From the NCBI RefSeq assembly GCF_001434895.1, contig NZ_AZEE01000030.1:1-64000 (forward strand): a DNA stretch of 64,000 nt, given 5' to 3'. Below the pieces are notes generated by a model. The model made no database searches, was not told the origin of the DNA, and saw nothing but the letters and a program-made list of their open reading frames with translations. Positions within the stretch are counted from its first letter, which is position 1. Each line of letters begins with the position of its first letter. Both the position numbers and the translations under genes were made by a program. Below, piece by piece: positions 1 through 64,000 of the stretch. This DNA is from Secundilactobacillus odoratitofui DSM 19909 = JCM 15043 (GTDB lineage: Bacteria; Bacillota; Bacilli; Lactobacillales; Lactobacillaceae).

Positions 1-1173
1 AAGACCATGACGCAAACGGGTCCAGCACTTTCAGTTGATCCAAAGGATTACTACGTCATCACACCAACCAAAGACCCTGATGGTGGGACAACCATCACCA
101 AGACCGATGGTTCCGGTGCAATCACCCAAATCGTCAAGAACTGGCCTGACGGCGACAAGACGGTAATCGACATCGATACAGATACGAACGTCGTTACCAC
201 GACTGAGACACCAAAAGGTCAACCAAGCTTGACACCAGTTAAGATCAACCCAGGCGATACAACTACGACTGGCAAGACCACGATTACCAACAATGAACCA
301 ACCAGTATCACGATCATCCACAAGACGACTGGTACGGACACAGAAGGTAATCCAACAACTGGTACAGATGGTGAGACGGTGACAACTCCAGAAGGAACGC
401 GGACTTACAGCAAGTCTGGCAGTCCGGCACCTGTATTTACCACTAAGGACGGTTACTACGTCAACACCACAACCAACGATCCTGATGGTGGTACTACAAT
501 CACCAGAACCGATGGTGGCGGTGCGGTAACGCAAGTCACGAAGAACTGGCCTGATGGTGATAAGACAGTGGTTACGATTGATAAGACCGGTAACGCAGTC
601 TTTACCGAGACGCCTAAAGGGAAACCAAGCTTACCTAGTCAAACCGTTGCGCCTGGTGGGACAACCACCATTGGCAAGACCACGTTGACGAACAATGAGC
701 CGACTGGTGCGGTCACCTTAACGCATCAAACGACGACTGGTAAGACGATTGAAACCGTTGATCACGATGGTACTATTACGGTAACAATGGTGACTAATCC
801 AGTTTCTGGAAATGGTGAGAACACCACTACGACTGGAACTGATACGGATACCACGACGACCAACAACGAAACCGGCACTGATGTAGACGGTGGCACCGCG
901 GTTGCACAACCAACACAGACTACTGGTACTGAAACAACCGGTACTAAAGTTGAAGCAGGTCAAGCAGTCGCAGCAACCAACAATGATCAAACTGCTTCAG
1001 TGAGTGAGTCAAACGCAACTGTTTCAACTCACAATGCTAAAGCAACTGATCAAGGTAAGTTGCCACAAACTAACGAGCAAGAAGGTGCAGAGGGTGCAGT
1101 TATTGGCCTTGGCTTACTCGGCGGCTTGTTAGCAGCACTAGGATTGAAGCGCCGTAAGCGTGATGATGAGTAA
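1..1173 (+). CDS. LPXTG-anchored, Thr-rich repeat surface protein (5' end outside window)
   Basis: C-terminal part of a cell-wall-anchored protein. The frame is open from base 1, so the real start lies upstream; residues are counted from the Met at base 7. The C-terminus has the sortase signal LPQTN (residues 352-356), a hydrophobic stretch rich in Gly, Leu and Ala, and a basic tail (KRRKRDDE). Before it lie two tandem repeats of about 134 residues starting at residues 13 and 147, then a Thr/Asn-rich low-complexity stalk. Both repeats share DPDGGTTIT, KNWPDGDKTV, ETPKG and TNNEPT. Sortase A would attach it to peptidoglycan; adhesion is a reasonable guess, but the ligand is unknown. A terminator hairpin follows directly. 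Confidence 0.85.
   Translation, partial: KTMTQTGPALSVDPKDYYVITPTKDPDGGTTITKTDGSGAITQIVKNWPDGDKTVIDIDTDTNVVTTTETPKGQPSLTPVKINPGDTTTTGKTTITNNEPTSITIIHKTTGTDTEGNPTTGTDGETVTTPEGTRTYSKSGSPAPVFTTKDGYYVNTTTNDPDGGTTITRTDGGGAVTQVTKNWPDGDKTVVTIDKTGNAVFTETPKGKPSLPSQTVAPGGTTTIGKTTLTNNEPTGAVTLTHQTTTGKTIETVDHDGTITVTMVTNPVSGNGENTTTTGTDTDTTTTNNETGTDVDGGTAVAQPTQTTGTETTGTKVEAGQAVAATNNDQTASVSESNATVSTHNAKATDQGKLPQTNEQEGAEGAVIGLGLLGGLLAALGLKRRKRDDE
43..750 (+). repeat. Two tandem protein-domain repeats, period about 402 bp
   Basis: Copy 1 begins at 43 (KDYYV) and copy 2 at 445 (KDGYYV). Shared blocks recur in the same order in both copies. The copies have diverged at many codons, so the duplication is not recent. 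More copies may lie upstream of the window. Confidence 0.8.
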
Positions 1174-1205
1174 TCAACGCTAAACAATCTTCAATTTAGT
1201 AACAC

Positions 1206-1256
1206 AAAAACGACTTATCGACATCCTATTCACAGGATGTTGATAAGCCGTTTTTT
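1206..1256. terminator. Bidirectional terminator between the LPXTG gene and oppA-like gene
   Basis: 17-bp stem (1211-1227 with 1234-1250, two G-U pairs) flanked by an A run on the left and T6 on the right. It sits between two convergent genes and can serve both. Confidence 0.85.
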
Positions 1257-1272
1257 GTTTGAATATTGATTA

Positions 1273-2934
1273 CTATTTGACCATGTAGGCACTCTTATAA
1301 TCGTTCACGACACCACTGATATTATGCACAACACCGTTTAATTTGGCATCGGTGAGGTAGCTGTCGGCTTGCTGATAGAGTGGCGTGATGGCTTGCTGGG
1401 TCATCAGCAGCTTTTCTGCCGTTAGCATCTGCTCCCAACGGGTTTGGGCGTTGCCGTTTTGGCTATCACTGATTTGATCCACGAGCTCGTTATAGGTTTG
1501 ATTTTGCCAATGGCCGTAGTTGTGACGGCTATTGTCCGTCATGATTTGGAGGAAAGTGAGCGGATCTGGGTAATCGGCACCCCAGCCACTTAAGAGTAGT
1601 TCATAGTGCCCCTGGGTGGCCTGTTTGGTCAGTTGCTTGGACGGGATGGTGTTTAAATTAATGGTGAGGCCGTTAAGCCGTTTCATTAACTGTTGCTTGA
1701 TATTGGTACCCACTTTTAGACTGACGAGGTCGTTTGGAATCGTCAGCGTGAGGGTGAAACGAGATTGCTTGAGTTGGTTACAAGCTAGTTGCCATTCCTG
1801 CTTAGCGACACTGGGATTACCCTTGACGTAGCTTGTACCGCGCTGTTGATCAGCAAAATCTGAGTGGGTCAAATTATTCTTGCTCAGGCCAACTGTGACA
1901 AATCCTTTTGGTGGTAATGAAGCATTTTGCAAGGCGGTGTTGATCAGCAGCTTGCGGTCGATGGCGTGGGAGATGGCTAAGCGGGCATTACGATTATTGA
2001 TCAGTTGCTTAGCCGACTTGTTGGCTGTGTTAAAATTGTAGTTGATGTCTCGCATCAAAGAGAAGGGCCGGACCACGTAATCAGTGCGGTCCTCATTGGC
2101 TGGAATCTGAGCGCCAATCAATTGTGTTTCAGCAATCTTACCCGCGTTAAATGCTTTGAGGCTGGCCGCTGGTGATTTTTGCGTGGTAATCGTTAATCGC
2201 TTAAGGTAGACGTGGGCCTTGTCCCAATAGTAAGGATTTGGTACCAGGGTTCGTGTTTTACTGTCCGCTTTCCAGTGAACCAGTTTAAATGGGCCACTGT
2301 AGAGTTGCGTATCAGCACTCATCCCGTAACGATTACCATATCGGTCGACCATCGCTTTGTGTTGCGGTGCGAACAGTGGGTAAGCCAGCAACGTTTCGAA
2401 GTAGACAATTGGGTGCGACAAGGTGACTTGCAGGCGGTGTTTTGATAACGCCTTGACACCGAGTTTGGAAACGGGTAACGTGCCTTTACGAACCTGAGTG
2501 GCGTTCTTGATACCCGTAAATAAACCGGCGTTCACTGACCGAGTTTTTGGGGCAACGCTGCGTTGCCAAGAATAGACAAAGTCACTAGCGGTGATTGGTT
2601 CACCGTCGCTCCAGCGTGCGTTTTGGCGCAAGTTGAAGGTATAGACCTTGGCGTTTTTACTGACGGTATAACTTTTAGCCAGTCCCGCATTGACATGACT
2701 GTTTTTCCCTAACCGAAACAGCCCTTCTGTGGAACTTCGCAGCTTAGTAAAACTGGCCACTTTTGAAATATCGACAGTGCTGAGTGGCGACTGTTCTGTA
2801 ATCGTCACGGTTTGGTTTTGCGACATAATGCCTTTACTGTCAGACGTTTTATTTGAATTTGCGAGTTGACTGGTGCAGGCTGTAAGCGTCGTAAGCATGA
2901 CCAGCAACCCTAAGAGTCCCAATTTGGATTTCAA
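1273..2934 (-). CDS. oppA: Oligopeptide ABC transporter substrate-binding lipoprotein (OppA family)
   Basis: Family 5 solute-binding protein that would capture peptides outside the membrane for an Opp-type importer. I place the start at TTG 2934, right after GAGGGGAAG, giving 553 aa. This leaves a clean lipoprotein signal: KSK, hydrophobic LGLLGLLVMLTTL, lipobox LTAC. Longer in-frame starts up to 3114 would bury the signal peptide and overlap the divergent gene. Family landmarks are present, such as YTFNLRQNARWSDGEPITASDFVYSWQR split around residues 100-140 and GWGADYPDP near the C-terminus. No permease or ATPase genes are next to it, so it is an orphan binding protein using components encoded elsewhere. 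Confidence 0.88.
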   Translation of the reverse strand: MKSKLGLLGLLVMLTTLTACTSQLANSNKTSDSKGIMSQNQTVTITEQSPLSTVDISKVASFTKLRSSTEGLFRLGKNSHVNAGLAKSYTVSKNAKVYTFNLRQNARWSDGEPITASDFVYSWQRSVAPKTRSVNAGLFTGIKNATQVRKGTLPVSKLGVKALSKHRLQVTLSHPIVYFETLLAYPLFAPQHKAMVDRYGNRYGMSADTQLYSGPFKLVHWKADSKTRTLVPNPYYWDKAHVYLKRLTITTQKSPAASLKAFNAGKIAETQLIGAQIPANEDRTDYVVRPFSLMRDINYNFNTANKSAKQLINNRNARLAISHAIDRKLLINTALQNASLPPKGFVTVGLSKNNLTHSDFADQQRGTSYVKGNPSVAKQEWQLACNQLKQSRFTLTLTIPNDLVSLKVGTNIKQQLMKRLNGLTINLNTIPSKQLTKQATQGHYELLLSGWGADYPDPLTFLQIMTDNSRHNYGHWQNQTYNELVDQISDSQNGNAQTRWEQMLTAEKLLMTQQAITPLYQQADSYLTDAKLNGVVHNISGVVNDYKSAYMVK

Positions 2935-2972
2935 GAAAACTTCCCCTCGCCTTCCGGATTCTATCTGACTTG

Positions 2973-3001
2973 ATGATATAGTAGTCATGCAGATGGTGCA
3001 A
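2973..3001 (-). promoter_or_regulatory. Promoter of the oppA-like gene
   Basis: On the minus strand -35 TTGCAC (2996-3001) and -10 TATCAT (2973-2978) with a 17-bp spacer. It lies between the lipoprotein gene and the divergent MerR-like gene, so that regulator may act here (inference). Confidence 0.55.
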
Positions 3002-3051
3002 GAACCGGCGAGCATTTTACACATCATTTTAATTACGAGAGGTGACGCGTT

Positions 3052-3864
3052 TTGCATGAATCGCAACGACTTTCCGCAGGTCAATTTGCCCAATTGCTGC
3101 AGATTGATCGACACGAATTAGATCACTTAGACGTTCTGGGGTGGTTCGTCCCAGCAGAGCGGGATAAAAATGGCAGACGGACCTATTATTTATCACAAAT
3201 CAATGAATGGTTATCGCTGCAAACGACGCTCAATCTAAAACGAGATCTACGGCTAGACACGACGACTAAACCAAACGAAGCAGACCACTTAGCGGTGCTC
3301 AAACAACAACAGGCACTGGTTGATCAATTACTTGGACAGTTAAACGTGGCTCAGAGTCAAATTGCCCAGGAAATTACCGGCCATGAAACTGCACAGCGAG
3401 CGATTGCGGACGAAGTCACCATTGTTAATCGGCCAACGGTGGGACTGTTGACTACTGACGTACCAGAGGCGACGCCAACGTTAACCGCCGTTATGCAGCA
3501 ACATGTGCAGCACGTGTTAAAAACAATGCCACAACCGCCCGTCAATTTAACAATTGGTCGGGTGCACCCGAAACACGCTTTAATGGAAGGGGATGCCGAC
3601 CAGTTGACCACTTTGTACACGCCGTTGACGTTTGGTAGTCAGACGCAACCGGACCAAACTTTGACAACCGGTCGCTATGTGATTGCCTACCACCATTTGG
3701 ATCAGCCACTATTACACGGGTATGATCAACTGATGACGTTCGCCAAGGCCCATGGTTTGACCCTGGGCGCTGCGATGTATGAGCAACCAATTATCTCAAG
3801 CTGGCAGGCTGCTGATCCTGCGCAACAGGTGGTTCGCTTGTTAATGGCAGTTAAGGAGGGGTGA
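3052..3864 (+). CDS. MerR-like transcriptional regulator
   Basis: 270 aa. Residues 6-60 resemble a winged-helix MerR DNA-binding domain: SAGQFAQLLQIDRHELDHL, a WFVPAERDKNGRRTYY wing, then INEWLSLQ. A helical linker rich in Gln follows (residues 80-115). The C-terminal half looks like a ligand-binding fold of the GyrI/BltR kind, but I cannot assign a ligand. The start is TTG 3052 with AGAGGTG 7 bases upstream; no better start is in frame. It diverges from the oppA-like gene and is followed 4 bp later by mutY, so it may share a transcript with mutY. Confidence 0.65.
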   Translation: MHESQRLSAGQFAQLLQIDRHELDHLDVLGWFVPAERDKNGRRTYYLSQINEWLSLQTTLNLKRDLRLDTTTKPNEADHLAVLKQQQALVDQLLGQLNVAQSQIAQEITGHETAQRAIADEVTIVNRPTVGLLTTDVPEATPTLTAVMQQHVQHVLKTMPQPPVNLTIGRVHPKHALMEGDADQLTTLYTPLTFGSQTQPDQTLTTGRYVIAYHHLDQPLLHGYDQLMTFAKAHGLTLGAAMYEQPIISSWQAADPAQQVVRLLMAVKEG

Positions 3865-3868
3865 CGGC

Positions 3869-4993
3869 ATGATTGAATGGTCACAAACTCAAATCAAGGC
3901 CTTCCGAAAAACGCTACTCGACTGGTATGACGCTCATGGTCGTGATTTACCGTGGCGCAGAGATCACGACCCGTACCACGTCTGGATTTCAGAAATTATG
4001 CTACAACAGACGCAAGTTCAAACGGTGATTCCCTACTATGAACGTTTCATGGCGACTTTTCCGACGGTTGAGGCATTGGCTGAAGCGGATGAAGCCGTGT
4101 TGATGAAAGCCTGGGAGGGGTTAGGCTACTACTCACGGGCCCGTAATTTACAACGCGCTGCTAAGCAATTGGTTGAGGACTACCACGGCGTCTGGCCTCA
4201 AACAGTAGATGGCTTGAAGGCCTTATCTGGTATTGGGCCATATACGGCGGGCGCAATTGCCAGCATTGCCTTTGATCAACCCGTACCAGCTGTGGATGGC
4301 AACGCCTTTCGGGTGTTTGCCCGCTTGTTAAAAATTGACGCCGATATCGCACAACCAAAGACCCGCCAATTATTCGAACAAGTGATCAGTCGCATTATTG
4401 ATCCGCAGCGACCTGGCGATTTCAATCAGGCCATTATGGACTTGGGGTCCAGCTATATGACCGCTAAGCAACCTGATTCAGCCAATTCACCAGTGAAGGC
4501 CTTTAATCAGGCTTATTTGGACGGTGTTGAAGAACGGTACCCGGTTAAGGCCAAAAAGCCGAGACCAGTTAAGCAGTATTTTTATGGTCTCGTCATTCAA
4601 CACGACCAACAGTTTTTGATGCAACAGCGGCCAAGTAACGGCCTATTAGCCAACTTCTGGACGTTTCCCTTGGTGGCGCAAGAAGAGGCCTTAAAACTAA
4701 GTGAAACGCCCGAATTAGTCACACCCGAGGAGCAACTTCAACTAGTCGAGCAATTGGTTCAACAATCGTATGGGCTAACTGTCCACGTTGTGCCGATGGG
4801 TGGCCGACCAGTAACCCATACTTTTACTCATCGTCAATGGCACGTGACATTATTGAACGCGACGCTTGATAAAGACGCTGACCTAAGTTATTTTCCAGGC
4901 AAGTGGCTCAGTCGAGATGAATTGGCGCAAATTGCATTACCCAAGTTACAGGAAAAATTGTTTAATCGAATCGATTCAATCACGAAAGCCTAG
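3869..4993 (+). CDS. mutY: A/G-specific adenine DNA glycosylase lacking the 4Fe-4S cysteines
   Basis: 374 aa. Removes adenine mispaired with 8-oxoguanine. Visible features: catalytic Glu in WISEIMLQQTQVQT, helix-hairpin-helix LSGIGPYTAGAIAS, catalytic Asp in PAVDGNAFRV, and a C-terminal NUDIX-like 8-oxoG recognition domain from about residue 225 with FTHRQWHV. The usual CX6CX2CX5C cluster ligands should follow MDLGSSYMT; the segment here (TAKQPDSANSPVKAFNQAYL) has no cysteine at all. Cluster-free MutY proteins are known in some lactobacilli, so this is probably a functional variant. GGAGGGG precedes ATG 3869. Confidence 0.93.
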   Translation: MIEWSQTQIKAFRKTLLDWYDAHGRDLPWRRDHDPYHVWISEIMLQQTQVQTVIPYYERFMATFPTVEALAEADEAVLMKAWEGLGYYSRARNLQRAAKQLVEDYHGVWPQTVDGLKALSGIGPYTAGAIASIAFDQPVPAVDGNAFRVFARLLKIDADIAQPKTRQLFEQVISRIIDPQRPGDFNQAIMDLGSSYMTAKQPDSANSPVKAFNQAYLDGVEERYPVKAKKPRPVKQYFYGLVIQHDQQFLMQQRPSNGLLANFWTFPLVAQEEALKLSETPELVTPEEQLQLVEQLVQQSYGLTVHVVPMGGRPVTHTFTHRQWHVTLLNATLDKDADLSYFPGKWLSRDELAQIALPKLQEKLFNRIDSITKA

Positions 4994-5001
4994 TAGATGA
5001 C

Positions 5002-5155
5002 TTGTTTCTTTTTTAAGATGTGGTCTATAATAAGGTGATGTCTTTGTTAGGAAGCTAGCAAAGTACGGCCAATCACCGCCTTTGCGAGTAAAACAGACAG
5101 TCAGTAACCATTAGTTGGACGAAGATGTACAACTAATGGTCTACGTGGCTGTTTT
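5002..5155 (+). promoter_or_regulatory. Promoter and structured leader with alternative hairpins ahead of MFS gene
   Basis: Promoter: -35 TTGTTT (5002-5007), -10 TATAAT (5026-5031), 18-bp spacer; transcription would start near 5038. The leader can form a 9-bp hairpin with GAAG loop (5042-5050 with 5055-5063). The 3' arm of this hairpin (GCAAAG) can instead pair with CTTTGC near 5080, helped by GGC/GCC. A third hairpin (11 perfect bp, 5107-5117 with 5130-5140), enclosed by AAAACAG (5090-5096) and CTGTTTT (5149-5155), ends in a T-rich stretch and looks like a terminator. The layout suggests transcription attenuation controlling efflux; no known riboswitch class was recognised. Confidence 0.6.
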
Positions 5156-5224
5156 CTTTTGGCAAGAAATTGCGTTAACAAGCACATAGTTTACGATTCA
5201 AAATTTATTTAAGAGGTGACACAT

Positions 5225-6691
5225 ATGGACAGCGAAGCACTTGAAACTGGTCGGCCAGTTGATCAAAACGGTCGACCGTATAATCGGTTAGCACTTGTGC
5301 TGACCCTTTTGATTGGGACGTTTAGTACCTTTTTAACATCAACCATGTTGACAACGGCGTTTCCAACTTTAATGAAATCATTTTCAATCTCAGCTAACAC
5401 GGTTCAGTGGCTCACCACTGGATTCATGTTGGTGATGGGGATTGTGATTCCGATTACCGGATTTTTCTTACAACGATTCGATTCACGTAAATTGTACTTA
5501 TCAGCTATTTTAATTTTCTTTGCCGGTACGGTTTTGTGTTATTTTGCGACGAGTTTTTGGACGATTTTGATTGGTCGTTTAATTCAAGCGTCAGGGGTGG
5601 GGATTACCGCGCCGGTTTATCAAACCATCATGACGTCGATTTTTCCACCATCGAAACGTGGTGCAGCCATGGGGTCCGCCGGGATCGTGATTGGATTGGC
5701 GCCAGCGATTGGGCCAACGTTTTCCGGCTGGTTACTGATTCACTATTCGTGGCAGATGCTTTTTTTGTCGATCATGCCAATCTCCATGGTTGTCTTGGTC
5801 ATGGGCTGGTTTACACTGCGTAAGGTGTTGCCGACTAAAAAAGCCCCAATTGACTGGTTATCCGTTTTAATGTCAGTCGTTGGGTTTGGGTCAATGCTGT
5901 TTGCCTTCTCGTCAGTTGGTGATTATCAGTGGACGGACCCAATCGTCTACGTCACACTAACGGTCGGCGTGATTGTTGTCGGACTGTTTGTTTGGCGGTC
6001 ACTCAAAATTAAGAACCCACTCTTGCAGTTTAAAGTTTTTGAACACCCTGAATTTACGTTGTCAGCGATCTTGGTGGCGGTATCGTTTATGTCAATGAAC
6101 GGCTTTACGCTGGTGCTGCCGTTGTACTTACAAACGGTTAGAGGCGAGTCACCGCTGGCTTCTGGGTTAACGCTTTTACCTGGTGCCATCGTGATTGGGG
6201 CGATGAACCCAATCACCGGTCGCATTTTTGACCGCTTAGGGGCGCGTAACATGGCAATCACTGGTATGTTATTGCTGACGGTGACGACTGCAGCCTTCAT
6301 TCCGATTACGGCAACAACGCCAGTTATTGATATTGTTTGCCTGTACACGGTTCGAATGTTTGGTATTTCGATGGTTATGATGCCAGTGACGACTACTGGG
6401 ATGAACGCCTTACCCCTGACTTTGATTGGTGACGGAACGGTTGTCAACAACACTGCCCGACAAGTATTCGCTTCCATGGGGACCGCTGTTTTGGTTTCAG
6501 TCATGTCAAACGTCACGGCAAATCACACGCCGGAACAAGTTGTTGCACATGCAACACCAATTTTATTTAAGAAATTAGCGTTGCAAGCTAACGTGGTTGG
6601 GTTTCGGTACGCATTTGCGATTGCCACGGCTTTTGCAGTGCTTGGACTTTTGTTGACCTTCTTCTTGAAGGAACGTCGGGAGGTGAACTAA
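5225..6691 (+). CDS. MFS multidrug efflux transporter, 14-TM DHA2 type
   Basis: 488 aa membrane protein of the EmrB/LmrB-like DHA2 branch, predicted to export drugs by proton antiport. Motifs: early LTTAFPTLMKSFSISANTVQWLTTGFML, motif C in TM5 (GSAGIVIGLAPAIGPTFSGW), and GRIFDRLGARN. Start ATG 5225 has AAGAGGTG 6 bases upstream; the in-frame GTG 5216 overlaps that site and is rejected. Downstream DUF4811 gene begins 1 bp after the stop, so the two are cotranscribed. The long structured leader suggests induced expression. A related transporter lies at 31193-32557. Confidence 0.9.
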   Translation: MDSEALETGRPVDQNGRPYNRLALVLTLLIGTFSTFLTSTMLTTAFPTLMKSFSISANTVQWLTTGFMLVMGIVIPITGFFLQRFDSRKLYLSAILIFFAGTVLCYFATSFWTILIGRLIQASGVGITAPVYQTIMTSIFPPSKRGAAMGSAGIVIGLAPAIGPTFSGWLLIHYSWQMLFLSIMPISMVVLVMGWFTLRKVLPTKKAPIDWLSVLMSVVGFGSMLFAFSSVGDYQWTDPIVYVTLTVGVIVVGLFVWRSLKIKNPLLQFKVFEHPEFTLSAILVAVSFMSMNGFTLVLPLYLQTVRGESPLASGLTLLPGAIVIGAMNPITGRIFDRLGARNMAITGMLLLTVTTAAFIPITATTPVIDIVCLYTVRMFGISMVMMPVTTTGMNALPLTLIGDGTVVNNTARQVFASMGTAVLVSVMSNVTANHTPEQVVAHATPILFKKLALQANVVGFRYAFAIATAFAVLGLLLTFFLKERREVN

Positions 6692-6692
6692 G

Positions 6693-7193
6693 ATGGTCGC
6701 TATTTTACTATTTGTGGGGGCAATCTTATTTGCCTCAAGTATGATTTTTATGCACTCAGGTACGGCTAAAGTCGTCTGGGTCACCGTGGGCCTGGTGCTG
6801 ACATTGGGCAGCATTGTCTTGATTATTCTCAATTATAATCAGTACCTGGGTATGAAACAGGTGACAACTACTACAACGGTGCCCTTAACGTCTAGTTCAC
6901 CGAAGCAAAAACAAGTGTTGTTATACCGACAGTTAGGCACTAAAAACGAGCGGGTTTATCTGTACCGAACTAATCCACTTGATAAAACGATGAAACGCAC
7001 GAATCCAGCGACTGGAAAAGTGATCGTTAAACATGGTGCACGCTATAATCGAGTGGTTATCAAGAAAACTTATCGCGTCTATCGCAACGAAGAGTATCGA
7101 TTATTGTTTAGTGCAGGCGTTCCCAATCACCAATTTATCAGTCAAACTTGGCAGTTTAATTTACAGTCAGGTTGGCTGGTTAAACCGGTGTAA
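6693..7193 (+). CDS. DUF4811 membrane protein
   Basis: 166 aa with two N-terminal membrane helices (residues 2-20 and 25-47) followed by a soluble, likely extracytoplasmic domain of about 110 residues rich in Thr, Tyr and basic residues. It matches DUF4811 proteins, which in lactobacilli commonly follow a DHA2 MFS gene, as here. Probably an accessory of the transporter; the mechanism is not known. AGGTGAAC upstream gives the ribosome binding site within the MFS stop region. Confidence 0.75.
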   Translation: MVAILLFVGAILFASSMIFMHSGTAKVVWVTVGLVLTLGSIVLIILNYNQYLGMKQVTTTTTVPLTSSSPKQKQVLLYRQLGTKNERVYLYRTNPLDKTMKRTNPATGKVIVKHGARYNRVVIKKTYRVYRNEEYRLLFSAGVPNHQFISQTWQFNLQSGWLVKPV

Positions 7194-7242
7194 GTTAGTG
7201 TATAATGGGCTCAACGAAAATTAGGAATTGGAGGAGCCGTTG

Positions 7243-7560
7243 ATGGATAACGTATTCGATGTACTAAAGATGATGACGGTCAATCACAATGGAATTGCAG
7301 GAACACAGATTGTGGTGACCGACCTTGAGGGAAAGCCCAATGGTCTGCTGACGGATCTTTTGAGAGACACAATTGGCAATATGCGTTTATTCATTGATAT
7401 GGCTTCGGTAGATTCAGCGGATGAAGTTCTAGCTGAGTTGGGGGATTGCACACCGTTACCTGACGATGTTTTAGATGAATACGCTAAGATTTTGAAGGAA
7501 CCAATTGCGGGCATTAATTTTGCGCCTCAAAAACAGATGATTGAAGTTTTGATTCGTTAG
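7243..7560 (+). CDS. Hypothetical protein, 105 aa, acidic
   Basis: Not recognised. Start ATG 7243 has GGAGGAG at the correct distance; an upstream in-frame TTG at 7228 overlaps that site. The protein is soluble and acidic, with an N-terminal segment (GTQIVVTDLEGKPNGL) that looks like beta strands and an acidic C-terminal half. A TATAAT at 7201-7206 suggests its own promoter, after the DUF4811 gene. Good ribosome site and ordinary codon use argue it is real. Confidence 0.6.
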   Translation: MDNVFDVLKMMTVNHNGIAGTQIVVTDLEGKPNGLLTDLLRDTIGNMRLFIDMASVDSADEVLAELGDCTPLPDDVLDEYAKILKEPIAGINFAPQKQMIEVLIR

Positions 7561-7585
7561 AAAAAGGTAATCAACGATTAATCAA

Positions 7586-7768
7586 ATGATAATGAAAAAC
7601 AGTTTGAATCTTGTGTGTGATTTGACGGTCAATCTAGAGATGAACGATGATGCTGAGAGCGCTTTACATCAAGTGGCAGTTGGTAAAACGTTCAACGTGA
7701 AAATTGATGGAAATGTCGATTTTTTGGTTGATAATGGTTGCACTTTTTGGGATTTGCTGTTATTGTAA
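7586..7768 (+). CDS. Possible small protein, 60 aa
   Basis: MIMKNSLNLV start; acidic, no membrane segment or known motif. The ribosome binding site is weak (AAAAAGG is far upstream) and the 3' end overlaps the likely cold-shock gene promoter at 7738-7766. It may be a decayed gene or chance frame. Listed only because it sits in an otherwise gene-free 320-bp gap on the coding strand. Confidence 0.25.
   Translation: MIMKNSLNLVCDLTVNLEMNDDAESALHQVAVGKTFNVKIDGNVDFLVDNGCTFWDLLLL
7738..7766 (+). promoter_or_regulatory. Putative cold-shock gene promoter with long 5' leader
   Basis: -35 TTGCAC (7738-7743), 17-bp spacer, -10 TATTGT (7761-7766). It would give a leader of about 110 nt before the ATG at 7884, typical of csp mRNAs where the leader acts as a thermosensor. 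A GCGCATG tandem (GCGCATGGCGCATGGAGG) ends at the ribosome site. Confidence 0.45.
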
Positions 7769-7883
7769 TGGTAATGTATTTATGCTTCGGATTAAGGTAC
7801 AACGTTCTTTTTAGAATGGCTCCTTATTCAAAAGTTTCAAATGCAAAATTTATTTGCGCATGGCGCATGGAGGTTTCATTCTA

Positions 7884-8084
7884 ATGGAACAAGGTACTGT
7901 TAAATGGTTCAACGCTGACAAAGGTTACGGTTTTATCACTCTTGAAAACGGCTCAGATGTATTCGTACACTTCTCAGCTATCAACTCAGAAGGCTTCAAG
8001 ACTCTTGAAGAAGGCCAAAAGGTAACTTTGGACGTTGAAGACGGCGACCGCGGCCCACAAGCTGCTAACGTTACTGTTGCTTAA
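7884..8084 (+). CDS. csp: Cold-shock protein, CspA family
   Basis: 66 aa single cold-shock domain, an RNA chaperone that melts mRNA secondary structure. RNP1 (KGYGFITL) and RNP2 (VFVHFSAI) are intact, with NG in the usual loop and the GPQAANV end. Start ATG 7884 follows GGAGG; a longer frame to 7854 is rejected because typical Csp begins [10 protein letters not shown] strong terminator follows. Leader length suggests post-transcriptional cold control. Confidence 0.97.
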
Positions 8085-8101
8085 TTTTAAATTAAGCCCT
8101 G

Positions 8102-8133
8102 AAAAAGCACCGATCATTTGATCGGTGCTTTTT
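8102..8133 (+). terminator. Terminator of csp
   Basis: 15-bp perfect stem (8102-8116 with 8119-8133) including AAAAAGCACCGATCA, followed by T6. Confidence 0.93.
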
Positions 8134-8335
8134 TGTTGTGTTGGTGGTTTTGAGTTTTGAAAGTATGATGGCCATTAGGATGATAGAACGCTCAATTGGA
8201 GTCTCTCGCAAGTATGTTTTACTAGGTTTTGCAGTTCGGCTTTGACATATTAACAAGTCCTGCTGAGGTGTGTTATAGCCGTGCTGTCCGATCATAAACT
8301 TTTTAACCTAATAACACATTGTGAGCCGTAGTGCA

Positions 8336-8502
8336 GCTGGGATTTTTGGTCCGTAGCAGTGACAAGACCTTGTTAGCGCCTTTGGCGGTTACAAGGTCTG
8401 GACGACTCAGAGACTCACGGGCTTGGTGAGGCTCTGAGTCGAGGCGAAAGACGAGGCACTCGGCTGAAGCCGGTCCCACAGCAACGGACCAAAAATCCCG
8501 GC
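8336..8502 (+). repeat. Structured intergenic element, type 1, copy A
   Basis: Closing stem of 22 positions (8336-8357 with 8481-8502; 21 pair, one G-U), then three inner hairpins. Hairpin 1: AGACCTTGT with ACAAGGTCT. Hairpin 2: GACTCAGAG with CTCTGAGTC and an A/G mismatch below an inner stem. Hairpin 3: CGAG GCA CTCG. Unpaired constants: AGTGAC after the left arm, CTGGACG between hairpins 1 and 2, GGTCCCACAGC before the right arm. Flank GCCGTAGTGC at 8325. Lies between convergent csp and amino-acid permease genes. Open frames across it are by-products of the palindromes. Confidence 0.85.
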
Positions 8503-8516
8503 TGCCGGAGGCGGCA

Positions 8517-8741
8517 GAAAAACGCAATGAACTATTGAACTGAAACTTTACGGAAGCAATACAAGGACAACATCATTCCGTTACAAATTAAGGTTAGACT
8601 GTATTCGAATAGCAAATGGCCCTACGTGAGCGATAGGGGTGTCAACTTGCTATTTGCGATGGTTGGTCACTATCGTGCAATACTCTCCCTATATCCATGT
8701 TTACAGGGCTGAAATTAAGTTGCTTGATTTCAGTACAGCAA
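8517..8741. other. Gene-free stretch with nested hairpins of unknown role
   Basis: No gene is visible. AATAGCAA (8608-8615) can pair with TTGCTATT (8647-8654) around CCCTA/TAGGG (8620-8624 with 8634-8638). A second hairpin uses CTGAAAT/ATTTCAG near 8708-8733. These could be part of a 3' untranslated region or an untyped RNA; no poly-T follows the first. Confidence 0.35.
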
Positions 8742-8786
8742 AAAGTGATTCGAGACTACCCGTTGTTGGTGATCTCGAATCACTTT
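8742..8786 (-). terminator. Terminator of the amino-acid ABC operon
   Basis: 14-bp perfect stem (8742-8755 with 8773-8786), read from the minus strand and ending in T5. Confidence 0.85.
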
Positions 8787-8806
8787 ATGTCTATCACGTA
8801 TAAAGG

Positions 8807-9481
8807 TTAACTTTCCGGAATTGCGAGGTGATGTTCTAACGCAGTTTGTCCAATCGTGATCAGCCAGCAGAAGAACCAGTAAATAATGGCAATCATGATG
8901 TAGATGGTCATGTAGTCTTGATTGGCACCAGCAACGATTTTGGCTTGCATAAACATCTCACTCACCGTAATCATGGCAGCTAATGACGTACCTTTGAAGA
9001 GGTCTAATAAGATGTTGCCTAACGCTGGAATTGCAATTCTAAAGGCTTGTGGAAAAATGACGCGTCTAACCACCTTTGAATACGGCAACCCCACGGAATA
9101 AGCCGCTTCCCACTGCCCCTTATCAACTGCTAAAAACGAGGAACGAAAGACCTCGGATACAAATGCGCTACAGTTGACCGTAAACGAAATAATGGCTGCA
9201 GGCAACGCATCGGTACCGAAACCAAAGTAAACGATGAACAGAACTACTAGCATTGGCACACCACGCATAAATGAGATAAAGGCCCGTGCAGGCCAGTGCA
9301 ACAGCTTGAAATGACTCATCTGCGCCAAGGTTAAGAACAGGCCTAAGATCAGCGACAGAATGAAGCTGATTGCAGTCAGACCAATCGACATTGGAAAACC
9401 CATCAAAATCTTTGGAATCGACGAAAACGCTAAAGGTGCGTTAAAAAAATTGGGAATCGAAAAATGACTTAAAAACGACAT
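8807..9481 (-). CDS. Amino-acid ABC transporter permease (polar amino acid family)
   Basis: 224 aa His/Glu/Gln/Arg/opine-type permease with about five membrane helices. The family EAA loop is visible as QWEAAYSVGLPYSKVVRRVIFPQAFRIAIPALGN split around residues 122-155, and SFMRGVPMLVVLF matches the conserved region before it. Translated 13 bp after the binding-protein gene, so both form one operon ending at the 8742 terminator. No ATPase gene is in this operon or elsewhere in the window, so a shared or distant ATPase must energise it. Confidence 0.9.
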   Translation of the reverse strand: MSFLSHFSIPNFFNAPLAFSSIPKILMGFPMSIGLTAISFILSLILGLFLTLAQMSHFKLLHWPARAFISFMRGVPMLVVLFIVYFGFGTDALPAAIISFTVNCSAFVSEVFRSSFLAVDKGQWEAAYSVGLPYSKVVRRVIFPQAFRIAIPALGNILLDLFKGTSLAAMITVSEMFMQAKIVAGANQDYMTIYIMIAIIYWFFCWLITIGQTALEHHLAIPES

Positions 9482-9494
9482 TTAATCGCCTACT

Positions 9495-10346
9495 TTAGCG
9501 TTTGATGGTGAAGTTTTTCGAAATCTTCACGTTGGGTTGCTTGGAGACGTCAGCACCGTAGAATTTTTCAGAGATTTTCTTTAAAGTACCATCTTTTTTG
9601 AGACTGGCCAGAGCTTGATTTACCTGTTTAGCCAACTTTGTGTTACCTTTTTTCATCAGTATCCCAACACCTGAACCATCTTCGTTGGTGGTGAAGTACA
9701 TGTTCTTTTGAATTGTTAAACCACTGTTTGGCGTAGCAGCCAGAGCGAGTTTTTGGAGATAATAATCGTTCATGATCAGATCAGTTTTACCGTTCTTGAC
9801 GTCTTTTAAATAAACATCGTTTGAAACGTTGTCGTAGTTAACGACTTTAGCGCCAAGTTGCTTGGCTAATGCTTGGTAATTGGTGCCAGCTTCACCGGCT
9901 GCCTTTTTACCTTTAATATCTGCCCATGAGTGAATACCAGAATCATCCTTTTTACGCACAATGATACTGTTGAATGAATGCTTGTAAGGCGTTGAAAGGG
10001 TGTATTGTTTCTTTCGAGCAGGGGAGATACCAAAGTCATTCGCAGCCATGTCGGCCTTACCAGTTTTAACCGCTGTTAATTGGCCATCCACGTTCATCTC
10101 GGTGAACTTGACCTTGCGACCTAGTTTTTTACCAACGGCCTTGACGATTTCAACATCAAAACCAGTTAACTTGTCGGTCTTTTGATCATGATACGAAGTG
10201 GGATACAACGTACCCGACGTTGCCACCACAATTGGTGATTTATCTGCGGATGAAGAAGACTTCTTTTGACCGCACGCAGTTAACACCAGACCTAATACCA
10301 AAACTAAACCAAATAATTTAACCCAACCTAAGTTCCGTTTAATCAT
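9495..10346 (-). CDS. Amino-acid ABC transporter substrate-binding lipoprotein
   Basis: 283 aa family 3 solute-binding protein. Signal peptide with lipobox LTAC (Cys 25), then a Ser-rich linker. Binding-fold landmarks: LTGFDVEIVKAVGKKLGR, a FTEMNVDGQLTAVKTGKADMAANDF segment (written in part), and VGILMKKGN. These fit binders of cystine or other polar amino acids; the ligand is not certain. AAGGAAG precedes the ATG. It is the first gene of a two-gene operon with the permease. Confidence 0.9.
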   Translation of the reverse strand: MIKRNLGWVKLFGLVLVLGLVLTACGQKKSSSSADKSPIVVATSGTLYPTSYHDQKTDKLTGFDVEIVKAVGKKLGRKVKFTEMNVDGQLTAVKTGKADMAANDFGISPARKKQYTLSTPYKHSFNSIIVRKKDDSGIHSWADIKGKKAAGEAGTNYQALAKQLGAKVVNYDNVSNDVYLKDVKNGKTDLIMNDYYLQKLALAATPNSGLTIQKNMYFTTNEDGSGVGILMKKGNTKLAKQVNQALASLKKDGTLKKISEKFYGADVSKQPNVKISKNFTIKR

Positions 10347-10543
10347 AAAATTAAACTTCCTTTCCCATAGAATAGTCTAAGTATAAGTTTGTGAAAACGC
10401 TTTAGCAAGCAAATGTTGCGCGTTAAACGATTAAAAAATGATGTGAATGAAAACAGCGTGCATCAAGCGTTACGCCACGATTAACTTGTGATAAGATGAA
10501 AATAATTGAAAGTAAGTATGTGAATTTTAGGGAGGTTGGGACA

Positions 10544-11230
10544 ATCAAAACACTCGTTGTGGTAGGACACCCGCAGTTGGCAGATTCCGGTACTCAGCAA
10601 TTTTTAAAGGTGGCCGCTGAATTACCCTTAGTTACTTGGCACCCAGTATCAGAGCCAGTGGCCATTGAACAAGAACAGCAATTGTTACAACAGGCTGACC
10701 GAATTATTTTGCAGTTCCCACTATACTGGTACAGTGCGCCAGCGTTATTGAAGAATTGGTTGGATCAAGTGCTGACTCGTCAATTTGCCTATCCAGCTGC
10801 AGGGGGGAACTTGGTTGGCAAGTCACTCGGCATTGTGGTCACTTTGGGTTCACCAGCTCGACAATTTAAGGCGGGTGGTGACGAGCAGTTCACCATTTCA
10901 GAGCTCATGGCACCGTTTCAGGCCTTGGCTAATAAGTTAAAAATGAACTATTTGCCGACTTTCGTGGTTGATCAGTTTGGTTATCAGTCAGAAACTGAAA
11001 AGGCTAAATTATTGATCGACTACCAACGTTATTTAACGCAGGCACCTTTGGGGCATTTTAAAGCTAAAAGTGACTGGTTGATTGAACAATTGCGTTTGCA
11101 GTTGGCGGTTGCGCCAGCCGAACAGCAACAACAACTTAACCTGATTTTGACGCAATTGCAGTCGAATCAGGATGAACTTGATGATTTACAAGCCAATTTA
11201 AAACTCGTACAGGATATGGAGGACGACTAA
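10544..11230 (+). CDS. Flavodoxin-like NAD(P)H-dependent oxidoreductase
   Basis: KefF/MdaB-like flavodoxin-fold reductase. Residues start KTLVVVGHPQLADSGTQQFL; the FMN/substrate motif FPLYWYSAPALLKNWLDQVL is clear, and GKSLGIVVTLGSP follows. A Gln-rich helical C-terminal extension is present. Start is uncertain: the only strong ribosome site (GGGAGG) is 8 bases before ATC 10544, where relatives have ATG. The first canonical in-frame start, ATG 10496, lies inside a likely extended -10 (TGATAAGAT, 10489-10497); GTG 10520 has only a weak site. A 58-aa gene overlaps the stop. Confidence 0.85.
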   Translation: MKTLVVVGHPQLADSGTQQFLKVAAELPLVTWHPVSEPVAIEQEQQLLQQADRIILQFPLYWYSAPALLKNWLDQVLTRQFAYPAAGGNLVGKSLGIVVTLGSPARQFKAGGDEQFTISELMAPFQALANKLKMNYLPTFVVDQFGYQSETEKAKLLIDYQRYLTQAPLGHFKAKSDWLIEQLRLQLAVAPAEQQQQLNLILTQLQSNQDELDDLQANLKLVQDMEDD

Positions 11231-11406
11231 TGGCAGAACAGACGTGGGCAACACAGCAGTTATTATCATTGGCGGCCCAGACGCCACAGTTTAAAACGCG
11301 CGCGCTTTACCTCGCACTTGCAGAACTCAGTGAAGAGCAACAGCGGCGATTGACGATTGCCCAAAATGAGTTGGACGGGCGCACTTGGAATCCCTCCCGG
11401 TGGTAA
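11230..11406 (+). CDS. Small hypothetical protein, 58 aa, coupled to the oxidoreductase
   Basis: ATG overlaps the preceding stop (TAATG), the classic arrangement for translational coupling, and GGAGGAC of the upstream gene end supplies the ribosome site. The sequence MAEQTWATQQLLSLAAQT begins a soluble helical protein ending in GRTWNPSRW. No family recognised. The tight coupling suggests a partner of the reductase. Confidence 0.7.
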   Translation: MAEQTWATQQLLSLAAQTPQFKTRALYLALAELSEEQQRRLTIAQNELDGRTWNPSRW

Positions 11407-11478
11407 TTTATTTTCACCCAACGGGCTATTTCGCGTTACACTAAAAGTAGTTAACTTTGGGAGAAATGGGATGGTATC

Positions 11479-11796
11479 TTGGCGTTAGGATATGGCTTTT
11501 TGGTGGCAGCAATTGTCTTTGAAATTATTAGTAGCTCTTTGCTGAAGGAAGCGGATGGTTTTCGACGCTGGCGGCCAACGGTCCTGCTGGTGATTGGTTA
11601 TACCATTACGCTGTTTCTTTTCGCCAAATCACTGAATTGGCTCGATTTGGGCGTTGCATATGCACTCTGGGGCGCTGTTGGAACGCTATTTACAACACTT
11701 ATCGGCATTTTGTTTTTCTCCGAACAACTTAACCGCACCAAAGTAGTCGGTGTGTCCTGCATAATCGTTGGCACCGTGCTATTAAACGTGTTGTGA
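11479..11796 (+). CDS. SMR-family efflux transporter subunit 1
   Basis: 105 aa, four membrane helices, small multidrug resistance family. The membrane Glu essential for proton/substrate exchange is present in AAIVFEIISSSLLK, and ALWGAVGTLFT matches the TM3 signature (A-W-G-G-T). It starts at TTG 11479. Paired with a second SMR gene 12 bp downstream, the arrangement of heterodimeric EbrAB/YkkCD-type pumps. Substrate could be a cationic toxicant or guanidinium-like compound. Confidence 0.88.
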   Translation: MALGYGFLVAAIVFEIISSSLLKEADGFRRWRPTVLLVIGYTITLFLFAKSLNWLDLGVAYALWGAVGTLFTTLIGILFFSEQLNRTKVVGVSCIIVGTVLLNVL

Positions 11797-11808
11797 GGAG
11801 GAATTGAC

Positions 11809-12189
11809 ATGCTAAAATACTACGTAGCTCTCGGTATCGCTATTTTAAGTGAAATTGCCGGGACCTTATCACTGAAACTTTCAGTTGGTTTTACTCGTTT
11901 GAGTTGGACATTATTTAGTATTGGACTGTATTTAATCATGCTGTATTGTCTTTCCTACGCAATGCGGGTGGTGCCACTAAGCGTTGCTTACGGATTGTGG
12001 ACTGGCAGCGGGACTTTTTTGACGGCTATTTTAGGCGTCGTGGTTTTTCACGAAACTCTGACGATTGGCCAAATTTTTGGGCTTGTGCTACTTGTGATCG
12101 GTGTAGTTGCGCTAAACTGGTCTGGTGAGGCTGAAGAAGAACTCGATTATGAACAACTCCAAATCGACGAAAAATTCGATATCCGCTAA
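11809..12189 (+). CDS. SMR-family efflux transporter subunit 2
   Basis: 126 aa, four membrane helices with a 20-residue acidic cytoplasmic tail (GEAEEELDYEQLQIDEKFD). Conserved Glu in LSEIAGTLSLKLS and GLWTGSGTFLTA in TM3. GAGGAGGAATT precedes the ATG. With the upstream gene it forms a paired SMR system inserted in antiparallel orientation in the membrane. The longer tail distinguishes it from subunit 1. A paired structured repeat follows. Confidence 0.88.
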   Translation: MLKYYVALGIAILSEIAGTLSLKLSVGFTRLSWTLFSIGLYLIMLYCLSYAMRVVPLSVAYGLWTGSGTFLTAILGVVVFHETLTIGQIFGLVLLVIGVVALNWSGEAEEELDYEQLQIDEKFDIR

Positions 12190-12227
12190 ATAACTGGTAG
12201 TGTGTACATACCCGCCTTCGGCCGCCA

Positions 12228-12388
12228 GTTGACTTTTTGGCTGAGTAGCTGTGGGGCCGACTGCAACCGCTTCGCGTTTTCCGTCTCGTCTCTGAGCCTC
12301 GAAACCCGCGAGTCTCAGAAACGTCCAGTACCACTAAGTGCTTCGCACAAAGTGGTACTAGTCACTGCTACTCAGCCAAAAAGTCAAC
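12228..12388 (-). repeat. Structured intergenic element, type 1, copy B
   Basis: Perfect 22-bp closing stem (12228-12249 with 12367-12388). Read on the minus strand: hairpin 1 AGTACCACT/AGTGGTACT with inner GTGC/GCAC; hairpin 2 GTTTCTGAG/CTCAGAGAC (one G-U); hairpin 3 CGC GAA GCG. Constants AGTGAC, CTGGACG and GGCCCCACAGC are present. It is the left, inverted member of a pair with copy C, 115 bp away. The pair separates convergent SMR and thiD genes. Confidence 0.87.
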
Positions 12389-12503
12389 TTCTGGCACTGC
12401 GGCTACATACTGGTAAAAGTTTCTTTTGGGTCGATGCAAAAAACGATAAGCTGATGACGTCAAAGAACTGGTCAAAATTTAGCATTTTGTAACGAGAACG
12501 GAA

Positions 12504-12671
12504 GGCAATGTGCTTTTTTAGTTGCAGTGACAAGTTCGAGTTTGCGGTTTACCGCTTACTCGAACTGGACGTTTGTGAGACTTCGGGTTGTGAAGGCTCA
12601 CAAACGAGGCGGAAGACACGTGGTTTTCGTGGCTGAAGCTGGTCCCACAGCAACTGAAAAAGCGCATTGCC
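12504..12671 (+). repeat. Structured intergenic element, type 2, copy C
   Basis: 22-bp closing stem (12504-12525 with 12650-12671, two G-U pairs). Hairpin 1 AGTTCGAGT/ACTCGAACT with inner GCGG/CCGC; hairpin 2 GTTTGTGAG/CTCACAAAC; hairpin 3 CACG/CGTG. Flanks GAACGGAA before and CCTGGAGTGGC after are shared with copy F, defining type 2. Confidence 0.87.
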
Positions 12672-12722
12672 TGGAGTGGCAGTGACATCCAAAAACGACA
12701 TGATTACTAACATTCACGAAAT

Positions 12723-12769
12723 AAAAAGCTCAGTCAACGAACCAGTAGTGGTTGTTGACTGAGCTTTTT
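12723..12769. terminator. Bidirectional terminator beyond thiD
   Basis: 16-bp stem AAAAAGCTCAGTCAAC (12723-12738) with 12754-12769. A run on one side, T run on the other; serves thiD on the minus strand. Confidence 0.85.
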
Positions 12770-12785
12770 AACGGATTAGACCGAA

Positions 12786-13598
12786 TTATATTTGTTCCTG
12801 GGCTGCCCAGTGGTTAATTGGGCCAAATTTATGACCGACGTCGATTGGGGTTCCAATCGCAATGTTCACAAACCGTTTCGCTGTTCGGATGGCTTCTTCA
12901 ACGGACGCGCCCTTCGCCAGTTCAGCCGCAATGCAGGCTGAGAGTGAATCGCCGGTACCATTGACGCGATCAGTATGGTGATAGGGCTCAGTGAGCCAGA
13001 AACCGTCACCAGATTCCAGTAGCACGTAATCGCGGACTTCACGTTGATTTTCATCTTGGTGATAACCTTTAGCAATCACGTTTTTGGCGCCTAAATCTTG
13101 GAGTTTATGGGCCGCTTTAACCAGGTCATCGTCACTTTTTAGTGGCATTTCGGCTAGTTTTTGCGTTTCATAAAAGTTAGGGGTGAGCACCGTTGCCAGC
13201 GGAATGAGCTCAGTCCGCATGGTTTCAAATGCAGCTTCTTCTAAGAGCATGTTGCCATGCTTAGTCATGATGACCGGATCGACCACCATGGGGCCGAAGT
13301 CATACTGGTTGTAGTTTTTGACGACGTTTCGAATTAACTCGCTATCAGCAAGCATCCCCGTTTTACAAGCGCCGACTTTAAAATCGTCAGCGATGTCCTT
13401 AAATTCTTGATCAATAAAGTCAGTTGGCAATGAATGGGCTGCGTGAATGCCGTATGAATTTCCTGCAACACACGCCGTCATGACAGAAATACCGTAGACG
13501 TCACGCGCAAAAAAAGTGTGCAGATCAGCTTGCATCCCGGCGCTACCATCACTGTCAGAACCGGCAATTGTCATTGCTTGTGGAAAGGTATTTACCAT
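12786..13598 (-). CDS. thiD: Hydroxymethylpyrimidine/phosphomethylpyrimidine kinase or pyridoxal kinase
   Basis: 270 aa ribokinase-fold enzyme that phosphorylates HMP(-P) for thiamine, or pyridoxal in the dual-function PdxK branch. Seen: N-terminal AMTIAGSDSDGSAGMQAD, KTGMLAD, DPVIMTKHG, and the C-terminal anion hole and catalytic Asp in NGTGDSLSACIAAELA. Start ATG 13598 has AGAGGAGTGAG upstream; an in-frame start at 13658 lacks a site. No thiamine pathway neighbours, consistent with a salvage role. Confidence 0.85.
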   Translation of the reverse strand: MVNTFPQAMTIAGSDSDGSAGMQADLHTFFARDVYGISVMTACVAGNSYGIHAAHSLPTDFIDQEFKDIADDFKVGACKTGMLADSELIRNVVKNYNQYDFGPMVVDPVIMTKHGNMLLEEAAFETMRTELIPLATVLTPNFYETQKLAEMPLKSDDDLVKAAHKLQDLGAKNVIAKGYHQDENQREVRDYVLLESGDGFWLTEPYHHTDRVNGTGDSLSACIAAELAKGASVEEAIRTAKRFVNIAIGTPIDVGHKFGPINHWAAQEQI

Positions 13599-13707
13599 AT
13601 TCTCACTCCTCTGGATGTTATGCAGACAGTTATCTGTTTTAGAATACCACGCTTTCACTAAAAATGGGGATTTGATGTGAGTCTAGTTAAGACTCGCTCG
13701 GGTTACG

Positions 13708-14388
13708 TTAAGAGAGTTGCGCATCACCGTTAAAGCGGTTGACGTCGACCGTGTTGCCAACGACCGAAATTAAATCGTTGAGCTGCAAGGTATCGGTTGC
13801 TTTGGGTGAGAGGTTAACTTTGCCATCGGTGGTAATTGCAATGATGTTAATGTGGTATTTGTTTCGAACGGACAACTCGGCAAGTGAGTGCCCGATGAAT
13901 GCCGGGTTATCGACCTTAATTTCAGCCATGGTCACTTGATCGTTTAAAATGAGGTAATTCACGATATTAGGTTGGAGCTGGTGAAAGACAATTCGGCGTG
14001 CCATATCGCGTTCCGGCCGGACAATTTGATCCGCGCCAATTTTTTCAAGCACCCTGGCATGACTTTCGTTTTCGGCCTTGCAAATGACGTCCTTGGCACC
14101 AAGTTCTTTGACGAGTAGGGTGGCCATAATGCTGGCCTGAATGTTTTGGCCAATGGAGATGAAAACGTGGTCAAAACTACCAATTTCAAGTTCTTTTAAC
14201 GTGTCTTCATCCTGAGCATCAGCAATCACCGCCCGCGTCACGATGTTGGTGAAGTCGTTGACCTTTTCTTCATCGAGATCGATTGCCAGCACTTCTTGCT
14301 TCGCTTCAACTAACGACTGACAAATGGCGCTACCGAACTGACCTAATCCGATCACGGCGTAGTTTTCACGTTGCTTTGGTTTAACCAA
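13708..14388 (-). CDS. ktrA: Potassium uptake regulatory subunit KtrA/TrkA (RCK protein)
   Basis: 226 aa cytoplasmic ring subunit gating the KtrB channel. N-terminal Rossmann RCK_N: AVIGLGQFGSAICQSL and acidic end of beta 2 (AIDLDEE) binding ATP/ADP; RCK_C domain in the last 80 residues (IGHSLAELSVRNKYHINIIAI) possibly binding c-di-AMP. The start is TTG 14388; it overlaps the end of ktrB by 8 bp (frame shifted), so translation is coupled. The regulatory gene follows the channel gene, an order seen in Firmicutes. Confidence 0.9.
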   Translation of the reverse strand: MVKPKQRENYAVIGLGQFGSAICQSLVEAKQEVLAIDLDEEKVNDFTNIVTRAVIADAQDEDTLKELEIGSFDHVFISIGQNIQASIMATLLVKELGAKDVICKAENESHARVLEKIGADQIVRPERDMARRIVFHQLQPNIVNYLILNDQVTMAEIKVDNPAFIGHSLAELSVRNKYHINIIAITTDGKVNLSPKATDTLQLNDLISVVGNTVDVNRFNGDAQLS

Positions 14389-15724
14389 TTAAAACACTCT
14401 CCTCTGGATACCGATAGCCAGGTTGCTGACGATCGGCGTTTAAAATTGAGAACATCACGGTGTAGAGACCAACACGACCAATAAACATTAAAAACATGAT
14501 GATGAGTTTACCTAGGATGGTGAGGTGTGGTGTGAGCCCAAGTGAAATACCGGTGGTCCCGAACGCGGCTAACACCTCAAACGTCACGTATTCTAAGCCG
14601 CTATTTTTGGGAATCGGTTGCGTCGCACATAAAATGAGTGTGGCGGATGCCAGGATAATCAGTGCGACGAAAATCAAGGTTAGTGCTCGAAAAACGTTGT
14701 CTTGTGTAAAACGACGGTGGCCAAAGGTGGCATCCCGTTGACCCCGAAGAGTTGCGAGACTTTGAATCGTCAGTAAACCAATCGTCGTGGTCTTCACACC
14801 ACCAGCGGTTGATCCGGGTGTCCCACCGATAAACATCAGCAGCATGGTAAAGGCGATCCCCGCAATTGAGAGGTGTTGGTAGGGAATCGTAATCAGGCCA
14901 GCGGTTCGCGGCGTTATTGCCATAAACACGGTATTAACGAGTCGTTGGAAATAGGATAATTTACCACTGAGTTGAGCCAAGTTGTTTTCACTTAAAAAGT
15001 AAACAATAATGGAGAGCCACATGATGGTGCTACCAGTGCCTAGGGCTAACTTGGTGTGTAGTGACAGTCGGCGGCACTTGGGGAATAGCAGAAGGTCTTG
15101 CCAAACTAAAAAACCGAATGAACCGGCAATAATCAGGACCGCCATCACGCTGAGTAAATAGGTATCGCCGGCATAACTTTCAAGACTGTTACCAAATAAA
15201 TCAAAGCCGGCGTTACAAAAGGCCGAAACTGCGTGGAAAATACTGAACCAGAGGCCTTTACCAAATCCGAAGCGTGGATAAAAGTCGATAAATAAGAGTC
15301 CAGCACCCGTTAATTGAATAATCAACGACAGTAATAAAATCAGTTTGATGACGTTGAGTTGCGACAGGTTTTCAAGGTTTAAAGATTCCTGAGCTAACAA
15401 CCTGGTGGAAAGCCGCATGCGACGTCGCATGAACAAGAACAGCATGACGGTAAAGGTCATAAAGCCAAGGCCACCAATTTCCATTAACAATAAAATCACA
15501 GTCTGACCGAACACAGACCAGTGTAGCGCGGTGTTGACCAGTGTCAGCCCCGTAACACAGGTCGCACTGGTCGCTGTAAACAACGCATCCAGTGTGGAGG
15601 TTGCGTGCCCGCTTTGGGTGGCCACAGGGAGCCGCAGTAAGAGCGTGCCAATCAAAATGATCACTAAGAACCCCATTGTCAGTGTTTTGGGGAGTGAGAG
15701 ATGACGTTTATAGATACTGAACAC
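14381..15724 (-). CDS. ktrB: Potassium uptake channel subunit KtrB/TrkH
   Basis: 447 aa channel protein of the Trk/Ktr/HKT superfamily with four M1-P-M2 repeats. Selectivity-filter segments are visible: SATCVTGLTLV, SAFCNAGFDLFG, TPRTAGLITI and AFGTTGISLGLT. Imports K+ with Na+ or H+ drive when assembled with KtrA. The start is GTG 15724 with AGAGGCCC upstream. Operon ktrB-ktrA on the minus strand, divergent from codA. Confidence 0.92.
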   Translation of the reverse strand: MFSIYKRHLSLPKTLTMGFLVIILIGTLLLRLPVATQSGHATSTLDALFTATSATCVTGLTLVNTALHWSVFGQTVILLLMEIGGLGFMTFTVMLFLFMRRRMRLSTRLLAQESLNLENLSQLNVIKLILLLSLIIQLTGAGLLFIDFYPRFGFGKGLWFSIFHAVSAFCNAGFDLFGNSLESYAGDTYLLSVMAVLIIAGSFGFLVWQDLLLFPKCRRLSLHTKLALGTGSTIMWLSIIVYFLSENNLAQLSGKLSYFQRLVNTVFMAITPRTAGLITIPYQHLSIAGIAFTMLLMFIGGTPGSTAGGVKTTTIGLLTIQSLATLRGQRDATFGHRRFTQDNVFRALTLIFVALIILASATLILCATQPIPKNSGLEYVTFEVLAAFGTTGISLGLTPHLTILGKLIIMFLMFIGRVGLYTVMFSILNADRQQPGYRYPEESVLIG

Positions 15725-15924
15725 GGCTGGGCCTCTTTTCCGAAAGTAATCTTACGATAACTATATCAGATATCTTTGTGGAATTAAAAGCAATGTGCAG
15801 TTGGTAACGATATTGTGTTTGTTACCCCACCGGATAATCGGAATGAAGGTGGGACATAACGGGTTACTCAAATTAAACAGATGTTTCAGATAAATACACC
15901 GTTGCGCAATGTTGCAATGCATAG

Positions 15925-15933
15925 TGTTATAAT
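15925..15933 (+). promoter_or_regulatory. Extended -10 promoter of codA
   Basis: TGTTATAAT (15925-15933) is an extended -10. A -35 is not obvious; TTGCGC at 15902-15907 is 20 bp away. The leader is about 30 nt. Confidence 0.5.
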
Positions 15934-15968
15934 TAAACTATCTAAACTAATTCGTTGGAGGTAGTAAG

Positions 15969-17207
15969 ATGCTGATACGGCAAGTGTCAATTGAAAACTC
16001 GGAAACGTTGAAAGACGTACGAATTGAAGATGGCAAATTTAAAGAAATCGCGGACCACATTACACCTGGACAAAGTGAGGGCTTAATTGACGGTCGCGGT
16101 AAGTTGCTCTTACCGCCGTTCGTTGACCCACACGTTCATTTGGACGCAACGCTGACTGCTGGGGATCCGGAGTGGAATCAGTCAGGGACGCTGTTTGATG
16201 GCATTCGAATCTGGTCTGCCCGGAAGCAAAAGTTAACGATTGAAGACGTTAAATCGCGTGCTACTAAGGCGCTTAAGAAGCAAGCCAGTCATGGTACCCA
16301 GTTCGTCCGTTCACATGTGGATGTCACTGACCCAGACCTCACCGCGCTCAAGGCGCTGCTGGAAGTCCGTGAAGAAGTAAAGGACTTCATCGAGCTGCAG
16401 TTGGTTGCCTTTCCTCAAGAGGGCATTTTATCGTTTCCTCATGGTAAGGAGCTGATGACTAAGGCGGCTGAAATGGGCGTCGACGTTATCGGTGGTATCC
16501 CACACTTTGAATTTAACCGTGAGTATGGGGTGGAATCATTGCACTTTGTGAGTGATTTAGCCGAAAAATACAATAAGCTCATCGACGTTCACTGTGACGA
16601 AATTGATGATCCAGCCGCCCGTGGCCTCGAAACATTAGCGACACTGGCTTACGAAACCGGGATGCATGATCAGGTCACGGCCAGTCATACAACCGCACTG
16701 GGATCTTACAATGATGCGTACGCGTACAAGCTGTTCCGCTTACTGAAAATGTCTGAGATTAATATGATTGCCAATCCACTGGTGAACACCTTCTTGGGTG
16801 GCCGTTTTGATACTTATCCGAAACGCCGTGGTATGACACGGGTTAAGGAATTAACTGAAGATGGTATTAACGTGGCCTTTGGTGAAGATGACATCAAGGA
16901 TCCGTGGTACCCAATGGGTGACGGAAACATGCTTGACCCATTACACCTTGGCCTGCACGTGGCGCAAACCATGGGCTACGACCAAATTATGAAGTCATAT
17001 GAATACGTCACTAAAAACGGTGCCCGGGCCATGCACATTTTGGACCATTACGGCATTGAAGCTGGCAAGGAAGCTAATTGCATTATCCTAAACCGCGATA
17101 ACTTCTATGATGCCTTAAATGAACGTGCCGAAGTATTGTACTCGATTCATCATGGTCGAGTCACTGTTAAGACCCAACCACAAGAGGTTGAAACCTACTT
17201 TAATTAA
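15969..17207 (+). CDS. codA: Cytosine deaminase / CodA-type amidohydrolase
   Basis: 412 aa TIM-barrel metal-dependent hydrolase that would deaminate cytosine to uracil for pyrimidine salvage. Metal ligands: DPHVHLDAT, HCDE, SHTTALG and the Asp in FGEDDIKDPWYPMGDGN, the last matching the CodA signature. TTGGAGG precedes ATG 15969. No cytosine permease gene (codB) adjoins, unlike E. coli. Related deaminases such as isoguanine or creatinine deaminase cannot be excluded. Confidence 0.85.
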   Translation: MLIRQVSIENSETLKDVRIEDGKFKEIADHITPGQSEGLIDGRGKLLLPPFVDPHVHLDATLTAGDPEWNQSGTLFDGIRIWSARKQKLTIEDVKSRATKALKKQASHGTQFVRSHVDVTDPDLTALKALLEVREEVKDFIELQLVAFPQEGILSFPHGKELMTKAAEMGVDVIGGIPHFEFNREYGVESLHFVSDLAEKYNKLIDVHCDEIDDPAARGLETLATLAYETGMHDQVTASHTTALGSYNDAYAYKLFRLLKMSEINMIANPLVNTFLGGRFDTYPKRRGMTRVKELTEDGINVAFGEDDIKDPWYPMGDGNMLDPLHLGLHVAQTMGYDQIMKSYEYVTKNGARAMHILDHYGIEAGKEANCIILNRDNFYDALNERAEVLYSIHHGRVTVKTQPQEVETYFN

Positions 17208-17211
17208 CTCA

Positions 17212-17311
17212 AAAAGGCCGCGTCCCAGTACTACGGGTGACACGGCTTTTATTATGGATTATACCTTTAGAAGGTCAAAAGAACCGACTCCTAACAGGAA
17301 TCGGCTCTTTT
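17212..17311. terminator. Two hairpins between codA and the convergent small gene
   Basis: 17212-17250: AAAAGGCCG with CGGCTTTT, imperfect stem, T-rich end for codA. 17277-17311: AAAAGAACCGA with TCGGCTCTTTT around AACAGG, usable in both directions and placed right after the stop of the minus-strand gene. Confidence 0.75.
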
Positions 17312-17318
17312 AGACAAC

Positions 17319-17786
17319 TTATTTAGTGGCTTTTTTCTTCGGCCGGTGGGCAGCTTGCTTTGCCTCCAAGGCTTTTTTCTTAGCTAAACGCGCTTTGTGA
17401 AGGTCGCGGAGCTGGTCTTTGAACTCTTCAATTTCATCAGCGTGATTATCCTGCCAATCTTTGAAGGTAAACTGGCTATCGGTATCGCCGGGTTTAAGGC
17501 CGGTTTGAAGCCAAAATAGTGCTTGAGTCAAACTGGAAAAGTTATGCATCCAAAGGGTTTGACCATTTTCTGAATCAAAGGCTACGTATGACTTGTAGTG
17601 CTTTTTCAGGAAAATGTGCTTACGAATTTTGAACGCTTCCCGTTTACGAGTCAGTCGGTAATCTGGTAGGATATATTGACCGGTCAATGTGAGTTCTGGG
17701 AATGATTCATTGGCTTGTGTATGTTGCTCTTTTAATAGGGCGTGGGCTTGGTCGCTGTTTATGAGCTGGGCGCGGATTTCAGACAT
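17319..17786 (-). CDS. Hypothetical protein, 155 aa, Lys/Ala-rich basic tail
   Basis: Not recognised. Start ATG 17786 (MSEIRAQLINS) is preceded by GAGGAGGAAC; the longer frame to 17813 lacks a site. Soluble; the middle (KIRKHIFLKKHYKSYVAF, DSENGQTLWMHNFSS) looks like a small alpha/beta domain, followed by a helical region and a strongly basic tail (AAHRPKKKATK) that may bind nucleic acid (inference). Confidence 0.7.
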   Translation of the reverse strand: MSEIRAQLINSDQAHALLKEQHTQANESFPELTLTGQYILPDYRLTRKREAFKIRKHIFLKKHYKSYVAFDSENGQTLWMHNFSSLTQALFWLQTGLKPGDTDSQFTFKDWQDNHADEIEEFKDQLRDLHKARLAKKKALEAKQAAHRPKKKATK

Positions 17787-17980
17787 CGATGTTCCTCCTC
17801 TAGTGGACATCAAAACAATCAGGTATGAAAGTTTGGTTGAATTCGTTCATAATTTAGAATACATTATAAATTTTAGCATAATATACCTTAAATGAGAATT
17901 ATGACGAGCCGAATTATTTGGATTGTAATAAGATATTACTAAACTTAAACAGAACTTAATTTTATGAAGTGAGGCGCATC

Positions 17981-18856
17981 ATGGGAAAGTACTACGCAGT
18001 GAAAAAAGGACGCAAAACCGGCATTTTCACCAGTTGGCCGGAAACCCAACAACAAGTGACGGGGTTTCCAGGTGCTGTTTTTAAAGGCTTTAAAACGCAG
18101 GCAGAGGCCCAGCAGTTTCTAAGTGGTGATGTCCAACCGGCGAAACACTTATCAAAAAGTGTTGCACATACAGACAATGACAGTTTAATTATCGGCTATA
18201 CAGATGGTGGTACTCGCAATACTGGTAACGTTAAGGGCGGTCACGTCAAATCGACTGATAAAGCGGCCTGGGCATTTCGCCTTGAATTACCCGATGGTGT
18301 CATCAGTGATTCTGAAGGGGAGTGGGGCGCTACCAATAACCGGATGGAGATCATGGCCCTCATCAAGGCCCTTGAAGCATTGATTCAACGTGACCAGCAG
18401 CAAGCCGACATTACCATGGTGTTGGATTCCAAGTACGTGCTAAATGCAATTGAGAAGCACTGGCTGGCAGGCTGGAAACGTCGTGGTTGGCGTCGTAGTG
18501 GTGGTGAGTTATTAAACGCTGAACTGTGGCGACGGCTAGACAGTCTATTGTCACAGTTTACCCAGCTGTCATTTGTTTGGACCAAGGGGCACGCTGATAA
18601 TGACGGCAACGTCTTTGTTGATGAGTTACTTAACAAAACCATGGACCACATGAAGCCCGGTGTCGCACAAACCAAACATGCACCCAAGCATTCAACGGAA
18701 CTTAGTCAACAACCAAGGGTGAAAAAGACGCCAAACCAGCCGGCCACAACAAAGGCAACGCCATCAACGCCTAAAATGACCACTTCAGAAACAAAGCAAT
18801 CGGTTAATGACATTCAAAAAGCACTCGAACAACTCGACCTCTTCAAAGATCTGTAA
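17981..18856 (+). CDS. rnhA: RNase HI with viroplasmin domain and C-terminal clamp-binding motif
   Basis: 291 aa. N-terminal viroplasmin/HBD-like domain (MGKYYAVKKGRKTGIFTSW, residues 1-45) binds RNA-DNA hybrid; catalytic RNase H domain about 60-215. Active-site acids: Asp in GYTDGGTRN, Glu in NNRMEIMAL, Asp in VLDSKYVLN and Asp in NVFVDELL. A Lys/Thr/Pro-rich disordered linker follows (about 220-270), then a final helix ending QLDLFKDL. QLDLF (residues 284-288) fits the beta-clamp consensus QL(S/D)LF. Start ATG 17981 with GTGAGG upstream; 17969 is rejected. It removes R-loops and RNA primers. Confidence 0.93.
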   Translation: MGKYYAVKKGRKTGIFTSWPETQQQVTGFPGAVFKGFKTQAEAQQFLSGDVQPAKHLSKSVAHTDNDSLIIGYTDGGTRNTGNVKGGHVKSTDKAAWAFRLELPDGVISDSEGEWGATNNRMEIMALIKALEALIQRDQQQADITMVLDSKYVLNAIEKHWLAGWKRRGWRRSGGELLNAELWRRLDSLLSQFTQLSFVWTKGHADNDGNVFVDELLNKTMDHMKPGVAQTKHAPKHSTELSQQPRVKKTPNQPATTKATPSTPKMTTSETKQSVNDIQKALEQLDLFKDL

Positions 18857-18870
18857 TTCGAGTGCTCGGC

Positions 18871-19434
18871 TTAGTTTTTATGAGCCACTTTTCTAAAGCG
18901 TCGTTCAACTTCCTTACTCCAAAAGCCACCAGACATTTGTGTGGGTTCATTGACCATCACAAAGGCGTCGGGTGCGAGCTCATGAATCAGCGTCATCAGT
19001 CGATGGTCAGCCTTTCTAGGCGCCAAAATATTTAAAATCAATCGTGATCCGTCACGACCATAACCCCAAGTTTCCGTCACACCGTAGCCGTTATCACGCA
19101 GTGTTTCTGGAAGCTTTTTATTATGTTCATAGTCTGGATCACCTTGGTCAATTTTAACGGTGACTTGAAAATTAACGTAGCCTAAGGCAACGTGATCTTC
19201 AATTAAGATACCGAGGTAAATCCCGATCCCAAAGCCGACGGTGTAAGCTAAAACGTTAACTGGTGAGTTGATATTTTTTAAGGCAATCGCTAAGGCAATC
19301 ACGTACACAAATTCCTCTAAAACGGCTAGCAATGGCGCCCATAACCGCTGACGTCGCACAACTAGCATGGTCCGAAAGGTATTTAAGGTAATGTAACAGG
19401 CATTGAGAATAAAAATCGTTAAAGCAAGTTTCAA
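18871..19434 (-). CDS. UPF0316 (DUF5698/DUF2179) membrane protein
   Basis: 187 aa. Three N-terminal membrane helices (DUF5698; about residues 2-95) and a C-terminal cytoplasmic DUF2179 domain (about 105-180), which in related proteins binds nucleotides. Characteristic stretches are YITLNTFRTMLVVRRQR and GYGVTETWGYGRDGSRLILN. It matches the YebE/UPF0316 family, whose function is unknown. TTG start at 19434 after AAGGGGCG. The gene is convergent with rnhA, separated by 14 bp. Confidence 0.85.
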   Translation of the reverse strand: MKLALTIFILNACYITLNTFRTMLVVRRQRLWAPLLAVLEEFVYVIALAIALKNINSPVNVLAYTVGFGIGIYLGILIEDHVALGYVNFQVTVKIDQGDPDYEHNKKLPETLRDNGYGVTETWGYGRDGSRLILNILAPRKADHRLMTLIHELAPDAFVMVNEPTQMSGGFWSKEVERRFRKVAHKN

Positions 19435-19772
19435 ACAAATCGCCCCTTTCCCAAATTAACAAGATAACACCTCCAGTTTAGTGCAATTATATTGAGATGA
19501 AAGTAATTCAACTCGCTGGGTCGGATTATTGGCATTCGTTAGTGATAGTTGCTATAATTTTTTTGGCCAGTAAATGGTTAATTAAAATAGAAGGTTAGTA
19601 CAGGATATGATCATTTATTTTGATGAATTCCGACAATTTATCAGAATTTAACGCCAATAACGTTTAAACCAGTGACTTTTAAGTATAATAGTCATACTGA
19701 AATAGTTGTTCATAAATTGACCAATCTTTTTTGAAATTATCCAAAAGTTTACCGGCTCATATGTAAAATGTG

Positions 19773-19781
19773 TGGTATAAT
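19773..19781 (+). promoter_or_regulatory. Extended -10 promoter of candidate small RNA
   Basis: TGG TATAAT: an extended -10 with TATAAT at 19776-19781. No good -35. Transcription would start near 19788. Confidence 0.55.
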
Positions 19782-19787
19782 GTATTT

Positions 19788-20052
19788 ACTCATCGCAGAG
19801 ATGTGGTGATTAACTAGATTTATCCCCGTACTTGTCAAATCTGGTCAAGAAGTCATCTTATTTAATCCCCCAAGATGAAAAGATACTTCTCTGTTGGAGA
19901 TCCCCTAGAGTCTCCAAACGATTTATACAATCCTAACTCAGTTAAGTAGATCCCCCATTATAATCTGCTTAACGCTTGCTAGTTGATCCTGTTGGAGAAA
20001 CAGATCAGTTAGTGATAAAAACACAACCATCGTTGAGACGGTTGTGTTTTTA
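19788..20052 (+). ncRNA. Candidate trans-acting small RNA with four C-rich hairpin loops
   Basis: A 640-bp gap holds no reading frame but a promoter and a run of hairpins ending in a strong terminator. C runs lie in the loops: 19816-19821/19837-19842 with CCCC 19824-19827; 19848-19859/19872-19890 with CCCCC 19867-19871; TTGGAGA 19894-19900/TCTCCAA 19911-19917 with CCCC 19902-19905; 19941-19951/19963-19973 (11 bp, one T-G) with CCCCC 19952-19956. A fifth hairpin (about 19984-20008) shows GGAGA. Four exposed UCCCC motifs are typical of Firmicutes RNAs that pair with ribosome binding sites (RsaE, LhrC). I do not recognise this one as a named family. Confidence 0.7.
20017..20051 (+). terminator. 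Terminator of the candidate small RNA
   Basis: 12-bp stem AAAAACACAACC (20017-20028) with GGTTGTGTTTTT (20040-20051), ending in a T run. It lies before the acetyltransferase promoter, so the RNA is an independent unit. Confidence 0.9.
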
Positions 20053-20114
20053 TTTGGCCTTTTTTAACCCATGGCCATTTGTGCTATGCTAAAAGGGAAG
20101 AAGGAGCGTGCAAT

Positions 20115-20666
20115 ATGACAACAGAACGAGAGAAGATGACTGCCGGTGAGCCATACCAGCAGTTTGATAAAGAATTGATTGACCGGCGGGTGTACATTCG
20201 CCAGCAGCTAGAAGAAATTAACCACATCACGGATAATCAAAATCGTAATGACCGGTTTAAGGCCTTATTGGCGGATGTTGGTGATGACTTTTTCGTGGAA
20301 ACCGACTTTAAGTTTGATTACGGCTTTAACATTCACATTGGTGATCACTTCTATGGCAATTACGATATGACCTTTTTAGATACTTGTCCGATTACGATTG
20401 GTGAGCATTGTTACTTTGGCCCTAACGTTGGCCTATACACCCCCGTTCATCCCTTGGACCACGTTCAACGGGATGCGGATGTCGAGATGGGTAAGCCCAT
20501 TACGATCGGTAACAGTGCTTGGCTGGGTGGCCGCGTTACCATTTTGCCCGGAGTCACTTTAGGCAATAACGTCGTCGTTGGCGCGGGTTCAGTGGTTACA
20601 AAATCATTCGGTGATAACGTTGTGATTGCCGGTAATCCGGCTCGTGTCATTAAAACTATAGATTAA
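20115..20666 (+). CDS. maa: Sugar O-acetyltransferase (maltose/galactoside acetyltransferase family)
   Basis: 183 aa left-handed beta-helix acetyl-CoA transferase of the Maa/LacA family. N-terminal mac domain (MTAGEPYQQFDKELIDRR), hexapeptide repeats from about 60, catalytic His in YTPVHPLD, and the C-terminal VVGAGSVVTKSF...AGNPARVI. AAGGAG precedes ATG 20115; a start at 20079 has no site. Solo gene; physiological substrate unknown, probably sugar detoxification. Confidence 0.9.
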   Translation: MTTEREKMTAGEPYQQFDKELIDRRVYIRQQLEEINHITDNQNRNDRFKALLADVGDDFFVETDFKFDYGFNIHIGDHFYGNYDMTFLDTCPITIGEHCYFGPNVGLYTPVHPLDHVQRDADVEMGKPITIGNSAWLGGRVTILPGVTLGNNVVVGAGSVVTKSFGDNVVIAGNPARVIKTID

Positions 20667-20716
20667 TATGAATTCACTTATCATTTAACTTGATTTTACT
20701 TATTATCTCTACGGTG

Positions 20717-20816
20717 TATAATAGAAAATGTAAATTCAATCGGGTTACTTTGGAAGTGGCAATTTGTTGCAGAAAACGCTGTTGCAGGTGGTCTTGGACG
20801 ATCTCAATGGCGTTTT
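20717..20816 (+). promoter_or_regulatory. Promoter and hairpin in leader of the BCCT transporter gene
   Basis: -10 TATAAT at 20717-20722. About 50 nt later AAAACGC (20773-20779) can pair with GCGTTTT (20810-20816), followed by T: a weak terminator-like hairpin with a 30-nt loop. TTGCAG occurs twice beside it. The leader is about 180 nt, long enough for attenuation, but no known riboswitch is recognised. Confidence 0.4.
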
Positions 20817-20912
20817 TGCGTTCTCTTTGCTAACCTGACTGAAAATACGCTGAATTTTATGAAAATACGTCTGTAAAATTTCAGTATGTAATATTATAAG
20901 AGGAGGATTATT

Positions 20913-22523
20913 ATTTTAAGAAGCAAGTTAATCAACAAGTGGGTCTTTGTACCGACTGTGGGATTATTCTTACTGGCAACATTGGTTTTAATGGTTGGTG
21001 GACAGGGGCTTCAAGCGCCGCTGTCTAGCCTGTTAAGTTGGATGAATCTCAAGTTGGGTTGGCTGTACCTTGGTATTTACATTGTCAACTTTGTCTTCTT
21101 AATCGGATTGGCATTTAGCCGATATGGGAAAATTAAAATTGGAAAACCTGATGACAAACCAGTATACAGTGGTTTTAAATGGGGTGCGATGGTCTTTGCG
21201 ACCGCAATCGATGCAAGTATCATGATGTTATCGATTACGGATCCACTGACAGTGATCCAAAACCCACCGTTTCACTTCAAAGCCTATTCACACGCGGCGT
21301 ACATTTCCGCAACGATGATGGGTCAGTTTAACTGGGGGCCAATGGCGTGGATGATGTTTGCGCCGGCTGCCGTTTTGATCGGTTACCTGATGTATCGTAA
21401 GGGGCAACCAGTTCAAAAGTTAAGCGATGGCATTGGCATGTTGGACGGTGAAAAGCACCAAGTCATGAAGCGTTTCTTTGCCGGATTGATCAACGTGCTC
21501 GTTGTGGTTGGTATTATTGGTGGTGTTGGCTCCTCAATTGGGATGGAAGTCCCAATTACAGCGAAGGCCTTCTCCAGCGCAACGGGTGTTAAATACGGGC
21601 TACCGCTCGAAATGGGCTTGTTTGTAATCTTGTTCATTTTGTTTGCGGTCACCGTCTTTAAAGGATTAAACGGTGGTATTGATCGTTTAAGCATGGCGCA
21701 CATCTGGTTAGCGATCGGTTTTCTGGTGTTAATTTTATTCTTTGGCCCAACCCGCTACATTATTACGAATGAAGCACATAGTTTAGGGATGTTGGTTCAA
21801 AAATTCGTCCCAATTGCAACGAACGCAACGCCAAGTACGACCCAACAAGATACGATCTTCTACTGGGGCTGGTGGTTATCATACATGCCTGTCATGGGCT
21901 TGTTCATCGCCAAAATCTCTCGTGGTAAAACGATTCGTCAAATGTTGATGGGAATGCTCTTATACGGGTTTACCGGGTGTGCCTTGTTTTACGCCGTCAT
22001 GGGTGGCTACGCACTTTGGCTGCAACAAAATGGCGTGATCAATTTGGTCCACATTTTGAATACGCAAGGCCAGGCGGCTGTAATTGCAACCGTGATTGGG
22101 ACGCTGCCAATGAAGCAGGTTATGACATTGCTATACTGTGTGTCATGCTTTATCTTCTTGGCCACAACCATTTCAGGGTCAGCCTACATTCTATCGTCAT
22201 TTACGAGCACGCCGTTGAAGCATCGTGAACCAACTCGCTTTAACCGGATGACTTGGGTAGTTGTCTTTATGATTTTTGCCTTCTCACTTGTCATGGTGGG
22301 TGGCTTCCAAGTTATTCAGACGATTTCAGTTCTAGCTGGTTTTCCACTGATTGGTGTTTGTGCGGTGATCTTGATGTCGATTAGACGATTGGTCAAGCAC
22401 GATCACGAGTTAGTCTTTACGCCAACACCTGCTGTAGTTGCCGAGTCAGAACGGCCAGCAACGGTTGAACGTAAATCGGCAATTCGGGGTAAATTGATTT
22501 TATCACCGAACCACTTTGCTTAA
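20913..22523 (+). CDS. BCCT-family betaine/carnitine/choline transporter
   Basis: 536 aa from ATT 20913, about 12 membrane helices. The family signature FYWGWWLSYMPVMGLFIAKISRGKTIRQ (written in two parts: FYWGWWLSYMPVMG and LFIAKISRGKTIRQ) supplies the substrate Trp residues. Imports compatible solutes for osmoprotection. There is no ATG, GTG or TTG between the upstream stop (20889) and GTG 20958; that GTG lies inside TM1 and has no ribosome site. AGAGGAGG at 20899-20906 instead precedes ATT TTA AGA AGC at 20913, matching the usual MLxSK N-terminus. AUU initiation is therefore likely. Confidence 0.88.
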   Translation: MLRSKLINKWVFVPTVGLFLLATLVLMVGGQGLQAPLSSLLSWMNLKLGWLYLGIYIVNFVFLIGLAFSRYGKIKIGKPDDKPVYSGFKWGAMVFATAIDASIMMLSITDPLTVIQNPPFHFKAYSHAAYISATMMGQFNWGPMAWMMFAPAAVLIGYLMYRKGQPVQKLSDGIGMLDGEKHQVMKRFFAGLINVLVVVGIIGGVGSSIGMEVPITAKAFSSATGVKYGLPLEMGLFVILFILFAVTVFKGLNGGIDRLSMAHIWLAIGFLVLILFFGPTRYIITNEAHSLGMLVQKFVPIATNATPSTTQQDTIFYWGWWLSYMPVMGLFIAKISRGKTIRQMLMGMLLYGFTGCALFYAVMGGYALWLQQNGVINLVHILNTQGQAAVIATVIGTLPMKQVMTLLYCVSCFIFLATTISGSAYILSSFTSTPLKHREPTRFNRMTWVVVFMIFAFSLVMVGGFQVIQTISVLAGFPLIGVCAVILMSIRRLVKHDHELVFTPTPAVVAESERPATVERKSAIRGKLILSPNHFA

Positions 22524-22547
22524 TTGAATTTATAAAATTAAATGCAT

Positions 22548-22585
22548 AAACGATGATTCCAGAATTGGGACCATCGTTTTTTTGT
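22548..22585 (+). terminator. Terminator of the BCCT gene
   Basis: AAACGATG (22548-22555) pairs with CATCGTTT (22572-22579), followed by T run. Confidence 0.8.
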
Positions 22586-22708
22586 GGGTTATTTTAGTTG
22601 TTTTGTGTTATGCTGGAAATGAGAATGAAAACGTTGATATATTAACGTTTATAGCACATCAAATGTTATAACAATTTCATAATTGTGTTAAAAAAGGGGG
22701 TAAACAGA

Positions 22709-23842
22709 GTGCTAGCTTGGGCAATTAGACTTGTAACTTTTATCATCAATAGTTTGCTACTGACTGGGTTTGCGCTCATCTTTACCTGGCTTGGTAGCAC
22801 TGATTTTTATCACGCAGCTAAACTGAAACTTCGTGGTTTTAATCAAATTATTTTAACCATTGGCTTTTTAGTGTTATTCCATGCAGCTTCTGAGTTACGG
22901 ATTATGCAGCAACACTATATTACCGGCTATGGGTGGAATTATCTGAATTTTCAGATTGGTGTGATCATGTTTGCGGTACTCTTTAAACAAGGCCGATGGT
23001 TGCTGCTTAGTTTGACCGCTACCCTCTTTGTTTGGTACTGGTGGCTACCCAATGTAACCCATTGGCCCATCTTCTTTGCCATGTCAGTTTTGTTGATGTG
23101 GGCAGCCGGACATTTTAACCGTGAATTAACGGCGCATCGGTGGCTTTACTACCCGTTCAGTCTACTGTTTGCCTTGCCCTTCATGTGGGCTAATCTAGTT
23201 TCGTTGCGTGGCATTGATGTTGGTTGGTGGTGGGAGATTGGGTCTAGCGTTGCCATTGACTATTTGATTTGGATCATTCAAAAACGGCTGAAACAGCAAC
23301 ATCGCAGACGCATTATTTTAATGCAGGAAGCTAACACAGATAATTTAACCCACCTCAATAACTTTCGGGTGTTTAACGAAGATTTAATGACGGCCTTTAA
23401 ACAGTACCAAACACAAGGTGTCGCCTACCTGGTCTACACCTTTGATATTGACCACTTCAAGCATGTTAACGACCAGTACGGTCACTTGGAAGGCAACGTG
23501 GTTCTCGAACGGGTCGCGACGCAATTGGGACAATTAGTTAAGGGCATTAGCACTGATGCCAAGGCTTATCGAATTGGCGGTGAAGAGTTTAGCTTCATTG
23601 TTTTTGATCGAAATGGTCAATTTGAAGAGACTAGACAGGTTGCCAACAATGTCCGCAAATCGATTAGCGAGTTAATGTTCATGACCAAAGCCGGCGAAAA
23701 GTTTCAGATTACGGTTTCGCTTGGTCAGGCAGACGTTTTGCCAGAAGACCAGAACTATATGGAAATTTATCGGCGTGCGGATCAGCAGTTATACCGAGCA
23801 AAACAATTTGGCCGCAACCGGGTTTCGGTGCTGGATGACTGA
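22709..23842 (+). CDS. Membrane-bound GGDEF diguanylate cyclase
   Basis: 377 aa. About six or seven N-terminal membrane helices (residues 5-190), a short basic linker (QKRLKQQHRRR), then a GGDEF domain: DNLTHLNNFRVFNEDL, FDIDHFKHVNDQYGHLEGN and catalytic IGGEEFSFIVF (GGEEF near residue 290). No RxxD inhibitory site precedes GGEEF. Predicted to make c-di-GMP. I saw no EAL, HD-GYP or PilZ gene in the window. GTG start at 22709 follows AAGGGGG; an upstream GTG 22685 is rejected. Confidence 0.88.
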   Translation: MLAWAIRLVTFIINSLLLTGFALIFTWLGSTDFYHAAKLKLRGFNQIILTIGFLVLFHAASELRIMQQHYITGYGWNYLNFQIGVIMFAVLFKQGRWLLLSLTATLFVWYWWLPNVTHWPIFFAMSVLLMWAAGHFNRELTAHRWLYYPFSLLFALPFMWANLVSLRGIDVGWWWEIGSSVAIDYLIWIIQKRLKQQHRRRIILMQEANTDNLTHLNNFRVFNEDLMTAFKQYQTQGVAYLVYTFDIDHFKHVNDQYGHLEGNVVLERVATQLGQLVKGISTDAKAYRIGGEEFSFIVFDRNGQFEETRQVANNVRKSISELMFMTKAGEKFQITVSLGQADVLPEDQNYMEIYRRADQQLYRAKQFGRNRVSVLDD

Positions 23843-23921
23843 GTCAGGTCTGCAGGCTAGAACTCGTTTCGTGTTAAAATAAAGCTATTCTGAAGCGCGG
23901 TCCATAAGAAAGGAAATGAAC

Positions 23922-24860
23922 ATGCAAAAGATAATTATTCCAGAAGCAGCTGATGCACAAACGAATCACTATTTAGCCCAAAAAGGTTACGATGTCATCA
24001 AGGTTGCCAATCCATCCAAGGCAGACCTGCTGGCTCACCCAGACGTAGCTGGTGCGATGGTTTATTTGTCACCAATGCCTAATGACCTGTATGATCAATT
24101 ACCTAACCTAAAAGTCTTGGCACGATATGGCGTTGGTTACGATAATATTGACGCTGATTATGCTGCCAAAAAGGGTGTCTGGGTAACCAACACACCGGGC
24201 GCCAATGCCGTTAGTGTTGCAGAAGCTGCGGTGACAGACATGTTGTTGCTTGCTAAGCAGTCGATTCCGATTGCCGCTAATATGAAGACGAATGGTTGGA
24301 CGCAAAAAGAGTCCATTGTTGGTCGTGAACTGACCGGCGCTACCGTTGGCATTATCGGATTTGGGGATATTGGCCAAACGGTGGCCAAGCTATTAACTGG
24401 CTTCGGGTGTCGCATTTTGATTTATAACCGGACCCACCGGGATACGCCTTATGGCACCTACGTTGATTTAGAAACGCTGTTAACCGAAAGTGATTTTGTG
24501 TCAATTCATATTGCTGCGGTTCCGGCAACTGAACATTTAATTGATGCTCAAGCACTGAAACTCATGAAAAAATCGGCTTACCTTGTGAACATGGCGCGTG
24601 GTGCCATTGTTGATGAACAAGCGTTATATGATGCACTTAAACAACACGATATCGCCGGGGCTGGGTTGGACGTATTTGAACACGAACCGCTGCCGAAGGA
24701 TGATCCACTGATGAGTTTGGATAATGCCTATTTAACGCCTCATTCAGCAGCAATTACTCATGAAGCCGGGTACAATATGGCCATGGGGGCTTCCAAGATG
24801 ATTGACGCCGTGTTATCTGGTCAGACGCCTGAATGGGCGGTTAATCAGCCGGTGAAGTAG
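23922..24860 (+). CDS. D-2-hydroxyacid dehydrogenase (phosphoglycerate dehydrogenase-like)
   Basis: 312 aa NAD-dependent enzyme. NAD fold GIIGFGDIGQTVAKLL; catalytic Arg in NMARGAIVDE, Glu in VFEHEPLP and His in TPHSAAIT. NTPGANAVSVAEAAV is typical of the SerA/GyaR branch. The substrate may be hydroxypyruvate, glyoxylate or a 2-oxo acid; no serine genes adjoin. AAAGGAA precedes ATG 23922. Confidence 0.88.
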   Translation: MQKIIIPEAADAQTNHYLAQKGYDVIKVANPSKADLLAHPDVAGAMVYLSPMPNDLYDQLPNLKVLARYGVGYDNIDADYAAKKGVWVTNTPGANAVSVAEAAVTDMLLLAKQSIPIAANMKTNGWTQKESIVGRELTGATVGIIGFGDIGQTVAKLLTGFGCRILIYNRTHRDTPYGTYVDLETLLTESDFVSIHIAAVPATEHLIDAQALKLMKKSAYLVNMARGAIVDEQALYDALKQHDIAGAGLDVFEHEPLPKDDPLMSLDNAYLTPHSAAITHEAGYNMAMGASKMIDAVLSGQTPEWAVNQPVK

Positions 24861-24884
24861 GGTGGCGTTGTTAAATATCAAATT

Positions 24885-24917
24885 ATCGGTGAATGATAAC
24901 ATTCATCGATTTTTTTA
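24885..24917 (+). terminator. Terminator of the hydroxyacid dehydrogenase gene
   Basis: ATCGGTGAATG (24885-24895) with CATTCATCGAT (24900-24910), then T7. Confidence 0.85.
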
Positions 24918-25075
24918 TGATAGGAAATAACCAAGGGATAAAATTAGTAATTGCTTAAATTAATCAAGTATTTTCCAAACGAGGTTCTTCCCACAATTTG
25001 AGCAAGCTAAACCCTTTGTGATTGGTTTTTCGCGTGCTAAACTACAAGCACCAAAAACAAAGGGGGATCCCAATC

Positions 25076-25501
25076 ATGGCTATTGATGGATCGTTGTATC
25101 ATACTGAAGCGGTAAATGAAAAAGGTTTGAGTGGCGTAAGTTTTATTCGGGGGAATGAAAGTCTGGCACTAGGTGTAAGCAGTTCGTTGGTGAAGGGTGC
25201 AGGTACTAACCCAGAGCAACTGATTGGCTTGGCAGTCAGCACCTGTTTTAACGCAACGATTGAGATTATCGAACGGATGCATAACTTACCCCACAAGAGT
25301 GTCGTCCACACTGGTGTTGATCAGTTGAAGGACGATACTGGGTACCAGTTTATCGTCCGGATTCAAATCTTAATGGCGGGCGTTGAGCACGACCAGGCAC
25401 GAGCACTGGTTGACGAAGCCAAGAACTATTGTCCGGTGGCTAAGTTAATCAAACAAAACGCCAACGTGACGTTTGAAGTCGTTGATCAATTTGAATTTTA
25501 A
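25076..25501 (+). CDS. ohr: OsmC/Ohr-family organic hydroperoxide reductase
   Basis: 141 aa. The two peroxidatic cysteines of the family are present: AVSTCFNATIEI and NYCPVAKLI. The N-terminus (YHTEAVNEKGLSG) and length fit Ohr, which reduces organic hydroperoxides with lipoyl partners. Start ATG 25076 after AGGGGGATCC. That GGGGGATC ribosome site is exactly complementary to GATCCCCC in a loop of the candidate RNA at 19788-20052. Confidence 0.9.
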   Translation: MAIDGSLYHTEAVNEKGLSGVSFIRGNESLALGVSSSLVKGAGTNPEQLIGLAVSTCFNATIEIIERMHNLPHKSVVHTGVDQLKDDTGYQFIVRIQILMAGVEHDQARALVDEAKNYCPVAKLIKQNANVTFEVVDQFEF

Positions 25502-25545
25502 CGAAACAATCATGTCCAGACGCGTCTGAATCTCAGCATGACATT

Positions 25546-25589
25546 AAAAAGGATTGCAGCCTCCAGGTTTTGGAAGTTACAATCCTTTT
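25546..25589. terminator. Bidirectional terminator between ohr and YczE-like gene
   Basis: AAAAGGATTG (25547-25556) pairs with CAATCCTTTT (25580-25589). Confidence 0.8.
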
Positions 25590-25604
25590 GTTGATTAATA
25601 TTGA

Positions 25605-26267
25605 CTACAAGCGTTGATGTTTCAGTCGTGCGAACACATATCGATCACTCAGTGCGATAAACGTCCCTGAGAAAAATAGGGCGACAAAGGTCCCAATATT
25701 GACCGCCCAAACTTGGTGCTGAATTGAGAAAGTCACTAAAATAATGATTAGCGGTGTCAAGTACGCAACCAGCGATGCCGTTACGGCGTTTCCATGCAAA
25801 AATTTAAATCTAATAATCTGCATTAAATCATCGTTTGGATGCAAAATTAAATTGATTCGCTGGTAGATGGAGATGCCACAACCGATAAACATGACGCCAA
25901 CGATATCGAGTATCACGGCGGGAACCAGCGGCAAGTGTTGAATGCCAAGCATTAAGAACAGGTGGGTGATCCCACTGACGAGGTAACTGAAGGGCACCAT
26001 GAATAACACGTTACCGAGCATCCGGTGCCAGTCAAAATGTCGTAATAACAGGGCGTTAGCTAAAATAACCGCAACTCCCTCTAGTAGCAACATGTTACCC
26101 AGGTTCATCTGGAATAGATGAGCTAAGTTTACTGCTGATGCAGTCCACAACGCACTCCCTAAATTCAGAGAGACTGTCAGTGCGTTTCCCAGTGAATTGA
26201 TTATAATAGAAATAACAAGTAGGATACAATCACCTAAAATGGTTGGTTTACCGTTTGGTTGGTACAT
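25605..26267 (-). CDS. YczE/YitT-type integral membrane protein
   Basis: 220 aa, five or six membrane helices. N-terminal region (SIIINSLGNALTVSLNLGSALWTASAVNL) is typical of YczE-like membrane proteins; NDDLMQII is the conserved loop motif. Function unknown in general. ATG 26267 is divergent from pgmB. Confidence 0.75.
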   Translation of the reverse strand: MYQPNGKPTILGDCILLVISIIINSLGNALTVSLNLGSALWTASAVNLAHLFQMNLGNMLLLEGVAVILANALLLRHFDWHRMLGNVLFMVPFSYLVSGITHLFLMLGIQHLPLVPAVILDIVGVMFIGCGISIYQRINLILHPNDDLMQIIRFKFLHGNAVTASLVAYLTPLIIILVTFSIQHQVWAVNIGTFVALFFSGTFIALSDRYVFARLKHQRL

Positions 26268-26357
26268 CGTCGTTTAATCCCTCCATAACGGTATTAATTA
26301 TACGGGAATGGTTTGAAAATTAAAGGCTATTTTCTTAATTTGAGTGAGGTGGCACAA

Positions 26358-27029
26358 ATGTCAAATTTTGAGCAATATTCGGGGGCGTTATTTGATTTAC
26401 ACGGTGTCATTGCGGATACTTCTAAGTATCACTTACAGGCGTGGCATCAATTGGCGACTGAATTAGGCGTGGAATGGACGTCGACGTTAGCGCAATCAGT
26501 AGTCGGTATGAGCCGAAGCGATGCCGTCACTGCGATTTTACACGCAGGCAATTTGGAGCGTCAGTATTCTGTGCAACAGCAAACGGCACTTGGTGATCAT
26601 AAGAACGAAATGTACCTCAAGTTGATTGCGCATATGTCACCAGCAGACATTTTGCCAGGCGTAATTGATTTTTTGAACGATCTACAGCAGCATCATTTTG
26701 GTATCGTGTTGGCTTCCGCTTCAGTTAATGCACCACTTGAAATTCAACGAATGGCGCTTGAAAGCTATTTCCCGTTGATTGTCGATCCGGCAACGCTAGC
26801 CCATAATAAACCAGCGCCGGATATTTACCAACAAGCTGCAGCGATGTTAAACCGATCGCCTCAGCAATGCTTGGGGTTCGAAGATTCCCAGACTGGGTTG
26901 GCAGCTTTGAATGCTGCTGGTGTTATATCAATCGGCATTGGTGAGGAAGCCGAAATTGCGACCGCTCAAGTTAAGCTACCCAACACCAGTGCGTTATCCC
27001 TAGCAAACATTGCTCAAATGATTGGGTAA
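26358..27029 (+). CDS. pgmB: Beta-phosphoglucomutase-like HAD protein with D-to-H change in DxD motif
   Basis: 223 aa. Converts beta-glucose-1-phosphate to glucose-6-phosphate when active. Nucleophile Asp 13 is present in FDLHGVIADT, but the general acid/base Asp two residues on is His 15 (CAC at 26400-26402). Other features are typical of beta-PGM: cap motif GMSRSDAVTAIL, HKNEMYLKLI, SASVNAP, NKPAPDIY (Lys) and FEDSQTGLAAL. So fold and substrate region are kept while one key catalytic residue differs. Start ATG 26358 after GTGAGGTGG. No maltose phosphorylase gene adjoins. Confidence 0.82.
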   Translation: MSNFEQYSGALFDLHGVIADTSKYHLQAWHQLATELGVEWTSTLAQSVVGMSRSDAVTAILHAGNLERQYSVQQQTALGDHKNEMYLKLIAHMSPADILPGVIDFLNDLQQHHFGIVLASASVNAPLEIQRMALESYFPLIVDPATLAHNKPAPDIYQQAAAMLNRSPQQCLGFEDSQTGLAALNAAGVISIGIGEEAEIATAQVKLPNTSALSLANIAQMIG

Positions 27030-27041
27030 TTCAAGACTTAA

Positions 27042-27103
27042 AAAAGACCGCTTAGTTGAAAACATCAGTCAATTGGCTGATAGGTTCAACTAAGTGGTCT
27101 TTT
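27042..27103. terminator. Bidirectional terminator between pgmB and DUF488 gene
   Basis: AAAAGACC CTTAGTTGAA arms with TTCAACTAAG GGTCTTTT (one wobble position), long perfect stem. Confidence 0.85.
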
Positions 27104-27112
27104 GCGATAAAG

Positions 27113-27475
27113 TTAATTTTGGTGAGTCTCAATGTAGTCTTTGAGCACAACGGCCTGGTTGTGGGTCTCATCCTTAGCGCCATATAGTAAAATGACGTTA
27201 CCTTGTGCCAAATGCTCAGCAACTAGGTTTAAAAAAGATTCTCGGTCAGGGTTAGTGTCCAGCTCTTGTTCGTAGCGGGATTTAAATTCCGGATATTTTT
27301 CGGGCACGTGGCCAAACCATTGTCGCAGCTCCTTGGTCGGGGCAATGGTTTTAAACCATTCATCCAACGCAGCTTTTTCCTTCGAGATGCCACGGGGCCA
27401 CACCCGGTCAACTAAGATGCGGTAACCGTCCATATCAGCGGGTTTAGTATAAATTCGTTCAATTTTAAGTGTCAT
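27113..27475 (-). CDS. DUF488 family protein (YeaO-like)
   Basis: 120 aa soluble protein. Family signature DRVWPRGISKEKAALDEWF, then a WFGH element and LLYGAKDETHNQAVVL. Function unknown; related proteins are small cytosolic alpha/beta proteins. Divergent from the glycosylase gene, with its ribosome site GAGGTGG in the shared region. Confidence 0.88.
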   Translation of the reverse strand: MTLKIERIYTKPADMDGYRILVDRVWPRGISKEKAALDEWFKTIAPTKELRQWFGHVPEKYPEFKSRYEQELDTNPDRESFLNLVAEHLAQGNVILLYGAKDETHNQAVVLKDYIETHQN

Positions 27476-27540
27476 TATTGTCCACCTCTTCTATAATTAC
27501 AATATACCATAGTTATAAAAGTGGGGGTGGAAGATGGCTT

Positions 27541-28185
27541 ATGGATACAATCACAGCATTTTTTAGTGGCAAACCAACGGAACAAATAACGCAGAATGTG
27601 TTAGGGAAACTGTTGAGTTATCAGTCACCAAGTGGGCTGGTGAGTGGCTACATCGTAGAGGCTGAGGCTTATTTAGGCGCTCGTGATTCAGCCGCCCATG
27701 CATACCAAGGCCGGCGAACGGCTGCCAACGAGGCATTGTACGGTGCACCTGGTACAATTTATATCTATACGCTACACGGCCAGTATATGTTTGATATTGC
27801 CGTACAGCCTAAAGATGAGCCGCAAGGAATTTTAGTTCGAGGACTTGAACCCGTTGAAGGTATTGACATTATGACCAAAAATCGGGGCAAAACGGGATCA
27901 GAGCTGACCAATGGTCCTGGCAAGCTGATGAGTGCTTTTGGCATTCATGATAAGCAGTGGAATCTCACCATGATCAATGCGGGCCCCATTAAGATTGACT
28001 TAACAACTGGACGGCAACCGCGACAAATCGTCAGTTCAGCTCGTGTCGGGGTCAGTCGACGCGGAGATGCAACGGATGCACCATATCGATACTACGTTAA
28101 GGGTAATCCATACGTATCTGGCATGAAAAAGCGGGATGTTGATCTGAAGACCCATGGTTGGGCGGATGAACCATTTGACAACTAG
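27541..28185 (+). CDS. 3-methyladenine DNA glycosylase, MPG/AAG family
   Basis: 214 aa alkylbase DNA glycosylase that excises alkylated purines. Seen: IVEAEAYLGARDSAAHAYQGRRT with the catalytic Glu, GTIYIYTLHGQYMFD and NGPGKLMSAFGI. ATG 27541 follows GGTGGAAG. An in-frame longer version back to 27469 has no site and overlaps the divergent gene. Confidence 0.92.
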   Translation: MDTITAFFSGKPTEQITQNVLGKLLSYQSPSGLVSGYIVEAEAYLGARDSAAHAYQGRRTAANEALYGAPGTIYIYTLHGQYMFDIAVQPKDEPQGILVRGLEPVEGIDIMTKNRGKTGSELTNGPGKLMSAFGIHDKQWNLTMINAGPIKIDLTTGRQPRQIVSSARVGVSRRGDATDAPYRYYVKGNPYVSGMKKRDVDLKTHGWADEPFDN

Positions 28186-28199
28186 TTTCGCCAATAGTC

Positions 28200-28246
28200 A
28201 ATAAACGACATCGTTGATTCAGTTAGAATCAGCGATGTCGTTTATT
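28200..28246. terminator. Bidirectional terminator between glycosylase and menG
   Basis: Stem AATAAACGACATCG/CGATGTCGTTTATT with inner TGATTC/GAATCA. Confidence 0.85.
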
Positions 28247-28286
28247 TTGATTGCTGTCGATTGCACGGAACCAACCGGGGGGTAGA

Positions 28287-29006
28287 TTAATTAAACGGCC
28301 GCATACCAAGGTGCAACGTGGCCGCACCTAAATCAAAGGTTCGGTAAGAAACGCCAACTAGCCCGGCGGCTTCAAACATCTTGACCAGTTCCTTGGCGCT
28401 CACAAAGGCCGCCGTTGTGTGTTGCAGGTAAGCATAATCTTGATAATTACGGACCGCTAATTTTGTCATCATCGGCACAAGTTTGAAGTAAGCTTGCCAA
28501 CCTAATTTGATGATGGGTTGCGTTGGCTGTGATGTTTCCAGACAGGCAACTTGACCGCCAGGATGAACGACGCGGGTCATTTCACGCAACACTTGGTTGG
28601 CATCTGGCACGTTGCGTAGGCCGAAACCGATGGTAGCGACATCAAACTGGTCGTCATTGTATGGCAGTGACATGGCATCGCCTTGAATTAAAGTGACGCG
28701 GTCTTGGTACCCTGCCTGAGCAACTTTTTGTTTGGCAATGGCTAACATTTCATCGCTAAAATCTAAACCCACAACTCGACCGGATGGGCCCACTGCTTTA
28801 GCGAGTGCTAAAGTCCAGTCACCAGTTCCACAGCAGAGATCAATTGCGAAGCTGCCAGGCTTGAGGTTGAGCTGCTGCATTGTCACTGTGCGCCAGTGCT
28901 TGTGTGTGCCAAGGGTAATGAGATTATTCATTTGATCATAATTGCCAGCAATTCGGTTGAAAAGCGAGGCAACTTGATGTTCAGGGGTTTTATTTGTAAG
29001 TGACAC
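28287..29006 (-). CDS. menG: Demethylmenaquinone methyltransferase (UbiE/MenG)
   Basis: 239 aa SAM-dependent methyltransferase making menaquinone. Motif I DLCCGTGDWTLAL, signature YDQMNNLITLGTHKHWR and ATIGFGLRNVPD are present. GTG 29006 has AGGAGG 8 bases upstream; a start at 29039 would include the ribosome site. No other menaquinone gene is in the window. Many lactobacilli make no menaquinone by themselves; the enzyme may act with imported precursors or another substrate. Confidence 0.9.
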   Translation of the reverse strand: MSLTNKTPEHQVASLFNRIAGNYDQMNNLITLGTHKHWRTVTMQQLNLKPGSFAIDLCCGTGDWTLALAKAVGPSGRVVGLDFSDEMLAIAKQKVAQAGYQDRVTLIQGDAMSLPYNDDQFDVATIGFGLRNVPDANQVLREMTRVVHPGGQVACLETSQPTQPIIKLGWQAYFKLVPMMTKLAVRNYQDYAYLQHTTAAFVSAKELVKMFEAAGLVGVSYRTFDLGAATLHLGMRPFN

Positions 29007-29157
29007 TGCCGATTCCTCCTCTAAAAATACTAACTTCATGATAACAAAACAATGACTTAAACGTACAGTTGTAAGTCATTAATATGTAAACAACGCCATG
29101 CAACCGACCAGTTGGCGGGCTCATGACGTTGTTGATTGACCATTAGACATCGTTACA

Positions 29158-29949
29158 TTAAAGGTACTTTGCGTCCATTTCAGGATCCTGTGAAGTTAAA
29201 ATCTTAGGACCGTCCTTAGTAATCACCAAGGTGTGCTCGTATTGCGCCGAAGGTGAACCATCGGCTGAAGCGTAGTATTCCCAGGTGTCACCAGGAATTG
29301 GCTTTGAGACGATCTGCCACGTACCCAGGTTGACCATTGGTTCGATCGTAATGGTCATCCCTTCGCGTAGCCGTAATCCCTTACCCTTTTCACCGTAGTG
29401 AGGCACGTTTGGTTCTTCGTGCATCGTTGGTTGAATGCCGTGACCAATCAGTTCACGAACATCACCCATGTGGTTTTCGTCTTCAACGTAGTGTTGAATT
29501 GCGTAGCCAATATCACCAATGCGGTTACCGATCACGGCCTGATCAATACCAAGGTAGAGGGCCTTTAAGGTAACGTCCATCAAGTGTTGCTTTTCTTCGC
29601 TGATTTCACCAACTGCGTAAGTCCAGCAAGAGTCACTCATGAAGCCGTCTAAATTAACGACGAGATCAACGGCAACGATGTCACCGTTTTTGAGTAACAA
29701 ATCTTTACGAGGCGTTGCGTGAGCCACTTCATCGTTGACGCTGACGCAAGTCGCGTACTTGTAGCCTTCAAAGCCCTTTTCTTCGGCCTTGGCACCGTGT
29801 TCTTCAATGTAGGCATTTGCAAATTTTTCAATATCCCAGCTTGAGATACCTGGTTTGATAATGTCACGCAGTCCTTTGTGCACACCAGCTAAAATGGCAC
29901 CAGATTTGCGCATCATGTCAATTTCACGTTCTGATTTTAATGTAATCAC
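29158..29949 (-). CDS. map: Methionine aminopeptidase, type I
   Basis: 263 aa dimetal enzyme removing N-terminal Met. Metal ligands: VDLVVNLDGFMSDS (two Asp), GHGIQPTMHEEP (His) and ITIEPMVNLG (Glu), plus the last Glu in YEHTLVIT. CVSVNDEVAHATP is the substrate pocket. A hairpin at 29090-29135 (AACAACG/CGTTGTT with CATG/CATG) follows the stop. Confidence 0.95.
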   Translation of the reverse strand: MITLKSEREIDMMRKSGAILAGVHKGLRDIIKPGISSWDIEKFANAYIEEHGAKAEEKGFEGYKYATCVSVNDEVAHATPRKDLLLKNGDIVAVDLVVNLDGFMSDSCWTYAVGEISEEKQHLMDVTLKALYLGIDQAVIGNRIGDIGYAIQHYVEDENHMGDVRELIGHGIQPTMHEEPNVPHYGEKGKGLRLREGMTITIEPMVNLGTWQIVSKPIPGDTWEYYASADGSPSAQYEHTLVITKDGPKILTSQDPEMDAKYL

Positions 29950-30053
29950 GAATTTCGTGCTCCTTTTGAATTGATTTCAACACTTACAATGTTACACCTT
30001 GTCACTGATTTCACCAAGTCTGGCAACCCAACTGGGTGTGTGTTCGTTAGGTA

Positions 30054-30079
30054 CGCACGGTTTTTCAATGAACCGTGCG
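30054..30079. other. Perfect 9-bp hairpin upstream of map
   Basis: CGCACGGTT (30054-30062) with AACCGTGCG (30071-30079), no T run on either strand. It may lie in the leader of map or be an operator; nothing assigns it. Confidence 0.4.
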
Positions 30080-30102
30080 AACAGAATTTTATTTCTGTAA
30101 AC

Positions 30103-30131
30103 AAAAAGCACAGCTAGTGATAACTGCGCTC
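30103..30131 (-). terminator. Terminator of the 56-aa gene
   Basis: On the minus strand AGCGCAG pairs with CTGTGCT (one G-U) and T5 follows. Confidence 0.7.
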
Positions 30132-30136
30132 AAATG

Positions 30137-30307
30137 TTAACTGAGGGTGGTGATTTCACCATCGTCAATTGCTTTTTGAATTTTTTTGGCCTCATCCAAC
30201 CGTGATTCAACGATGTATTTCATCGTGATATCGTTGTCGGATTCGGCTTGGTTAAATTGTTCAGTTAAAAAATCGATTTGATCTTTCAAATAGGAAACTA
30301 AGTCCAT
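30137..30307 (-). CDS. Small hypothetical protein, 56 aa, helical
   Basis: MDLVSYLKDQIDFLTEQF begins an amphipathic, charged, probably coiled-coil protein; it also contains RLDEAKKIQKAIDDGE. ATG 30307 has GTTGGTGAG upstream, better than 30319. Own terminator. Family not recognised. Confidence 0.65.
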   Translation of the reverse strand: MDLVSYLKDQIDFLTEQFNQAESDNDITMKYIVESRLDEAKKIQKAIDDGEITTLS

Positions 30308-30358
30308 CTTTCTCACCAACCTTTTGACGTCTTACTTGCCATTATAGGCCAAGTCGGC

Positions 30359-31066
30359 TTAATTGTCGTCACGATTTCCGCCAAAAAGAATGATTAACCG
30401 GAGGAGTTGAAGGAAGGTGGCCAGAGCAGCTGCCACGTAAGTGAGTGCGGCTGCCGTCAATACCTTGCGAACCATTGGTACTTCGGCTGGTGTCAACAAG
30501 CCACCGTCACTTAAAATTTGAAGCGCTCGGTGCGAAGCGTTGAATTCAACTGGCAACGTGACCAGTTGAAAGAGAAGGGCAAATGAAAACAGAAAAATAC
30601 CCAAGTGAATTAAAGTTGCGTTCATACTCATCACAACGCCAATTAAAATCAGTGGGAACGACAGTGTCGAGCCTAAGTTGGCGATTGGTACAATAGCAGT
30701 TCGAAGTCGCATTGGGAGGTAGTTTTTAGCGTCTTGGACAGCGTGCCCGCATTCGTGAGCCGCCACGCCAATGGCAGCGACCGATGAAGCATTGGCTGTC
30801 GCTTCAGATAAGTTCAGGGTTTTGTTGCCACCGTTATAATTATCGGTGAGGTTGCCGGCGATTGGGTGGACGGTGACGTCAGTGATGCCAGATTGTTGCA
30901 AAATGTATTCGGCAGCGCTCGTTCCCGTAACGCCGCTTTGAGCACGATAGCGATCGTACTTAGCAAACGTTGAATTCACGTAGCCAGAAGCAGCCATGGA
31001 TAGGAGCAGACCAATGATAACCAGAATATAGGTTGGATCAAAGAAAGCGAAAATTGGTGATGTCAT
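30359..31066 (-). CDS. Zinc membrane metallopeptidase, YugP family
   Basis: 235 aa. N-terminal membrane helix, zinc motif HECGHAVQ (residues about 108-115) and two or three further helices after it. SGVTGTSAAEYILQQSGI and DNYNGGNKTLNLSE are typical of the YugP family (Zn_peptidase_2). Substrate unknown. GAGGAGG precedes ATG 31066. Confidence 0.88.
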   Translation of the reverse strand: MTSPIFAFFDPTYILVIIGLLLSMAASGYVNSTFAKYDRYRAQSGVTGTSAAEYILQQSGITDVTVHPIAGNLTDNYNGGNKTLNLSEATANASSVAAIGVAAHECGHAVQDAKNYLPMRLRTAIVPIANLGSTLSFPLILIGVVMSMNATLIHLGIFLFSFALLFQLVTLPVEFNASHRALQILSDGGLLTPAEVPMVRKVLTAAALTYVAAALATFLQLLRLIILFGGNRDDN

Positions 31067-31192
31067 TTACATCCTCCTCATTATTTTGTTGATAAACATT
31101 GTAGCAAGGTTGTTTAAAATGTACAACCAACGACGTTGAATTTTACAGCGCTGGTTGAAATCACTATGATAGAAGGGTAAGGGGGAATTCGA

Positions 31193-32557
31193 ATGCAACA
31201 AGCACCAAGTTTATCGGGACGTCGTCGTTTTTGGTTTGTCACAACGCTGTTAATGGGCACCTTTACCATGTCCATCAGTCAGTCAGCGTTGTCGACAGCA
31301 TATCCGACGTTAATGCGTTATTTTTCAATTTCAGCGTCAACCGTTCAGTGGTTAACGACTGGCTTTATGCTAATTATGTGTATCATGATGCCAGTTAGTC
31401 CGTGGCTGTTGAACAATATTGGCTTCAAAGCACTTTTTCTGGCGGTGTTGATCATGTTTGATCTGGGCACACTGCTCATTATTCTTGCACCTAATTTTCC
31501 ATTGGTATTATTCGGCCGTGCGTTGGAAGCCATTGGCGTTGGTATCTTGTTTCCATCGTACCAGACAGTGTTACTCACCATTACGCCTAAGCAAGAGCGT
31601 GGCGGTGCCATGGGCGTCGCCGGCCTGGTGATGGGTTCAGCATTGGCAGTTGGCCCAATCATCTCAGGCATCGTCTTGAAATTCACGAGTTGGCAAGGCC
31701 TGTTCGTCGTCTTTATGATAGTCATCACTTTGGTGGTGTTACTGGCTTTAAAGACCATTCAAAACGTGATGCCGAAGCAACCATCACGACTTGATTGGCT
31801 GTCAGTTGTCAGCCTGGTTGGCTTTATTGGCGTGTTGTACGTCGTGAACTTAGTTGGACAACACGGCGTTAACTGGACCAGCGCGATGGTGATTTTGGTC
31901 ATTAGTCTGCTACTGGTCGTCTATTTTGGGATGCGACAACTTCGATTACCGGAACCACTGCTTGATTTACGGGTCTTTAAAGTCGCACAGTTTAACGCAG
32001 CAGTTTGGCTTACCGGGTTATCTTACATTGCACTCATCGTTGTGACGATCGTGTTCCCACTCTACTACCAACTGATTTTAGGTGTTAGCCCGTTTATCTC
32101 AGGTATGGCACTGGTTCCAGGTGCGATTTTCCTAAGTCTCTTAAATCCGTTGACGGGTCGCTTAGCTGACCGAATTGGGTTTAAGCGGGTTCTTTTGATT
32201 GGAATGAGCATGATTTTAATTGGCTGGGGGATTTTGGCAATTATCCCAGTGACTTTTTCACTTTGGGCCATGATGCCAATCGCGATGTTGATTGAAGGGG
32301 GTAACGCCTTTGTGATGATGCCGGCGGTTACTTTGGGCGCCGATGCCTTACCAAAGGATCGGATTTCACACGGTACAGCGGTTATCACGACCATGCGTCA
32401 GCTACTTGGGTCGACTGGTGTTGCCGTGGCAACAATTATCCTGTCATTGGGTGGCGCCACCACAATCAAACAGTTCCACTGGGTGTTTATCACGTTCTTT
32501 ATCCTGGAAATTATTGGCTTACTGTTAGCAAGTCGTTTGCATGAAAAACGGGCTTAA
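31193..32557 (+). CDS. MFS efflux transporter, DHA2 type (second)
   Basis: 454 aa, related to the transporter at 5225-6691: SALSTAYPTLMRYFSISASTVQWLTTGFML and GGAMGVAGLVMGSALAVGP (motif C). 13 or 14 membrane helices. It lacks the long structured leader and the DUF4811 partner of the first. AAGGGGGAATT precedes ATG 31193. Substrate unknown. Confidence 0.88.
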   Translation: MQQAPSLSGRRRFWFVTTLLMGTFTMSISQSALSTAYPTLMRYFSISASTVQWLTTGFMLIMCIMMPVSPWLLNNIGFKALFLAVLIMFDLGTLLIILAPNFPLVLFGRALEAIGVGILFPSYQTVLLTITPKQERGGAMGVAGLVMGSALAVGPIISGIVLKFTSWQGLFVVFMIVITLVVLLALKTIQNVMPKQPSRLDWLSVVSLVGFIGVLYVVNLVGQHGVNWTSAMVILVISLLLVVYFGMRQLRLPEPLLDLRVFKVAQFNAAVWLTGLSYIALIVVTIVFPLYYQLILGVSPFISGMALVPGAIFLSLLNPLTGRLADRIGFKRVLLIGMSMILIGWGILAIIPVTFSLWAMMPIAMLIEGGNAFVMMPAVTLGADALPKDRISHGTAVITTMRQLLGSTGVAVATIILSLGGATTIKQFHWVFITFFILEIIGLLLASRLHEKRA

Positions 32558-32591
32558 TCAAAATAAACCGGTTAGGGCGCAAAATAGAAGC

Positions 32592-32639
32592 AAAAAGCAA
32601 GCGTGGATACCCGTTTTCAGGGATTTCACGCTTGCTTTT
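32592..32639 (+). terminator. Terminator of the second MFS gene
   Basis: AAAAGCAAGCGTG with CACGCTTGCTTTT; 13-bp perfect stem. Confidence 0.87.
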
Positions 32640-32762
32640 GTTTATGATCGAATTTGAATTTGTCACGGTGTAAGGCTAAATAACAGTACGAAATCAGTTA
32701 CCCATTAATTTCGTACTGAAAAACTAGTTCGTTACTAACGTTGACCATTTGATGGGGTTACC

Positions 32763-33035
32763 TCATTGATCGGCCCGTTGCTTTAAACGCTGATGAAGTT
32801 GTGCGACACCAACGTCATCAAGTGGCGCATGAGGTTGTTTGGTGGTTTTTTCAACCAAAACCATTAAAGCGACGACAAATTGGTTTGCGTCATCAAACAC
32901 CGTTCGATTAATCCGCCAAGCGTTGTAATTGATTGCAAATGGCTTGAGGGCGGTCATAATAACCCAGTGTGAACGACCAGTCATGCGTTCGACCATATCT
33001 ATGTAGCGGTTGGTTCTAAGTTTTAAGTGAATCAT
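32763..33035 (-). CDS. Hypothetical protein, 90 aa
   Basis: Not recognised. Basic, soluble; MIHLKLRTNRYIDMVERM start, and a helical C-terminus (QLHQRLKQRADQ). AAGGGAA about 9 bases before ATG 33035. A hairpin with AGTACGAAAT/ATTTCGTACT (about 32687-32720) lies downstream and may terminate it. Confidence 0.55.
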   Translation of the reverse strand: MIHLKLRTNRYIDMVERMTGRSHWVIMTALKPFAINYNAWRINRTVFDDANQFVVALMVLVEKTTKQPHAPLDDVGVAQLHQRLKQRADQ

Positions 33036-33340
33036 GAAAACCAGTTCCCTTGCTTTGATAGATTAAGTTTACCGCAATTAATTTGATTGTTTCAAGGTGA
33101 GTTATCATTTTAAATTTAACATTTTTGAAAATTGGGTGTTTATTCCAACAATTTTTAAAAAATTGCTTTATTAATCAAATAAAAATCTTTCTAATTTTCA
33201 TTAATTAAATGAATGATGAAAGCCCGCTATGACAACGACAAGAAACATTTATTAAAATCTCATTTTCTATTTTCGTTCGTGTTTTTTTAGGCTACAATAG
33301 GAGCAAGGCATTGAAAAGACCTTGGAAGGAGAATTACCCT
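33036..33340. other. AT-rich regulatory gap before the PEPCK-like gene
   Basis: No gene seen. -10 TACAAT at 33293-33298 with no clear -35. The ribosome site GGAAGGAG lies at about 33324-33331. AT-rich tracts dominate 33100-33290. Confidence 0.4.
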
Positions 33341-35038
33341 ATGACTGAGTCACATAAAGTTGAAACGGCTGCATTATACATGAATTCCGCCAGAGATGTT
33401 GCAGTGATTAACTACAGCAGTAAGTATATTGGCGACATTTTTACCTTAATTAACAGTAAAGAACTTGCTGAAGTTGTTCGTTTATTCTTAGAACACAGAG
33501 GCCACACCACCGAAAGCAAACGTAACTACTTTGAGGATGCTGATGCTAAAACCTACATTGACACCATCAAGGCAGTTTTATTAGATCGAGAAGACGCCTT
33601 CGCTACATATAAGCGCGAAGAAATTTTAGATAGCATTGAAGATTTATATTCATACTATCGGTCATACCTACGAATTGGCGTGATGAACTTGCATAGCAGT
33701 GAAGCAACCGCCAAGACCTTCATGCAATTGGACAACCAATTCAATGAAGTTGTGATTGAAGCCTACCGGACAATTGAAGAAAAATTGCAAGGCTTCCGGA
33801 ACAAGACCTATCGTCAGGTTAGCGCCGGTACTTCGGCCTGCGTGTTGACGCAATCATTAACTTGGCCAACCCCAAGAGGGTATGAAGCCTTGAAACCAAT
33901 TCGCTTCTTAGATACCTTAATGTTACGGCCACCAATGATGATGACCACGCCGTCTAATAAGCGTGAGGGGACCTTCACGGCAGTTGACGATAACCCAATC
34001 AATAAGTTCCACGGGTCTCGTGACGAATGGTACTGCTTCCCCGCTAAAATTGGTGAAAGTCTTGCTTACATTTACTTCCATCGGGATTACTTTGTCAGCG
34101 GTATTTCATTGGCCAACTTGTTTGAAGTTGCCGACGCCAAAGAGATTGCTGGTCACAAGCCTGACCTCATCTTGCTCTTCGGTCTACAGGAAACAGAAGG
34201 TGGCGTGAGTCATTACTACCACGATGAAGAAAACGACATCTGGGTCGGCGAAGTGCCATACAACGACAAGACCACTTATTTCGGTTACATGAAGAAGATG
34301 TGCTTGACGCTTCACAATCTGCACATGATTTACGAAAATCGCTTACCAATTCACGGTTCAATGGTTCGAATCAAGTTTTCTAACGGTAAGAACAAGAACG
34401 TGGTGTTCTTCGGTGATTCCGGTGCCGGTAAGTCTGAATCATTGGAAGCCTTACAAGAAATTGCTGACGATAAGATTTTAAGCCTTGAAACGATTTTTGA
34501 TGACATGGGCAGCTTCACTTTGACTGATGACGATTTGTACGCCCAAGGAACTGAGATTGGGGCTTTCGTTCGATTGGATGATTTAAGTTCTGCCGTGGCC
34601 TTCAACAACATGGACCGTGGTGTGTACTTGAACCCGGATCGTAAGAACGCGCGGGTTATTATCCCAGCCGATTCGTACCGTCGCGTCGTTGCTCACCATG
34701 GCATTGATATGTGGGTTTACGCCAACAACTATGATAAGGAAATTGGCATTCACCAATTTGAAAACAAGGAAGACGCTAAGGCAACTTTCATTGAAGGCAA
34801 ACGTTTCGCACTTGGCACGACCGATGAAGTCGGCATGAGTACGACTTTCTTTGCTAACCCATTCGGGCCAGTTCAAGAAGAGGCCAAGACCCGTCCAATT
34901 ATCGACAAGGTCTTTGACCGGTTATTTGATCAAGGTACTTACGTGGGCGAAGTCTATACCCACCTTGGGACCGATAAAAGTAAGGATAGCTTGAATGAAA
35001 GTGCACAGGAATTGCTTGATGTGCTGATGAATTCGTAA
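33341..35038 (+). CDS. pck: Phosphoenolpyruvate carboxykinase-like P-loop protein
   Basis: 565 aa. Similar long proteins in lactobacilli are annotated as PEP carboxykinase, which interconverts oxaloacetate and PEP. What I see: a P-loop VVFFGDSGAGKSESLEAL near residue 355, acidic FDDMGSF after it and RDEWYCFPAKIG earlier. The P-loop is GDSGAGKS, closer to HPr-kinase than to the usual G-x-SGTGKT of PEPCK, so activity is not assured; these families share a fold. Start ATG 33341 (MTESHKVETAAL) with GGAAGGAG; 33311 is rejected. Oxaloacetate from citrate could supply it. Confidence 0.6.
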   Translation: MTESHKVETAALYMNSARDVAVINYSSKYIGDIFTLINSKELAEVVRLFLEHRGHTTESKRNYFEDADAKTYIDTIKAVLLDREDAFATYKREEILDSIEDLYSYYRSYLRIGVMNLHSSEATAKTFMQLDNQFNEVVIEAYRTIEEKLQGFRNKTYRQVSAGTSACVLTQSLTWPTPRGYEALKPIRFLDTLMLRPPMMMTTPSNKREGTFTAVDDNPINKFHGSRDEWYCFPAKIGESLAYIYFHRDYFVSGISLANLFEVADAKEIAGHKPDLILLFGLQETEGGVSHYYHDEENDIWVGEVPYNDKTTYFGYMKKMCLTLHNLHMIYENRLPIHGSMVRIKFSNGKNKNVVFFGDSGAGKSESLEALQEIADDKILSLETIFDDMGSFTLTDDDLYAQGTEIGAFVRLDDLSSAVAFNNMDRGVYLNPDRKNARVIIPADSYRRVVAHHGIDMWVYANNYDKEIGIHQFENKEDAKATFIEGKRFALGTTDEVGMSTTFFANPFGPVQEEAKTRPIIDKVFDRLFDQGTYVGEVYTHLGTDKSKDSLNESAQELLDVLMNS

Positions 35039-35288
35039 TTGCTCAGTTATCCTTTGATACAACAGTTAAATTGTTAATCGTGAGTCTGCCATTCGGCGTA
35101 ACGCTGATGGCGGGCTTTTTTGCTGCTTTTAAGTCAACAGTTCGGTTAAGATTGAAATTTAAGCAAAATCACAAGTGAGCTAACATTTGCCGAATTGTTT
35201 TAGATTCTCTAAAGTCAACGGTTGAAAACTTGTGTCATCCTAAATAAGGCACTATACTGCTCAAAAAGATTGAATTGGAGATGGTGGT

Positions 35289-35519
35289 ATGCAGTTTTTG
35301 CTGACAAAATTACTTTGGTCGACACTGACGATTACAGGCTTGGTTGGGGCCATAGTGGGCTTTATTTTGCCAGTAATTCCAGGCATTCCATTCCTGATTC
35401 TGATGATTTATAGTCTTAAAAAACTGTCGCCTAAGTTTCATCAGTGGTTGAGTCAGACTTGGCTGGCAAACTGGCTGAGAGAACATCAACCAAAATTAGC
35501 GAAGTGGTTAATGAGTTAA
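35289..35519 (+). CDS. Small membrane protein, DUF454-like
   Basis: 76 aa with one long hydrophobic hairpin: GLVGAIVGFILPVIPGIPFL, the G-x-I-G-x-x-LP-x-x-PG-x-PF pattern seen in DUF454/YbaN-type proteins, then a basic amphipathic tail (residues 40-76). Probably two membrane passes. GGAGATGG precedes the ATG. Function unknown. Confidence 0.65.
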   Translation: MQFLLTKLLWSTLTITGLVGAIVGFILPVIPGIPFLILMIYSLKKLSPKFHQWLSQTWLANWLREHQPKLAKWLMS

Positions 35520-35637
35520 GCACGGTGGTGTAGCACATGTTAGTTTGTCGACAGGTTCTAAAAAGTCCAGTTTGACGCTTTAAACGTTCAATTTGAAGAA
35601 TAGAAAACTTAATCCCTGATAAATAGATCTATCAGAC

Positions 35638-35678
35638 AAAAAAGTCCCACCATGATAAATAATCATGGGGGACTTTTT
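35638..35678. terminator. Bidirectional terminator between the DUF454-like and lactate oxidase genes
   Basis: AAAAAGTCCC/GGGACTTTTT region with inner CCATGA/TCATGG. Confidence 0.85.
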
Positions 35679-35767
35679 GCTGGCAAACTGCGATGGAGCA
35701 GTTCTAACATTATATGAGGGGAATGCTAGAGGAGAGTTAATCTACCAGTTTGCCAAGTTGTGTTCGA

Positions 35768-36877
35768 TTAGTAATTAAGGTTTAATAATTCTGCTTGTTT
35801 AATGTCATCAATGGTCTTAGTACCAGCTAATTGCATGATGATTTTCAATTCGTCATTGAGGTGGGTGAAGACGGAAGCCACACCCTCAGCACCGCCAAGT
35901 GCTAAACCGTAAATGGCTGGACGACCAATTGCGACAAGGTCGGCACCTAATGCGATGGCCTTAAAGACGTCAGAGCCACGACGGACACCAGAGTCAAAGA
36001 TTACGGGCACTTGATGGTTCACGGCCTTAGCAACACTTTCCAAAACGTCAAAGCTGGCTGGACCACCATTTAACTGACGGCCACCGTGGTTGGAAACGTA
36101 AATGCCAGCTGCACCAGCGCCGATAGCGTACAGTGCATCTTCGGCTGATTCAACACCTTTTACGATAACGGGTAAGTCAGTGTAATCAATGATTTGTTGT
36201 AAGTCGGCAGGACCAATCTTTTGGGCAGCTGCGGCGTAGATTTCGCCGATGCCCTTACCCTTGCCATCGCCTTCACTAAACTTAGTTAAGTTAGCCATTG
36301 GGATTGGAAACTGGAAGTTATTAATAATATCAGCTTCACGGTAACCATCCACAGTTGCATCAACGGTCAGGATGATCGCCTTAACGCCAGCTTTTTTGGC
36401 TTCGTCTAAAAGTGATTTGTTAAATTCCCAGTCTTTGCTCATGTAAAGTTGGAAGAATTGAGGGGCGCCTTCACCAGCTGCTGCAGTGTCAGCAATCGAA
36501 GTTGATGAATAGGTACTTTGAGCCATTAAGCCACCAACCTTAGCGACACCCTTAGCAGTATCAACTTCGCCCTTAGCGTGTGCCAAACCCTGAGCAGCTG
36601 CAGGTGCCATCATGATTGGTGTCTTTAAGTTCAGGCCAAACACCGTGGTATCTGTTTGAGGATTTTCGATGTTGCTGAGCGCCTTTGGTACGATTTGGCG
36701 GTGTTGGAAAGCGGTACGGTTTGCACGTAACGTCCATTCATCTTCTGAACCACCAGAAATGTAACCAAATCCGCCAGTTGGAATAATCTTTTTAGCGTCA
36801 GCCTCCAATTGCGGTAAGTTCAAAATGTCCAGTGCTTGTTCGTTTTCGTTTTGTTCGTAACCATTTGTCATTACCAT
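35768..36877 (-). CDS. lox: Lactate oxidase (FMN-dependent alpha-hydroxyacid oxidase)
   Basis: 369 aa TIM-barrel flavoenzyme oxidising L-lactate to pyruvate with O2, giving H2O2. Active site: YISGGSEDEWT, PIMMAPAAAQGLAH, FFQLYMSKD, ILTVDATVDGYREAD, the Lys in PVIVKGV, catalytic His in SNHGGRQLNG and FDSGVRRGSDVFKALALGAD-type region. Sequence follows aerococcal lactate oxidase more than glycolate oxidase. GGAGG precedes ATG 36877. Controlled by a promoter with two palindromic operators. Peroxide formed would need Ohr/NADH peroxidase defence. Confidence 0.9.
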   Translation of the reverse strand: MVMTNGYEQNENEQALDILNLPQLEADAKKIIPTGGFGYISGGSEDEWTLRANRTAFQHRQIVPKALSNIENPQTDTTVFGLNLKTPIMMAPAAAQGLAHAKGEVDTAKGVAKVGGLMAQSTYSSTSIADTAAAGEGAPQFFQLYMSKDWEFNKSLLDEAKKAGVKAIILTVDATVDGYREADIINNFQFPIPMANLTKFSEGDGKGKGIGEIYAAAAQKIGPADLQQIIDYTDLPVIVKGVESAEDALYAIGAGAAGIYVSNHGGRQLNGGPASFDVLESVAKAVNHQVPVIFDSGVRRGSDVFKAIALGADLVAIGRPAIYGLALGGAEGVASVFTHLNDELKIIMQLAGTKTIDDIKQAELLNLNY

Positions 36878-36919
36878 AATGAATTCCTCCAGATAAGTTG
36901 TTTTTGATTCAATGTGGCC

Positions 36920-36973
36920 ATCATACTTACTTTTTGTAAGTGAGTCAAGATAAAATACTTACTTTTTGTAAAT
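36920..36973 (-). promoter_or_regulatory. Lactate oxidase promoter with two palindromic operators
   Basis: Minus strand: -35 TTGACT (36943-36948), 17-bp spacer, -10 TATGAT (36920-36925). The spacer is filled by the palindrome ACTTAC TTTTT GTAAGT (36925-36941). A second copy ACTTAC TTTTT GTAAAT lies at 36957-36973, 32 bp or about three helical turns away. TTAC-N5-GTAA resembles sites of redox-sensing DUF24/HxlR-MarR repressors such as YodB and CatR. No such regulator adjoins. Confidence 0.75.
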
Positions 36974-37016
36974 GAATTTGAAGTGAGTGTTTTATTTATG
37001 ACAGTTTTATAGATAC

Positions 37017-37059
37017 AAAAACGCCCATCAATTCCGGTATTTCGGCAGTAATTGGCGTT
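37017..37059 (-). terminator. Terminator of the DUF2252 gene
   Basis: Minus-strand AACGCCAATT with AATTGATGGGCGTT (imperfect), then T4. Confidence 0.65.
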
Positions 37060-37110
37060 CATTTTTTTCATAATTGATTTTAGCCAACAATACGAAAGGG
37101 GGGGATTTCA

Positions 37111-38469
37111 CTAATTCAGTCGATACTGTTTGAAGGCGGCATAGTCATCTTGTACCTGCTGGGTGTAATCAGCGGACCACTTGGCAATGGCGTCGTCAAA
37201 GTGACTGGAATGACCTACATAACCTAGAATTAAGCCTGAAGTCGGGCTTTGCGCATGGCTAATGCCTAATACCCAAGCACAAGTTTTGGCGTAGGCTTCG
37301 AATTGGTCCCAATCTAATGCAGACAGATCGATCGAAGCTTTCATATCCCGGAACTGGCGAACATAGAAGCTCTTAGTGGCAGTGGCAAAGTAGCCGAGGA
37401 AGGGATCGGTTGCTGATTGGAGAATTTTTTGACAGTCAACGATTCGTTTACCTTCATTTTGCTCAAATTGCGCGTTTTGATCATCCAGTTGATCCGCCAA
37501 TTGACGGTGCGGTAGTGCCTCTTTAATTTGTAAGACTAGGTGACTATCATCAGTGCCCGTCAGCAATAGGAGGTAGCACAGCGATCCAAAACTGCCGACG
37601 CCAACACTGTGTCTCACGATATCAGTTACCTGATATTGTGAGAGCATTAAGCTCACGTCTGGTTGCAAGGTTTGTCGGTAACGTTCCAGATACTTTTTGA
37701 GGTGGTTGGTGACGTTATCCGTGACGTGACGGGTTCGCGGTGCGTTTTCTTTGAAGGCAATATTGCCTTGAGAATCCGTAATCGTAAATTTACGAACGAC
37801 TTGTTCAGAGTCGCGTTTACCGGCTTTTTCAAGGAACTTATGCAACTTATTTGTATGCCATTCTTTAGCGGGAATGGTGTCCAGAACCGTTTCGACGTTA
37901 TTAACGGGATAAAAGCGATTTAAAGCAGTCCGTTCAAACATGGCGTTAAGACTTTCGCGGTAAGTTTGGCCAAGCCCAGTTAGGAGCTCGGTCAACTTGG
38001 CGCTTTCGAAGTCGTGTTCTTGCCCTGCTAAGAGGGTGCTTACGGCCAGGCGTTTAATATCCCATTCAAACGGATTGATGTCAGCTTCATCAAAGTCGTT
38101 CAAATCAAATAACAGGTGACGTTCAGGTGAACCGAAAAAACCAAAGTTTCCGACGTGAGCATCACCACAGATAACGGCATGAATCGGTGAATTCTTTTGG
38201 TTGGCTAAATCGAATTCCATCAATTCGGCAGTGCCACGGAAAAATGAAAACGTTGACTGACTCATTCGTTGGGTTCGTTCTGGCAGCAATTCCGGGATAA
38301 GTATCGACCGAACTTCGTCCATTAAATGGTTTGGATCACGTTTAACCGGGACGAACTCCCCCAAATCAGCGAAAGAAAATCCGTCACGGAGCTTTTTGCC
38401 CATTTTTTTCTGCTTTTTCAACGATTGCGTTACAAACAACTGACTAAAGTTAATTGGTTTAACAGCCAT
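37111..38469 (-). CDS. DUF2252 family protein
   Basis: 452 aa. Matches DUF2252: RMSQSTFSFFRGTAELME, DAHVGNFGFFGSPERHLLFDLNDFDE (kinase-like catalytic and metal motifs), GVGSFGSLCYLLLL and the C-terminal CAWVLGISHAQS. The fold resembles aminoglycoside phosphotransferase/protein-kinase-like enzymes; the substrate is unknown. AGGGGTC lies ahead of ATG 38469. Monocistronic. Confidence 0.87.
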   Translation of the reverse strand: MAVKPINFSQLFVTQSLKKQKKMGKKLRDGFSFADLGEFVPVKRDPNHLMDEVRSILIPELLPERTQRMSQSTFSFFRGTAELMEFDLANQKNSPIHAVICGDAHVGNFGFFGSPERHLLFDLNDFDEADINPFEWDIKRLAVSTLLAGQEHDFESAKLTELLTGLGQTYRESLNAMFERTALNRFYPVNNVETVLDTIPAKEWHTNKLHKFLEKAGKRDSEQVVRKFTITDSQGNIAFKENAPRTRHVTDNVTNHLKKYLERYRQTLQPDVSLMLSQYQVTDIVRHSVGVGSFGSLCYLLLLTGTDDSHLVLQIKEALPHRQLADQLDDQNAQFEQNEGKRIVDCQKILQSATDPFLGYFATATKSFYVRQFRDMKASIDLSALDWDQFEAYAKTCAWVLGISHAQSPTSGLILGYVGHSSHFDDAIAKWSADYTQQVQDDYAAFKQYRLN

Positions 38470-38693
38470 GTTGACCCCTCCACGTATCTTCGTAATTGCT
38501 TTAAGTGTACCACTTCGCTTAAATTCAACAATATGAAGGCGGATATCATTTGTTAATGGTATTGGCCACCAGTTAAAGGTAATCGACGACCAAAATCGTT
38601 AAAGCTTTCGTGCAAGAAAATGGTTGAGATGGTAAAATTGAAAGGGCATTCAAACAAATTGATGTCAGCACTTAAAATTCTTTAGTAAAATTT

Positions 38694-38723
38694 TTACTCT
38701 TTTTCCTAATTTCGCGTTATACT
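38694..38723 (+). promoter_or_regulatory. Promoter of the phosphoglucomutase gene
   Basis: -35 TTACTC (38694-38699), 18-bp spacer, -10 TATACT (38718-38723). The rest of the 314-bp gap 38470-38783 shows no gene or hairpin that I can support. Confidence 0.5.
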
Positions 38724-38783
38724 GAAAGCGGAATTGAAAGTAATTCGAATAATCAATCAAACAATTAGAGGAGTGGCGATTCA

Positions 38784-40511
38784 ATGACTTGGCAAGAAAA
38801 CTATCAAGTATGGCAAGACTATCAACAACTCGATCCAGCGTTAGCACAGCAGTTAGCTGAAATGGCGGGTGACCAAGAGGCACTAGAAAACGCCTTTACG
38901 AAACCGATGGCGTTTGGGACCGCCGGCATGCGGGGATTGATTGGACCAGGAATAGGTCAAATGAACCTATATACCGTCGGCGCCGCTGCCGAAGGATTAG
39001 CACGGTTTATGGATACCTTAGATGATGCGACTAAGCAGCGTGGTGTGGCAATCAGTTTTGATTCACGGTATCAATCGCGTGAATTCGCACACCACTCAGC
39101 TCAGGTGTTGGGTGCACATGGTATTCCAAGTTACGTCTTTGACGATATCCGGCCAACGCCAGAGTTGTCGTTTGCGGTCAGACATTTACACACCTATGCT
39201 GGTATCATGATCACTGCCAGCCACAACCCTAAACAGTACAATGGCTTTAAGATTTACGGGCCAGACGGTGGCCAAATGCCACCAATTGAGGCTGACAAGA
39301 TTACTGAGTATGTTCGCGGGATTGAAAACATGTTTACCGTAGCGACGGTAGCGGAACCTAAGCTACGCCAACAGGGTCTCGTCCACATCGTTGGTGAAGA
39401 CCTAGACGAAGATTATCTAGCTGGTGTCAAAGCAGTGTCGGTCAATCCAAAGCTAATTGATGAAGTGGGTAAGGATATGACACTGATCTATACACCACTC
39501 CATGGTACCGGTCGCGTTATTGGTTACCGTGCCCTAAAGGATGCTGGCTACGATCACTTCACGATGGTTAAGGAACAAGCAATTGCTGACCCTGAATTTC
39601 CAACGGTTGAACACCCTAACCCCGAATTTCCGGAAGCCTTTAACATGGCAATCAAGTTAGGTAAACAGGAAGGGGCCGACCTTTTGGTAGCCACTGATCC
39701 AGACGCGGATCGTTTAGGCGCAGCAGTTCGGATGCCAAACGGTGATTATCAGCTGATGACTGGGAACCAAATTGCTTCGGTATTGCTGAATTACATTTTA
39801 AAGGCGAAGCAAGATACTGGCCAGTTACCTGCAGACGGCATGGTCGTTAAATCAATCGTGTCGACTGAATTAGCAACGAAGATTGCGGAACACTATGACG
39901 TCAAGATGACCAACGTTTTGACTGGCTTTAAGTACATTGCCGAACAAATCAAGCTGGCTGAAGAAAATCACGATCACACCTTCTTATTTGGGTTTGAAGA
40001 GAGTTTTGGCTACCTCATCAACCCATTCGTGCGTGATAAGGATGCGATTCAATCAACCATCCTCTTAGCCGAAGTTGCGGCATACTATAAGCAACAGGGC
40101 TTGACACTTTACGATGGGATTCAACAGCTCTATAAGGAATATGGCTACTTCAAAGAAAAGACGACTGCTAAGGAATTTGGTGGTGTTGATGGCGCTGACA
40201 AGATGGCGGCCATCATGAAATCATTGCGAGAAAATCGCCCAACCGAATTTGCGGGTGTTAACGTCGAAACGGTCGATGATTACCAAACGCAGGTGGCAAC
40301 TCACGCGGATGGTACCACCGAGAAGCTGACTTTACCTAGTTCAAACGTTTTAAAGTATTGGTTAAGTGATGGCACTTGGATCGCCGTTCGACCTTCAGGA
40401 ACTGAACCCAAGATCAAGTTCTACATTGGCACCAACGCTCAAACTGAGGATGAAGCCACGACTAAGCTCAACCAGTTTGAAACAGCCCTTAGTGACTGGG
40501 TAAAAGATTAA
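38784..40511 (+). CDS. pgcA: Alpha-phosphoglucomutase / phosphomannomutase
   Basis: 575 aa. Interconverts glucose-1-phosphate and glucose-6-phosphate. Phosphoserine loop MITASHNPKQYNGFK, metal loop ATDPDADRLGAAV, sugar loop GFEESFGYL and phosphate loop RPSGTEPKIKFYIG are intact; the N-terminal FGTAGMRG motif is typical. GAGGAGTGG precedes the ATG. It lies upstream of the galactose genes and would move their glucose-1-phosphate into glycolysis. Confidence 0.95.
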   Translation: MTWQENYQVWQDYQQLDPALAQQLAEMAGDQEALENAFTKPMAFGTAGMRGLIGPGIGQMNLYTVGAAAEGLARFMDTLDDATKQRGVAISFDSRYQSREFAHHSAQVLGAHGIPSYVFDDIRPTPELSFAVRHLHTYAGIMITASHNPKQYNGFKIYGPDGGQMPPIEADKITEYVRGIENMFTVATVAEPKLRQQGLVHIVGEDLDEDYLAGVKAVSVNPKLIDEVGKDMTLIYTPLHGTGRVIGYRALKDAGYDHFTMVKEQAIADPEFPTVEHPNPEFPEAFNMAIKLGKQEGADLLVATDPDADRLGAAVRMPNGDYQLMTGNQIASVLLNYILKAKQDTGQLPADGMVVKSIVSTELATKIAEHYDVKMTNVLTGFKYIAEQIKLAEENHDHTFLFGFEESFGYLINPFVRDKDAIQSTILLAEVAAYYKQQGLTLYDGIQQLYKEYGYFKEKTTAKEFGGVDGADKMAAIMKSLRENRPTEFAGVNVETVDDYQTQVATHADGTTEKLTLPSSNVLKYWLSDGTWIAVRPSGTEPKIKFYIGTNAQTEDEATTKLNQFETALSDWVKD

Positions 40512-40538
40512 TCAGAAGTTACTAAAATATGACGCAAT

Positions 40539-40577
40539 AAAGCGACCAAGCCGTATTCGTACGGCTTGGTCGCTTTT
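40539..40577 (+). terminator. Terminator of pgcA
   Basis: 15-bp perfect stem AAGCGACCAAGCCGT with its complement around TATTCG-type loop, then T4. Confidence 0.88.
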
Positions 40578-40723
40578 AATGTCTCAAGATTTTTTAAGTT
40601 TTTTCTATGATAGTCAATCTGCGCAGTTTGTAAAGTTGGATGCTGTTGCATGAGTAGATAAACACTTAATTGTAAGAGCTAGTAGCAAAATTCAATATAA
40701 CGTCAATATAACGTGAACGGAGA

Positions 40724-40893
40724 GCTAGCGGGCTTTTTTGGTTGCAGTGACAAGTACCACTTAACGCTTTAGCGTTTAGTGGTACTGGACGGTTCTGAGA
40801 CCCACGGCCTTGGTGGGGCTCAGAACCGAAGCGGAAGACACGACTTTGTCGTGGCTGCAGCTGGTCCCACAGCAACCAAAAAAGCCCGCTAGC
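40724..40893 (+). repeat. Structured intergenic element, type 2, copy D (best preserved)
   Basis: Perfect 22-bp closing stem (40724-40745 with 40872-40893). Hairpin 1 AGTACCACT/AGTGGTACT with inner ACGC/GCGT; hairpin 2 GGTTCTGAG/CTCAGAACC with CCCAC/GTGGG above the A/G mismatch; hairpin 3 CACGAC/GTCGTG. Constants AGTGACA, CTGGACG, GCGGAAGAC and GGTCCCACAGC. Solo copy, between pgcA and the galK promoter. Confidence 0.9.
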
Positions 40894-41011
40894 ACGTAGT
40901 GGTAGTGACCGGTACAGACAATGAGGTATATAAATCGTAACGAATTAATTTCAACGAGGTCGCGATTGTCTAACAAGCAAAATTAACAATATAATCCTGT
41001 AACAACAGCAA

Positions 41012-41086
41012 AGAAAACGATTACAACATCTGTTGACAAGCTGAATTTTTTAGCGTATGTTAGACACAGTAAAAGTTTTAGTAAAA
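41012..41086 (+). promoter_or_regulatory. galKET promoter with cre-like site and LacI-type operator
   Basis: -35 TTGACA (41033-41038), 17-bp spacer, -10 TATGTT (41056-41061). AGAAAACGATTACA (41012-41025) matches 13 of 14 positions of the cre consensus TGNAANCGNTNNCA-type CcpA site. Overlapping palindromes TAAAAGTTTTA (41070-41080) and TTTTAGTAAAA (41076-41086) sit just after the start point, where the galR product encoded downstream could repress. Confidence 0.72.
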
Positions 41087-41102
41087 TAACGGAGGCGCGA
41101 AC

Positions 41103-42275
41103 ATGAATTATCAAAGTTTAATGGACGAATTTAACACGGCGTTTGGTTACGCTGGCGAACGAGTATATTTTTCACCAGGTCGGATCAATTTAATCGGTGA
41201 ACATACTGATTATAACGGTGGTAACGTGTTCCCATGTGCCATTAGCATGGGGACCTACGGCGTATATGCTGCCCGCGATGATAACAAGGTTCGTGCGTAT
41301 TCCGCCAACATGCCCGATGCCGGCATCGCCGAATTTTCAATTGATGATTTAGATTTTGACAAAAATGATGGCTGGGTAAAGTTCCCACGTGGGGTGATGT
41401 TTGAACTTGCTAAGCAGGGTAAAACGGCCAACCACGGGTTTGACTTATTTGTTCACGGTGATTTACCAGATGCTTCTGGGTTATCATCATCAGCTTCAAT
41501 TGAATTATTGATTGGCAACATCTTAAACAGTGAATTTAATTTCGGCTTGGATCAACTGACTTTAGTTAAAAACGGTCAAGCCGTTGAAAACGACTACCTC
41601 GGCTTAAACACCGGGATCATGGATCAATTTGCCATTGGTATGGGTAAGAAGGATCACGCTGTATTGCTGGATACCAACACACTGAAGTACGAATACGTGC
41701 CAGTTGAACTTGGTGATAACGTGGTTGTGATTATGAACACCAACAAACGTCGTGAGTTGATTGATTCTAAGTACAACGAACGTCGTGCCGAATGTGAAGA
41801 AGCCTTGGCTCGAATCCAAAAGGGCGGCGAAGACGTTAAGACATTGGGTGACCTTTCTCAAGAAGATTTTGATAAGGACGCTTATCTGGTCAACGACGGC
41901 ACTTTAATCAAGCGTGCGCGTCATGCCGTGATTGAGAATCAACGGACGTTACGTGCTAAGAAAGCCCTGACTGAAGGCAAGCTTGAAGAATTCGGTAAGT
42001 TAGTTAATGCTTCACACGTGTCATTACACTTTGACTACGAAGTAACGGGTAAGGAACTTGATACGTTAGCTGAAACTGCTTGGAAGCAACCAGGTGTCCT
42101 GGGTGCCCGGATGACCGGTGCCGGCTTTGGTGGCTGCGCAATCGCAATCGTTAACAAGGCTAACGTCGATGATTTCATCAAGAATGTCGGCGATGTTTAT
42201 AAGAAGGAGATTGGCTACGAAGCCAGCTTCTACGTTGCTAATATTGCAGACGGTCCTAAGGAAATCAAAGCTTAA
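41103..42275 (+). CDS. galK: Galactokinase
   Basis: 390 aa GHMP kinase: galactose + ATP to galactose-1-phosphate. Signature GRINLIGEHTDYNGGNVFPCAI, ATP loop LPDASGLSSSASIELL, NTGIMDQFAIGMG with catalytic Asp, and RMTGAGFGGCAIAIV. GGAGG precedes the ATG. First gene of the Leloir cluster, behind the regulated promoter. Confidence 0.97.
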   Translation: MNYQSLMDEFNTAFGYAGERVYFSPGRINLIGEHTDYNGGNVFPCAISMGTYGVYAARDDNKVRAYSANMPDAGIAEFSIDDLDFDKNDGWVKFPRGVMFELAKQGKTANHGFDLFVHGDLPDASGLSSSASIELLIGNILNSEFNFGLDQLTLVKNGQAVENDYLGLNTGIMDQFAIGMGKKDHAVLLDTNTLKYEYVPVELGDNVVVIMNTNKRRELIDSKYNERRAECEEALARIQKGGEDVKTLGDLSQEDFDKDAYLVNDGTLIKRARHAVIENQRTLRAKKALTEGKLEEFGKLVNASHVSLHFDYEVTGKELDTLAETAWKQPGVLGARMTGAGFGGCAIAIVNKANVDDFIKNVGDVYKKEIGYEASFYVANIADGPKEIKA

Positions 42276-42295
42276 TTAAAAAACGCATCATTAAT

Positions 42296-42331
42296 AAAAG
42301 CGCAACGCAACCTAACTTGCGGCGCGCTTTT
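42296..42331 (+). terminator. Hairpin between galK and galE
   Basis: AAAAGCGC/GCGCTTTT with inner CGCAA/TTGCG. It may attenuate or process the transcript, or galE may have its own promoter. Confidence 0.75.
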
Positions 42332-42380
42332 ATATCGAATATGATTATGTCGCATAAGAGAATAAATGGAGGTAAGAATT

Positions 42381-43385
42381 ATGACAGTTGTTGTTTTAGG
42401 TGGTGCCGGCTATATCGGCTCACACACAGTAGATCGGCTCGTTTCTAAGGGCTATGACGTTGCAGTAATTGATAATTTGATTACTGGTCACCGTGCTTCG
42501 GTTAACCCCAAGGCCCGTTTTTATCAAGGTGATATTCGAGATCGGGCTTTCTTAGATGAAGTTTTTGATCAAGAAACCAGCATTGAGGGAATCATTCACT
42601 TTGCCGCCTTTTCAATCGTGCCAGAGTCAATGAGTAATCCACTGAAGTATTTTGATAACAACACTGGTGGTATGATTACCTTACTCAAAGCGATGAAAGA
42701 TCATGATATTAAGCGAATCATCTTTAGCTCAACCGCTGCAACGTATGGCGAACCAAAGCAGATTCCAATTAAGGAAACTGATCCACAAGTACCAACCAAT
42801 CCATATGGTGAAAGTAAGTTAGCCATGGAAAAAATTATGCACTGGTCTGACGTTGCTTATGGCGTTAAGTTCGTCGCCCTTCGTTACTTCAACGTTGCGG
42901 GTGCTAAAGCGGATGGCTCAATCGGTGAAGATCACCATCCCGAAACCCACTTAATTCCAATCATTCTACAAGTGGCCGCTGGCGAACGCGATGGCTTAAA
43001 GATCTTTGGGACTGATTACCCAACTAAGGATGGGACCAACGTTCGTGATTACGTCCACGTTGTTGATTTAGCAGATGCCCACATTTTAGCGCTTGAATAT
43101 CTGAAGGATGGACACGACAGTGATGCCTTCAACTTAGGTTCTTCAACTGGTTTCTCCAACAAAGAAATCTTGGAAGCTGCGCGTAAAGCAACTGGGCAAC
43201 CAATTCCCGCTGAAGATGCTCCAAGACGTGCCGGTGATCCAAGCACCTTGATTGCCGCCAGTGATAAAGCCCGCAAAGTATTGGGCTGGAAGCCACAGTA
43301 TGATGACGTTGAAGAGATTATTAAGACGGCCTGGAATTGGAAACAAACTCATCCAAAGGGCTACAACGATCGGGGTGAAGCTTAA
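42381..43385 (+). CDS. galE: UDP-glucose 4-epimerase
   Basis: 334 aa extended SDR. NAD site GGAGYIGSH, catalytic Ser/Tyr in [11 protein letters not shown] and [12 protein letters not shown] (YxxxK), RYFNVAGA, and HVVDLADAH. Interconverts UDP-glucose and UDP-galactose. ATG 42381 with GGAGG; the stop is one base before galT. Confidence 0.97.
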
Positions 43386-43386
43386 C

Positions 43387-44847
43387 ATGTTAGAAACAGT
43401 TAAAGCTTTTGTTGATGCGATTATCGAGAGTGGCACGTATCAACCCTTAGACCGAATTTACGTCACGAACCGGGTGCTTGGCTTAGTTGGTGATGCGCCC
43501 GCAGTTGACGCCAAAAGTGACGATTTACTCGATATTTTGGATGCATTACTCGAAACAGCGGTAAAAAACGGCAAAATTGAAGATGGTCAATCAGACCGAG
43601 ATATCTTGGAAGCAGAGTTAACAGACTTGTTAACCCCAACGCCAGCTCAGACTAATCAACAATTTTGGAATAAGTATAACGACTCACCAGAAGCCGCTAC
43701 TGACTTCTTCTATAATTTAAGTCGCAAAAATGATTACATTAAAACCCGCGCCATTGCCAAAAACTTGGCTTTTGATACACCAACGGCATATGGCGACCTT
43801 GAAATCACGATTAACTTGTCGAAGCCTGAAAAGGATCCCAAGGCAATTGCGGCTGCTCGTAATCAAAAAGCGAACACTTATCCACTTAGTCAATTAGCAA
43901 TCGAAAACGAAGGCTACCGTGGTCGTTTAGGTTACCCAGCTCGTTCAAATCACCGGGTTATTCGCTTAACGCTTGGTGGTGAACCTTGGGGCTTCCAGTA
44001 TTCGCCATATGCCTACTTCAGCGAACACGCGATTTTTCTACTCCAGGCGCACCGCCCAATGGTGATTAACCAGCATACTTTCAGTAACTTACTCGAAATT
44101 GTGCGGGTCTTGCCACACTACTTCGTTGGGAGTAACGCAGATTTACCAATCGTTGGTGGTTCAATGCTGGCTCAAGATCACTATCAAGGTGGGCGTCATG
44201 ACTTTCCAATGATGAAGGCCGCAGTGGACCGGTCAATCTCAATCAAAGGGTTTGATGATGTTGATGCAGGTATTGTTAAGTGGCCGATGTCAACCATTCG
44301 TTTAACCAGTGAGACGCCAGAATCATTGATCAATGCGGCCACCACCATCGCTAATAGTTGGCAGCACTATGATGATGAGTCTGTTGACGTTCGAGCCTAC
44401 ACTGATGGTGAACGTCACCACACCGTGACACCGATTGCTTATCGTCGTGGCACTAAGTTTGTGCTTGATATTGTTTTGCGGGATAACCAAACTTCAGAAC
44501 AATATCCAGATGGCATTTTCCATCCACATCAAGATGTACAACACATTAAGAAGGAAAATATTGGCCTGATTGAAGTTATGGGTCGCGCCATTTTACCTGC
44601 TCGTCTAAAAGATGAGATGCAAGAAGTTAAGCACTACATCTTGGGTGAAGCGAACGACATGCAAGATTACCATAAGCAATGGGCGGATGAATTGAAGGCT
44701 TCTAACAATTTTACTGCCGACAACGCTGATGGTTTGATTGATCAAGCCATTGGTGAAGTTTTTGCCCGCGTCTTACAGGACGCTGGGGTCTTTAAACGCG
44801 ATGAGGTTGGCCAAGCAGCCTTTGATCGGTTTATTGCGCAACTTTAA
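43387..44847 (+). CDS. galT: Galactose-1-phosphate uridylyltransferase (GalT class 2)
   Basis: 486 aa Firmicutes-type GalT, larger than the E. coli type. Transfers UMP from UDP-glucose to galactose-1-phosphate. Seen: GYPARSNHRVIRLTLGGEPW, PWGFQYSPYAYFSEHAIFL (part) and SNADLPIVGGSMLAQDHYQGGRH, the last region carrying the active His. ATG 43387 is 1 bp after galE. The longer in-frame start at 43252 lies inside galE and is rejected. Confidence 0.96.
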   Translation: MLETVKAFVDAIIESGTYQPLDRIYVTNRVLGLVGDAPAVDAKSDDLLDILDALLETAVKNGKIEDGQSDRDILEAELTDLLTPTPAQTNQQFWNKYNDSPEAATDFFYNLSRKNDYIKTRAIAKNLAFDTPTAYGDLEITINLSKPEKDPKAIAAARNQKANTYPLSQLAIENEGYRGRLGYPARSNHRVIRLTLGGEPWGFQYSPYAYFSEHAIFLLQAHRPMVINQHTFSNLLEIVRVLPHYFVGSNADLPIVGGSMLAQDHYQGGRHDFPMMKAAVDRSISIKGFDDVDAGIVKWPMSTIRLTSETPESLINAATTIANSWQHYDDESVDVRAYTDGERHHTVTPIAYRRGTKFVLDIVLRDNQTSEQYPDGIFHPHQDVQHIKKENIGLIEVMGRAILPARLKDEMQEVKHYILGEANDMQDYHKQWADELKASNNFTADNADGLIDQAIGEVFARVLQDAGVFKRDEVGQAAFDRFIAQL

Positions 44848-44976
44848 AAGTACGTTTAGCTGGTTGAAAGAGTAGTGAATTAAAAATTAACGAAGTGTGA
44901 TACGAGTAAATGATTCAGGTATTCTTAGTTGGGTGCCTGAATCATTCGCTTGTATTTGGCGCAATGTGTGGTTTAA

Positions 44977-46005
<1,029 letters not shown>

Positions 46006-46035
46006 GTTGTTGGTTTGAGGCTAATTTTATTTCGT

Positions 46036-46078
46036 AAAAAGCGTCTGAGATTCGAACGTGGAATCTCAGGCGCTTTTT
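46036..46078 (+). terminator. Terminator of galR, fused to element copy E
   Basis: AAAAAGCGTCTGAGATTC (46036-46053) with GAATCTCAGGCGCTTTTT (46061-46078). The 3' arm is also the outer arm of the adjoining structured element. Confidence 0.87.
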
Positions 46079-46228
46079 GACGGATAGCAGTGGGACCGAC
46101 TTCAACCGCATTGCGTTTTCCGTCTCGTCTCTGAGCCTCGAAACCCACGAGTCTCAGAAACGTCCAGTACCACTAAGCGCTATCGCGCAAAGTGGTACTT
46201 GTCACTGTTACCCGTCAAAAAGTGGCTT
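46067..46228 (-). repeat. Structured intergenic element, type 1, copy E
   Basis: Minus orientation. Closing arms 46067-46088 and 46207-46228 pair over CTTTTTGACGG and partly beyond. Hairpin 1 AGTACCACT/AGTGGTACT with inner GCGC/GCGC; hairpin 2 GTTTCTGAG/CTCAGAGAC; hairpin 3 CGC/GCG. Flank AGCCGTAGTGCCAGAAG as in copy B. Left member of a pair with copy F, 117 bp away. Confidence 0.85.
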
Positions 46229-46345
46229 CTGGCACTACGGCTTAGATTGTGGGAATAACAAAACCCCGTTTAGGTAGTAGTGACGAAACAAAGCATGTCG
46301 TGAGTAAGATCTTTAAACTTATCAATCTACGTAGCGAGAACGGAA

Positions 46346-46511
46346 GGTAACCTGCTTTTTCGGTTGCAGTGACAAGTCCGAGTTGGCGCTTTAGCGCTTA
46401 CTCGGACTGGACGTTTGTGAGACTTCTGTATTTTGAAGGCTCACAAACGAAGCGGAAGACACGTTTACGTGGTTGAAGCTGGTCCCACAGCAACCGAAAA
46501 AGCAGGTTACC
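46346..46511 (+). repeat. Structured intergenic element, type 2, copy F
   Basis: Perfect 22-bp closing stem (46346-46367 with 46490-46511). Hairpin 1 AGTCCGAGT/ACTCGGACT with inner GCGC/GCGC; hairpin 2 GTTTGTGAG/CTCACAAAC; hairpin 3 CACG/CGTG. Flanks GAACGGAA and CCTGGAGTGGC match copy C. From here to 46760 I see only AT-rich sequence. Confidence 0.88.
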
Positions 46512-46765
46512 TGGAGTGGCAACAACGCAGTCACAATGGTCATAATGATTCAATCACAAAGTTACACAAACTAACTTGAACAAAATAAACGTGATGTTTA
46601 AAAAAATAAATCAAGTAACCGCTACCATTAACCGGCTCGTGAAGAAGCTTGCAAAGAAAAATACGCTATGTTAGATTATATGTTCGTGATAGTGACGGTC
46701 TATTTTAACGTTTGTAAAATAATCATTTTAAAAATTTAAAAAATATCGTGATTTTTTTAAAAAAG

Positions 46766-46795
46766 TTAACATTTTCGGTCAAAATGCGTTATACT
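46766..46795 (+). promoter_or_regulatory. Promoter of the LDH/MDH-family gene
   Basis: -35 TTAACA (46766-46771), 18-bp spacer, -10 TATACT (46790-46795). Leader about 80 nt. Confidence 0.6.
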
Positions 46796-46884
46796 AAATG
46801 TGACCTTAAGAGCAAGAACTGTTCTTGACTTAATATGGTGCTTCTATGGTACGTAATTAGGATTGACTGAAAGGAGATTGTCTC

Positions 46885-47814
46885 ATGTTAAAAAAACACC
46901 GGAAAGTATTACTCGTTGGTGACGGCGCCGTTGGTTCTTCATTTGCATTCTCATTATTACAAAACTGTGGTATTGATGAATTAGTTATTGTGGATATCGC
47001 TAAAGATCACGCAGTTGGTGACGCATTGGATCTTGAAGACTTGACACCAATGATGATGCCAGCTCAGATTAAAACGGGTGACTATGCGGATGCATCAGAT
47101 GCAGATATCGTTGTGATCACTGCGGGTGTACCTCGTAAGCCAGGTGAAACGCGCTTAGACTTGGTTAACAAGAACACTAAGATTTTAGAGTCAATCGTTA
47201 CGCCTGTTGTAAACAGCGGCTTCAGTGGTTGCTTCGTTGTTTCAGCCAATCCAGTTGATATCTTGACTTCATTAACGCAACATATCTCAGGTTTCCCAAA
47301 GAACCGGGTCATCGGGACCGGGACATCGTTGGACAGTGCGCGTCTACAAGTTGCTTTGGGTAAGGCACTTGATGTCAGTACGAGTGATATTGACGCTTAC
47401 GTTCTTGGTGAACATGGTGACAGTTCATTTGCAGCTTATAATGAAGCAACGGTTAGTGGACGACCATTATTAAGTCTTTCGAATGCTACTGACGAGATAC
47501 TGTCAGAAATTGAAGAAGACGTTAAGAAAAAAGGCGGTCAGATCATTGGTAAGAAGGGCGCTACTTTCTACGGCGTTGCAGTTAGCTTAATGAAGATCTG
47601 TCGTGCGATTTTGCTGGATGAAAATTTGGTTATGCCCGTATCTGCACCATTGGATGGTCAGTATGGCTTAAAAGATATTTATTTAGGCACACCAGCAGTT
47701 ATTAACGCTAGCGGCATTCGTCAAGTGATCGAAGTCAGCTTATCTGATGAAGAAGCTGCCAAGATGCAAAGCTCTGCTCGTAAGATGAACGAGATTTTAT
47801 TAGCAGCTGAATAG
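46885..47814 (+). CDS. L-lactate/malate dehydrogenase family protein with Arg at the specificity position
   Basis: 309 aa NAD-dependent 2-hydroxyacid dehydrogenase. VLLVGDGAVGSSFAF binds NAD; SANPVDILTS, GEHGDSSFA (catalytic His) and the Arg in GTSLDSARLQ are in place. Overall it is LDH-like, but the substrate loop reads AGVPRKPGETR: residue 84 (LDH numbering 102) is Arg, where lactate dehydrogenases have Gln (AGAPQKPGETR) and malate dehydrogenases have Arg. The change Q102R turns Bacillus LDH into an MDH. So oxaloacetate may be the true substrate, apt beside the citrate genes. AAGGAGA before the ATG. Confidence 0.85.
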   Translation: MLKKHRKVLLVGDGAVGSSFAFSLLQNCGIDELVIVDIAKDHAVGDALDLEDLTPMMMPAQIKTGDYADASDADIVVITAGVPRKPGETRLDLVNKNTKILESIVTPVVNSGFSGCFVVSANPVDILTSLTQHISGFPKNRVIGTGTSLDSARLQVALGKALDVSTSDIDAYVLGEHGDSSFAAYNEATVSGRPLLSLSNATDEILSEIEEDVKKKGGQIIGKKGATFYGVAVSLMKICRAILLDENLVMPVSAPLDGQYGLKDIYLGTPAVINASGIRQVIEVSLSDEEAAKMQSSARKMNEILLAAE

Positions 47815-47847
47815 TTTTAATTTAAATGTGGTAAGATGAATCAAAAT

Positions 47848-47892
47848 AGCGAGACTGCGTTAGTCGTTTTAGGCTAATTCAGGCTCGCTTTT
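47848..47892 (+). terminator. Terminator after the LDH/MDH-family gene
   Basis: AGCGAG/CTCGCT with inner CTG/CAG and TTAG/CTAA, then T4; several internal mismatches. Confidence 0.65.
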
Positions 47893-47909
47893 AATTTGAG
47901 GTGACTAAT

Positions 47910-48692
47910 TTGAAATTTGTGACAAGTGACCACGTGACGTTAACATATAGCGACGCTGGCAGTGGTCGGCCGGTATTGTTATTGAATGGGATTGGTAGTT
48001 ATCGGGAAATTTGGCAGCCAACGGCCCAATTTTTACTGGCTGAGGGCTACCGTGTAATTTGTTTAGATGCCCGAAACCAGGGTGCCTCGCAGCGAACGAT
48101 AAAGGGGCGACGCATCAGTCGTCATGCGGTTGACGTGGCTGAACTGATTGGGCAGTTAGGGCTAACCGATGTGATTGGGATTGGTAATTCGATGGGGGCC
48201 TCGACGCTATTTGCGTACGTGTCACTTTTTGGCACCAAACCTTTTAGTGCAATAATCGACATCGATCAAAGCCCAAAGATGATTCGCGATGAGACTTGGC
48301 CATATGGTTTTAAAGATCTTTCCTGGGCAAACTTCCCTGATTATTTAAAATTACCATTTGGGTCAGCAACGGCAACGCCAGTTGATTCGGCAGTTCGGCA
48401 AAGTGTTCAAGAGGCACGAGCAGCCCATCCCTATGAGGTCAGCGAAAATGAACCGTGTCTCGTGGACCACGCCTTTCAAGATTGGCGCGATATTATCTTA
48501 AAATTGGACGTGCCTTTGTTGGTTGTTGCTGGTGCGCAATCGCCCTACTTTGATTCGGCATTTGCGGCGGCTACCGCTAAATTGGCGCCAAAAGGGCAAT
48601 CAGCGGTAATCAAAAACGCTGGCCACATCGTTATGACGGAGCAACCAGCGTTGTTTAATGATCTGATTAAAAAGTGGCTTAAAACCGTTTAG
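47910..48692 (+). CDS. Alpha/beta hydrolase
   Basis: 260 aa. HG-type loop LLNGIGSYREIWQP, nucleophile elbow GIGNSMGASTLF (Ser), and catalytic His near the end in NAGHIVMTEQP. Substrate unknown; an esterase-like enzyme. TTG 47910 has GAGGTG 6 bases upstream. Its stop overlaps the convergent citR stop by 4 bp. Confidence 0.85.
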   Translation: MKFVTSDHVTLTYSDAGSGRPVLLLNGIGSYREIWQPTAQFLLAEGYRVICLDARNQGASQRTIKGRRISRHAVDVAELIGQLGLTDVIGIGNSMGASTLFAYVSLFGTKPFSAIIDIDQSPKMIRDETWPYGFKDLSWANFPDYLKLPFGSATATPVDSAVRQSVQEARAAHPYEVSENEPCLVDHAFQDWRDIILKLDVPLLVVAGAQSPYFDSAFAAATAKLAPKGQSAVIKNAGHIVMTEQPALFNDLIKKWLKTV

Positions 48693-49633
48693 CTCATTTC
48701 GAGCAACACTCGGTTAGCGACGGATTCATTGGTGACAAAATCCGTAATTAAGCCCCCACGGAGGGCCCCTAGTAGTGCACGACCCTTAAACTTACTTTTA
48801 ACGACAGCCATTCTGTGGGGCACCGTTAAGATTGCGTCCAATGAGGAGCCGAACAGCTTGTCATGGTCTGCGTTCAAGATATTGCCGTTAATGTCATAGG
48901 GGCGACCATAAAGCATACCAGCGACATCATCGGGTTCGATATCACCTAAAATATCGTGACGGTGATTACGCCAGAGTGGAATTGAATCTACTGATGCTAA
49001 CGTGCCAATTCCCGCGAAGAGTAGGTCCATCTTAGCCATGGTTGTGAAGGCCGGAATTAACGCTGGTTCTTGTTGCAGTGCAGATCGGGTTGCATCATTA
49101 ATAATATAGAGTGGGGCAGGAATTGTCCGGAAGCTGGCGCCAAACTTGGCGGCGGCTTTTTGGACGAGTGGTGTAGCGCCTAAAGTCGAATTGTACTTAA
49201 GGTTATCACCCATGTACTGAGTAAAGACGAGATCGTCTAAAATTTCGGTTTGGAAGTGATTGATCACGTTGGCAACAGTGCCACCCCAACCAATTCCGAT
49301 GACGCTGCTACGGTGCAAAACAGCTTGAATCTGCTCGGCAGCAAAGGCAACGATATTTTCGTAATCTTCATTGGTCGTATCTGCATCTTTAACAATGAAG
49401 GCATTTTGTAAGTTGAACTGTTTTTTAAAACGGGCTTCCATCTCCATGTTTCGATCGATTGGGGCGTTAATGGATATCTTGACGAGACCGGTACTCATCG
49501 CGTCGTCCAGCGCCTTTGTAATTAAGTAACGACTTAAGTCATACTTTTTTGATATCTGAGAAATTGTTAATTTAGATAGGTAATAATCACGGGCAATGTT
49601 AGCTAACTGTTCGCGAGATTTCATATCTTCCAT
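48689..49633 (-). CDS. citR: SorC/DeoR-like regulator of citrate metabolism
   Basis: 314 aa. N-terminal helix-turn-helix LTISQISKKYDLSRYLITKALDDA and a C-terminal sugar-binding-like domain (VIGIGWGGTVANVINHF, LFAGIGTLASVDSIP). It matches CitI/CitR activators that sit divergently from cit clusters in Weissella and Lactococcus and respond to citrate. AGGAGG before ATG 49633. The 211-bp AT-rich gap to citM would hold its operators. Confidence 0.88.
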   Translation of the reverse strand: MEDMKSREQLANIARDYYLSKLTISQISKKYDLSRYLITKALDDAMSTGLVKISINAPIDRNMEMEARFKKQFNLQNAFIVKDADTTNEDYENIVAFAAEQIQAVLHRSSVIGIGWGGTVANVINHFQTEILDDLVFTQYMGDNLKYNSTLGATPLVQKAAAKFGASFRTIPAPLYIINDATRSALQQEPALIPAFTTMAKMDLLFAGIGTLASVDSIPLWRNHRHDILGDIEPDDVAGMLYGRPYDINGNILNADHDKLFGSSLDAILTVPHRMAVVKSKFKGRALLGALRGGLITDFVTNESVANRVLLEMS

Positions 49634-49774
49634 ACGTCAGGGCCTCCTTGGTCACGCTTGTTAAGATCTGCACTCTTATCATATCAAGTTTTCACTTAAA
49701 ACGGGCGTTATTTTTGAATATCTTTATCATAACAGAAAATTGAATTTAAAAAATAGCAAATATCTTGAATATAT

Positions 49775-49803
49775 TTGAAAAAGTTAAAAAACCGGTGTAC
49801 ACT
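49775..49803 (+). promoter_or_regulatory. Promoter of the cit operon
   Basis: -35 TTGAAA (49775-49780), 17-bp spacer, -10 TACACT (49798-49803). AT-rich tracts just upstream (49735-49775) are likely CitR sites. On the other strand TATGAT near 49680 may start citR. Confidence 0.55.
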
Positions 49804-49862
49804 TAAGTCGTTAACAAGATTGCTACTAATTACACAATTAAAATTTGAAGGGAATGGTGCGA

Positions 49863-51035
49863 TTGACAGATACAGATGAGATTTTGAAGGTTCACGAGAA
49901 TCACACGGGTGTCTTGGATATACAGTCAGATTTGAGTGTGCATAATAAGACCGATTTAGGCAAGGCTTACACACCTGGCGTTGCCGTAATCTCAAAGTTA
50001 ATTGCGAAACATCCTGAATTAAAAAATAAGTACACGGTGAGCGGTAAGCTGGTTGCTTTGGTTACCGATGGTTCAGCCGTTTTAGGTCTCGGTAATATTG
50101 GACCAGCAGGAGGCCTACCCGTCATTGAGGGTAAGGCTTTACTGTATAAGGATTTGGCCAATATTAACGCCATTCCGATTGCCGTGAATCAGGTATCACC
50201 TGATGAGATCGTTAATACGATCAGTAATATTTCACAGTCATTTGCTGGGATTCACCTTGAAGACATTGCTGCCCCGAAGTGTTTTGAAATCGAGGAGGCT
50301 TTATCTAAAAAGCTGAATATTCCGGTTTATCATGATGATCAAGAAGGTACTGCAATCGTGGTACTGGCCGGTTTGATCAACGCTGCCAAAGTGGTTGGTA
50401 AGTCACTTGACTACCTGCACGTTGTCATCAATGGTGTTGGTGCGTCAGGATTAGCCACTGCAAAGTTACTCTACGCAGCTGGCATAAAGCACTTGACCCT
50501 GGTTGATGTGTACGGTGTGATCACGTCTGATGACGATCGTTATAATCGCTATCAACGACAATTTGCGGCTAAATTAAAAACACCCGCTAACTTAAAAGAT
50601 TCACGGTTAACGGATGTCATTGACAACCAAGATGTGTTTATCGGGTTATCCGACCAACACCTATTGAGTCAACATGACGTGGAGCGCATGGCCAAAGATC
50701 CCATTGTTTTCGCACTTGCCAACCCAGTTCCCGAAATCGAACCAACTGATGCAGCCGCTGCTGGTGCCAAGGTGATTGCCACTGGTTCAAGTCAACACCC
50801 TAACCAAGTTAACAATATTTTGGCATTCCCAGGGCTGTTCAAAGGATTGCTTAACAGCGATTTAACAAAAGTGGATGCTACGTTACAGTTAGTCGTCGCC
50901 AAAGCTTTGGCCAGCGTGGTTAAAAAACCAACGGCACAAGAAGTTGTGCCGGGCGTCTTCAATGAAGCGGTTGTGCCAACCGTTAGCCAAGCTGTTGCAG
51001 AGTTCGCTAAAACGCAACCAGCTTTGGAGGACTAG
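49863..51035 (+). CDS. citM: Malic-enzyme-type oxaloacetate decarboxylase (CitM)
   Basis: About 390 aa. Oxaloacetate to pyruvate + CO2 in the citrate route; also possible NAD-malic activity. Malic domain with catalytic Tyr in GKAYTPGVA and Lys in LVALVTDGSAVLGLGN, metal site HLEDIAAPKCFEIEE and YHDDQEGTAIV, NAD fold INGVGASGLATAKLL. In Lactococcus the homologue in the same place is an oxaloacetate decarboxylase. Start probably TTG 49863 (MTDTDEIL); GTG 49857 and TTG 49845 are possible. citC starts 1 bp after the stop. Confidence 0.9.
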   Translation: MTDTDEILKVHENHTGVLDIQSDLSVHNKTDLGKAYTPGVAVISKLIAKHPELKNKYTVSGKLVALVTDGSAVLGLGNIGPAGGLPVIEGKALLYKDLANINAIPIAVNQVSPDEIVNTISNISQSFAGIHLEDIAAPKCFEIEEALSKKLNIPVYHDDQEGTAIVVLAGLINAAKVVGKSLDYLHVVINGVGASGLATAKLLYAAGIKHLTLVDVYGVITSDDDRYNRYQRQFAAKLKTPANLKDSRLTDVIDNQDVFIGLSDQHLLSQHDVERMAKDPIVFALANPVPEIEPTDAAAAGAKVIATGSSQHPNQVNNILAFPGLFKGLLNSDLTKVDATLQLVVAKALASVVKKPTAQEVVPGVFNEAVVPTVSQAVAEFAKTQPALED

Positions 51036-51036
51036 C

Positions 51037-52101
51037 ATGGATAATCAGATTGTTGATCTATATTTGAAAGACGCCGCAACGAAGCATGACTGGCAAGCCT
51101 TTCTTGAAAGTTTGGGCATCAATAACTTTGCGGAACGTGAAGTTGACCAAATTGATTTTACAATTGGGATTTACCAAGCAGGTGAGTTGGTTGCCACCGG
51201 TTCCGTCGCTGGTAACGTCCTAAAGTACATCGGCGTTTGCAACAAAGGTGTCACAAGTGGTGCACGGTTCAATACCATTGTGTCTGAGTTAGTCAATCGC
51301 ATGTTTGCTAAAGGTGTTTATCACTTGTTTGTGTTTACGAAACTCAAGTACAGTGAGAGCTTTCAACACATTGGCTTTAGTGAATTGACGCATTCGGATG
51401 AGGCGGCTTTTCTTGAGACTGGCAGTCCGGATGTACATGATTTTTTAGCCGATGTCCCAACCGTTTCTGATCAAGCACACAAAAAAGTGGCTGGCATCGT
51501 CATGAACGCCAACCCGTTCACCTTAGGCCATCGTTATTTAGTTGAACAAGCGGCTACCGAAAATGACTTAGTTTACGTTTTCGTGGTCAACACTGATTTA
51601 TCGCTCTTTAGCACGGCTGAACGGGAACAGCTTGTTCGGGCGGGCACCAGTGATTTGTCAAACGTCATCGTCGTCAATGGCGGTGATTACATGGTAAGTT
51701 ATGCAACCTTTCCGGCTTACTTTTTACCTTCAAAGGATCAGGCGATTACTTATCAAACAACCCTTGATGCACGAATCTTTCGTGACGTCATTGCACCTGC
51801 CCTTCACGTTACGACGCGGTATCTGGGAACCGAACCAACTTCACGGACAACCAGTCAGTACAATCAGGTGCTCAATCAAGAACTACCACCGCGAGTTGCG
51901 GTTAAAGTAGTTGATCGACAAGTGGCAGCGTTATCGGATCAACCCGTTATAACTGCTACTGAAGTAAGACAGTTCATCAAAAATGGATCATTGCAAGATT
52001 TAAAGGCGTACGTGCCCGACACGACCGCGCAATTCATCCAAAATCATTTAGTAACCCTACAAACACGGATTCAGAAAGGAATGAACATTGATGGAAATTA
52101 A
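51037..52101 (+). CDS. citC: Citrate lyase ligase ([citrate (pro-3S)-lyase] ligase)
   Basis: 354 aa. Acetylates the prosthetic group thiol of citrate lyase to activate it. N-terminal GNAT-like part and C-terminal nucleotidyltransferase domain: IVMNANPFTLGHRYLVEQA (HxGH-like) and RYLGTEPTSRTTSQYN. ATG 51037 with GGAGG; an in-frame start inside citM is rejected. Overlaps citD by 11 bp. Confidence 0.95.
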   Translation: MDNQIVDLYLKDAATKHDWQAFLESLGINNFAEREVDQIDFTIGIYQAGELVATGSVAGNVLKYIGVCNKGVTSGARFNTIVSELVNRMFAKGVYHLFVFTKLKYSESFQHIGFSELTHSDEAAFLETGSPDVHDFLADVPTVSDQAHKKVAGIVMNANPFTLGHRYLVEQAATENDLVYVFVVNTDLSLFSTAEREQLVRAGTSDLSNVIVVNGGDYMVSYATFPAYFLPSKDQAITYQTTLDARIFRDVIAPALHVTTRYLGTEPTSRTTSQYNQVLNQELPPRVAVKVVDRQVAALSDQPVITATEVRQFIKNGSLQDLKAYVPDTTAQFIQNHLVTLQTRIQKGMNIDGN

Positions 52102-52384
52102 AGAAACAGCTGTTGCTGGCACTTTGGAATCATCAGATATTCAAATTATGATTTCTAAAGCGGCCGACGGGATTCAAATTGATTTACAGTCTGACGTTGA
52201 AAAACAATTTGGTGATCAAATTCGCTCAGTCATTACCACCACGTTAAATGAGATGGGTGTGACGGCTGCAAAAGTTAAAGCAGTGGATAAAGGTGCGCTT
52301 GATTGTGTGATCAAAGCACGTGCGATTGCAGCAGTGCAACGTGCTAGTCAAACCACGGATCAACCAGCTTGGGAGGTACTCTAA
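52091..52384 (+). CDS. citD: Citrate lyase gamma chain (acyl carrier protein)
   Basis: 97 aa acyl carrier subunit. AVAGTLESSDIQIMIS carries the Ser that binds the phosphoribosyl-dephospho-CoA group; VKAVDKGALDCVIKARAIAAVQRA completes the family pattern. AAAGGAATG supplies the ribosome site for ATG 52091, within citC. Confidence 0.95.
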   Translation: MEIKETAVAGTLESSDIQIMISKAADGIQIDLQSDVEKQFGDQIRSVITTTLNEMGVTAAKVKAVDKGALDCVIKARAIAAVQRASQTTDQPAWEVL

Positions 52385-52385
52385 A

Positions 52386-53300
52386 ATGGCTGAAAATGAA
52401 GAACGATTACGCCGGACAATGATGTTTGTTCCTGGTAACAACCCAGCAATGGTGAAGGACGCCGGTATTTACGGTGCCGATTCTATTATGTTTGACCTTG
52501 AAGATTCCGTTTCAATGGCTGAAAAGGACGCTGCTCGGGTATTGGTTTATGAAGCCCTCCAAACCCAAGATTACGGTGACGCCGAATTAGTCGTTCGGGT
52601 GAATGGTCAAGATACACCATACTATGAAAACGATGTTAAGGCGATGGTGAAAGCGGGTATCGATATTATCCGGTTACCAAAGGCTGAATCACCAGAAATG
52701 GTACAACAATTGGAAGCAGATATTATCGCTGCTGAAAAGCAATTTGGCTTACCAGAAGGCTCAACTGGTTTGATGGCAGCCATTGAAAGCGCTAAGGGTG
52801 TCATGAACGCTTACCCAATTGCTTCAGCTTCTAAACGGATGATGGGAATTGCGCTTTCTGCTGAAGATTACACCACTGATATGAAGACCCACCGCTATCC
52901 AGATGGTGCCGAATTGGAATTTGCACGTAACATGGTGTTGCACGCCGCTCGTGCAGCTGGTGTTGCAGCCTTTGATACGGTGTTCACTAACATGGACGAT
53001 ACTGAAGGTTTCTACCGCGAAACTGAATACATTCACCAACTTGGTTTTGACGGCAAGTCACTTGTTAACCCACGTCAAATTCCAATGGTTAACAAGGTCT
53101 ACGAACCAACTGAAAAGGAAATTCGCAACGCTAAGAACGTGATTAATGCGATTGAAGAGGCTCGTTTAAAGGGGTCAGGTGTTATTTCAATGAACGGCCA
53201 AATGGTTGACCGTCCCGTTGTATTACGTGCACAACGTGTGATGCGAATTGCAAAGGCTTCAAACCTAGTTGATGAGGAGGGTAATTACATTGAAAAATAG
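52386..53300 (+). CDS. citE: Citrate lyase beta chain (citryl-CoA lyase)
   Basis: 304 aa. Cleaves citryl-ACP to oxaloacetate and acetyl-ACP. HpcH/HpaI fold: [36 protein letters not shown] with Asp/Glu for Mg, [10 protein letters not shown] and [15 protein letters not shown] is 1 bp after the citD stop, GGAGG upstream. Overlaps citF by 11 bp. Confidence 0.96.
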
Positions 53301-54828
53301 TGTTGATCGCGACTTACCAGAAGACGTTATGAAAGATTTAAACTACCAACCATTTGAAAGCACTGAAATTGGTCACCCAGAGATCCAACGGGTTGCACCT
53401 AAAGTGCACGTTTCAACTGGTGATGACAAGGTTGTCACTTCAATTAAGGCTGTCGTAAAGGATACCCTTAAAGATGGCATGACCATTTCATTTCACCACC
53501 ACTTCCGAAATGGTGACTTTGTGTTCAACGAAGTCATGCGTGAAATTATCGATGCAGGCTACAAGGACCTGACGTTGGCACCTAGTTCATTAACCGGTGT
53601 GATGAATGACATGGTGATCGAAGCAATCAAAGCTGGGACCATTACCCACATCACGAGTTCTGGGATGCGTGGATCACTGGGTGACTTCGTTTCACACGGT
53701 GGTTTGAAGAACCCCGTCATTTTCCGGTCACATGGTAACCGTGCTCGGGCAATTGAACACGGCGATATCAAAATCGACGTTGCTTTCTTGGGTGTACCAA
53801 ATGCGGATGCCTTAGGTAATGCTAACGGGATGGCCGGTGACGCAGTGTTTGGCTCATTAGGTTATGCTTTGATGGACGCCCAATACGCTGACAAAGTTGT
53901 TTTGTTAACGGACAACATCGTTAAGTATCCAAACACACCAGCTTCAATTAAGCAAACGCAGGTTGATTACGTGGTTAGAGTTGATAAAGTCGGTGACCCA
54001 GACAAGATTGGTTCAGGTGCCACTCGATTCACGAAGGACCCTAAGGAATTAAAGATTGCGTCGACTGTTAATGACGTCATCGTGAACTCGCCATACTTCA
54101 AAGATGGCTTCTCATTCCAAACTGGTTCTGGTGGTGCTGCTTTAGCCGTTACCCGTTACTTACGTCAAGCGATGATCGATAACAAGATCAAAGCTTCATT
54201 TGCCTTGGGTGGTATCACTAAGCCAACCACTGACCTCTTAGCTGAAGGCTTGGTTGATAAAGTGATGGACGTGCAAGACTTTGATAAGGGTGCTGCTGAT
54301 TCAATGCACACCAACGCTAACCAACAAGAAATTGATGCGTCATGGTATGCTGATCCAGATAACAAGGGTGCCATGGTTGATCAATTAGACGTTGTCATTT
54401 TAAGTGCCCTTGAAATTGACACGAAGTTCAACGTTAATGTCATGTCCGGTTCCGACGGCGTTATTCGTGGTGCCATTGGTGGTCACCAAGACGCTGCAAC
54501 GGCTAAACTCACCATTATTTCAGCACCATTAGTTCGTGGCCGAATTGCAACAATCGTGCCAGACGTCACGACTGTGGTGACGCCTGGTGATTCAGTGGAT
54601 GTGTTGGTTACGGAATACGGGATTGCAATCAACCCTAAGCGTCAAGACTTAGTGAAGTCATTAAGTAACTTACCCGGCGTGCCAGTTTACACGATCGACG
54701 AACTTCAGCAATTAGCTGAAAAGAAGGTTGGTAAGCCAAAGCCACTTGAATTCACTGACCGGACTGTTGCTATGATCGAATATCGTGACGGTTCAATTAT
54801 TGATACAATTAAAGAAGTTAAGGATTAA
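53290..54828 (+). CDS. citF: Citrate lyase alpha chain (citrate-ACP transferase)
   Basis: 512 aa. Swaps acetyl for citrate on the ACP subunit. Typical stretches: [43 protein letters not shown] and [23 protein letters not shown] 53290 follows GAGGAGGG, 8 bases away; the in-frame ATG/TTG upstream overlap that site. Translationally coupled to citE. Confidence 0.96.
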
Positions 54829-54857
54829 AAACGTTCGCGCAACGGAGGGATACGGTT

Positions 54858-55427
54858 ATGGGGTCAATTTTTCAAACTGGCGAGCCACAAGTGATTAACG
54901 ATGTACTTCAAAATCGTGATCAACGGGTTGCATTACAACAACACCTGTTATCGCGGTTTCCCAAGCATACGTTAATTGCGATTAAGTTAAACGTACCGGG
55001 ACCAATCAAAAATAACGCACAGTTACGTCGCCTATTTGAGACGGGGGTCGCCCGTTTTTATGAGCAGCTTAAAACGCTGACTCGTGACTTCCAGACGGTG
55101 GCACAGTGGGATAAACCGACTGGTAACGAGTTGTTTATCACGACGACTTTGGCACCAGTTACAACCAAAAAATTGGCCGTTTCATTTGAAGATCACGATA
55201 CCTTAGGCCGATTGTTTGATGTTGATGTTTTAACCGCAGATCAACAACGCGCACTGTCACGTTCCGACTTTTCGATGCCCGTTCGTAAATGTTTAATTTG
55301 TAACCGAATTGCCAAGGACTGTGCTCGGTCACGGCGGCATTCGGTGACTGACTTGCAAACCAAAATCAGTGAGCTCTATGCCACAGAATTTGAACCCGGT
55401 GGAGGACCCGAACCATGGTTGAATTAG
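54858..55427 (+). CDS. citX: Apo-citrate lyase phosphoribosyl-dephospho-CoA transferase
   Basis: 189 aa. Attaches the prosthetic group made by CitG to CitD. Family pattern: LIAIKLNVPGPIKN (G-PGP-K), and CLICNRIAKDCARSRRH with its Cys pair. GGAGG before the ATG; overlaps citG by 13 bp. Confidence 0.93.
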   Translation: MGSIFQTGEPQVINDVLQNRDQRVALQQHLLSRFPKHTLIAIKLNVPGPIKNNAQLRRLFETGVARFYEQLKTLTRDFQTVAQWDKPTGNELFITTTLAPVTTKKLAVSFEDHDTLGRLFDVDVLTADQQRALSRSDFSMPVRKCLICNRIAKDCARSRRHSVTDLQTKISELYATEFEPGGGPEPWLN

Positions 55428-56263
55428 CCCAAAAGGCAATCGTTGATGACGCGTTACGTGCGTTGTTATACGAAGTCAGTGTGAACCCTAAACCAGGGCT
55501 TGTGGATCCAGTTTCAAGTGGGCCACATCCTGACATGGACGTGTTTACGTTTATCGATAGCACCGTGAGCTTACGCGAGTATTTTACGACCTGCGCTACG
55601 ACTGGCGCTTCGTTTACGGGTTCAGCCTTACCTGAATTGTTTACTGCGATTCGACCAGTTGGGGTTGCGGCAGAACGTTCGATGTTTGCTGCGACGAAGG
55701 GTGTGAACACCCACAAAGGGGCCATCTTTTCGTTGGGCATCTTGGTCACGGCAGCTGCCTATCAATTAGAGCATGATCAACTGACACTGATGTCAATTGT
55801 GAAAGCGATGCTCGTTGGACTAACTACCCATGATTTTGATCATTTGGCTGATAAACCCGATACAGAATTAACGGCTGGTGAGCGTCAATTTTTACAATTT
55901 GGCATTACCGGTATCAGAGGCGAAGCCGAAGCCGGTTATCCGACCATTATGACCGTTGGGTTACCCGCTTTAAAGCGCAGTAAAGGCACAACTAATCAGC
56001 GTTTGTTAGATACCTTAATTGCGATAATGGGGCATTCGGTTGATACGAATCTGGTCAAGCGAGCTAAGTCTAACGAAATCGTGGCTTGGGCTCATCAGCA
56101 AGCCCAGCACTATTTTGAACTAGGTGGTAGTCAGACAGCTGAAGGCATGGCGTTTCTTGCTGAACTGAACGAAACCTTCTTACAGCGCAATTTAAGCTTA
56201 GGCGGTTCGGCGGATTTGCTGATCCTCACCATTTTCCTAGGCTTGCGTGAACAGTTGTTATAA
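55415..56263 (+). CDS. citG: Triphosphoribosyl-dephospho-CoA synthase
   Basis: 282 aa. Makes the citrate lyase cofactor precursor from ATP and dephospho-CoA. Signature VNPKPGLVDPVSSGPHPDMD, GVNTHKGAIFSLGILV and GIRGEAEAGYPTI. Last gene of citMCDEFXG; no citrate carrier follows, a terminator does. Confidence 0.94.
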   Translation: MVELAQKAIVDDALRALLYEVSVNPKPGLVDPVSSGPHPDMDVFTFIDSTVSLREYFTTCATTGASFTGSALPELFTAIRPVGVAAERSMFAATKGVNTHKGAIFSLGILVTAAAYQLEHDQLTLMSIVKAMLVGLTTHDFDHLADKPDTELTAGERQFLQFGITGIRGEAEAGYPTIMTVGLPALKRSKGTTNQRLLDTLIAIMGHSVDTNLVKRAKSNEIVAWAHQQAQHYFELGGSQTAEGMAFLAELNETFLQRNLSLGGSADLLILTIFLGLREQLL

Positions 56264-56287
56264 AACGAATTATGATTGAACACAAAT

Positions 56288-56326
56288 AAACCGGTAATTG
56301 CCAACTTTGGCAGTTACCGGTTTTTT
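56288..56326 (+). terminator. Terminator of the cit operon
   Basis: AAACCGGTAA/TTACCGGTTT with inner TGCCA/GGCA, then T6. It confirms that citG ends the transcript. Confidence 0.88.
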
Positions 56327-56401
56327 GCGCATTGCTGAGACTTTTAAATTAATGATGAAGCTAGGTTCAATTCATGACCCAAAGTGTGGGCATGGCTGAA
56401 T

Positions 56402-58321
56402 TTACCAAATTTTAACGCGGTCTGCTGGTGCTTTATACATGCCATCGCCAGGTTTCACATCGAAGGTATCAAAGAAGTCATCCAGATTTTGAACCTGCAC
56501 GTTAGCCCGTAGTTTAGCAGGAGCGTGGACATCGATTGCTAATAGTAGTTGTTCGCGTTCTTGGGTGGCTTTTTGACGCCAAATAGCTGCCCAGTTTAAG
56601 AAGAAGGCACGCAGATCAACGTCTGGTTCACCTTTAGCGGCTTCCAGTGCGCAACTTAGGCCACCAGCATCAGCAATGTTTTCGGATACGGTCAGCTTGC
56701 CGTTCACGGTTTGGCCAGCATAGGCCAGTCCGTCGAACTCGTCAATCATGTTTTGGGCGAGTTCGTGGAAGTGCTTGTTGTCCGCCTCTGTCCACCAGTT
56801 ATTCAAGTTACCATACTCGTCAAACAGCGAGCCATTGTTATCGAAGGCATGCGAAATTTCGTGGGCAATCACTGCGCCGATACCACCAAAGTTTTGGCTG
56901 GATGATTGCTTAAGGCTATAGAATGGGGCTTGTAAAATCGCAGCTGGGAAAACGATGATATTGTGGAATGGATGGAAGTACGCATTAACAGTGTGTGCGC
57001 TCATTTCCCAACGGGTCCGATCGACTGGCTGGTTCCAACGAGCAAATTCATCCAGGTTACGGATTCGGGTGAAGGCCATCACGTTACTCAAGACACTACC
57101 GCCTTTACTTGCGGGGGTAACTTTAAACTGTTTGTAAAGGGCGTCAATCTGGTCTGGGTACCCAACTTGAATGCCGAGCTTATCGAGTTTTAAAACAGCC
57201 TTATCACGAGTCGCTTTTCCTAACCAAGTGTTGTTTGCTAAACGTTTCTTGTAAACATTTACCATTTTAACAACCATGTCATGCACATCTTGTTTAGCTG
57301 CTTCGCCAAAATACTTACGACCATAGTAGTCACCGACAACTTGATCAAAGACACCAGTCGCTAGGTCATAAGCGGCTTTTTTCTGGTTACGGGCTTCCTT
57401 ACGTCCACTCAGCGCACGGCCATAGATGGTACTGGTTTGCCGCTGCTCTTCAGTGAGGTAGCTTGAGAGGCCCATGACGGTTTTGACCAATAACCAACTC
57501 TTCATGGCTGCAAAGTGATCATCACTCAAAATCTCATTAAGTGCTTCGAAGTAGTCAGGTTCAGGGGTGATAATCACCTCTGGTGTGCCGTTGACCAACG
57601 TCGTAATCGCAGTTTTAAGGTCTAATTGGCTGGTACTTGCAGCAATTTGGTCAAGGGTGCGTGGGTTGTACATTTTACTGTAGTCGGCACCTTCCTCAGC
57701 TGATTTAACGTGTGGGGCGACTGACCGGTCAAAGGCAATGGCTTGTTTAACGATGGTGGATGCGTGCGCGTCGTCGTAGCCCGCCTGAGTTAACAGTTGC
57801 GTCATCATCTTAGTAAAGACCGGCATGAGCTGTTGAGCTGCCTGGTTACCAGCTTCGTAGTAGGTTTTATCGGGTAAGAATAAGCGCGGGCCACCGGCAA
57901 ATAGCGCGTAGGTGGTAGAATTTTTCATGTCTGAATCAATATCAAGTGAGAAGGGTGTTGGTAAACCAGTCAAGATCCAGTCGGCCAACTGGTCACTGAG
58001 ATCTTGATAGTTATTCAGTGCTTCGATACGATCTAAAAATGGTTTTAAAGGCTTGCTGCCATCTTGTTCTCGCTTGTCAAAGTCGCGGACCAGCTGGTAA
58101 AAGGCTTTGAATTGATTCATTTCATCTGAATTAACGTCTAATTGGCCAGCCAATAATTGATCAAAATCAGCCATCAGCGTTTCTTCAATGCCATCGGCCA
58201 AGTCAGTGAAGCCACCCGTTGTAGCATGGTCACCGGGAATCGTCGCGGTTTTAAGCCACTCGCCATTTACGGCATCGTATAGGTCATTTTTAAGTTCAGG
58301 TTCATTGATTGTTTCTGCCAT
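56402..58321 (-). CDS. pepO: M13-family zinc endopeptidase PepO (neprilysin-like)
   Basis: 639 aa intracellular oligopeptidase. Zinc site VIAHEISHAFDNNG with the third ligand Glu in ENIADAGGLSC; NAYFHPFHNIIVFPAAIL is the substrate-binding NAY-x-P region. No signal peptide, so cytosolic like lactococcal PepO. GGAGG precedes ATG 58321. It degrades peptides imported by Opp-type systems. Confidence 0.95.
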   Translation of the reverse strand: MAETINEPELKNDLYDAVNGEWLKTATIPGDHATTGGFTDLADGIEETLMADFDQLLAGQLDVNSDEMNQFKAFYQLVRDFDKREQDGSKPLKPFLDRIEALNNYQDLSDQLADWILTGLPTPFSLDIDSDMKNSTTYALFAGGPRLFLPDKTYYEAGNQAAQQLMPVFTKMMTQLLTQAGYDDAHASTIVKQAIAFDRSVAPHVKSAEEGADYSKMYNPRTLDQIAASTSQLDLKTAITTLVNGTPEVIITPEPDYFEALNEILSDDHFAAMKSWLLVKTVMGLSSYLTEEQRQTSTIYGRALSGRKEARNQKKAAYDLATGVFDQVVGDYYGRKYFGEAAKQDVHDMVVKMVNVYKKRLANNTWLGKATRDKAVLKLDKLGIQVGYPDQIDALYKQFKVTPASKGGSVLSNVMAFTRIRNLDEFARWNQPVDRTRWEMSAHTVNAYFHPFHNIIVFPAAILQAPFYSLKQSSSQNFGGIGAVIAHEISHAFDNNGSLFDEYGNLNNWWTEADNKHFHELAQNMIDEFDGLAYAGQTVNGKLTVSENIADAGGLSCALEAAKGEPDVDLRAFFLNWAAIWRQKATQEREQLLLAIDVHAPAKLRANVQVQNLDDFFDTFDVKPGDGMYKAPADRVKIW

Positions 58322-58413
58322 ATGAAAACCTCCAAGTTATCTGATAGATTGTAACTAGTATACTGCTGTAAAATTCAATTTTAAACGAAAAGTCTTTCAC
58401 GAATTGCTCAATT

Positions 58414-58449
58414 AAAAAAGAGTGAACGTTGTTTAATAAGTTCACTCTT
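58414..58449 (-). terminator. Terminator of uspA
   Basis: Minus strand AAGAGTGAAC with GTTCACTCTT, then T6. Confidence 0.87.
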
Positions 58450-58481
58450 AGAGTAAGTTCATTGATAACGTCAGGATGTGG

Positions 58482-58910
58482 TTACTGACCGACCACTAAA
58501 ACCGGTGTGGTGGACTTGCGGACCACGTAGGCGGTGGTTGAGCCCATAATCGCGCGGTTGAGACCGTGAACCCCTGATTTACCAATTACCGTAAGATTGG
58601 TGCCATAACGCTCTGGTATTGACTCTGCGATGGCTTGTTTGGGAATCCCGACTTCAAACTGTGTTTCTAGTGCGACCTGAGCTTTTTCACCATGAGCCTT
58701 GGCTTCAGCCAAAGTGGCCTCAGCTTGCTCTTTCATGTGGGTCATGATATCAGTACCAAAGCGGGCACCGTACTGCGTATAACTTTGGTCGTTGGCAACT
58801 ACAACTGCAAGTACCTGTGCTTGATAGTGTTTTGCCAGGTCCAGTGCAGCGTCTAAAGCCTGAAATGCGTTTTGGCTACCATCCAGTGGCACTAAGAGTT
58901 TGGAAAACAT
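58482..58910 (-). CDS. uspA: Universal stress protein UspA family
   Basis: 142 aa. N-terminal MFSKLLVPLDGSQNAFQAL and the ATP-binding end VIGKSGVHGLNRAIMGSTTAYVV (G-2x-G-9x-GS) are both complete, so it should bind ATP. ATG 58910 follows GGAGGTG; 58925 would include the site. Confidence 0.92.
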   Translation of the reverse strand: MFSKLLVPLDGSQNAFQALDAALDLAKHYQAQVLAVVVANDQSYTQYGARFGTDIMTHMKEQAEATLAEAKAHGEKAQVALETQFEVGIPKQAIAESIPERYGTNLTVIGKSGVHGLNRAIMGSTTAYVVRKSTTPVLVVGQ

Positions 58911-58957
58911 GCGCAACACCTCCATAAGTTTAATCTACTACTATACTACCATAAAGT

Positions 58958-60541
58958 TTAATCGTTACGTACATATACGCACTGTCCCTTGAGCCAAGTT
59001 TCGTTCACTTTAACTTGACCAAGTTGATCACTTGGCGAGGTGAATGGATCTTGATTTAAAATCACAAAATCTGCACGCATCCCGGGCACTAACTGGCCGT
59101 TATATTTCAAACCGCCAATTTTAGCTGCATCTCGCGTATAGCCAAGAACTGCTTGGCCAACACTAATGGCTTCGTCAGCATTGACAACATCCCCGTTAGT
59201 GGCCTGTCGGGTCACCGCGGCCTGCATGGCAATGAATGGATCGTCGGGTTCGGCCCAAGGGGTGCAGGGAGCGTCTGAACTCAGTGCAGTGGGGGCGGCT
59301 TCAAGCATTGATTTGATGCGGTAAGCGGTTTTGAATTGATCTGGTGATAAAAAGTGACGGTATGATTCATCTTCTGCAAAAAAGAAGATTGGTTGGGTCA
59401 CTAGGGCGAAGTTCATGGTAGCCGACTTAATTTGTGCCAACATGGCATCATCCAGGAGTGTGGCGTGTTCGATGCGAATCGATGGTCGATCGGTTAGCCA
59501 AGGTGTTAAATCGGCTGTTGTATCGATAATTAACTGAATAGCTGCATCACCCATCGCGTGCACGGCCACTTGTAAGTGGTGTTGACGGGCAAAGTCAACG
59601 GCCGCCAGGAGATCATTTGGTTGAGTGAGTTGGACGCCATTTTGACCAGTTGGGTAAGGTGCCTTGTTCCAGGCCGTCTCACCCGAAATACTGCCGTCCA
59701 TGAAGACTTTGAGACCAGCTACAGTTAATAATTGGTCGCTTTGTGGCATTACGAGTGGCTGCGCTTGTTTTTGGACCTCAGACCAAACGTAGTAGATTGC
59801 GGCTTGAGGTTGAAAACCACGACTGACGGCATCTTCATATAGCTTTAGGCTGTCGTAAGGTTGTTTGCGGCCCATTAACTCACCGATTGCAACCAGACCA
59901 TTTTCAAGGTAGTGGGTCGATGTTTTTAACATGTTATCGACGTCGGCCGCATAATTTTGGGCGGATTTTGCGCGAATCAGCAGCTGTGTGGCAGCTACTT
60001 CTTGCATGTAACCGTTTGGACGACCGTCTGCAAAGTGGCCAATGTGGCCGCCCTTGGGGTCTGGTGTTTCAGCTGTGATACCTGCTAATGCCAGTGCTTT
60101 TGAGTTGCCAACCGATGAGTGGCAATCAGAGCGGTAAATAAAGATGGGTTGAGTGGTGGTAATTGCATCTAGGTCGTCGACGGTGGGCGTTCGGTGTTCC
60201 TTTAGCTTTGTTTCATCAAAGCCCCAGCCTTCGAGCCAAGTGGCTTCGTCTTGTCCAAACTGTGGTGAATAGCGCATTGCGGTTTGCAGTTCTGAAATAC
60301 TGTTGACTAGGGGTGGCGTACAGGCGACACCGTGCAAGGCATCGGCTATGTACTTGGGGTGGGTGTGAATATCTAATAGACCGGGTAGAATGGTCTGTTG
60401 GTGGAGATCAATCGTGGGTTCTTCCGTGACTTCTTGATCATCGCCGATCCATGTGATGTGACCATTTTCAACACGCATGGCACTCACAAAGTCAGAAGTG
60501 CTCCGACCAGTAAAAATGTGTCCGTTAACATACGTTGACAT
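58958..60541 (-). CDS. Amidohydrolase, YtcJ-like
   Basis: 527 aa metal-dependent hydrolase. N-terminal DIHTHPKY metal motif; then RIEHATLLDDAMLAQIK (His), VHAMGDAAIQ (His) and LSSDAPCTPWAEPDDPF (Asp). YtcJ-like amidohydrolases act on formamide or exocyclic amide bonds, substrate unknown here. AGGAGG precedes ATG 60541. Confidence 0.9.
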   Translation of the reverse strand: MSTYVNGHIFTGRSTSDFVSAMRVENGHITWIGDDQEVTEEPTIDLHQQTILPGLLDIHTHPKYIADALHGVACTPPLVNSISELQTAMRYSPQFGQDEATWLEGWGFDETKLKEHRTPTVDDLDAITTTQPIFIYRSDCHSSVGNSKALALAGITAETPDPKGGHIGHFADGRPNGYMQEVAATQLLIRAKSAQNYAADVDNMLKTSTHYLENGLVAIGELMGRKQPYDSLKLYEDAVSRGFQPQAAIYYVWSEVQKQAQPLVMPQSDQLLTVAGLKVFMDGSISGETAWNKAPYPTGQNGVQLTQPNDLLAAVDFARQHHLQVAVHAMGDAAIQLIIDTTADLTPWLTDRPSIRIEHATLLDDAMLAQIKSATMNFALVTQPIFFFAEDESYRHFLSPDQFKTAYRIKSMLEAAPTALSSDAPCTPWAEPDDPFIAMQAAVTRQATNGDVVNADEAISVGQAVLGYTRDAAKIGGLKYNGQLVPGMRADFVILNQDPFTSPSDQLGQVKVNETWLKGQCVYVRND

Positions 60542-60688
60542 GACGCAATTCCTCCTTGAATTGGGTAAATTATCTTTAAAAATAAAACGCTTTCAAATAT
60601 AGTTTACCGATTTTTAGGTGTAAAAAAAAGTTAATTTGCGAAATCCTTTGCTGGCGCATGGTCGGCGATTGTGGTGAAAAAGTCAAGA

Positions 60689-60717
60689 TTGAAATCAAAT
60701 TTTTGGCTTCATATAAT
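60689..60717 (+). promoter_or_regulatory. Promoter of the 74-aa gene
   Basis: -35 TTGAAA (60689-60694), 17-bp spacer, -10 TATAAT (60712-60717). Nearly ideal; leader about 26 nt. Confidence 0.75.
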
Positions 60718-60749
60718 GGAAATCGAGTTCTTAAATCGGGGGGATTAGC

Positions 60750-60974
60750 ATGCAGCAATCAACGCAGGAATTAGCATCAACCATCACAGCAGCTTATCAT
60801 CACAATTGGGTCATTAAACTCAACTTGAATCAGTCTCAAGACGTGACTGGCATGGTGAGTACGTCACCCAACCACGGCGTCTTTTATTTAACGCATCAGG
60901 GCGATATCGAGAAATTTGATTTAGCTGATTTGGATGACGTGACCATTTTAGAGGAAAAATGGTGGCAAGATTAA
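60750..60974 (+). CDS. Hypothetical protein, 74 aa
   Basis: Small soluble acidic protein, mostly beta-like (WVIKLNLNQSQDVTGMV, HGVFYLTHQGDIEKFDLADL), perhaps a WYL/YolD-like small fold but no family is certain. Strong promoter and terminator of its own. Its ribosome site GGGGGGATTAG carries nine bases (GGGGGATTA) complementary to TAATCCCCC in the candidate RNA at 19788-20052. Confidence 0.7.
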   Translation: MQQSTQELASTITAAYHHNWVIKLNLNQSQDVTGMVSTSPNHGVFYLTHQGDIEKFDLADLDDVTILEEKWWQD

Positions 60975-60993
60975 TCGAATATTTCAATGTGTT

Positions 60994-61026
60994 AAAGCAC
61001 AGTCATTTTTTGGCTGTGCTTTTTTT
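60994..61026 (+). terminator. Terminator of the 74-aa gene
   Basis: AAAGCACAG (60994-61002) with CTGTGCTTT (61014-61022), then T run. Confidence 0.9.
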
Positions 61027-61050
61027 AGAACTAGATTAAAGATAGTGAGA

Positions 61051-61101
61051 GCGCTCGCCTTCGGCCACCACCCAAAAACTGGCTTCTGGCACTACGGCTG
61101 A
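61051..61101 (-). repeat. Remnant of type 1 element (internally deleted)
   Basis: Only the outer parts remain on the minus strand: flank AGCCGTAGTGCCAGAAG, the T5-containing arm, then directly the far flank GGCCGAAGGCGAGC. The three inner hairpins are lost. Confidence 0.75.
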
Positions 61102-61220
61102 GATTGTGAGTGATACTTCTATGCCATATTCACTAGAACAGAGGATAAAATAATACCATTTGCAATGATAACGTTTCCTGAAGTGATAGTGATAGTAATG
61201 AACAACTTTCCAAATTAAAA

Positions 61221-61305
61221 GAGGCGGAAGACACTTGGTTTTCGTGGCTGAAGCCGGTCCCACAGTAACTGAAAAGGAGCGTTACCTGGAGTGAAGTAGC
61301 AGTGA
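61221..61305 (+). repeat. Remnant of type 2 element (5' truncated)
   Basis: Starts in GAGGCGGAAGACAC and keeps hairpin 3, GGTCCCACAG, the right arm and flank ACCTGGAGTG. With the preceding remnant it repeats the type 1 minus / type 2 plus arrangement of copies B/C and E/F. Confidence 0.75.
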
Positions 61306-61327
61306 AGGTTTAATCTAAGTAGAATCG

Positions 61328-61380
61328 AAAAAACGCCTCAGTCAACTAACCAATAATGGTTGTTTGACTGAGACGTTTTT
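61328..61380. terminator. Bidirectional terminator by the 38-aa gene
   Basis: CTCAGTCAA (61337-61345) with TTGACTGAG (61364-61372), outer A5CG/CGT5. On the minus strand it lies 26 bp after the small gene stop. Confidence 0.82.
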
Positions 61381-61405
61381 ACTTGCTAAGCATTCAGAAT
61401 TCGAA

Positions 61406-61522
61406 TTACTTCTTGTTCTTAAGCCATTGTTGCAAGTTTGAAATTTCTTTTTGACGCTTGGCGTCCTTCTTTTGGTTCACTGGACGACGGCCTTGTACGC
61501 CATGTGGATGTGCTTTTCTCAT
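61406..61522 (-). CDS. Small basic protein, 38 aa
   Basis: Begins MRKAHPHGVQGRRPVNQ and ends LQQWLKNKK. Strongly basic N-terminus and a short C-terminal helix. GAGGG lies at the right distance before ATG 61522, and a terminator follows, so it is probably expressed. It could bind RNA or ribosomes by charge (inference); no family named. Confidence 0.65.
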   Translation of the reverse strand: MRKAHPHGVQGRRPVNQKKDAKRQKEISNLQQWLKNKK

Positions 61523-61737
61523 GTGTCTAACCCTCACTTTAAAAATATGATGTAATCAATCATTTAACTATTCTAACGCATGTAAGGGGGTGAATGCAAG
61601 TGCCGGTTGCGTAAAGTTCACTTTTGAGATAACACAGCGTTAGTTGGCGCTAAAAGTAACTGTTTTTTTAACCTTTTATCGTGACTGCATTTTAACATTC
61701 TGTTTATGATATGATGGTGTTCGACGAGGTGGAATCA

Positions 61738-62880
61738 ATGTTAAAAAAACAGGAGCGTGCGGCTCAAAGTGGGTGGTGGTACCGCTGGTGGCCAATATTA
61801 ATCGTATTAATTGGCGGATTGGCGGTACTTGGCGTTGCCCATGATGATCAGTTATATCAGACACCAATTTTAAAAATTCAGTCAACTCAAGTCGTCAGTC
61901 AGGAAAAACAATCTGATCAGTTTCAAAATGAAGATCAGCAAATTACGCAAAAACTTCACGGGACGATTACCAACGGTCAGTATCAAGGTCGGCGACTAAC
62001 CGTTCCTAACACCTACATGCGTTCCCAATCAACAACCCAGGGATTTCATACCGGCCAGAAGATTTTTCTCACGCTACATCATCAAAAGGGAAAACTATCA
62101 GCGACAGTTTCAGATTATAAACGAGATGTTGCGTTAGCCTTTACGGCCTGGTTAGCGGTGAGCTTGTTACTCGTGTTGATGCGCTTCAGTGGCTTGATGG
62201 CTTTAGTAAGTGTTATCGTGAACGGCGTGTTATTCTGGTTAGCGGTTAGTTGGAATACGACGACACAAGGTGGCATTGTGTTGGTTATTTTTGGTGGCTT
62301 AGCGGTTGCCTTTGCAGCCTTGACGTTACTCATTGTCATTGGGTTTAATCAACAAATGTTGATGACGCTTTTAGCAACGGTTGGGGGTACGGCCATTTCA
62401 ATCTTGATTGCGTTGGCCGTTTTTTCAGTAACGCATGAAAAGGGCGTCTATTATGAATCAATGCAATACGTGACCCAATTACCACGACCGCTATTTTTAG
62501 CTGAAACCATTTTAGGGTCGTTAGGTGCGGTCATGGACGAGTCAACCGATATTATTGCCTCTCTGATGGCACTGAAGACGGAAAAACCAGATATTTCAGC
62601 GAAACAACTATTTGCCTCTGGTCGACAAATCGGTGGCGAGATTATGGGCCCCTTAGTGAACGTCTTATTCTTCATCTTCGTTGCGGATACGTTGCCGTTA
62701 GCAGTTCTGTACCTGAAAAATGCCAACTCGTGGGGCTACACGTTTAATATGACCATGAACTTAGGTGTGATTCAGAGTCTAATCAGTGGCATTGGCATTG
62801 TGTTGACGATCCCACTTGCATGTGGCATCACGAGTTTGATGATGGGAGGTAAGTTCTCTTGGGGACGATTACGGCGTTAG
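61738..62880 (+). CDS. YibE/F family membrane protein (first of pair)
   Basis: 380 aa. One N-terminal helix (residues 17-36), an extracytoplasmic domain (about 40-130, GRRLTVPNTYMRSQS and the like), then seven or so helices. YibE/F landmarks: AETILGSLGAVMDESTDIIASL and IGGEIMGPLVNVLFFIF. Function unknown, possibly transport. ATG 61738 with GAGGTGG; the next gene begins within its 3' end. Confidence 0.85.
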   Translation: MLKKQERAAQSGWWYRWWPILIVLIGGLAVLGVAHDDQLYQTPILKIQSTQVVSQEKQSDQFQNEDQQITQKLHGTITNGQYQGRRLTVPNTYMRSQSTTQGFHTGQKIFLTLHHQKGKLSATVSDYKRDVALAFTAWLAVSLLLVLMRFSGLMALVSVIVNGVLFWLAVSWNTTTQGGIVLVIFGGLAVAFAALTLLIVIGFNQQMLMTLLATVGGTAISILIALAVFSVTHEKGVYYESMQYVTQLPRPLFLAETILGSLGAVMDESTDIIASLMALKTEKPDISAKQLFASGRQIGGEIMGPLVNVLFFIFVADTLPLAVLYLKNANSWGYTFNMTMNLGVIQSLISGIGIVLTIPLACGITSLMMGGKFSWGRLRR

Positions 62881-63650
62881 GATTGTTACTATTGATTGCA
62901 ATGGTTGTGGTTGGCGGCGGTCAAGGCCTACAAGCCTGGTTGAGTCTCTTGTTTAACTTTGGCGCACTCTTTTTTGCGATGGTGTTAATGGCGTTTCATT
63001 TCTCACCGGTACTGGTGACGCTGATTACCGGTGTTATGGTGCTTGCCATGACCATCTTTCTCGGCGGCAATGATTCGAATAGTACATTGGTGGCCTTTTA
63101 CGCGTCAATTATTGTGTTGCTTTTACTTGTGGTGATGATTATTCCCGTTGAGCACTGGGCTCAGATTCAGGGCTTTGGCCAAGAAGATAGTGAGGACTTA
63201 GAGGGGATGTCTACAGTGTTAGGAATCAACTACCTGGATATTGCAATCTCAACCGCGATTTTAAGTACGTTGGGCGCAATCGCTGAGGCGGCAATTGCCA
63301 TCGCTGCCGGTCTGGCAGAAATTTTAGCGCAGCATCCCAAAATTCCACTTAAGAATCTGCAACGGGCTGGCTTTAAGGTTGGATCACAAATTATCGGGAC
63401 GACGTTTAACACGCTATTTTTTGGGTTCTTCGGTGGTTTTCTAGCGTTGTTCATCTGGTTTGCTGGTGTTCATTATTCACTGGGCCAAATTTTAAATGAT
63501 AAAATTTTGGTGGGTGAGGTTTTAATGGTCCTATTCTCAATGACAGCTGTGATTATCACAATTCCGCTCACAACCTGGGCCACAGTCACGTGGGAACGAC
63601 AAACCCGCCAACACGCACTTAAATTAAAAAATGAAGACACAAAAAAATGA
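62859..63650 (+). CDS. YibE/F family membrane protein (second of pair)
   Basis: 263 aa, seven or so membrane helices and no large outer domain. DIAISTAILSTLGAIAEAAIAIAAGL and FKVGSQIIGTTFNTLFFGF parallel the first protein. TTG 62859 has GGAGGT 7 bases upstream and overlaps the first gene by 22 bp. The pair probably forms a heteromeric membrane complex. Confidence 0.83.
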   Translation: MGTITALGLLLLIAMVVVGGGQGLQAWLSLLFNFGALFFAMVLMAFHFSPVLVTLITGVMVLAMTIFLGGNDSNSTLVAFYASIIVLLLLVVMIIPVEHWAQIQGFGQEDSEDLEGMSTVLGINYLDIAISTAILSTLGAIAEAAIAIAAGLAEILAQHPKIPLKNLQRAGFKVGSQIIGTTFNTLFFGFFGGFLALFIWFAGVHYSLGQILNDKILVGEVLMVLFSMTAVIITIPLTTWATVTWERQTRQHALKLKNEDTKK

Positions 63651-63674
63651 ACTCATTGTTGAGTTCATTTTTTT
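63641..63674. terminator. Bidirectional terminator at the end of the YibE/F operon
   Basis: AAAAATGAACTCA with TGAGTTCATTTTT, loop TTG-size; between convergent genes. Confidence 0.9.
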
Positions 63675-63681
63675 ATCCCAA

Positions 63682-64000
63682 TTATTTAGTTGCACTACTT
63701 GATGATGCTGTAGCAGAACTTGCAGTAGTTGCGGTAGCATCAACGTTTACAGCACCTGAGTAAGCCCAGTATTGCTTAGCGCCAGCAGCGGTACTAAAGG
63801 TGAAGCGATACCAAGTAGTCCCTTGCTTATCCTTAACACCCTTGTTGTTGATATAAATCTTCTTACCAACTGAGGCACCAACGGATGACCAACTGTACTT
63901 CTTCATGTTGGTATAAGCGTTTTTAACGTGGTTGTAGAGACGGTACTTAGTGTAGTTGCTTGAAAGGGTACCAGTGGTTGATTGTTTAGTGTAGGTAACC
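63682..64000 (-). CDS. Extracellular protein C-terminus with SH3-like (GW/SH3_8) repeat, partial
   Basis: The frame is open to the window edge; the internal Met at 63906 is not the start. Visible are YTKYRLYNHVKNAYTNMKK and VGKKIYINNKGVKDKQGTTWYRFTF ending in YWAYSGAVNV (written in parts), the pattern of GW/SH3_8 cell-wall-binding domains of lactobacilli. A Ser/Ala/Thr-rich tail ends the protein. Probably a secreted wall-associated protein or hydrolase; the catalytic part would lie beyond the window. Confidence 0.75.
   Translation of the reverse strand, partial: VTYTKQSTTGTLSSNYTKYRLYNHVKNAYTNMKKYSWSSVGASVGKKIYINNKGVKDKQGTTWYRFTFSTAAGAKQYWAYSGAVNVDATATTASSATASSSSATK

Follow-up and report, generated by a model that had tools for sequence, protein, structure and literature searches.

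The intergenic element at 40726–40893 of the analysed window (the whole 64-kb stretch of Secundilactobacillus odoratitofui DNA) is one of at least 138 copies, arranged in 92 units, in the 2.75-Mb draft genome, and probably belongs to a family of mobile, non-autonomous composite repeats that occur in high copy number in lactic-acid bacteria and are recognised in trans as a folded single strand. The full unit would be a divergent pair of folded elements, mostly 145–195 nt long, around a short spacer, and single elements would be partnerless, decayed or accompanied by one member too diverged. Each element would work in its own sense, folded as single-stranded RNA or DNA, and its multi-branched structure would show a trans-acting protein a double-strand AGAC/GGCT motif containing an A.G mismatch, in most cases two times, a mode of action resembling that of REP/BIME elements but operating without a REP transposase. 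The family is real and large and apparently undescribed, with a distant known relative, Rfam family RF02616. It exposes an annotation gap in much-used bacteria: this genome holds more than 100 copies, and similar numbers of matches were seen in genomes from three further genera.

Copies, divergent pairs and orientation in S. odoratitofui

A first-pass model (R1) gave at least 108 places after removal of antisense echoes. A second model (R2) was built from 44 matches, taken from relatives and from diverged copies of the own genome and including one antisense echo. It returned at least 149 matches; subtraction of 12 antisense echoes and addition of a decayed copy at 61169 found by R1 resulted in the 138 places. 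Forty-six units are pairs with members 94–355 bp apart, while the other 46 are single. All 46 pairs are divergent, with the left member on the minus strand, the right member on the plus strand and the 5′ ends facing each other.

Within the window, all six copies named in an earlier sequence-only reading were located (Table 1), and an additional seventh unit, decayed, occupies approximately 61056–61290. Four of the six had been taken as independent copies, at 12228, 12504, 46067 and 46346; they are indeed present, but 12228 and 46067 are minus-strand copies, so that the four form two divergent pairs, 12228/12506 and 46067/46348. That many copies are arranged as divergent pairs of two types, in S. 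odoratitofui for the most part aligned with replication, had been overlooked.

Table 1 Elements and associated features in the 64-kb window
Feature	Position	Strand	Remarks
Type B element	8338–8502	+	No recognised partner; opposite to usual orientation
Type B element, left member of divergent pair	12228–12386	-	
119-bp pair spacer	12387–12505	.	Terminates in GTAACGAGAACGGAAGG, the left flank motif of type A
Type A element, right member of pair with 12228	12506–12671	+	
Intrinsic-terminator-like hairpin	40540–40582	+	3′ of phosphoglucomutase gene, upstream of the 40726 element
Type A element (copy of the finding)	40726–40893	+	Closing stem, hairpins 1–3; gap without partner
Type A right flank motif ACGTAGTGGTAGTGACC	40894–40910	+	
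Type B element, left member of pair	46067–46226	-	Outer end overlaps terminator-like hairpin 46040–46081, 3′ of a lacI-family gene
121-bp pair spacer	46227–46347	.	
Type A element, right member of pair with 46067	46348–46511	+	
Type B remnant	61056–61099	-	Both flanks and part of stem remain, core gone
Type A remnant	61217–61290	+	Without left half

Two other features of the window were recorded: the cspA thermoregulator RF01766 at 7839–8134, which is its sole Rfam match at the gathering cut-off, and a 117-nt direct repeat (79% alike) at 48–569, within reading frame 7–1173.

Two types of element were distinguished by their flanks. Type A carries GTAACGAGAACGGAGG on the left and CGTAGTGGTAGTG or similar on the right, and type B carries AGCCGTAGTGCCAG and TGGCGGCCGAAGGCGGC, respectively; eight of the 108 first-pass elements were untypable by flank motif and were set aside. 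Twenty-nine of 33 first-pass pairs consist of one A and one B member, and in the remaining four a member was untypable or both were typed alike by the script. Most of the 33 spacers have no homology to each other. In one group of three, up to 68 bp are common to the spacers at 81% identity, indicating that pair and spacer moved together there. Five spacers (C4:284039, C4:343868, C7:8752, C4:528982 and C11:65657) share a small hairpin, CAGTGCCTATT...AATAGGTGCA, which several of them carry as an inverted pair, a repeat within the repeat.

According to a simple ORF script, 29 of the 75 first-pass units lie between convergent, 41 between tandem and 4 between divergent genes, with 1 unknown, and at least one gene 3′ end adjoins 70 of them. 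A typed member is likewise present in 70 of the 75: type A points along the replication fork in 63, against it in 6, and one unit is mixed. Fork orientation was therefore seen in 63 of 69 scorable units (drawn from the 108 first-pass places). Each contig contributed one to four samples to the skew estimates, with closer sampling of C5 and a 2.7-kb sample for C24. Agreement with the fork extended to 7/7 units in tandem genes running against it, 21/25 between convergent genes and 3/4 between divergent genes. Units amid tandem-against-fork and convergent genes still follow the fork, and transcription therefore does not set the orientation.

On contig C5, the skew changes sign between 336 and 376 kb. 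The part of C5 beyond 86 kb, around the terminus, comprises 594,181 bases; R2 found no element in the 475,005 of these that were read, and none from this whole part was among the matches listed in the genome scan. At average density, 19.9 units would be expected in 594 kb, if unit clustering and unequal intergenic space are ignored.

Fork orientation and absence from the terminus do not fit simple selfish spread and are the parts least explained by the mobile-repeat reading. They would suit a chromosomal address site, where a protein reads the elements and thereby marks replication direction or keeps some function away from the terminus. Noc and SlmA sites are absent from the terminus, and Chi and KOPS sequences are oriented. 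Consistent with such a role are an orientation that follows replication independently of transcription, the empty 475 kb around the terminus and the lack of plasmid (three units) or phage (one unit) matches. However, orientation is missing from G174, a genome of a related genus, where 15 of 28 matches (taken as one type by length) agree with skew and there is thus no fork polarity; 5 of 15 genomes of the Secundilactobacillus genus have no match while others exceed 100; and a double-strand binding site would not contain the conserved mismatches described below, which exist solely in folded single strands. We consider an address site rather improbable.

Fold, covariation and strand sense

Sixty-three nhmmer places from the window and 30 further stretches produced an alignment of 49 full-length copies, following exclusion of those with low score, missing anchors, N, unassigned flank type (including a form with long hairpin 1) or unsuitable length. 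The consensus comprises 58 base pairs and forms a junction of a closing stem (~ 20 pairs plus GTG/CAC) with hairpins 1, 2 and 3. Compensatory double changes were found at 42 of the 58 pairs, with 593 cells altered on both sides and 97.5% of cells paired, as compared to shuffle means of 32 pairs, 167 cells and 76.3%; none of 500 shuffles reached the observed values on any of five measures. Sliding the partners by 1–3 columns left just 30–41% of cells paired.

The conserved A/G mismatch of hairpin 2, reported from the letters of the window, was confirmed as A.G in 45/49 copies and in AGAC/GGCT context in 44/49. An A.A mismatch is near-invariant (48/49). The 5′ side of hairpin 3 reads AGAC in 31, AAAC in 14 and AGCC in 4 of the 49 copies. 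Of 32 relatives, 30 contain AGAC...GGCT one or more times and 22 contain it two or more times, versus 2.9 and 0.07 in mononucleotide shuffles. The motifs described earlier as fixed and unpaired are in part paired, with GTG of AGTGAC opposite CAC of GGTCCCACAGC (GC in 49/49, UA in 48/49 and GC in 49/49).

Compensatory changes with constant joints had been attributed to selection on a folded single strand, and this is supported by sense-strand G.U pairs exceeding A.C mismatches, at 55:12 among type A copies, 41:12 among type B copies and 73:26 in the 32 relatives, the last from an alignment fitted to the structure. Also supported was the statement that the element is not just a terminator, a reading ruled out by a multi-branched fold that covaries throughout and by a T-tract located inside the stem. 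A cruciform would treat both strands alike, so that the sense-strand G.U excess speaks against it. If the recognised form were single-stranded DNA from one replication strand, A and B members should show opposite preferences, but each favours its own sense, and lagging-strand ssDNA as the sole recognised form is thus disfavoured. The data favour a folded single strand of each element's own sense, most simply RNA.

The copies might accordingly be transcribed structured RNAs, either stand-alone sRNAs or UTR structures binding a protein, that spread as a by-product; such a high copy number is, however, unusual for an sRNA. The two members of a pair lie on opposite strands of the chromosome, and the G.U excess on the sense of each fits two RNAs and not cruciforms; in two genomes of genus g14 (L168 and L169) a related element sits directly upstream of a purE-like gene in a leader-like placement. 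In addition, S. pyogenes SSRC8, discussed below, is a transcript with a Northern signal (PMC3675131). Nevertheless, no promoter-like signal beyond shuffles was detected when the 110 bp preceding 47 copies of type A and 51 of type B were examined, a terminator-like hairpin occupies 3/5 window gaps scanned, and gene 3′ ends adjoin nearly all first-pass units as noted above. We regard this explanation as unlikely, and the composite mobile repeat as the preferred one.

Relatives, orthologous sites and insertion

The distribution of the elements is patchy across both genus and family, which counts in favour of a mobile repeat. R1 matched ten of the 15 genomes of the genus, that of S. odoratitofui among them, and none of 26 others. 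Of 201 Lactobacillaceae genomes sampled, R2, run with stricter filters and up to 14 scored candidates per genome, matched 41, which represent 10 of the 40 genera. Three R2-positive genomes searched deeper contained at least 144, 146 and 130 raw matches, antisense echoes included. Carriers recognised by exact pattern were Secundilactobacillus angelensis, S. silagincola, S. mixtipabuli, S. yichangensis, S. pentosiphilus and S. hailunensis, as well as Levilactobacillus fuyuanensis and L. parabrevis. A pattern scan of genome contigs identified ten loci in named species with the relatives' motif and no match with the own-species motif.

Divergent pairing extends to relatives. All 22 pairs within 900 bp were divergent in L. 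fuyuanensis (379 kb; 76/79 matches used), as were all 19 within 600 bp in G174 (380 kb; 55/55 matches used), in sections chosen around listed matches in both cases. Several copies in another genome (G010) are near contig ends, and runs of ten N inside two elements (L023 near 1160 and L025 near 7277) are perhaps scaffold gaps at hard-to-sequence hairpins.

Three orthologous sites holding the element were found. At site 1, it is present in six species beside the gene for a ~ 470-aa membrane protein; in four of the six, a reading of the sequence also places a hydroxy-acid dehydrogenase gene next to it. The full fold is retained in five species, with 13/65 pairs compensated and only 14/325 cells unpaired or gapped. 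Site 2 holds the element in three species and site 3 a divergent pair in both S. odoratitofui and S. mixtipabuli. Genes flanking site 3 are 72–78% identical, while elements and spacers give no blastn match between the two species. Taken together, these comparisons indicate that elements persist or are renewed in place while their sequence turns over.

In S. mixtipabuli, the site 1 element is replaced by a perfect palindrome with ~ 43-bp arms (L043:7911–7996), likely the product of a single template-switch event, where the S. silagincola orthologue is full (L048:6067–6228). The replacement lends some weight to the idea that pairing throughout the family is maintained not by selection but by template switching in replication, which perfects imperfect inverted repeats. 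We consider this very improbable: template-switch correction would remove the mismatches, yet A.A persists in 48 and A.G in 45 of 49 copies, nor would it give a one-strand G.U excess. In the same two species, a group of sortase- and surface (pilin-like)-looking genes lies between element copies (L043:1376–7996 and L048:1496–6228), and in two other species (L046 and L050) a single copy stands between the same outer genes without the pilin-like group, a difference possibly due to recombination between element copies.

Returning to the composite mobile repeat, insertion as a unit is evident in G174. There the pair sits in a unit with inverted ends CTAAAGGTTGAAAG/CTTTCAACCTTTAG, and perfect 8-bp direct repeats flank 5/19 such end pairs within 900 bp, all five around an element or pair, the 19 including some end pairs not around an element. 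Mean 8-bp identity was 0.526, as opposed to 0.333 in shuffles (sd 0.040; highest of 1000, 0.480). When duplication lengths of 4–9 were tried, 7 and 8 exceeded all shuffles and 4, 5, 6 and 9 did not, the pattern that an 8-bp repeat directly abutting both ends should give. Duplications of this kind together with inverted ends demonstrate insertion in the genus of G174.

In S. odoratitofui itself, no target duplication was detected in 23 anchorable of 29 A/B pairs (words of 3–5 bases), and no common inverted ends were seen by eye in the unit flanks. The suggestion of a non-autonomous mobile unit, put forward tentatively at the outset, thus gains inverted ends and 8-bp duplications in a related genus but shows neither in its own genome, whose units we infer to have moved in the same broad sense. 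Distant blastn searches returned no match for three units in 72,556 plasmid records or for one unit in 50,697 phage records, diverged copies being liable to be missed in either; such a lack is odd for an active mobile element.

With regard to a mobiliser, the Y1 transposase domain PF01797 was present in 5/8 element-bearing genomes searched and was not found in the own draft, G144, G151 or G119. TnpB (PF07282) was present in G174, G151 and L. fuyuanensis (G045) and was not found in the own draft, G144 or G119. Both the Y1/REP transposase and TnpB are therefore ruled out as universal mobilisers, being absent from some high-copy genomes.

Comparison with known systems

The closest parallel in organisation is with REP/BIME/REPIN elements, which are likewise extragenic, high in copy number, arranged as inverted pairs of two types around a spacer, marked by a stem mismatch and patchy in distribution (REP features partly from PMC3733652). 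Inverted extragenic pairs are found here in 46 units, the other 46 being single. However, the fold described here is multi-branched and mostly 145–195 nt long, whereas REP is one short hairpin, with GTAG/CGTC REP stems of 5–13 bp (PMC3733652). A short single hairpin with a GTAG or CGTC tag is not what the family has, although the letters GTAG occur, possibly by chance, in its flanks, and the Y1 transposase was not found in the own draft genome.

As regards MITEs, G174 units possess terminal inverted repeats and an 8-bp target duplication, while neither was detected in the S. odoratitofui units; the fold is common across genera and the G174-type ends are not. An IS605/TnpB guide-RNA element would be accompanied by TnpB, which the own genome lacks in the search described above. 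BOX and RUP are interspersed repeats of streptococci, and neither is known to resemble the element. We found no description of the element in an open-access literature search; 250 mobile or repeat candidates are counted in PMC11109978.

The remaining comparison is with RF02616 (SSRC8_2), described as an sRNA (Streptococcus sRNA 8) and, by its name, derived from S. pyogenes SSRC8. PMC3675131 reports for SSRC8 a Northern signal, ends mapped by circular RACE and a drop in late stationary phase, and shows that positions ~ 150–245 recur in other streptococci. When R2 was applied to 246 Lactobacillales genomes, 16 were matched, 12 of them outside Lactobacillaceae, and stretches from six of these 12 were examined; matches in the other six may be chance hairpins. 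Copies from three genomes (L166–L169) have the same plan and match R2 at full length with 49.7–66.7 bits, and also match RF02616 at 34.6–45.8 bits, below its gathering cut-off of 72 bits. Those in two further genomes (L171 and L173) contain a GGCGGAAGAC...GGCTGGAGCCGGTCCC stretch resembling hairpin 3 of S. odoratitofui (R2 matches of 24–40 bits for L171–L173), and the copy in one genome (L170) shows a weaker likeness.

RF02616 itself matches 30 of the 246 genomes, of which 27 belong to a single genus (g14), with several matches per genome there (up to at least 7) and scores above the cut-off in nine genomes. In the S. odoratitofui genome it yielded 0 matches at E ≤ 0.001 under stricter filters and none in the window, and 13 further stretches had no Rfam match at the gathering cut-off. 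The sequence-only reading had recognised no named family and had named a hit to Rfam as grounds for refutation. Its view holds for the window and the own copies; more distant members match RF02616 only below the cut-off, so that refutation came half-way.

The likeness appears to reside in hairpins 2 and 3, common to the bridging L166–L169 copies, which both models find, and the RF02616 core would be linked to the S. odoratitofui copies through these intermediates, there being no direct match. In contrast to RF02616, the S. odoratitofui family frequently forms divergent pairs with two types of flank, occupies at least 138 places and displays no promoter signal. One could envisage a Lactobacillales-wide superfamily of folded, often paired elements, with SSRC8 as one branch, that in some hosts serves as an oriented, terminus-excluded address system, its folded single strand read during replication, and domesticated from a mobile repeat, a scenario we rate as quite improbable. 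Divergent pairing, a sense-strand fold, fork polarity in one genome and an empty terminus make this a case of a selfish repeat possibly entering chromosome or RNA biology, and the bridging copies link an orphan streptococcal small RNA to an interspersed repeat family.
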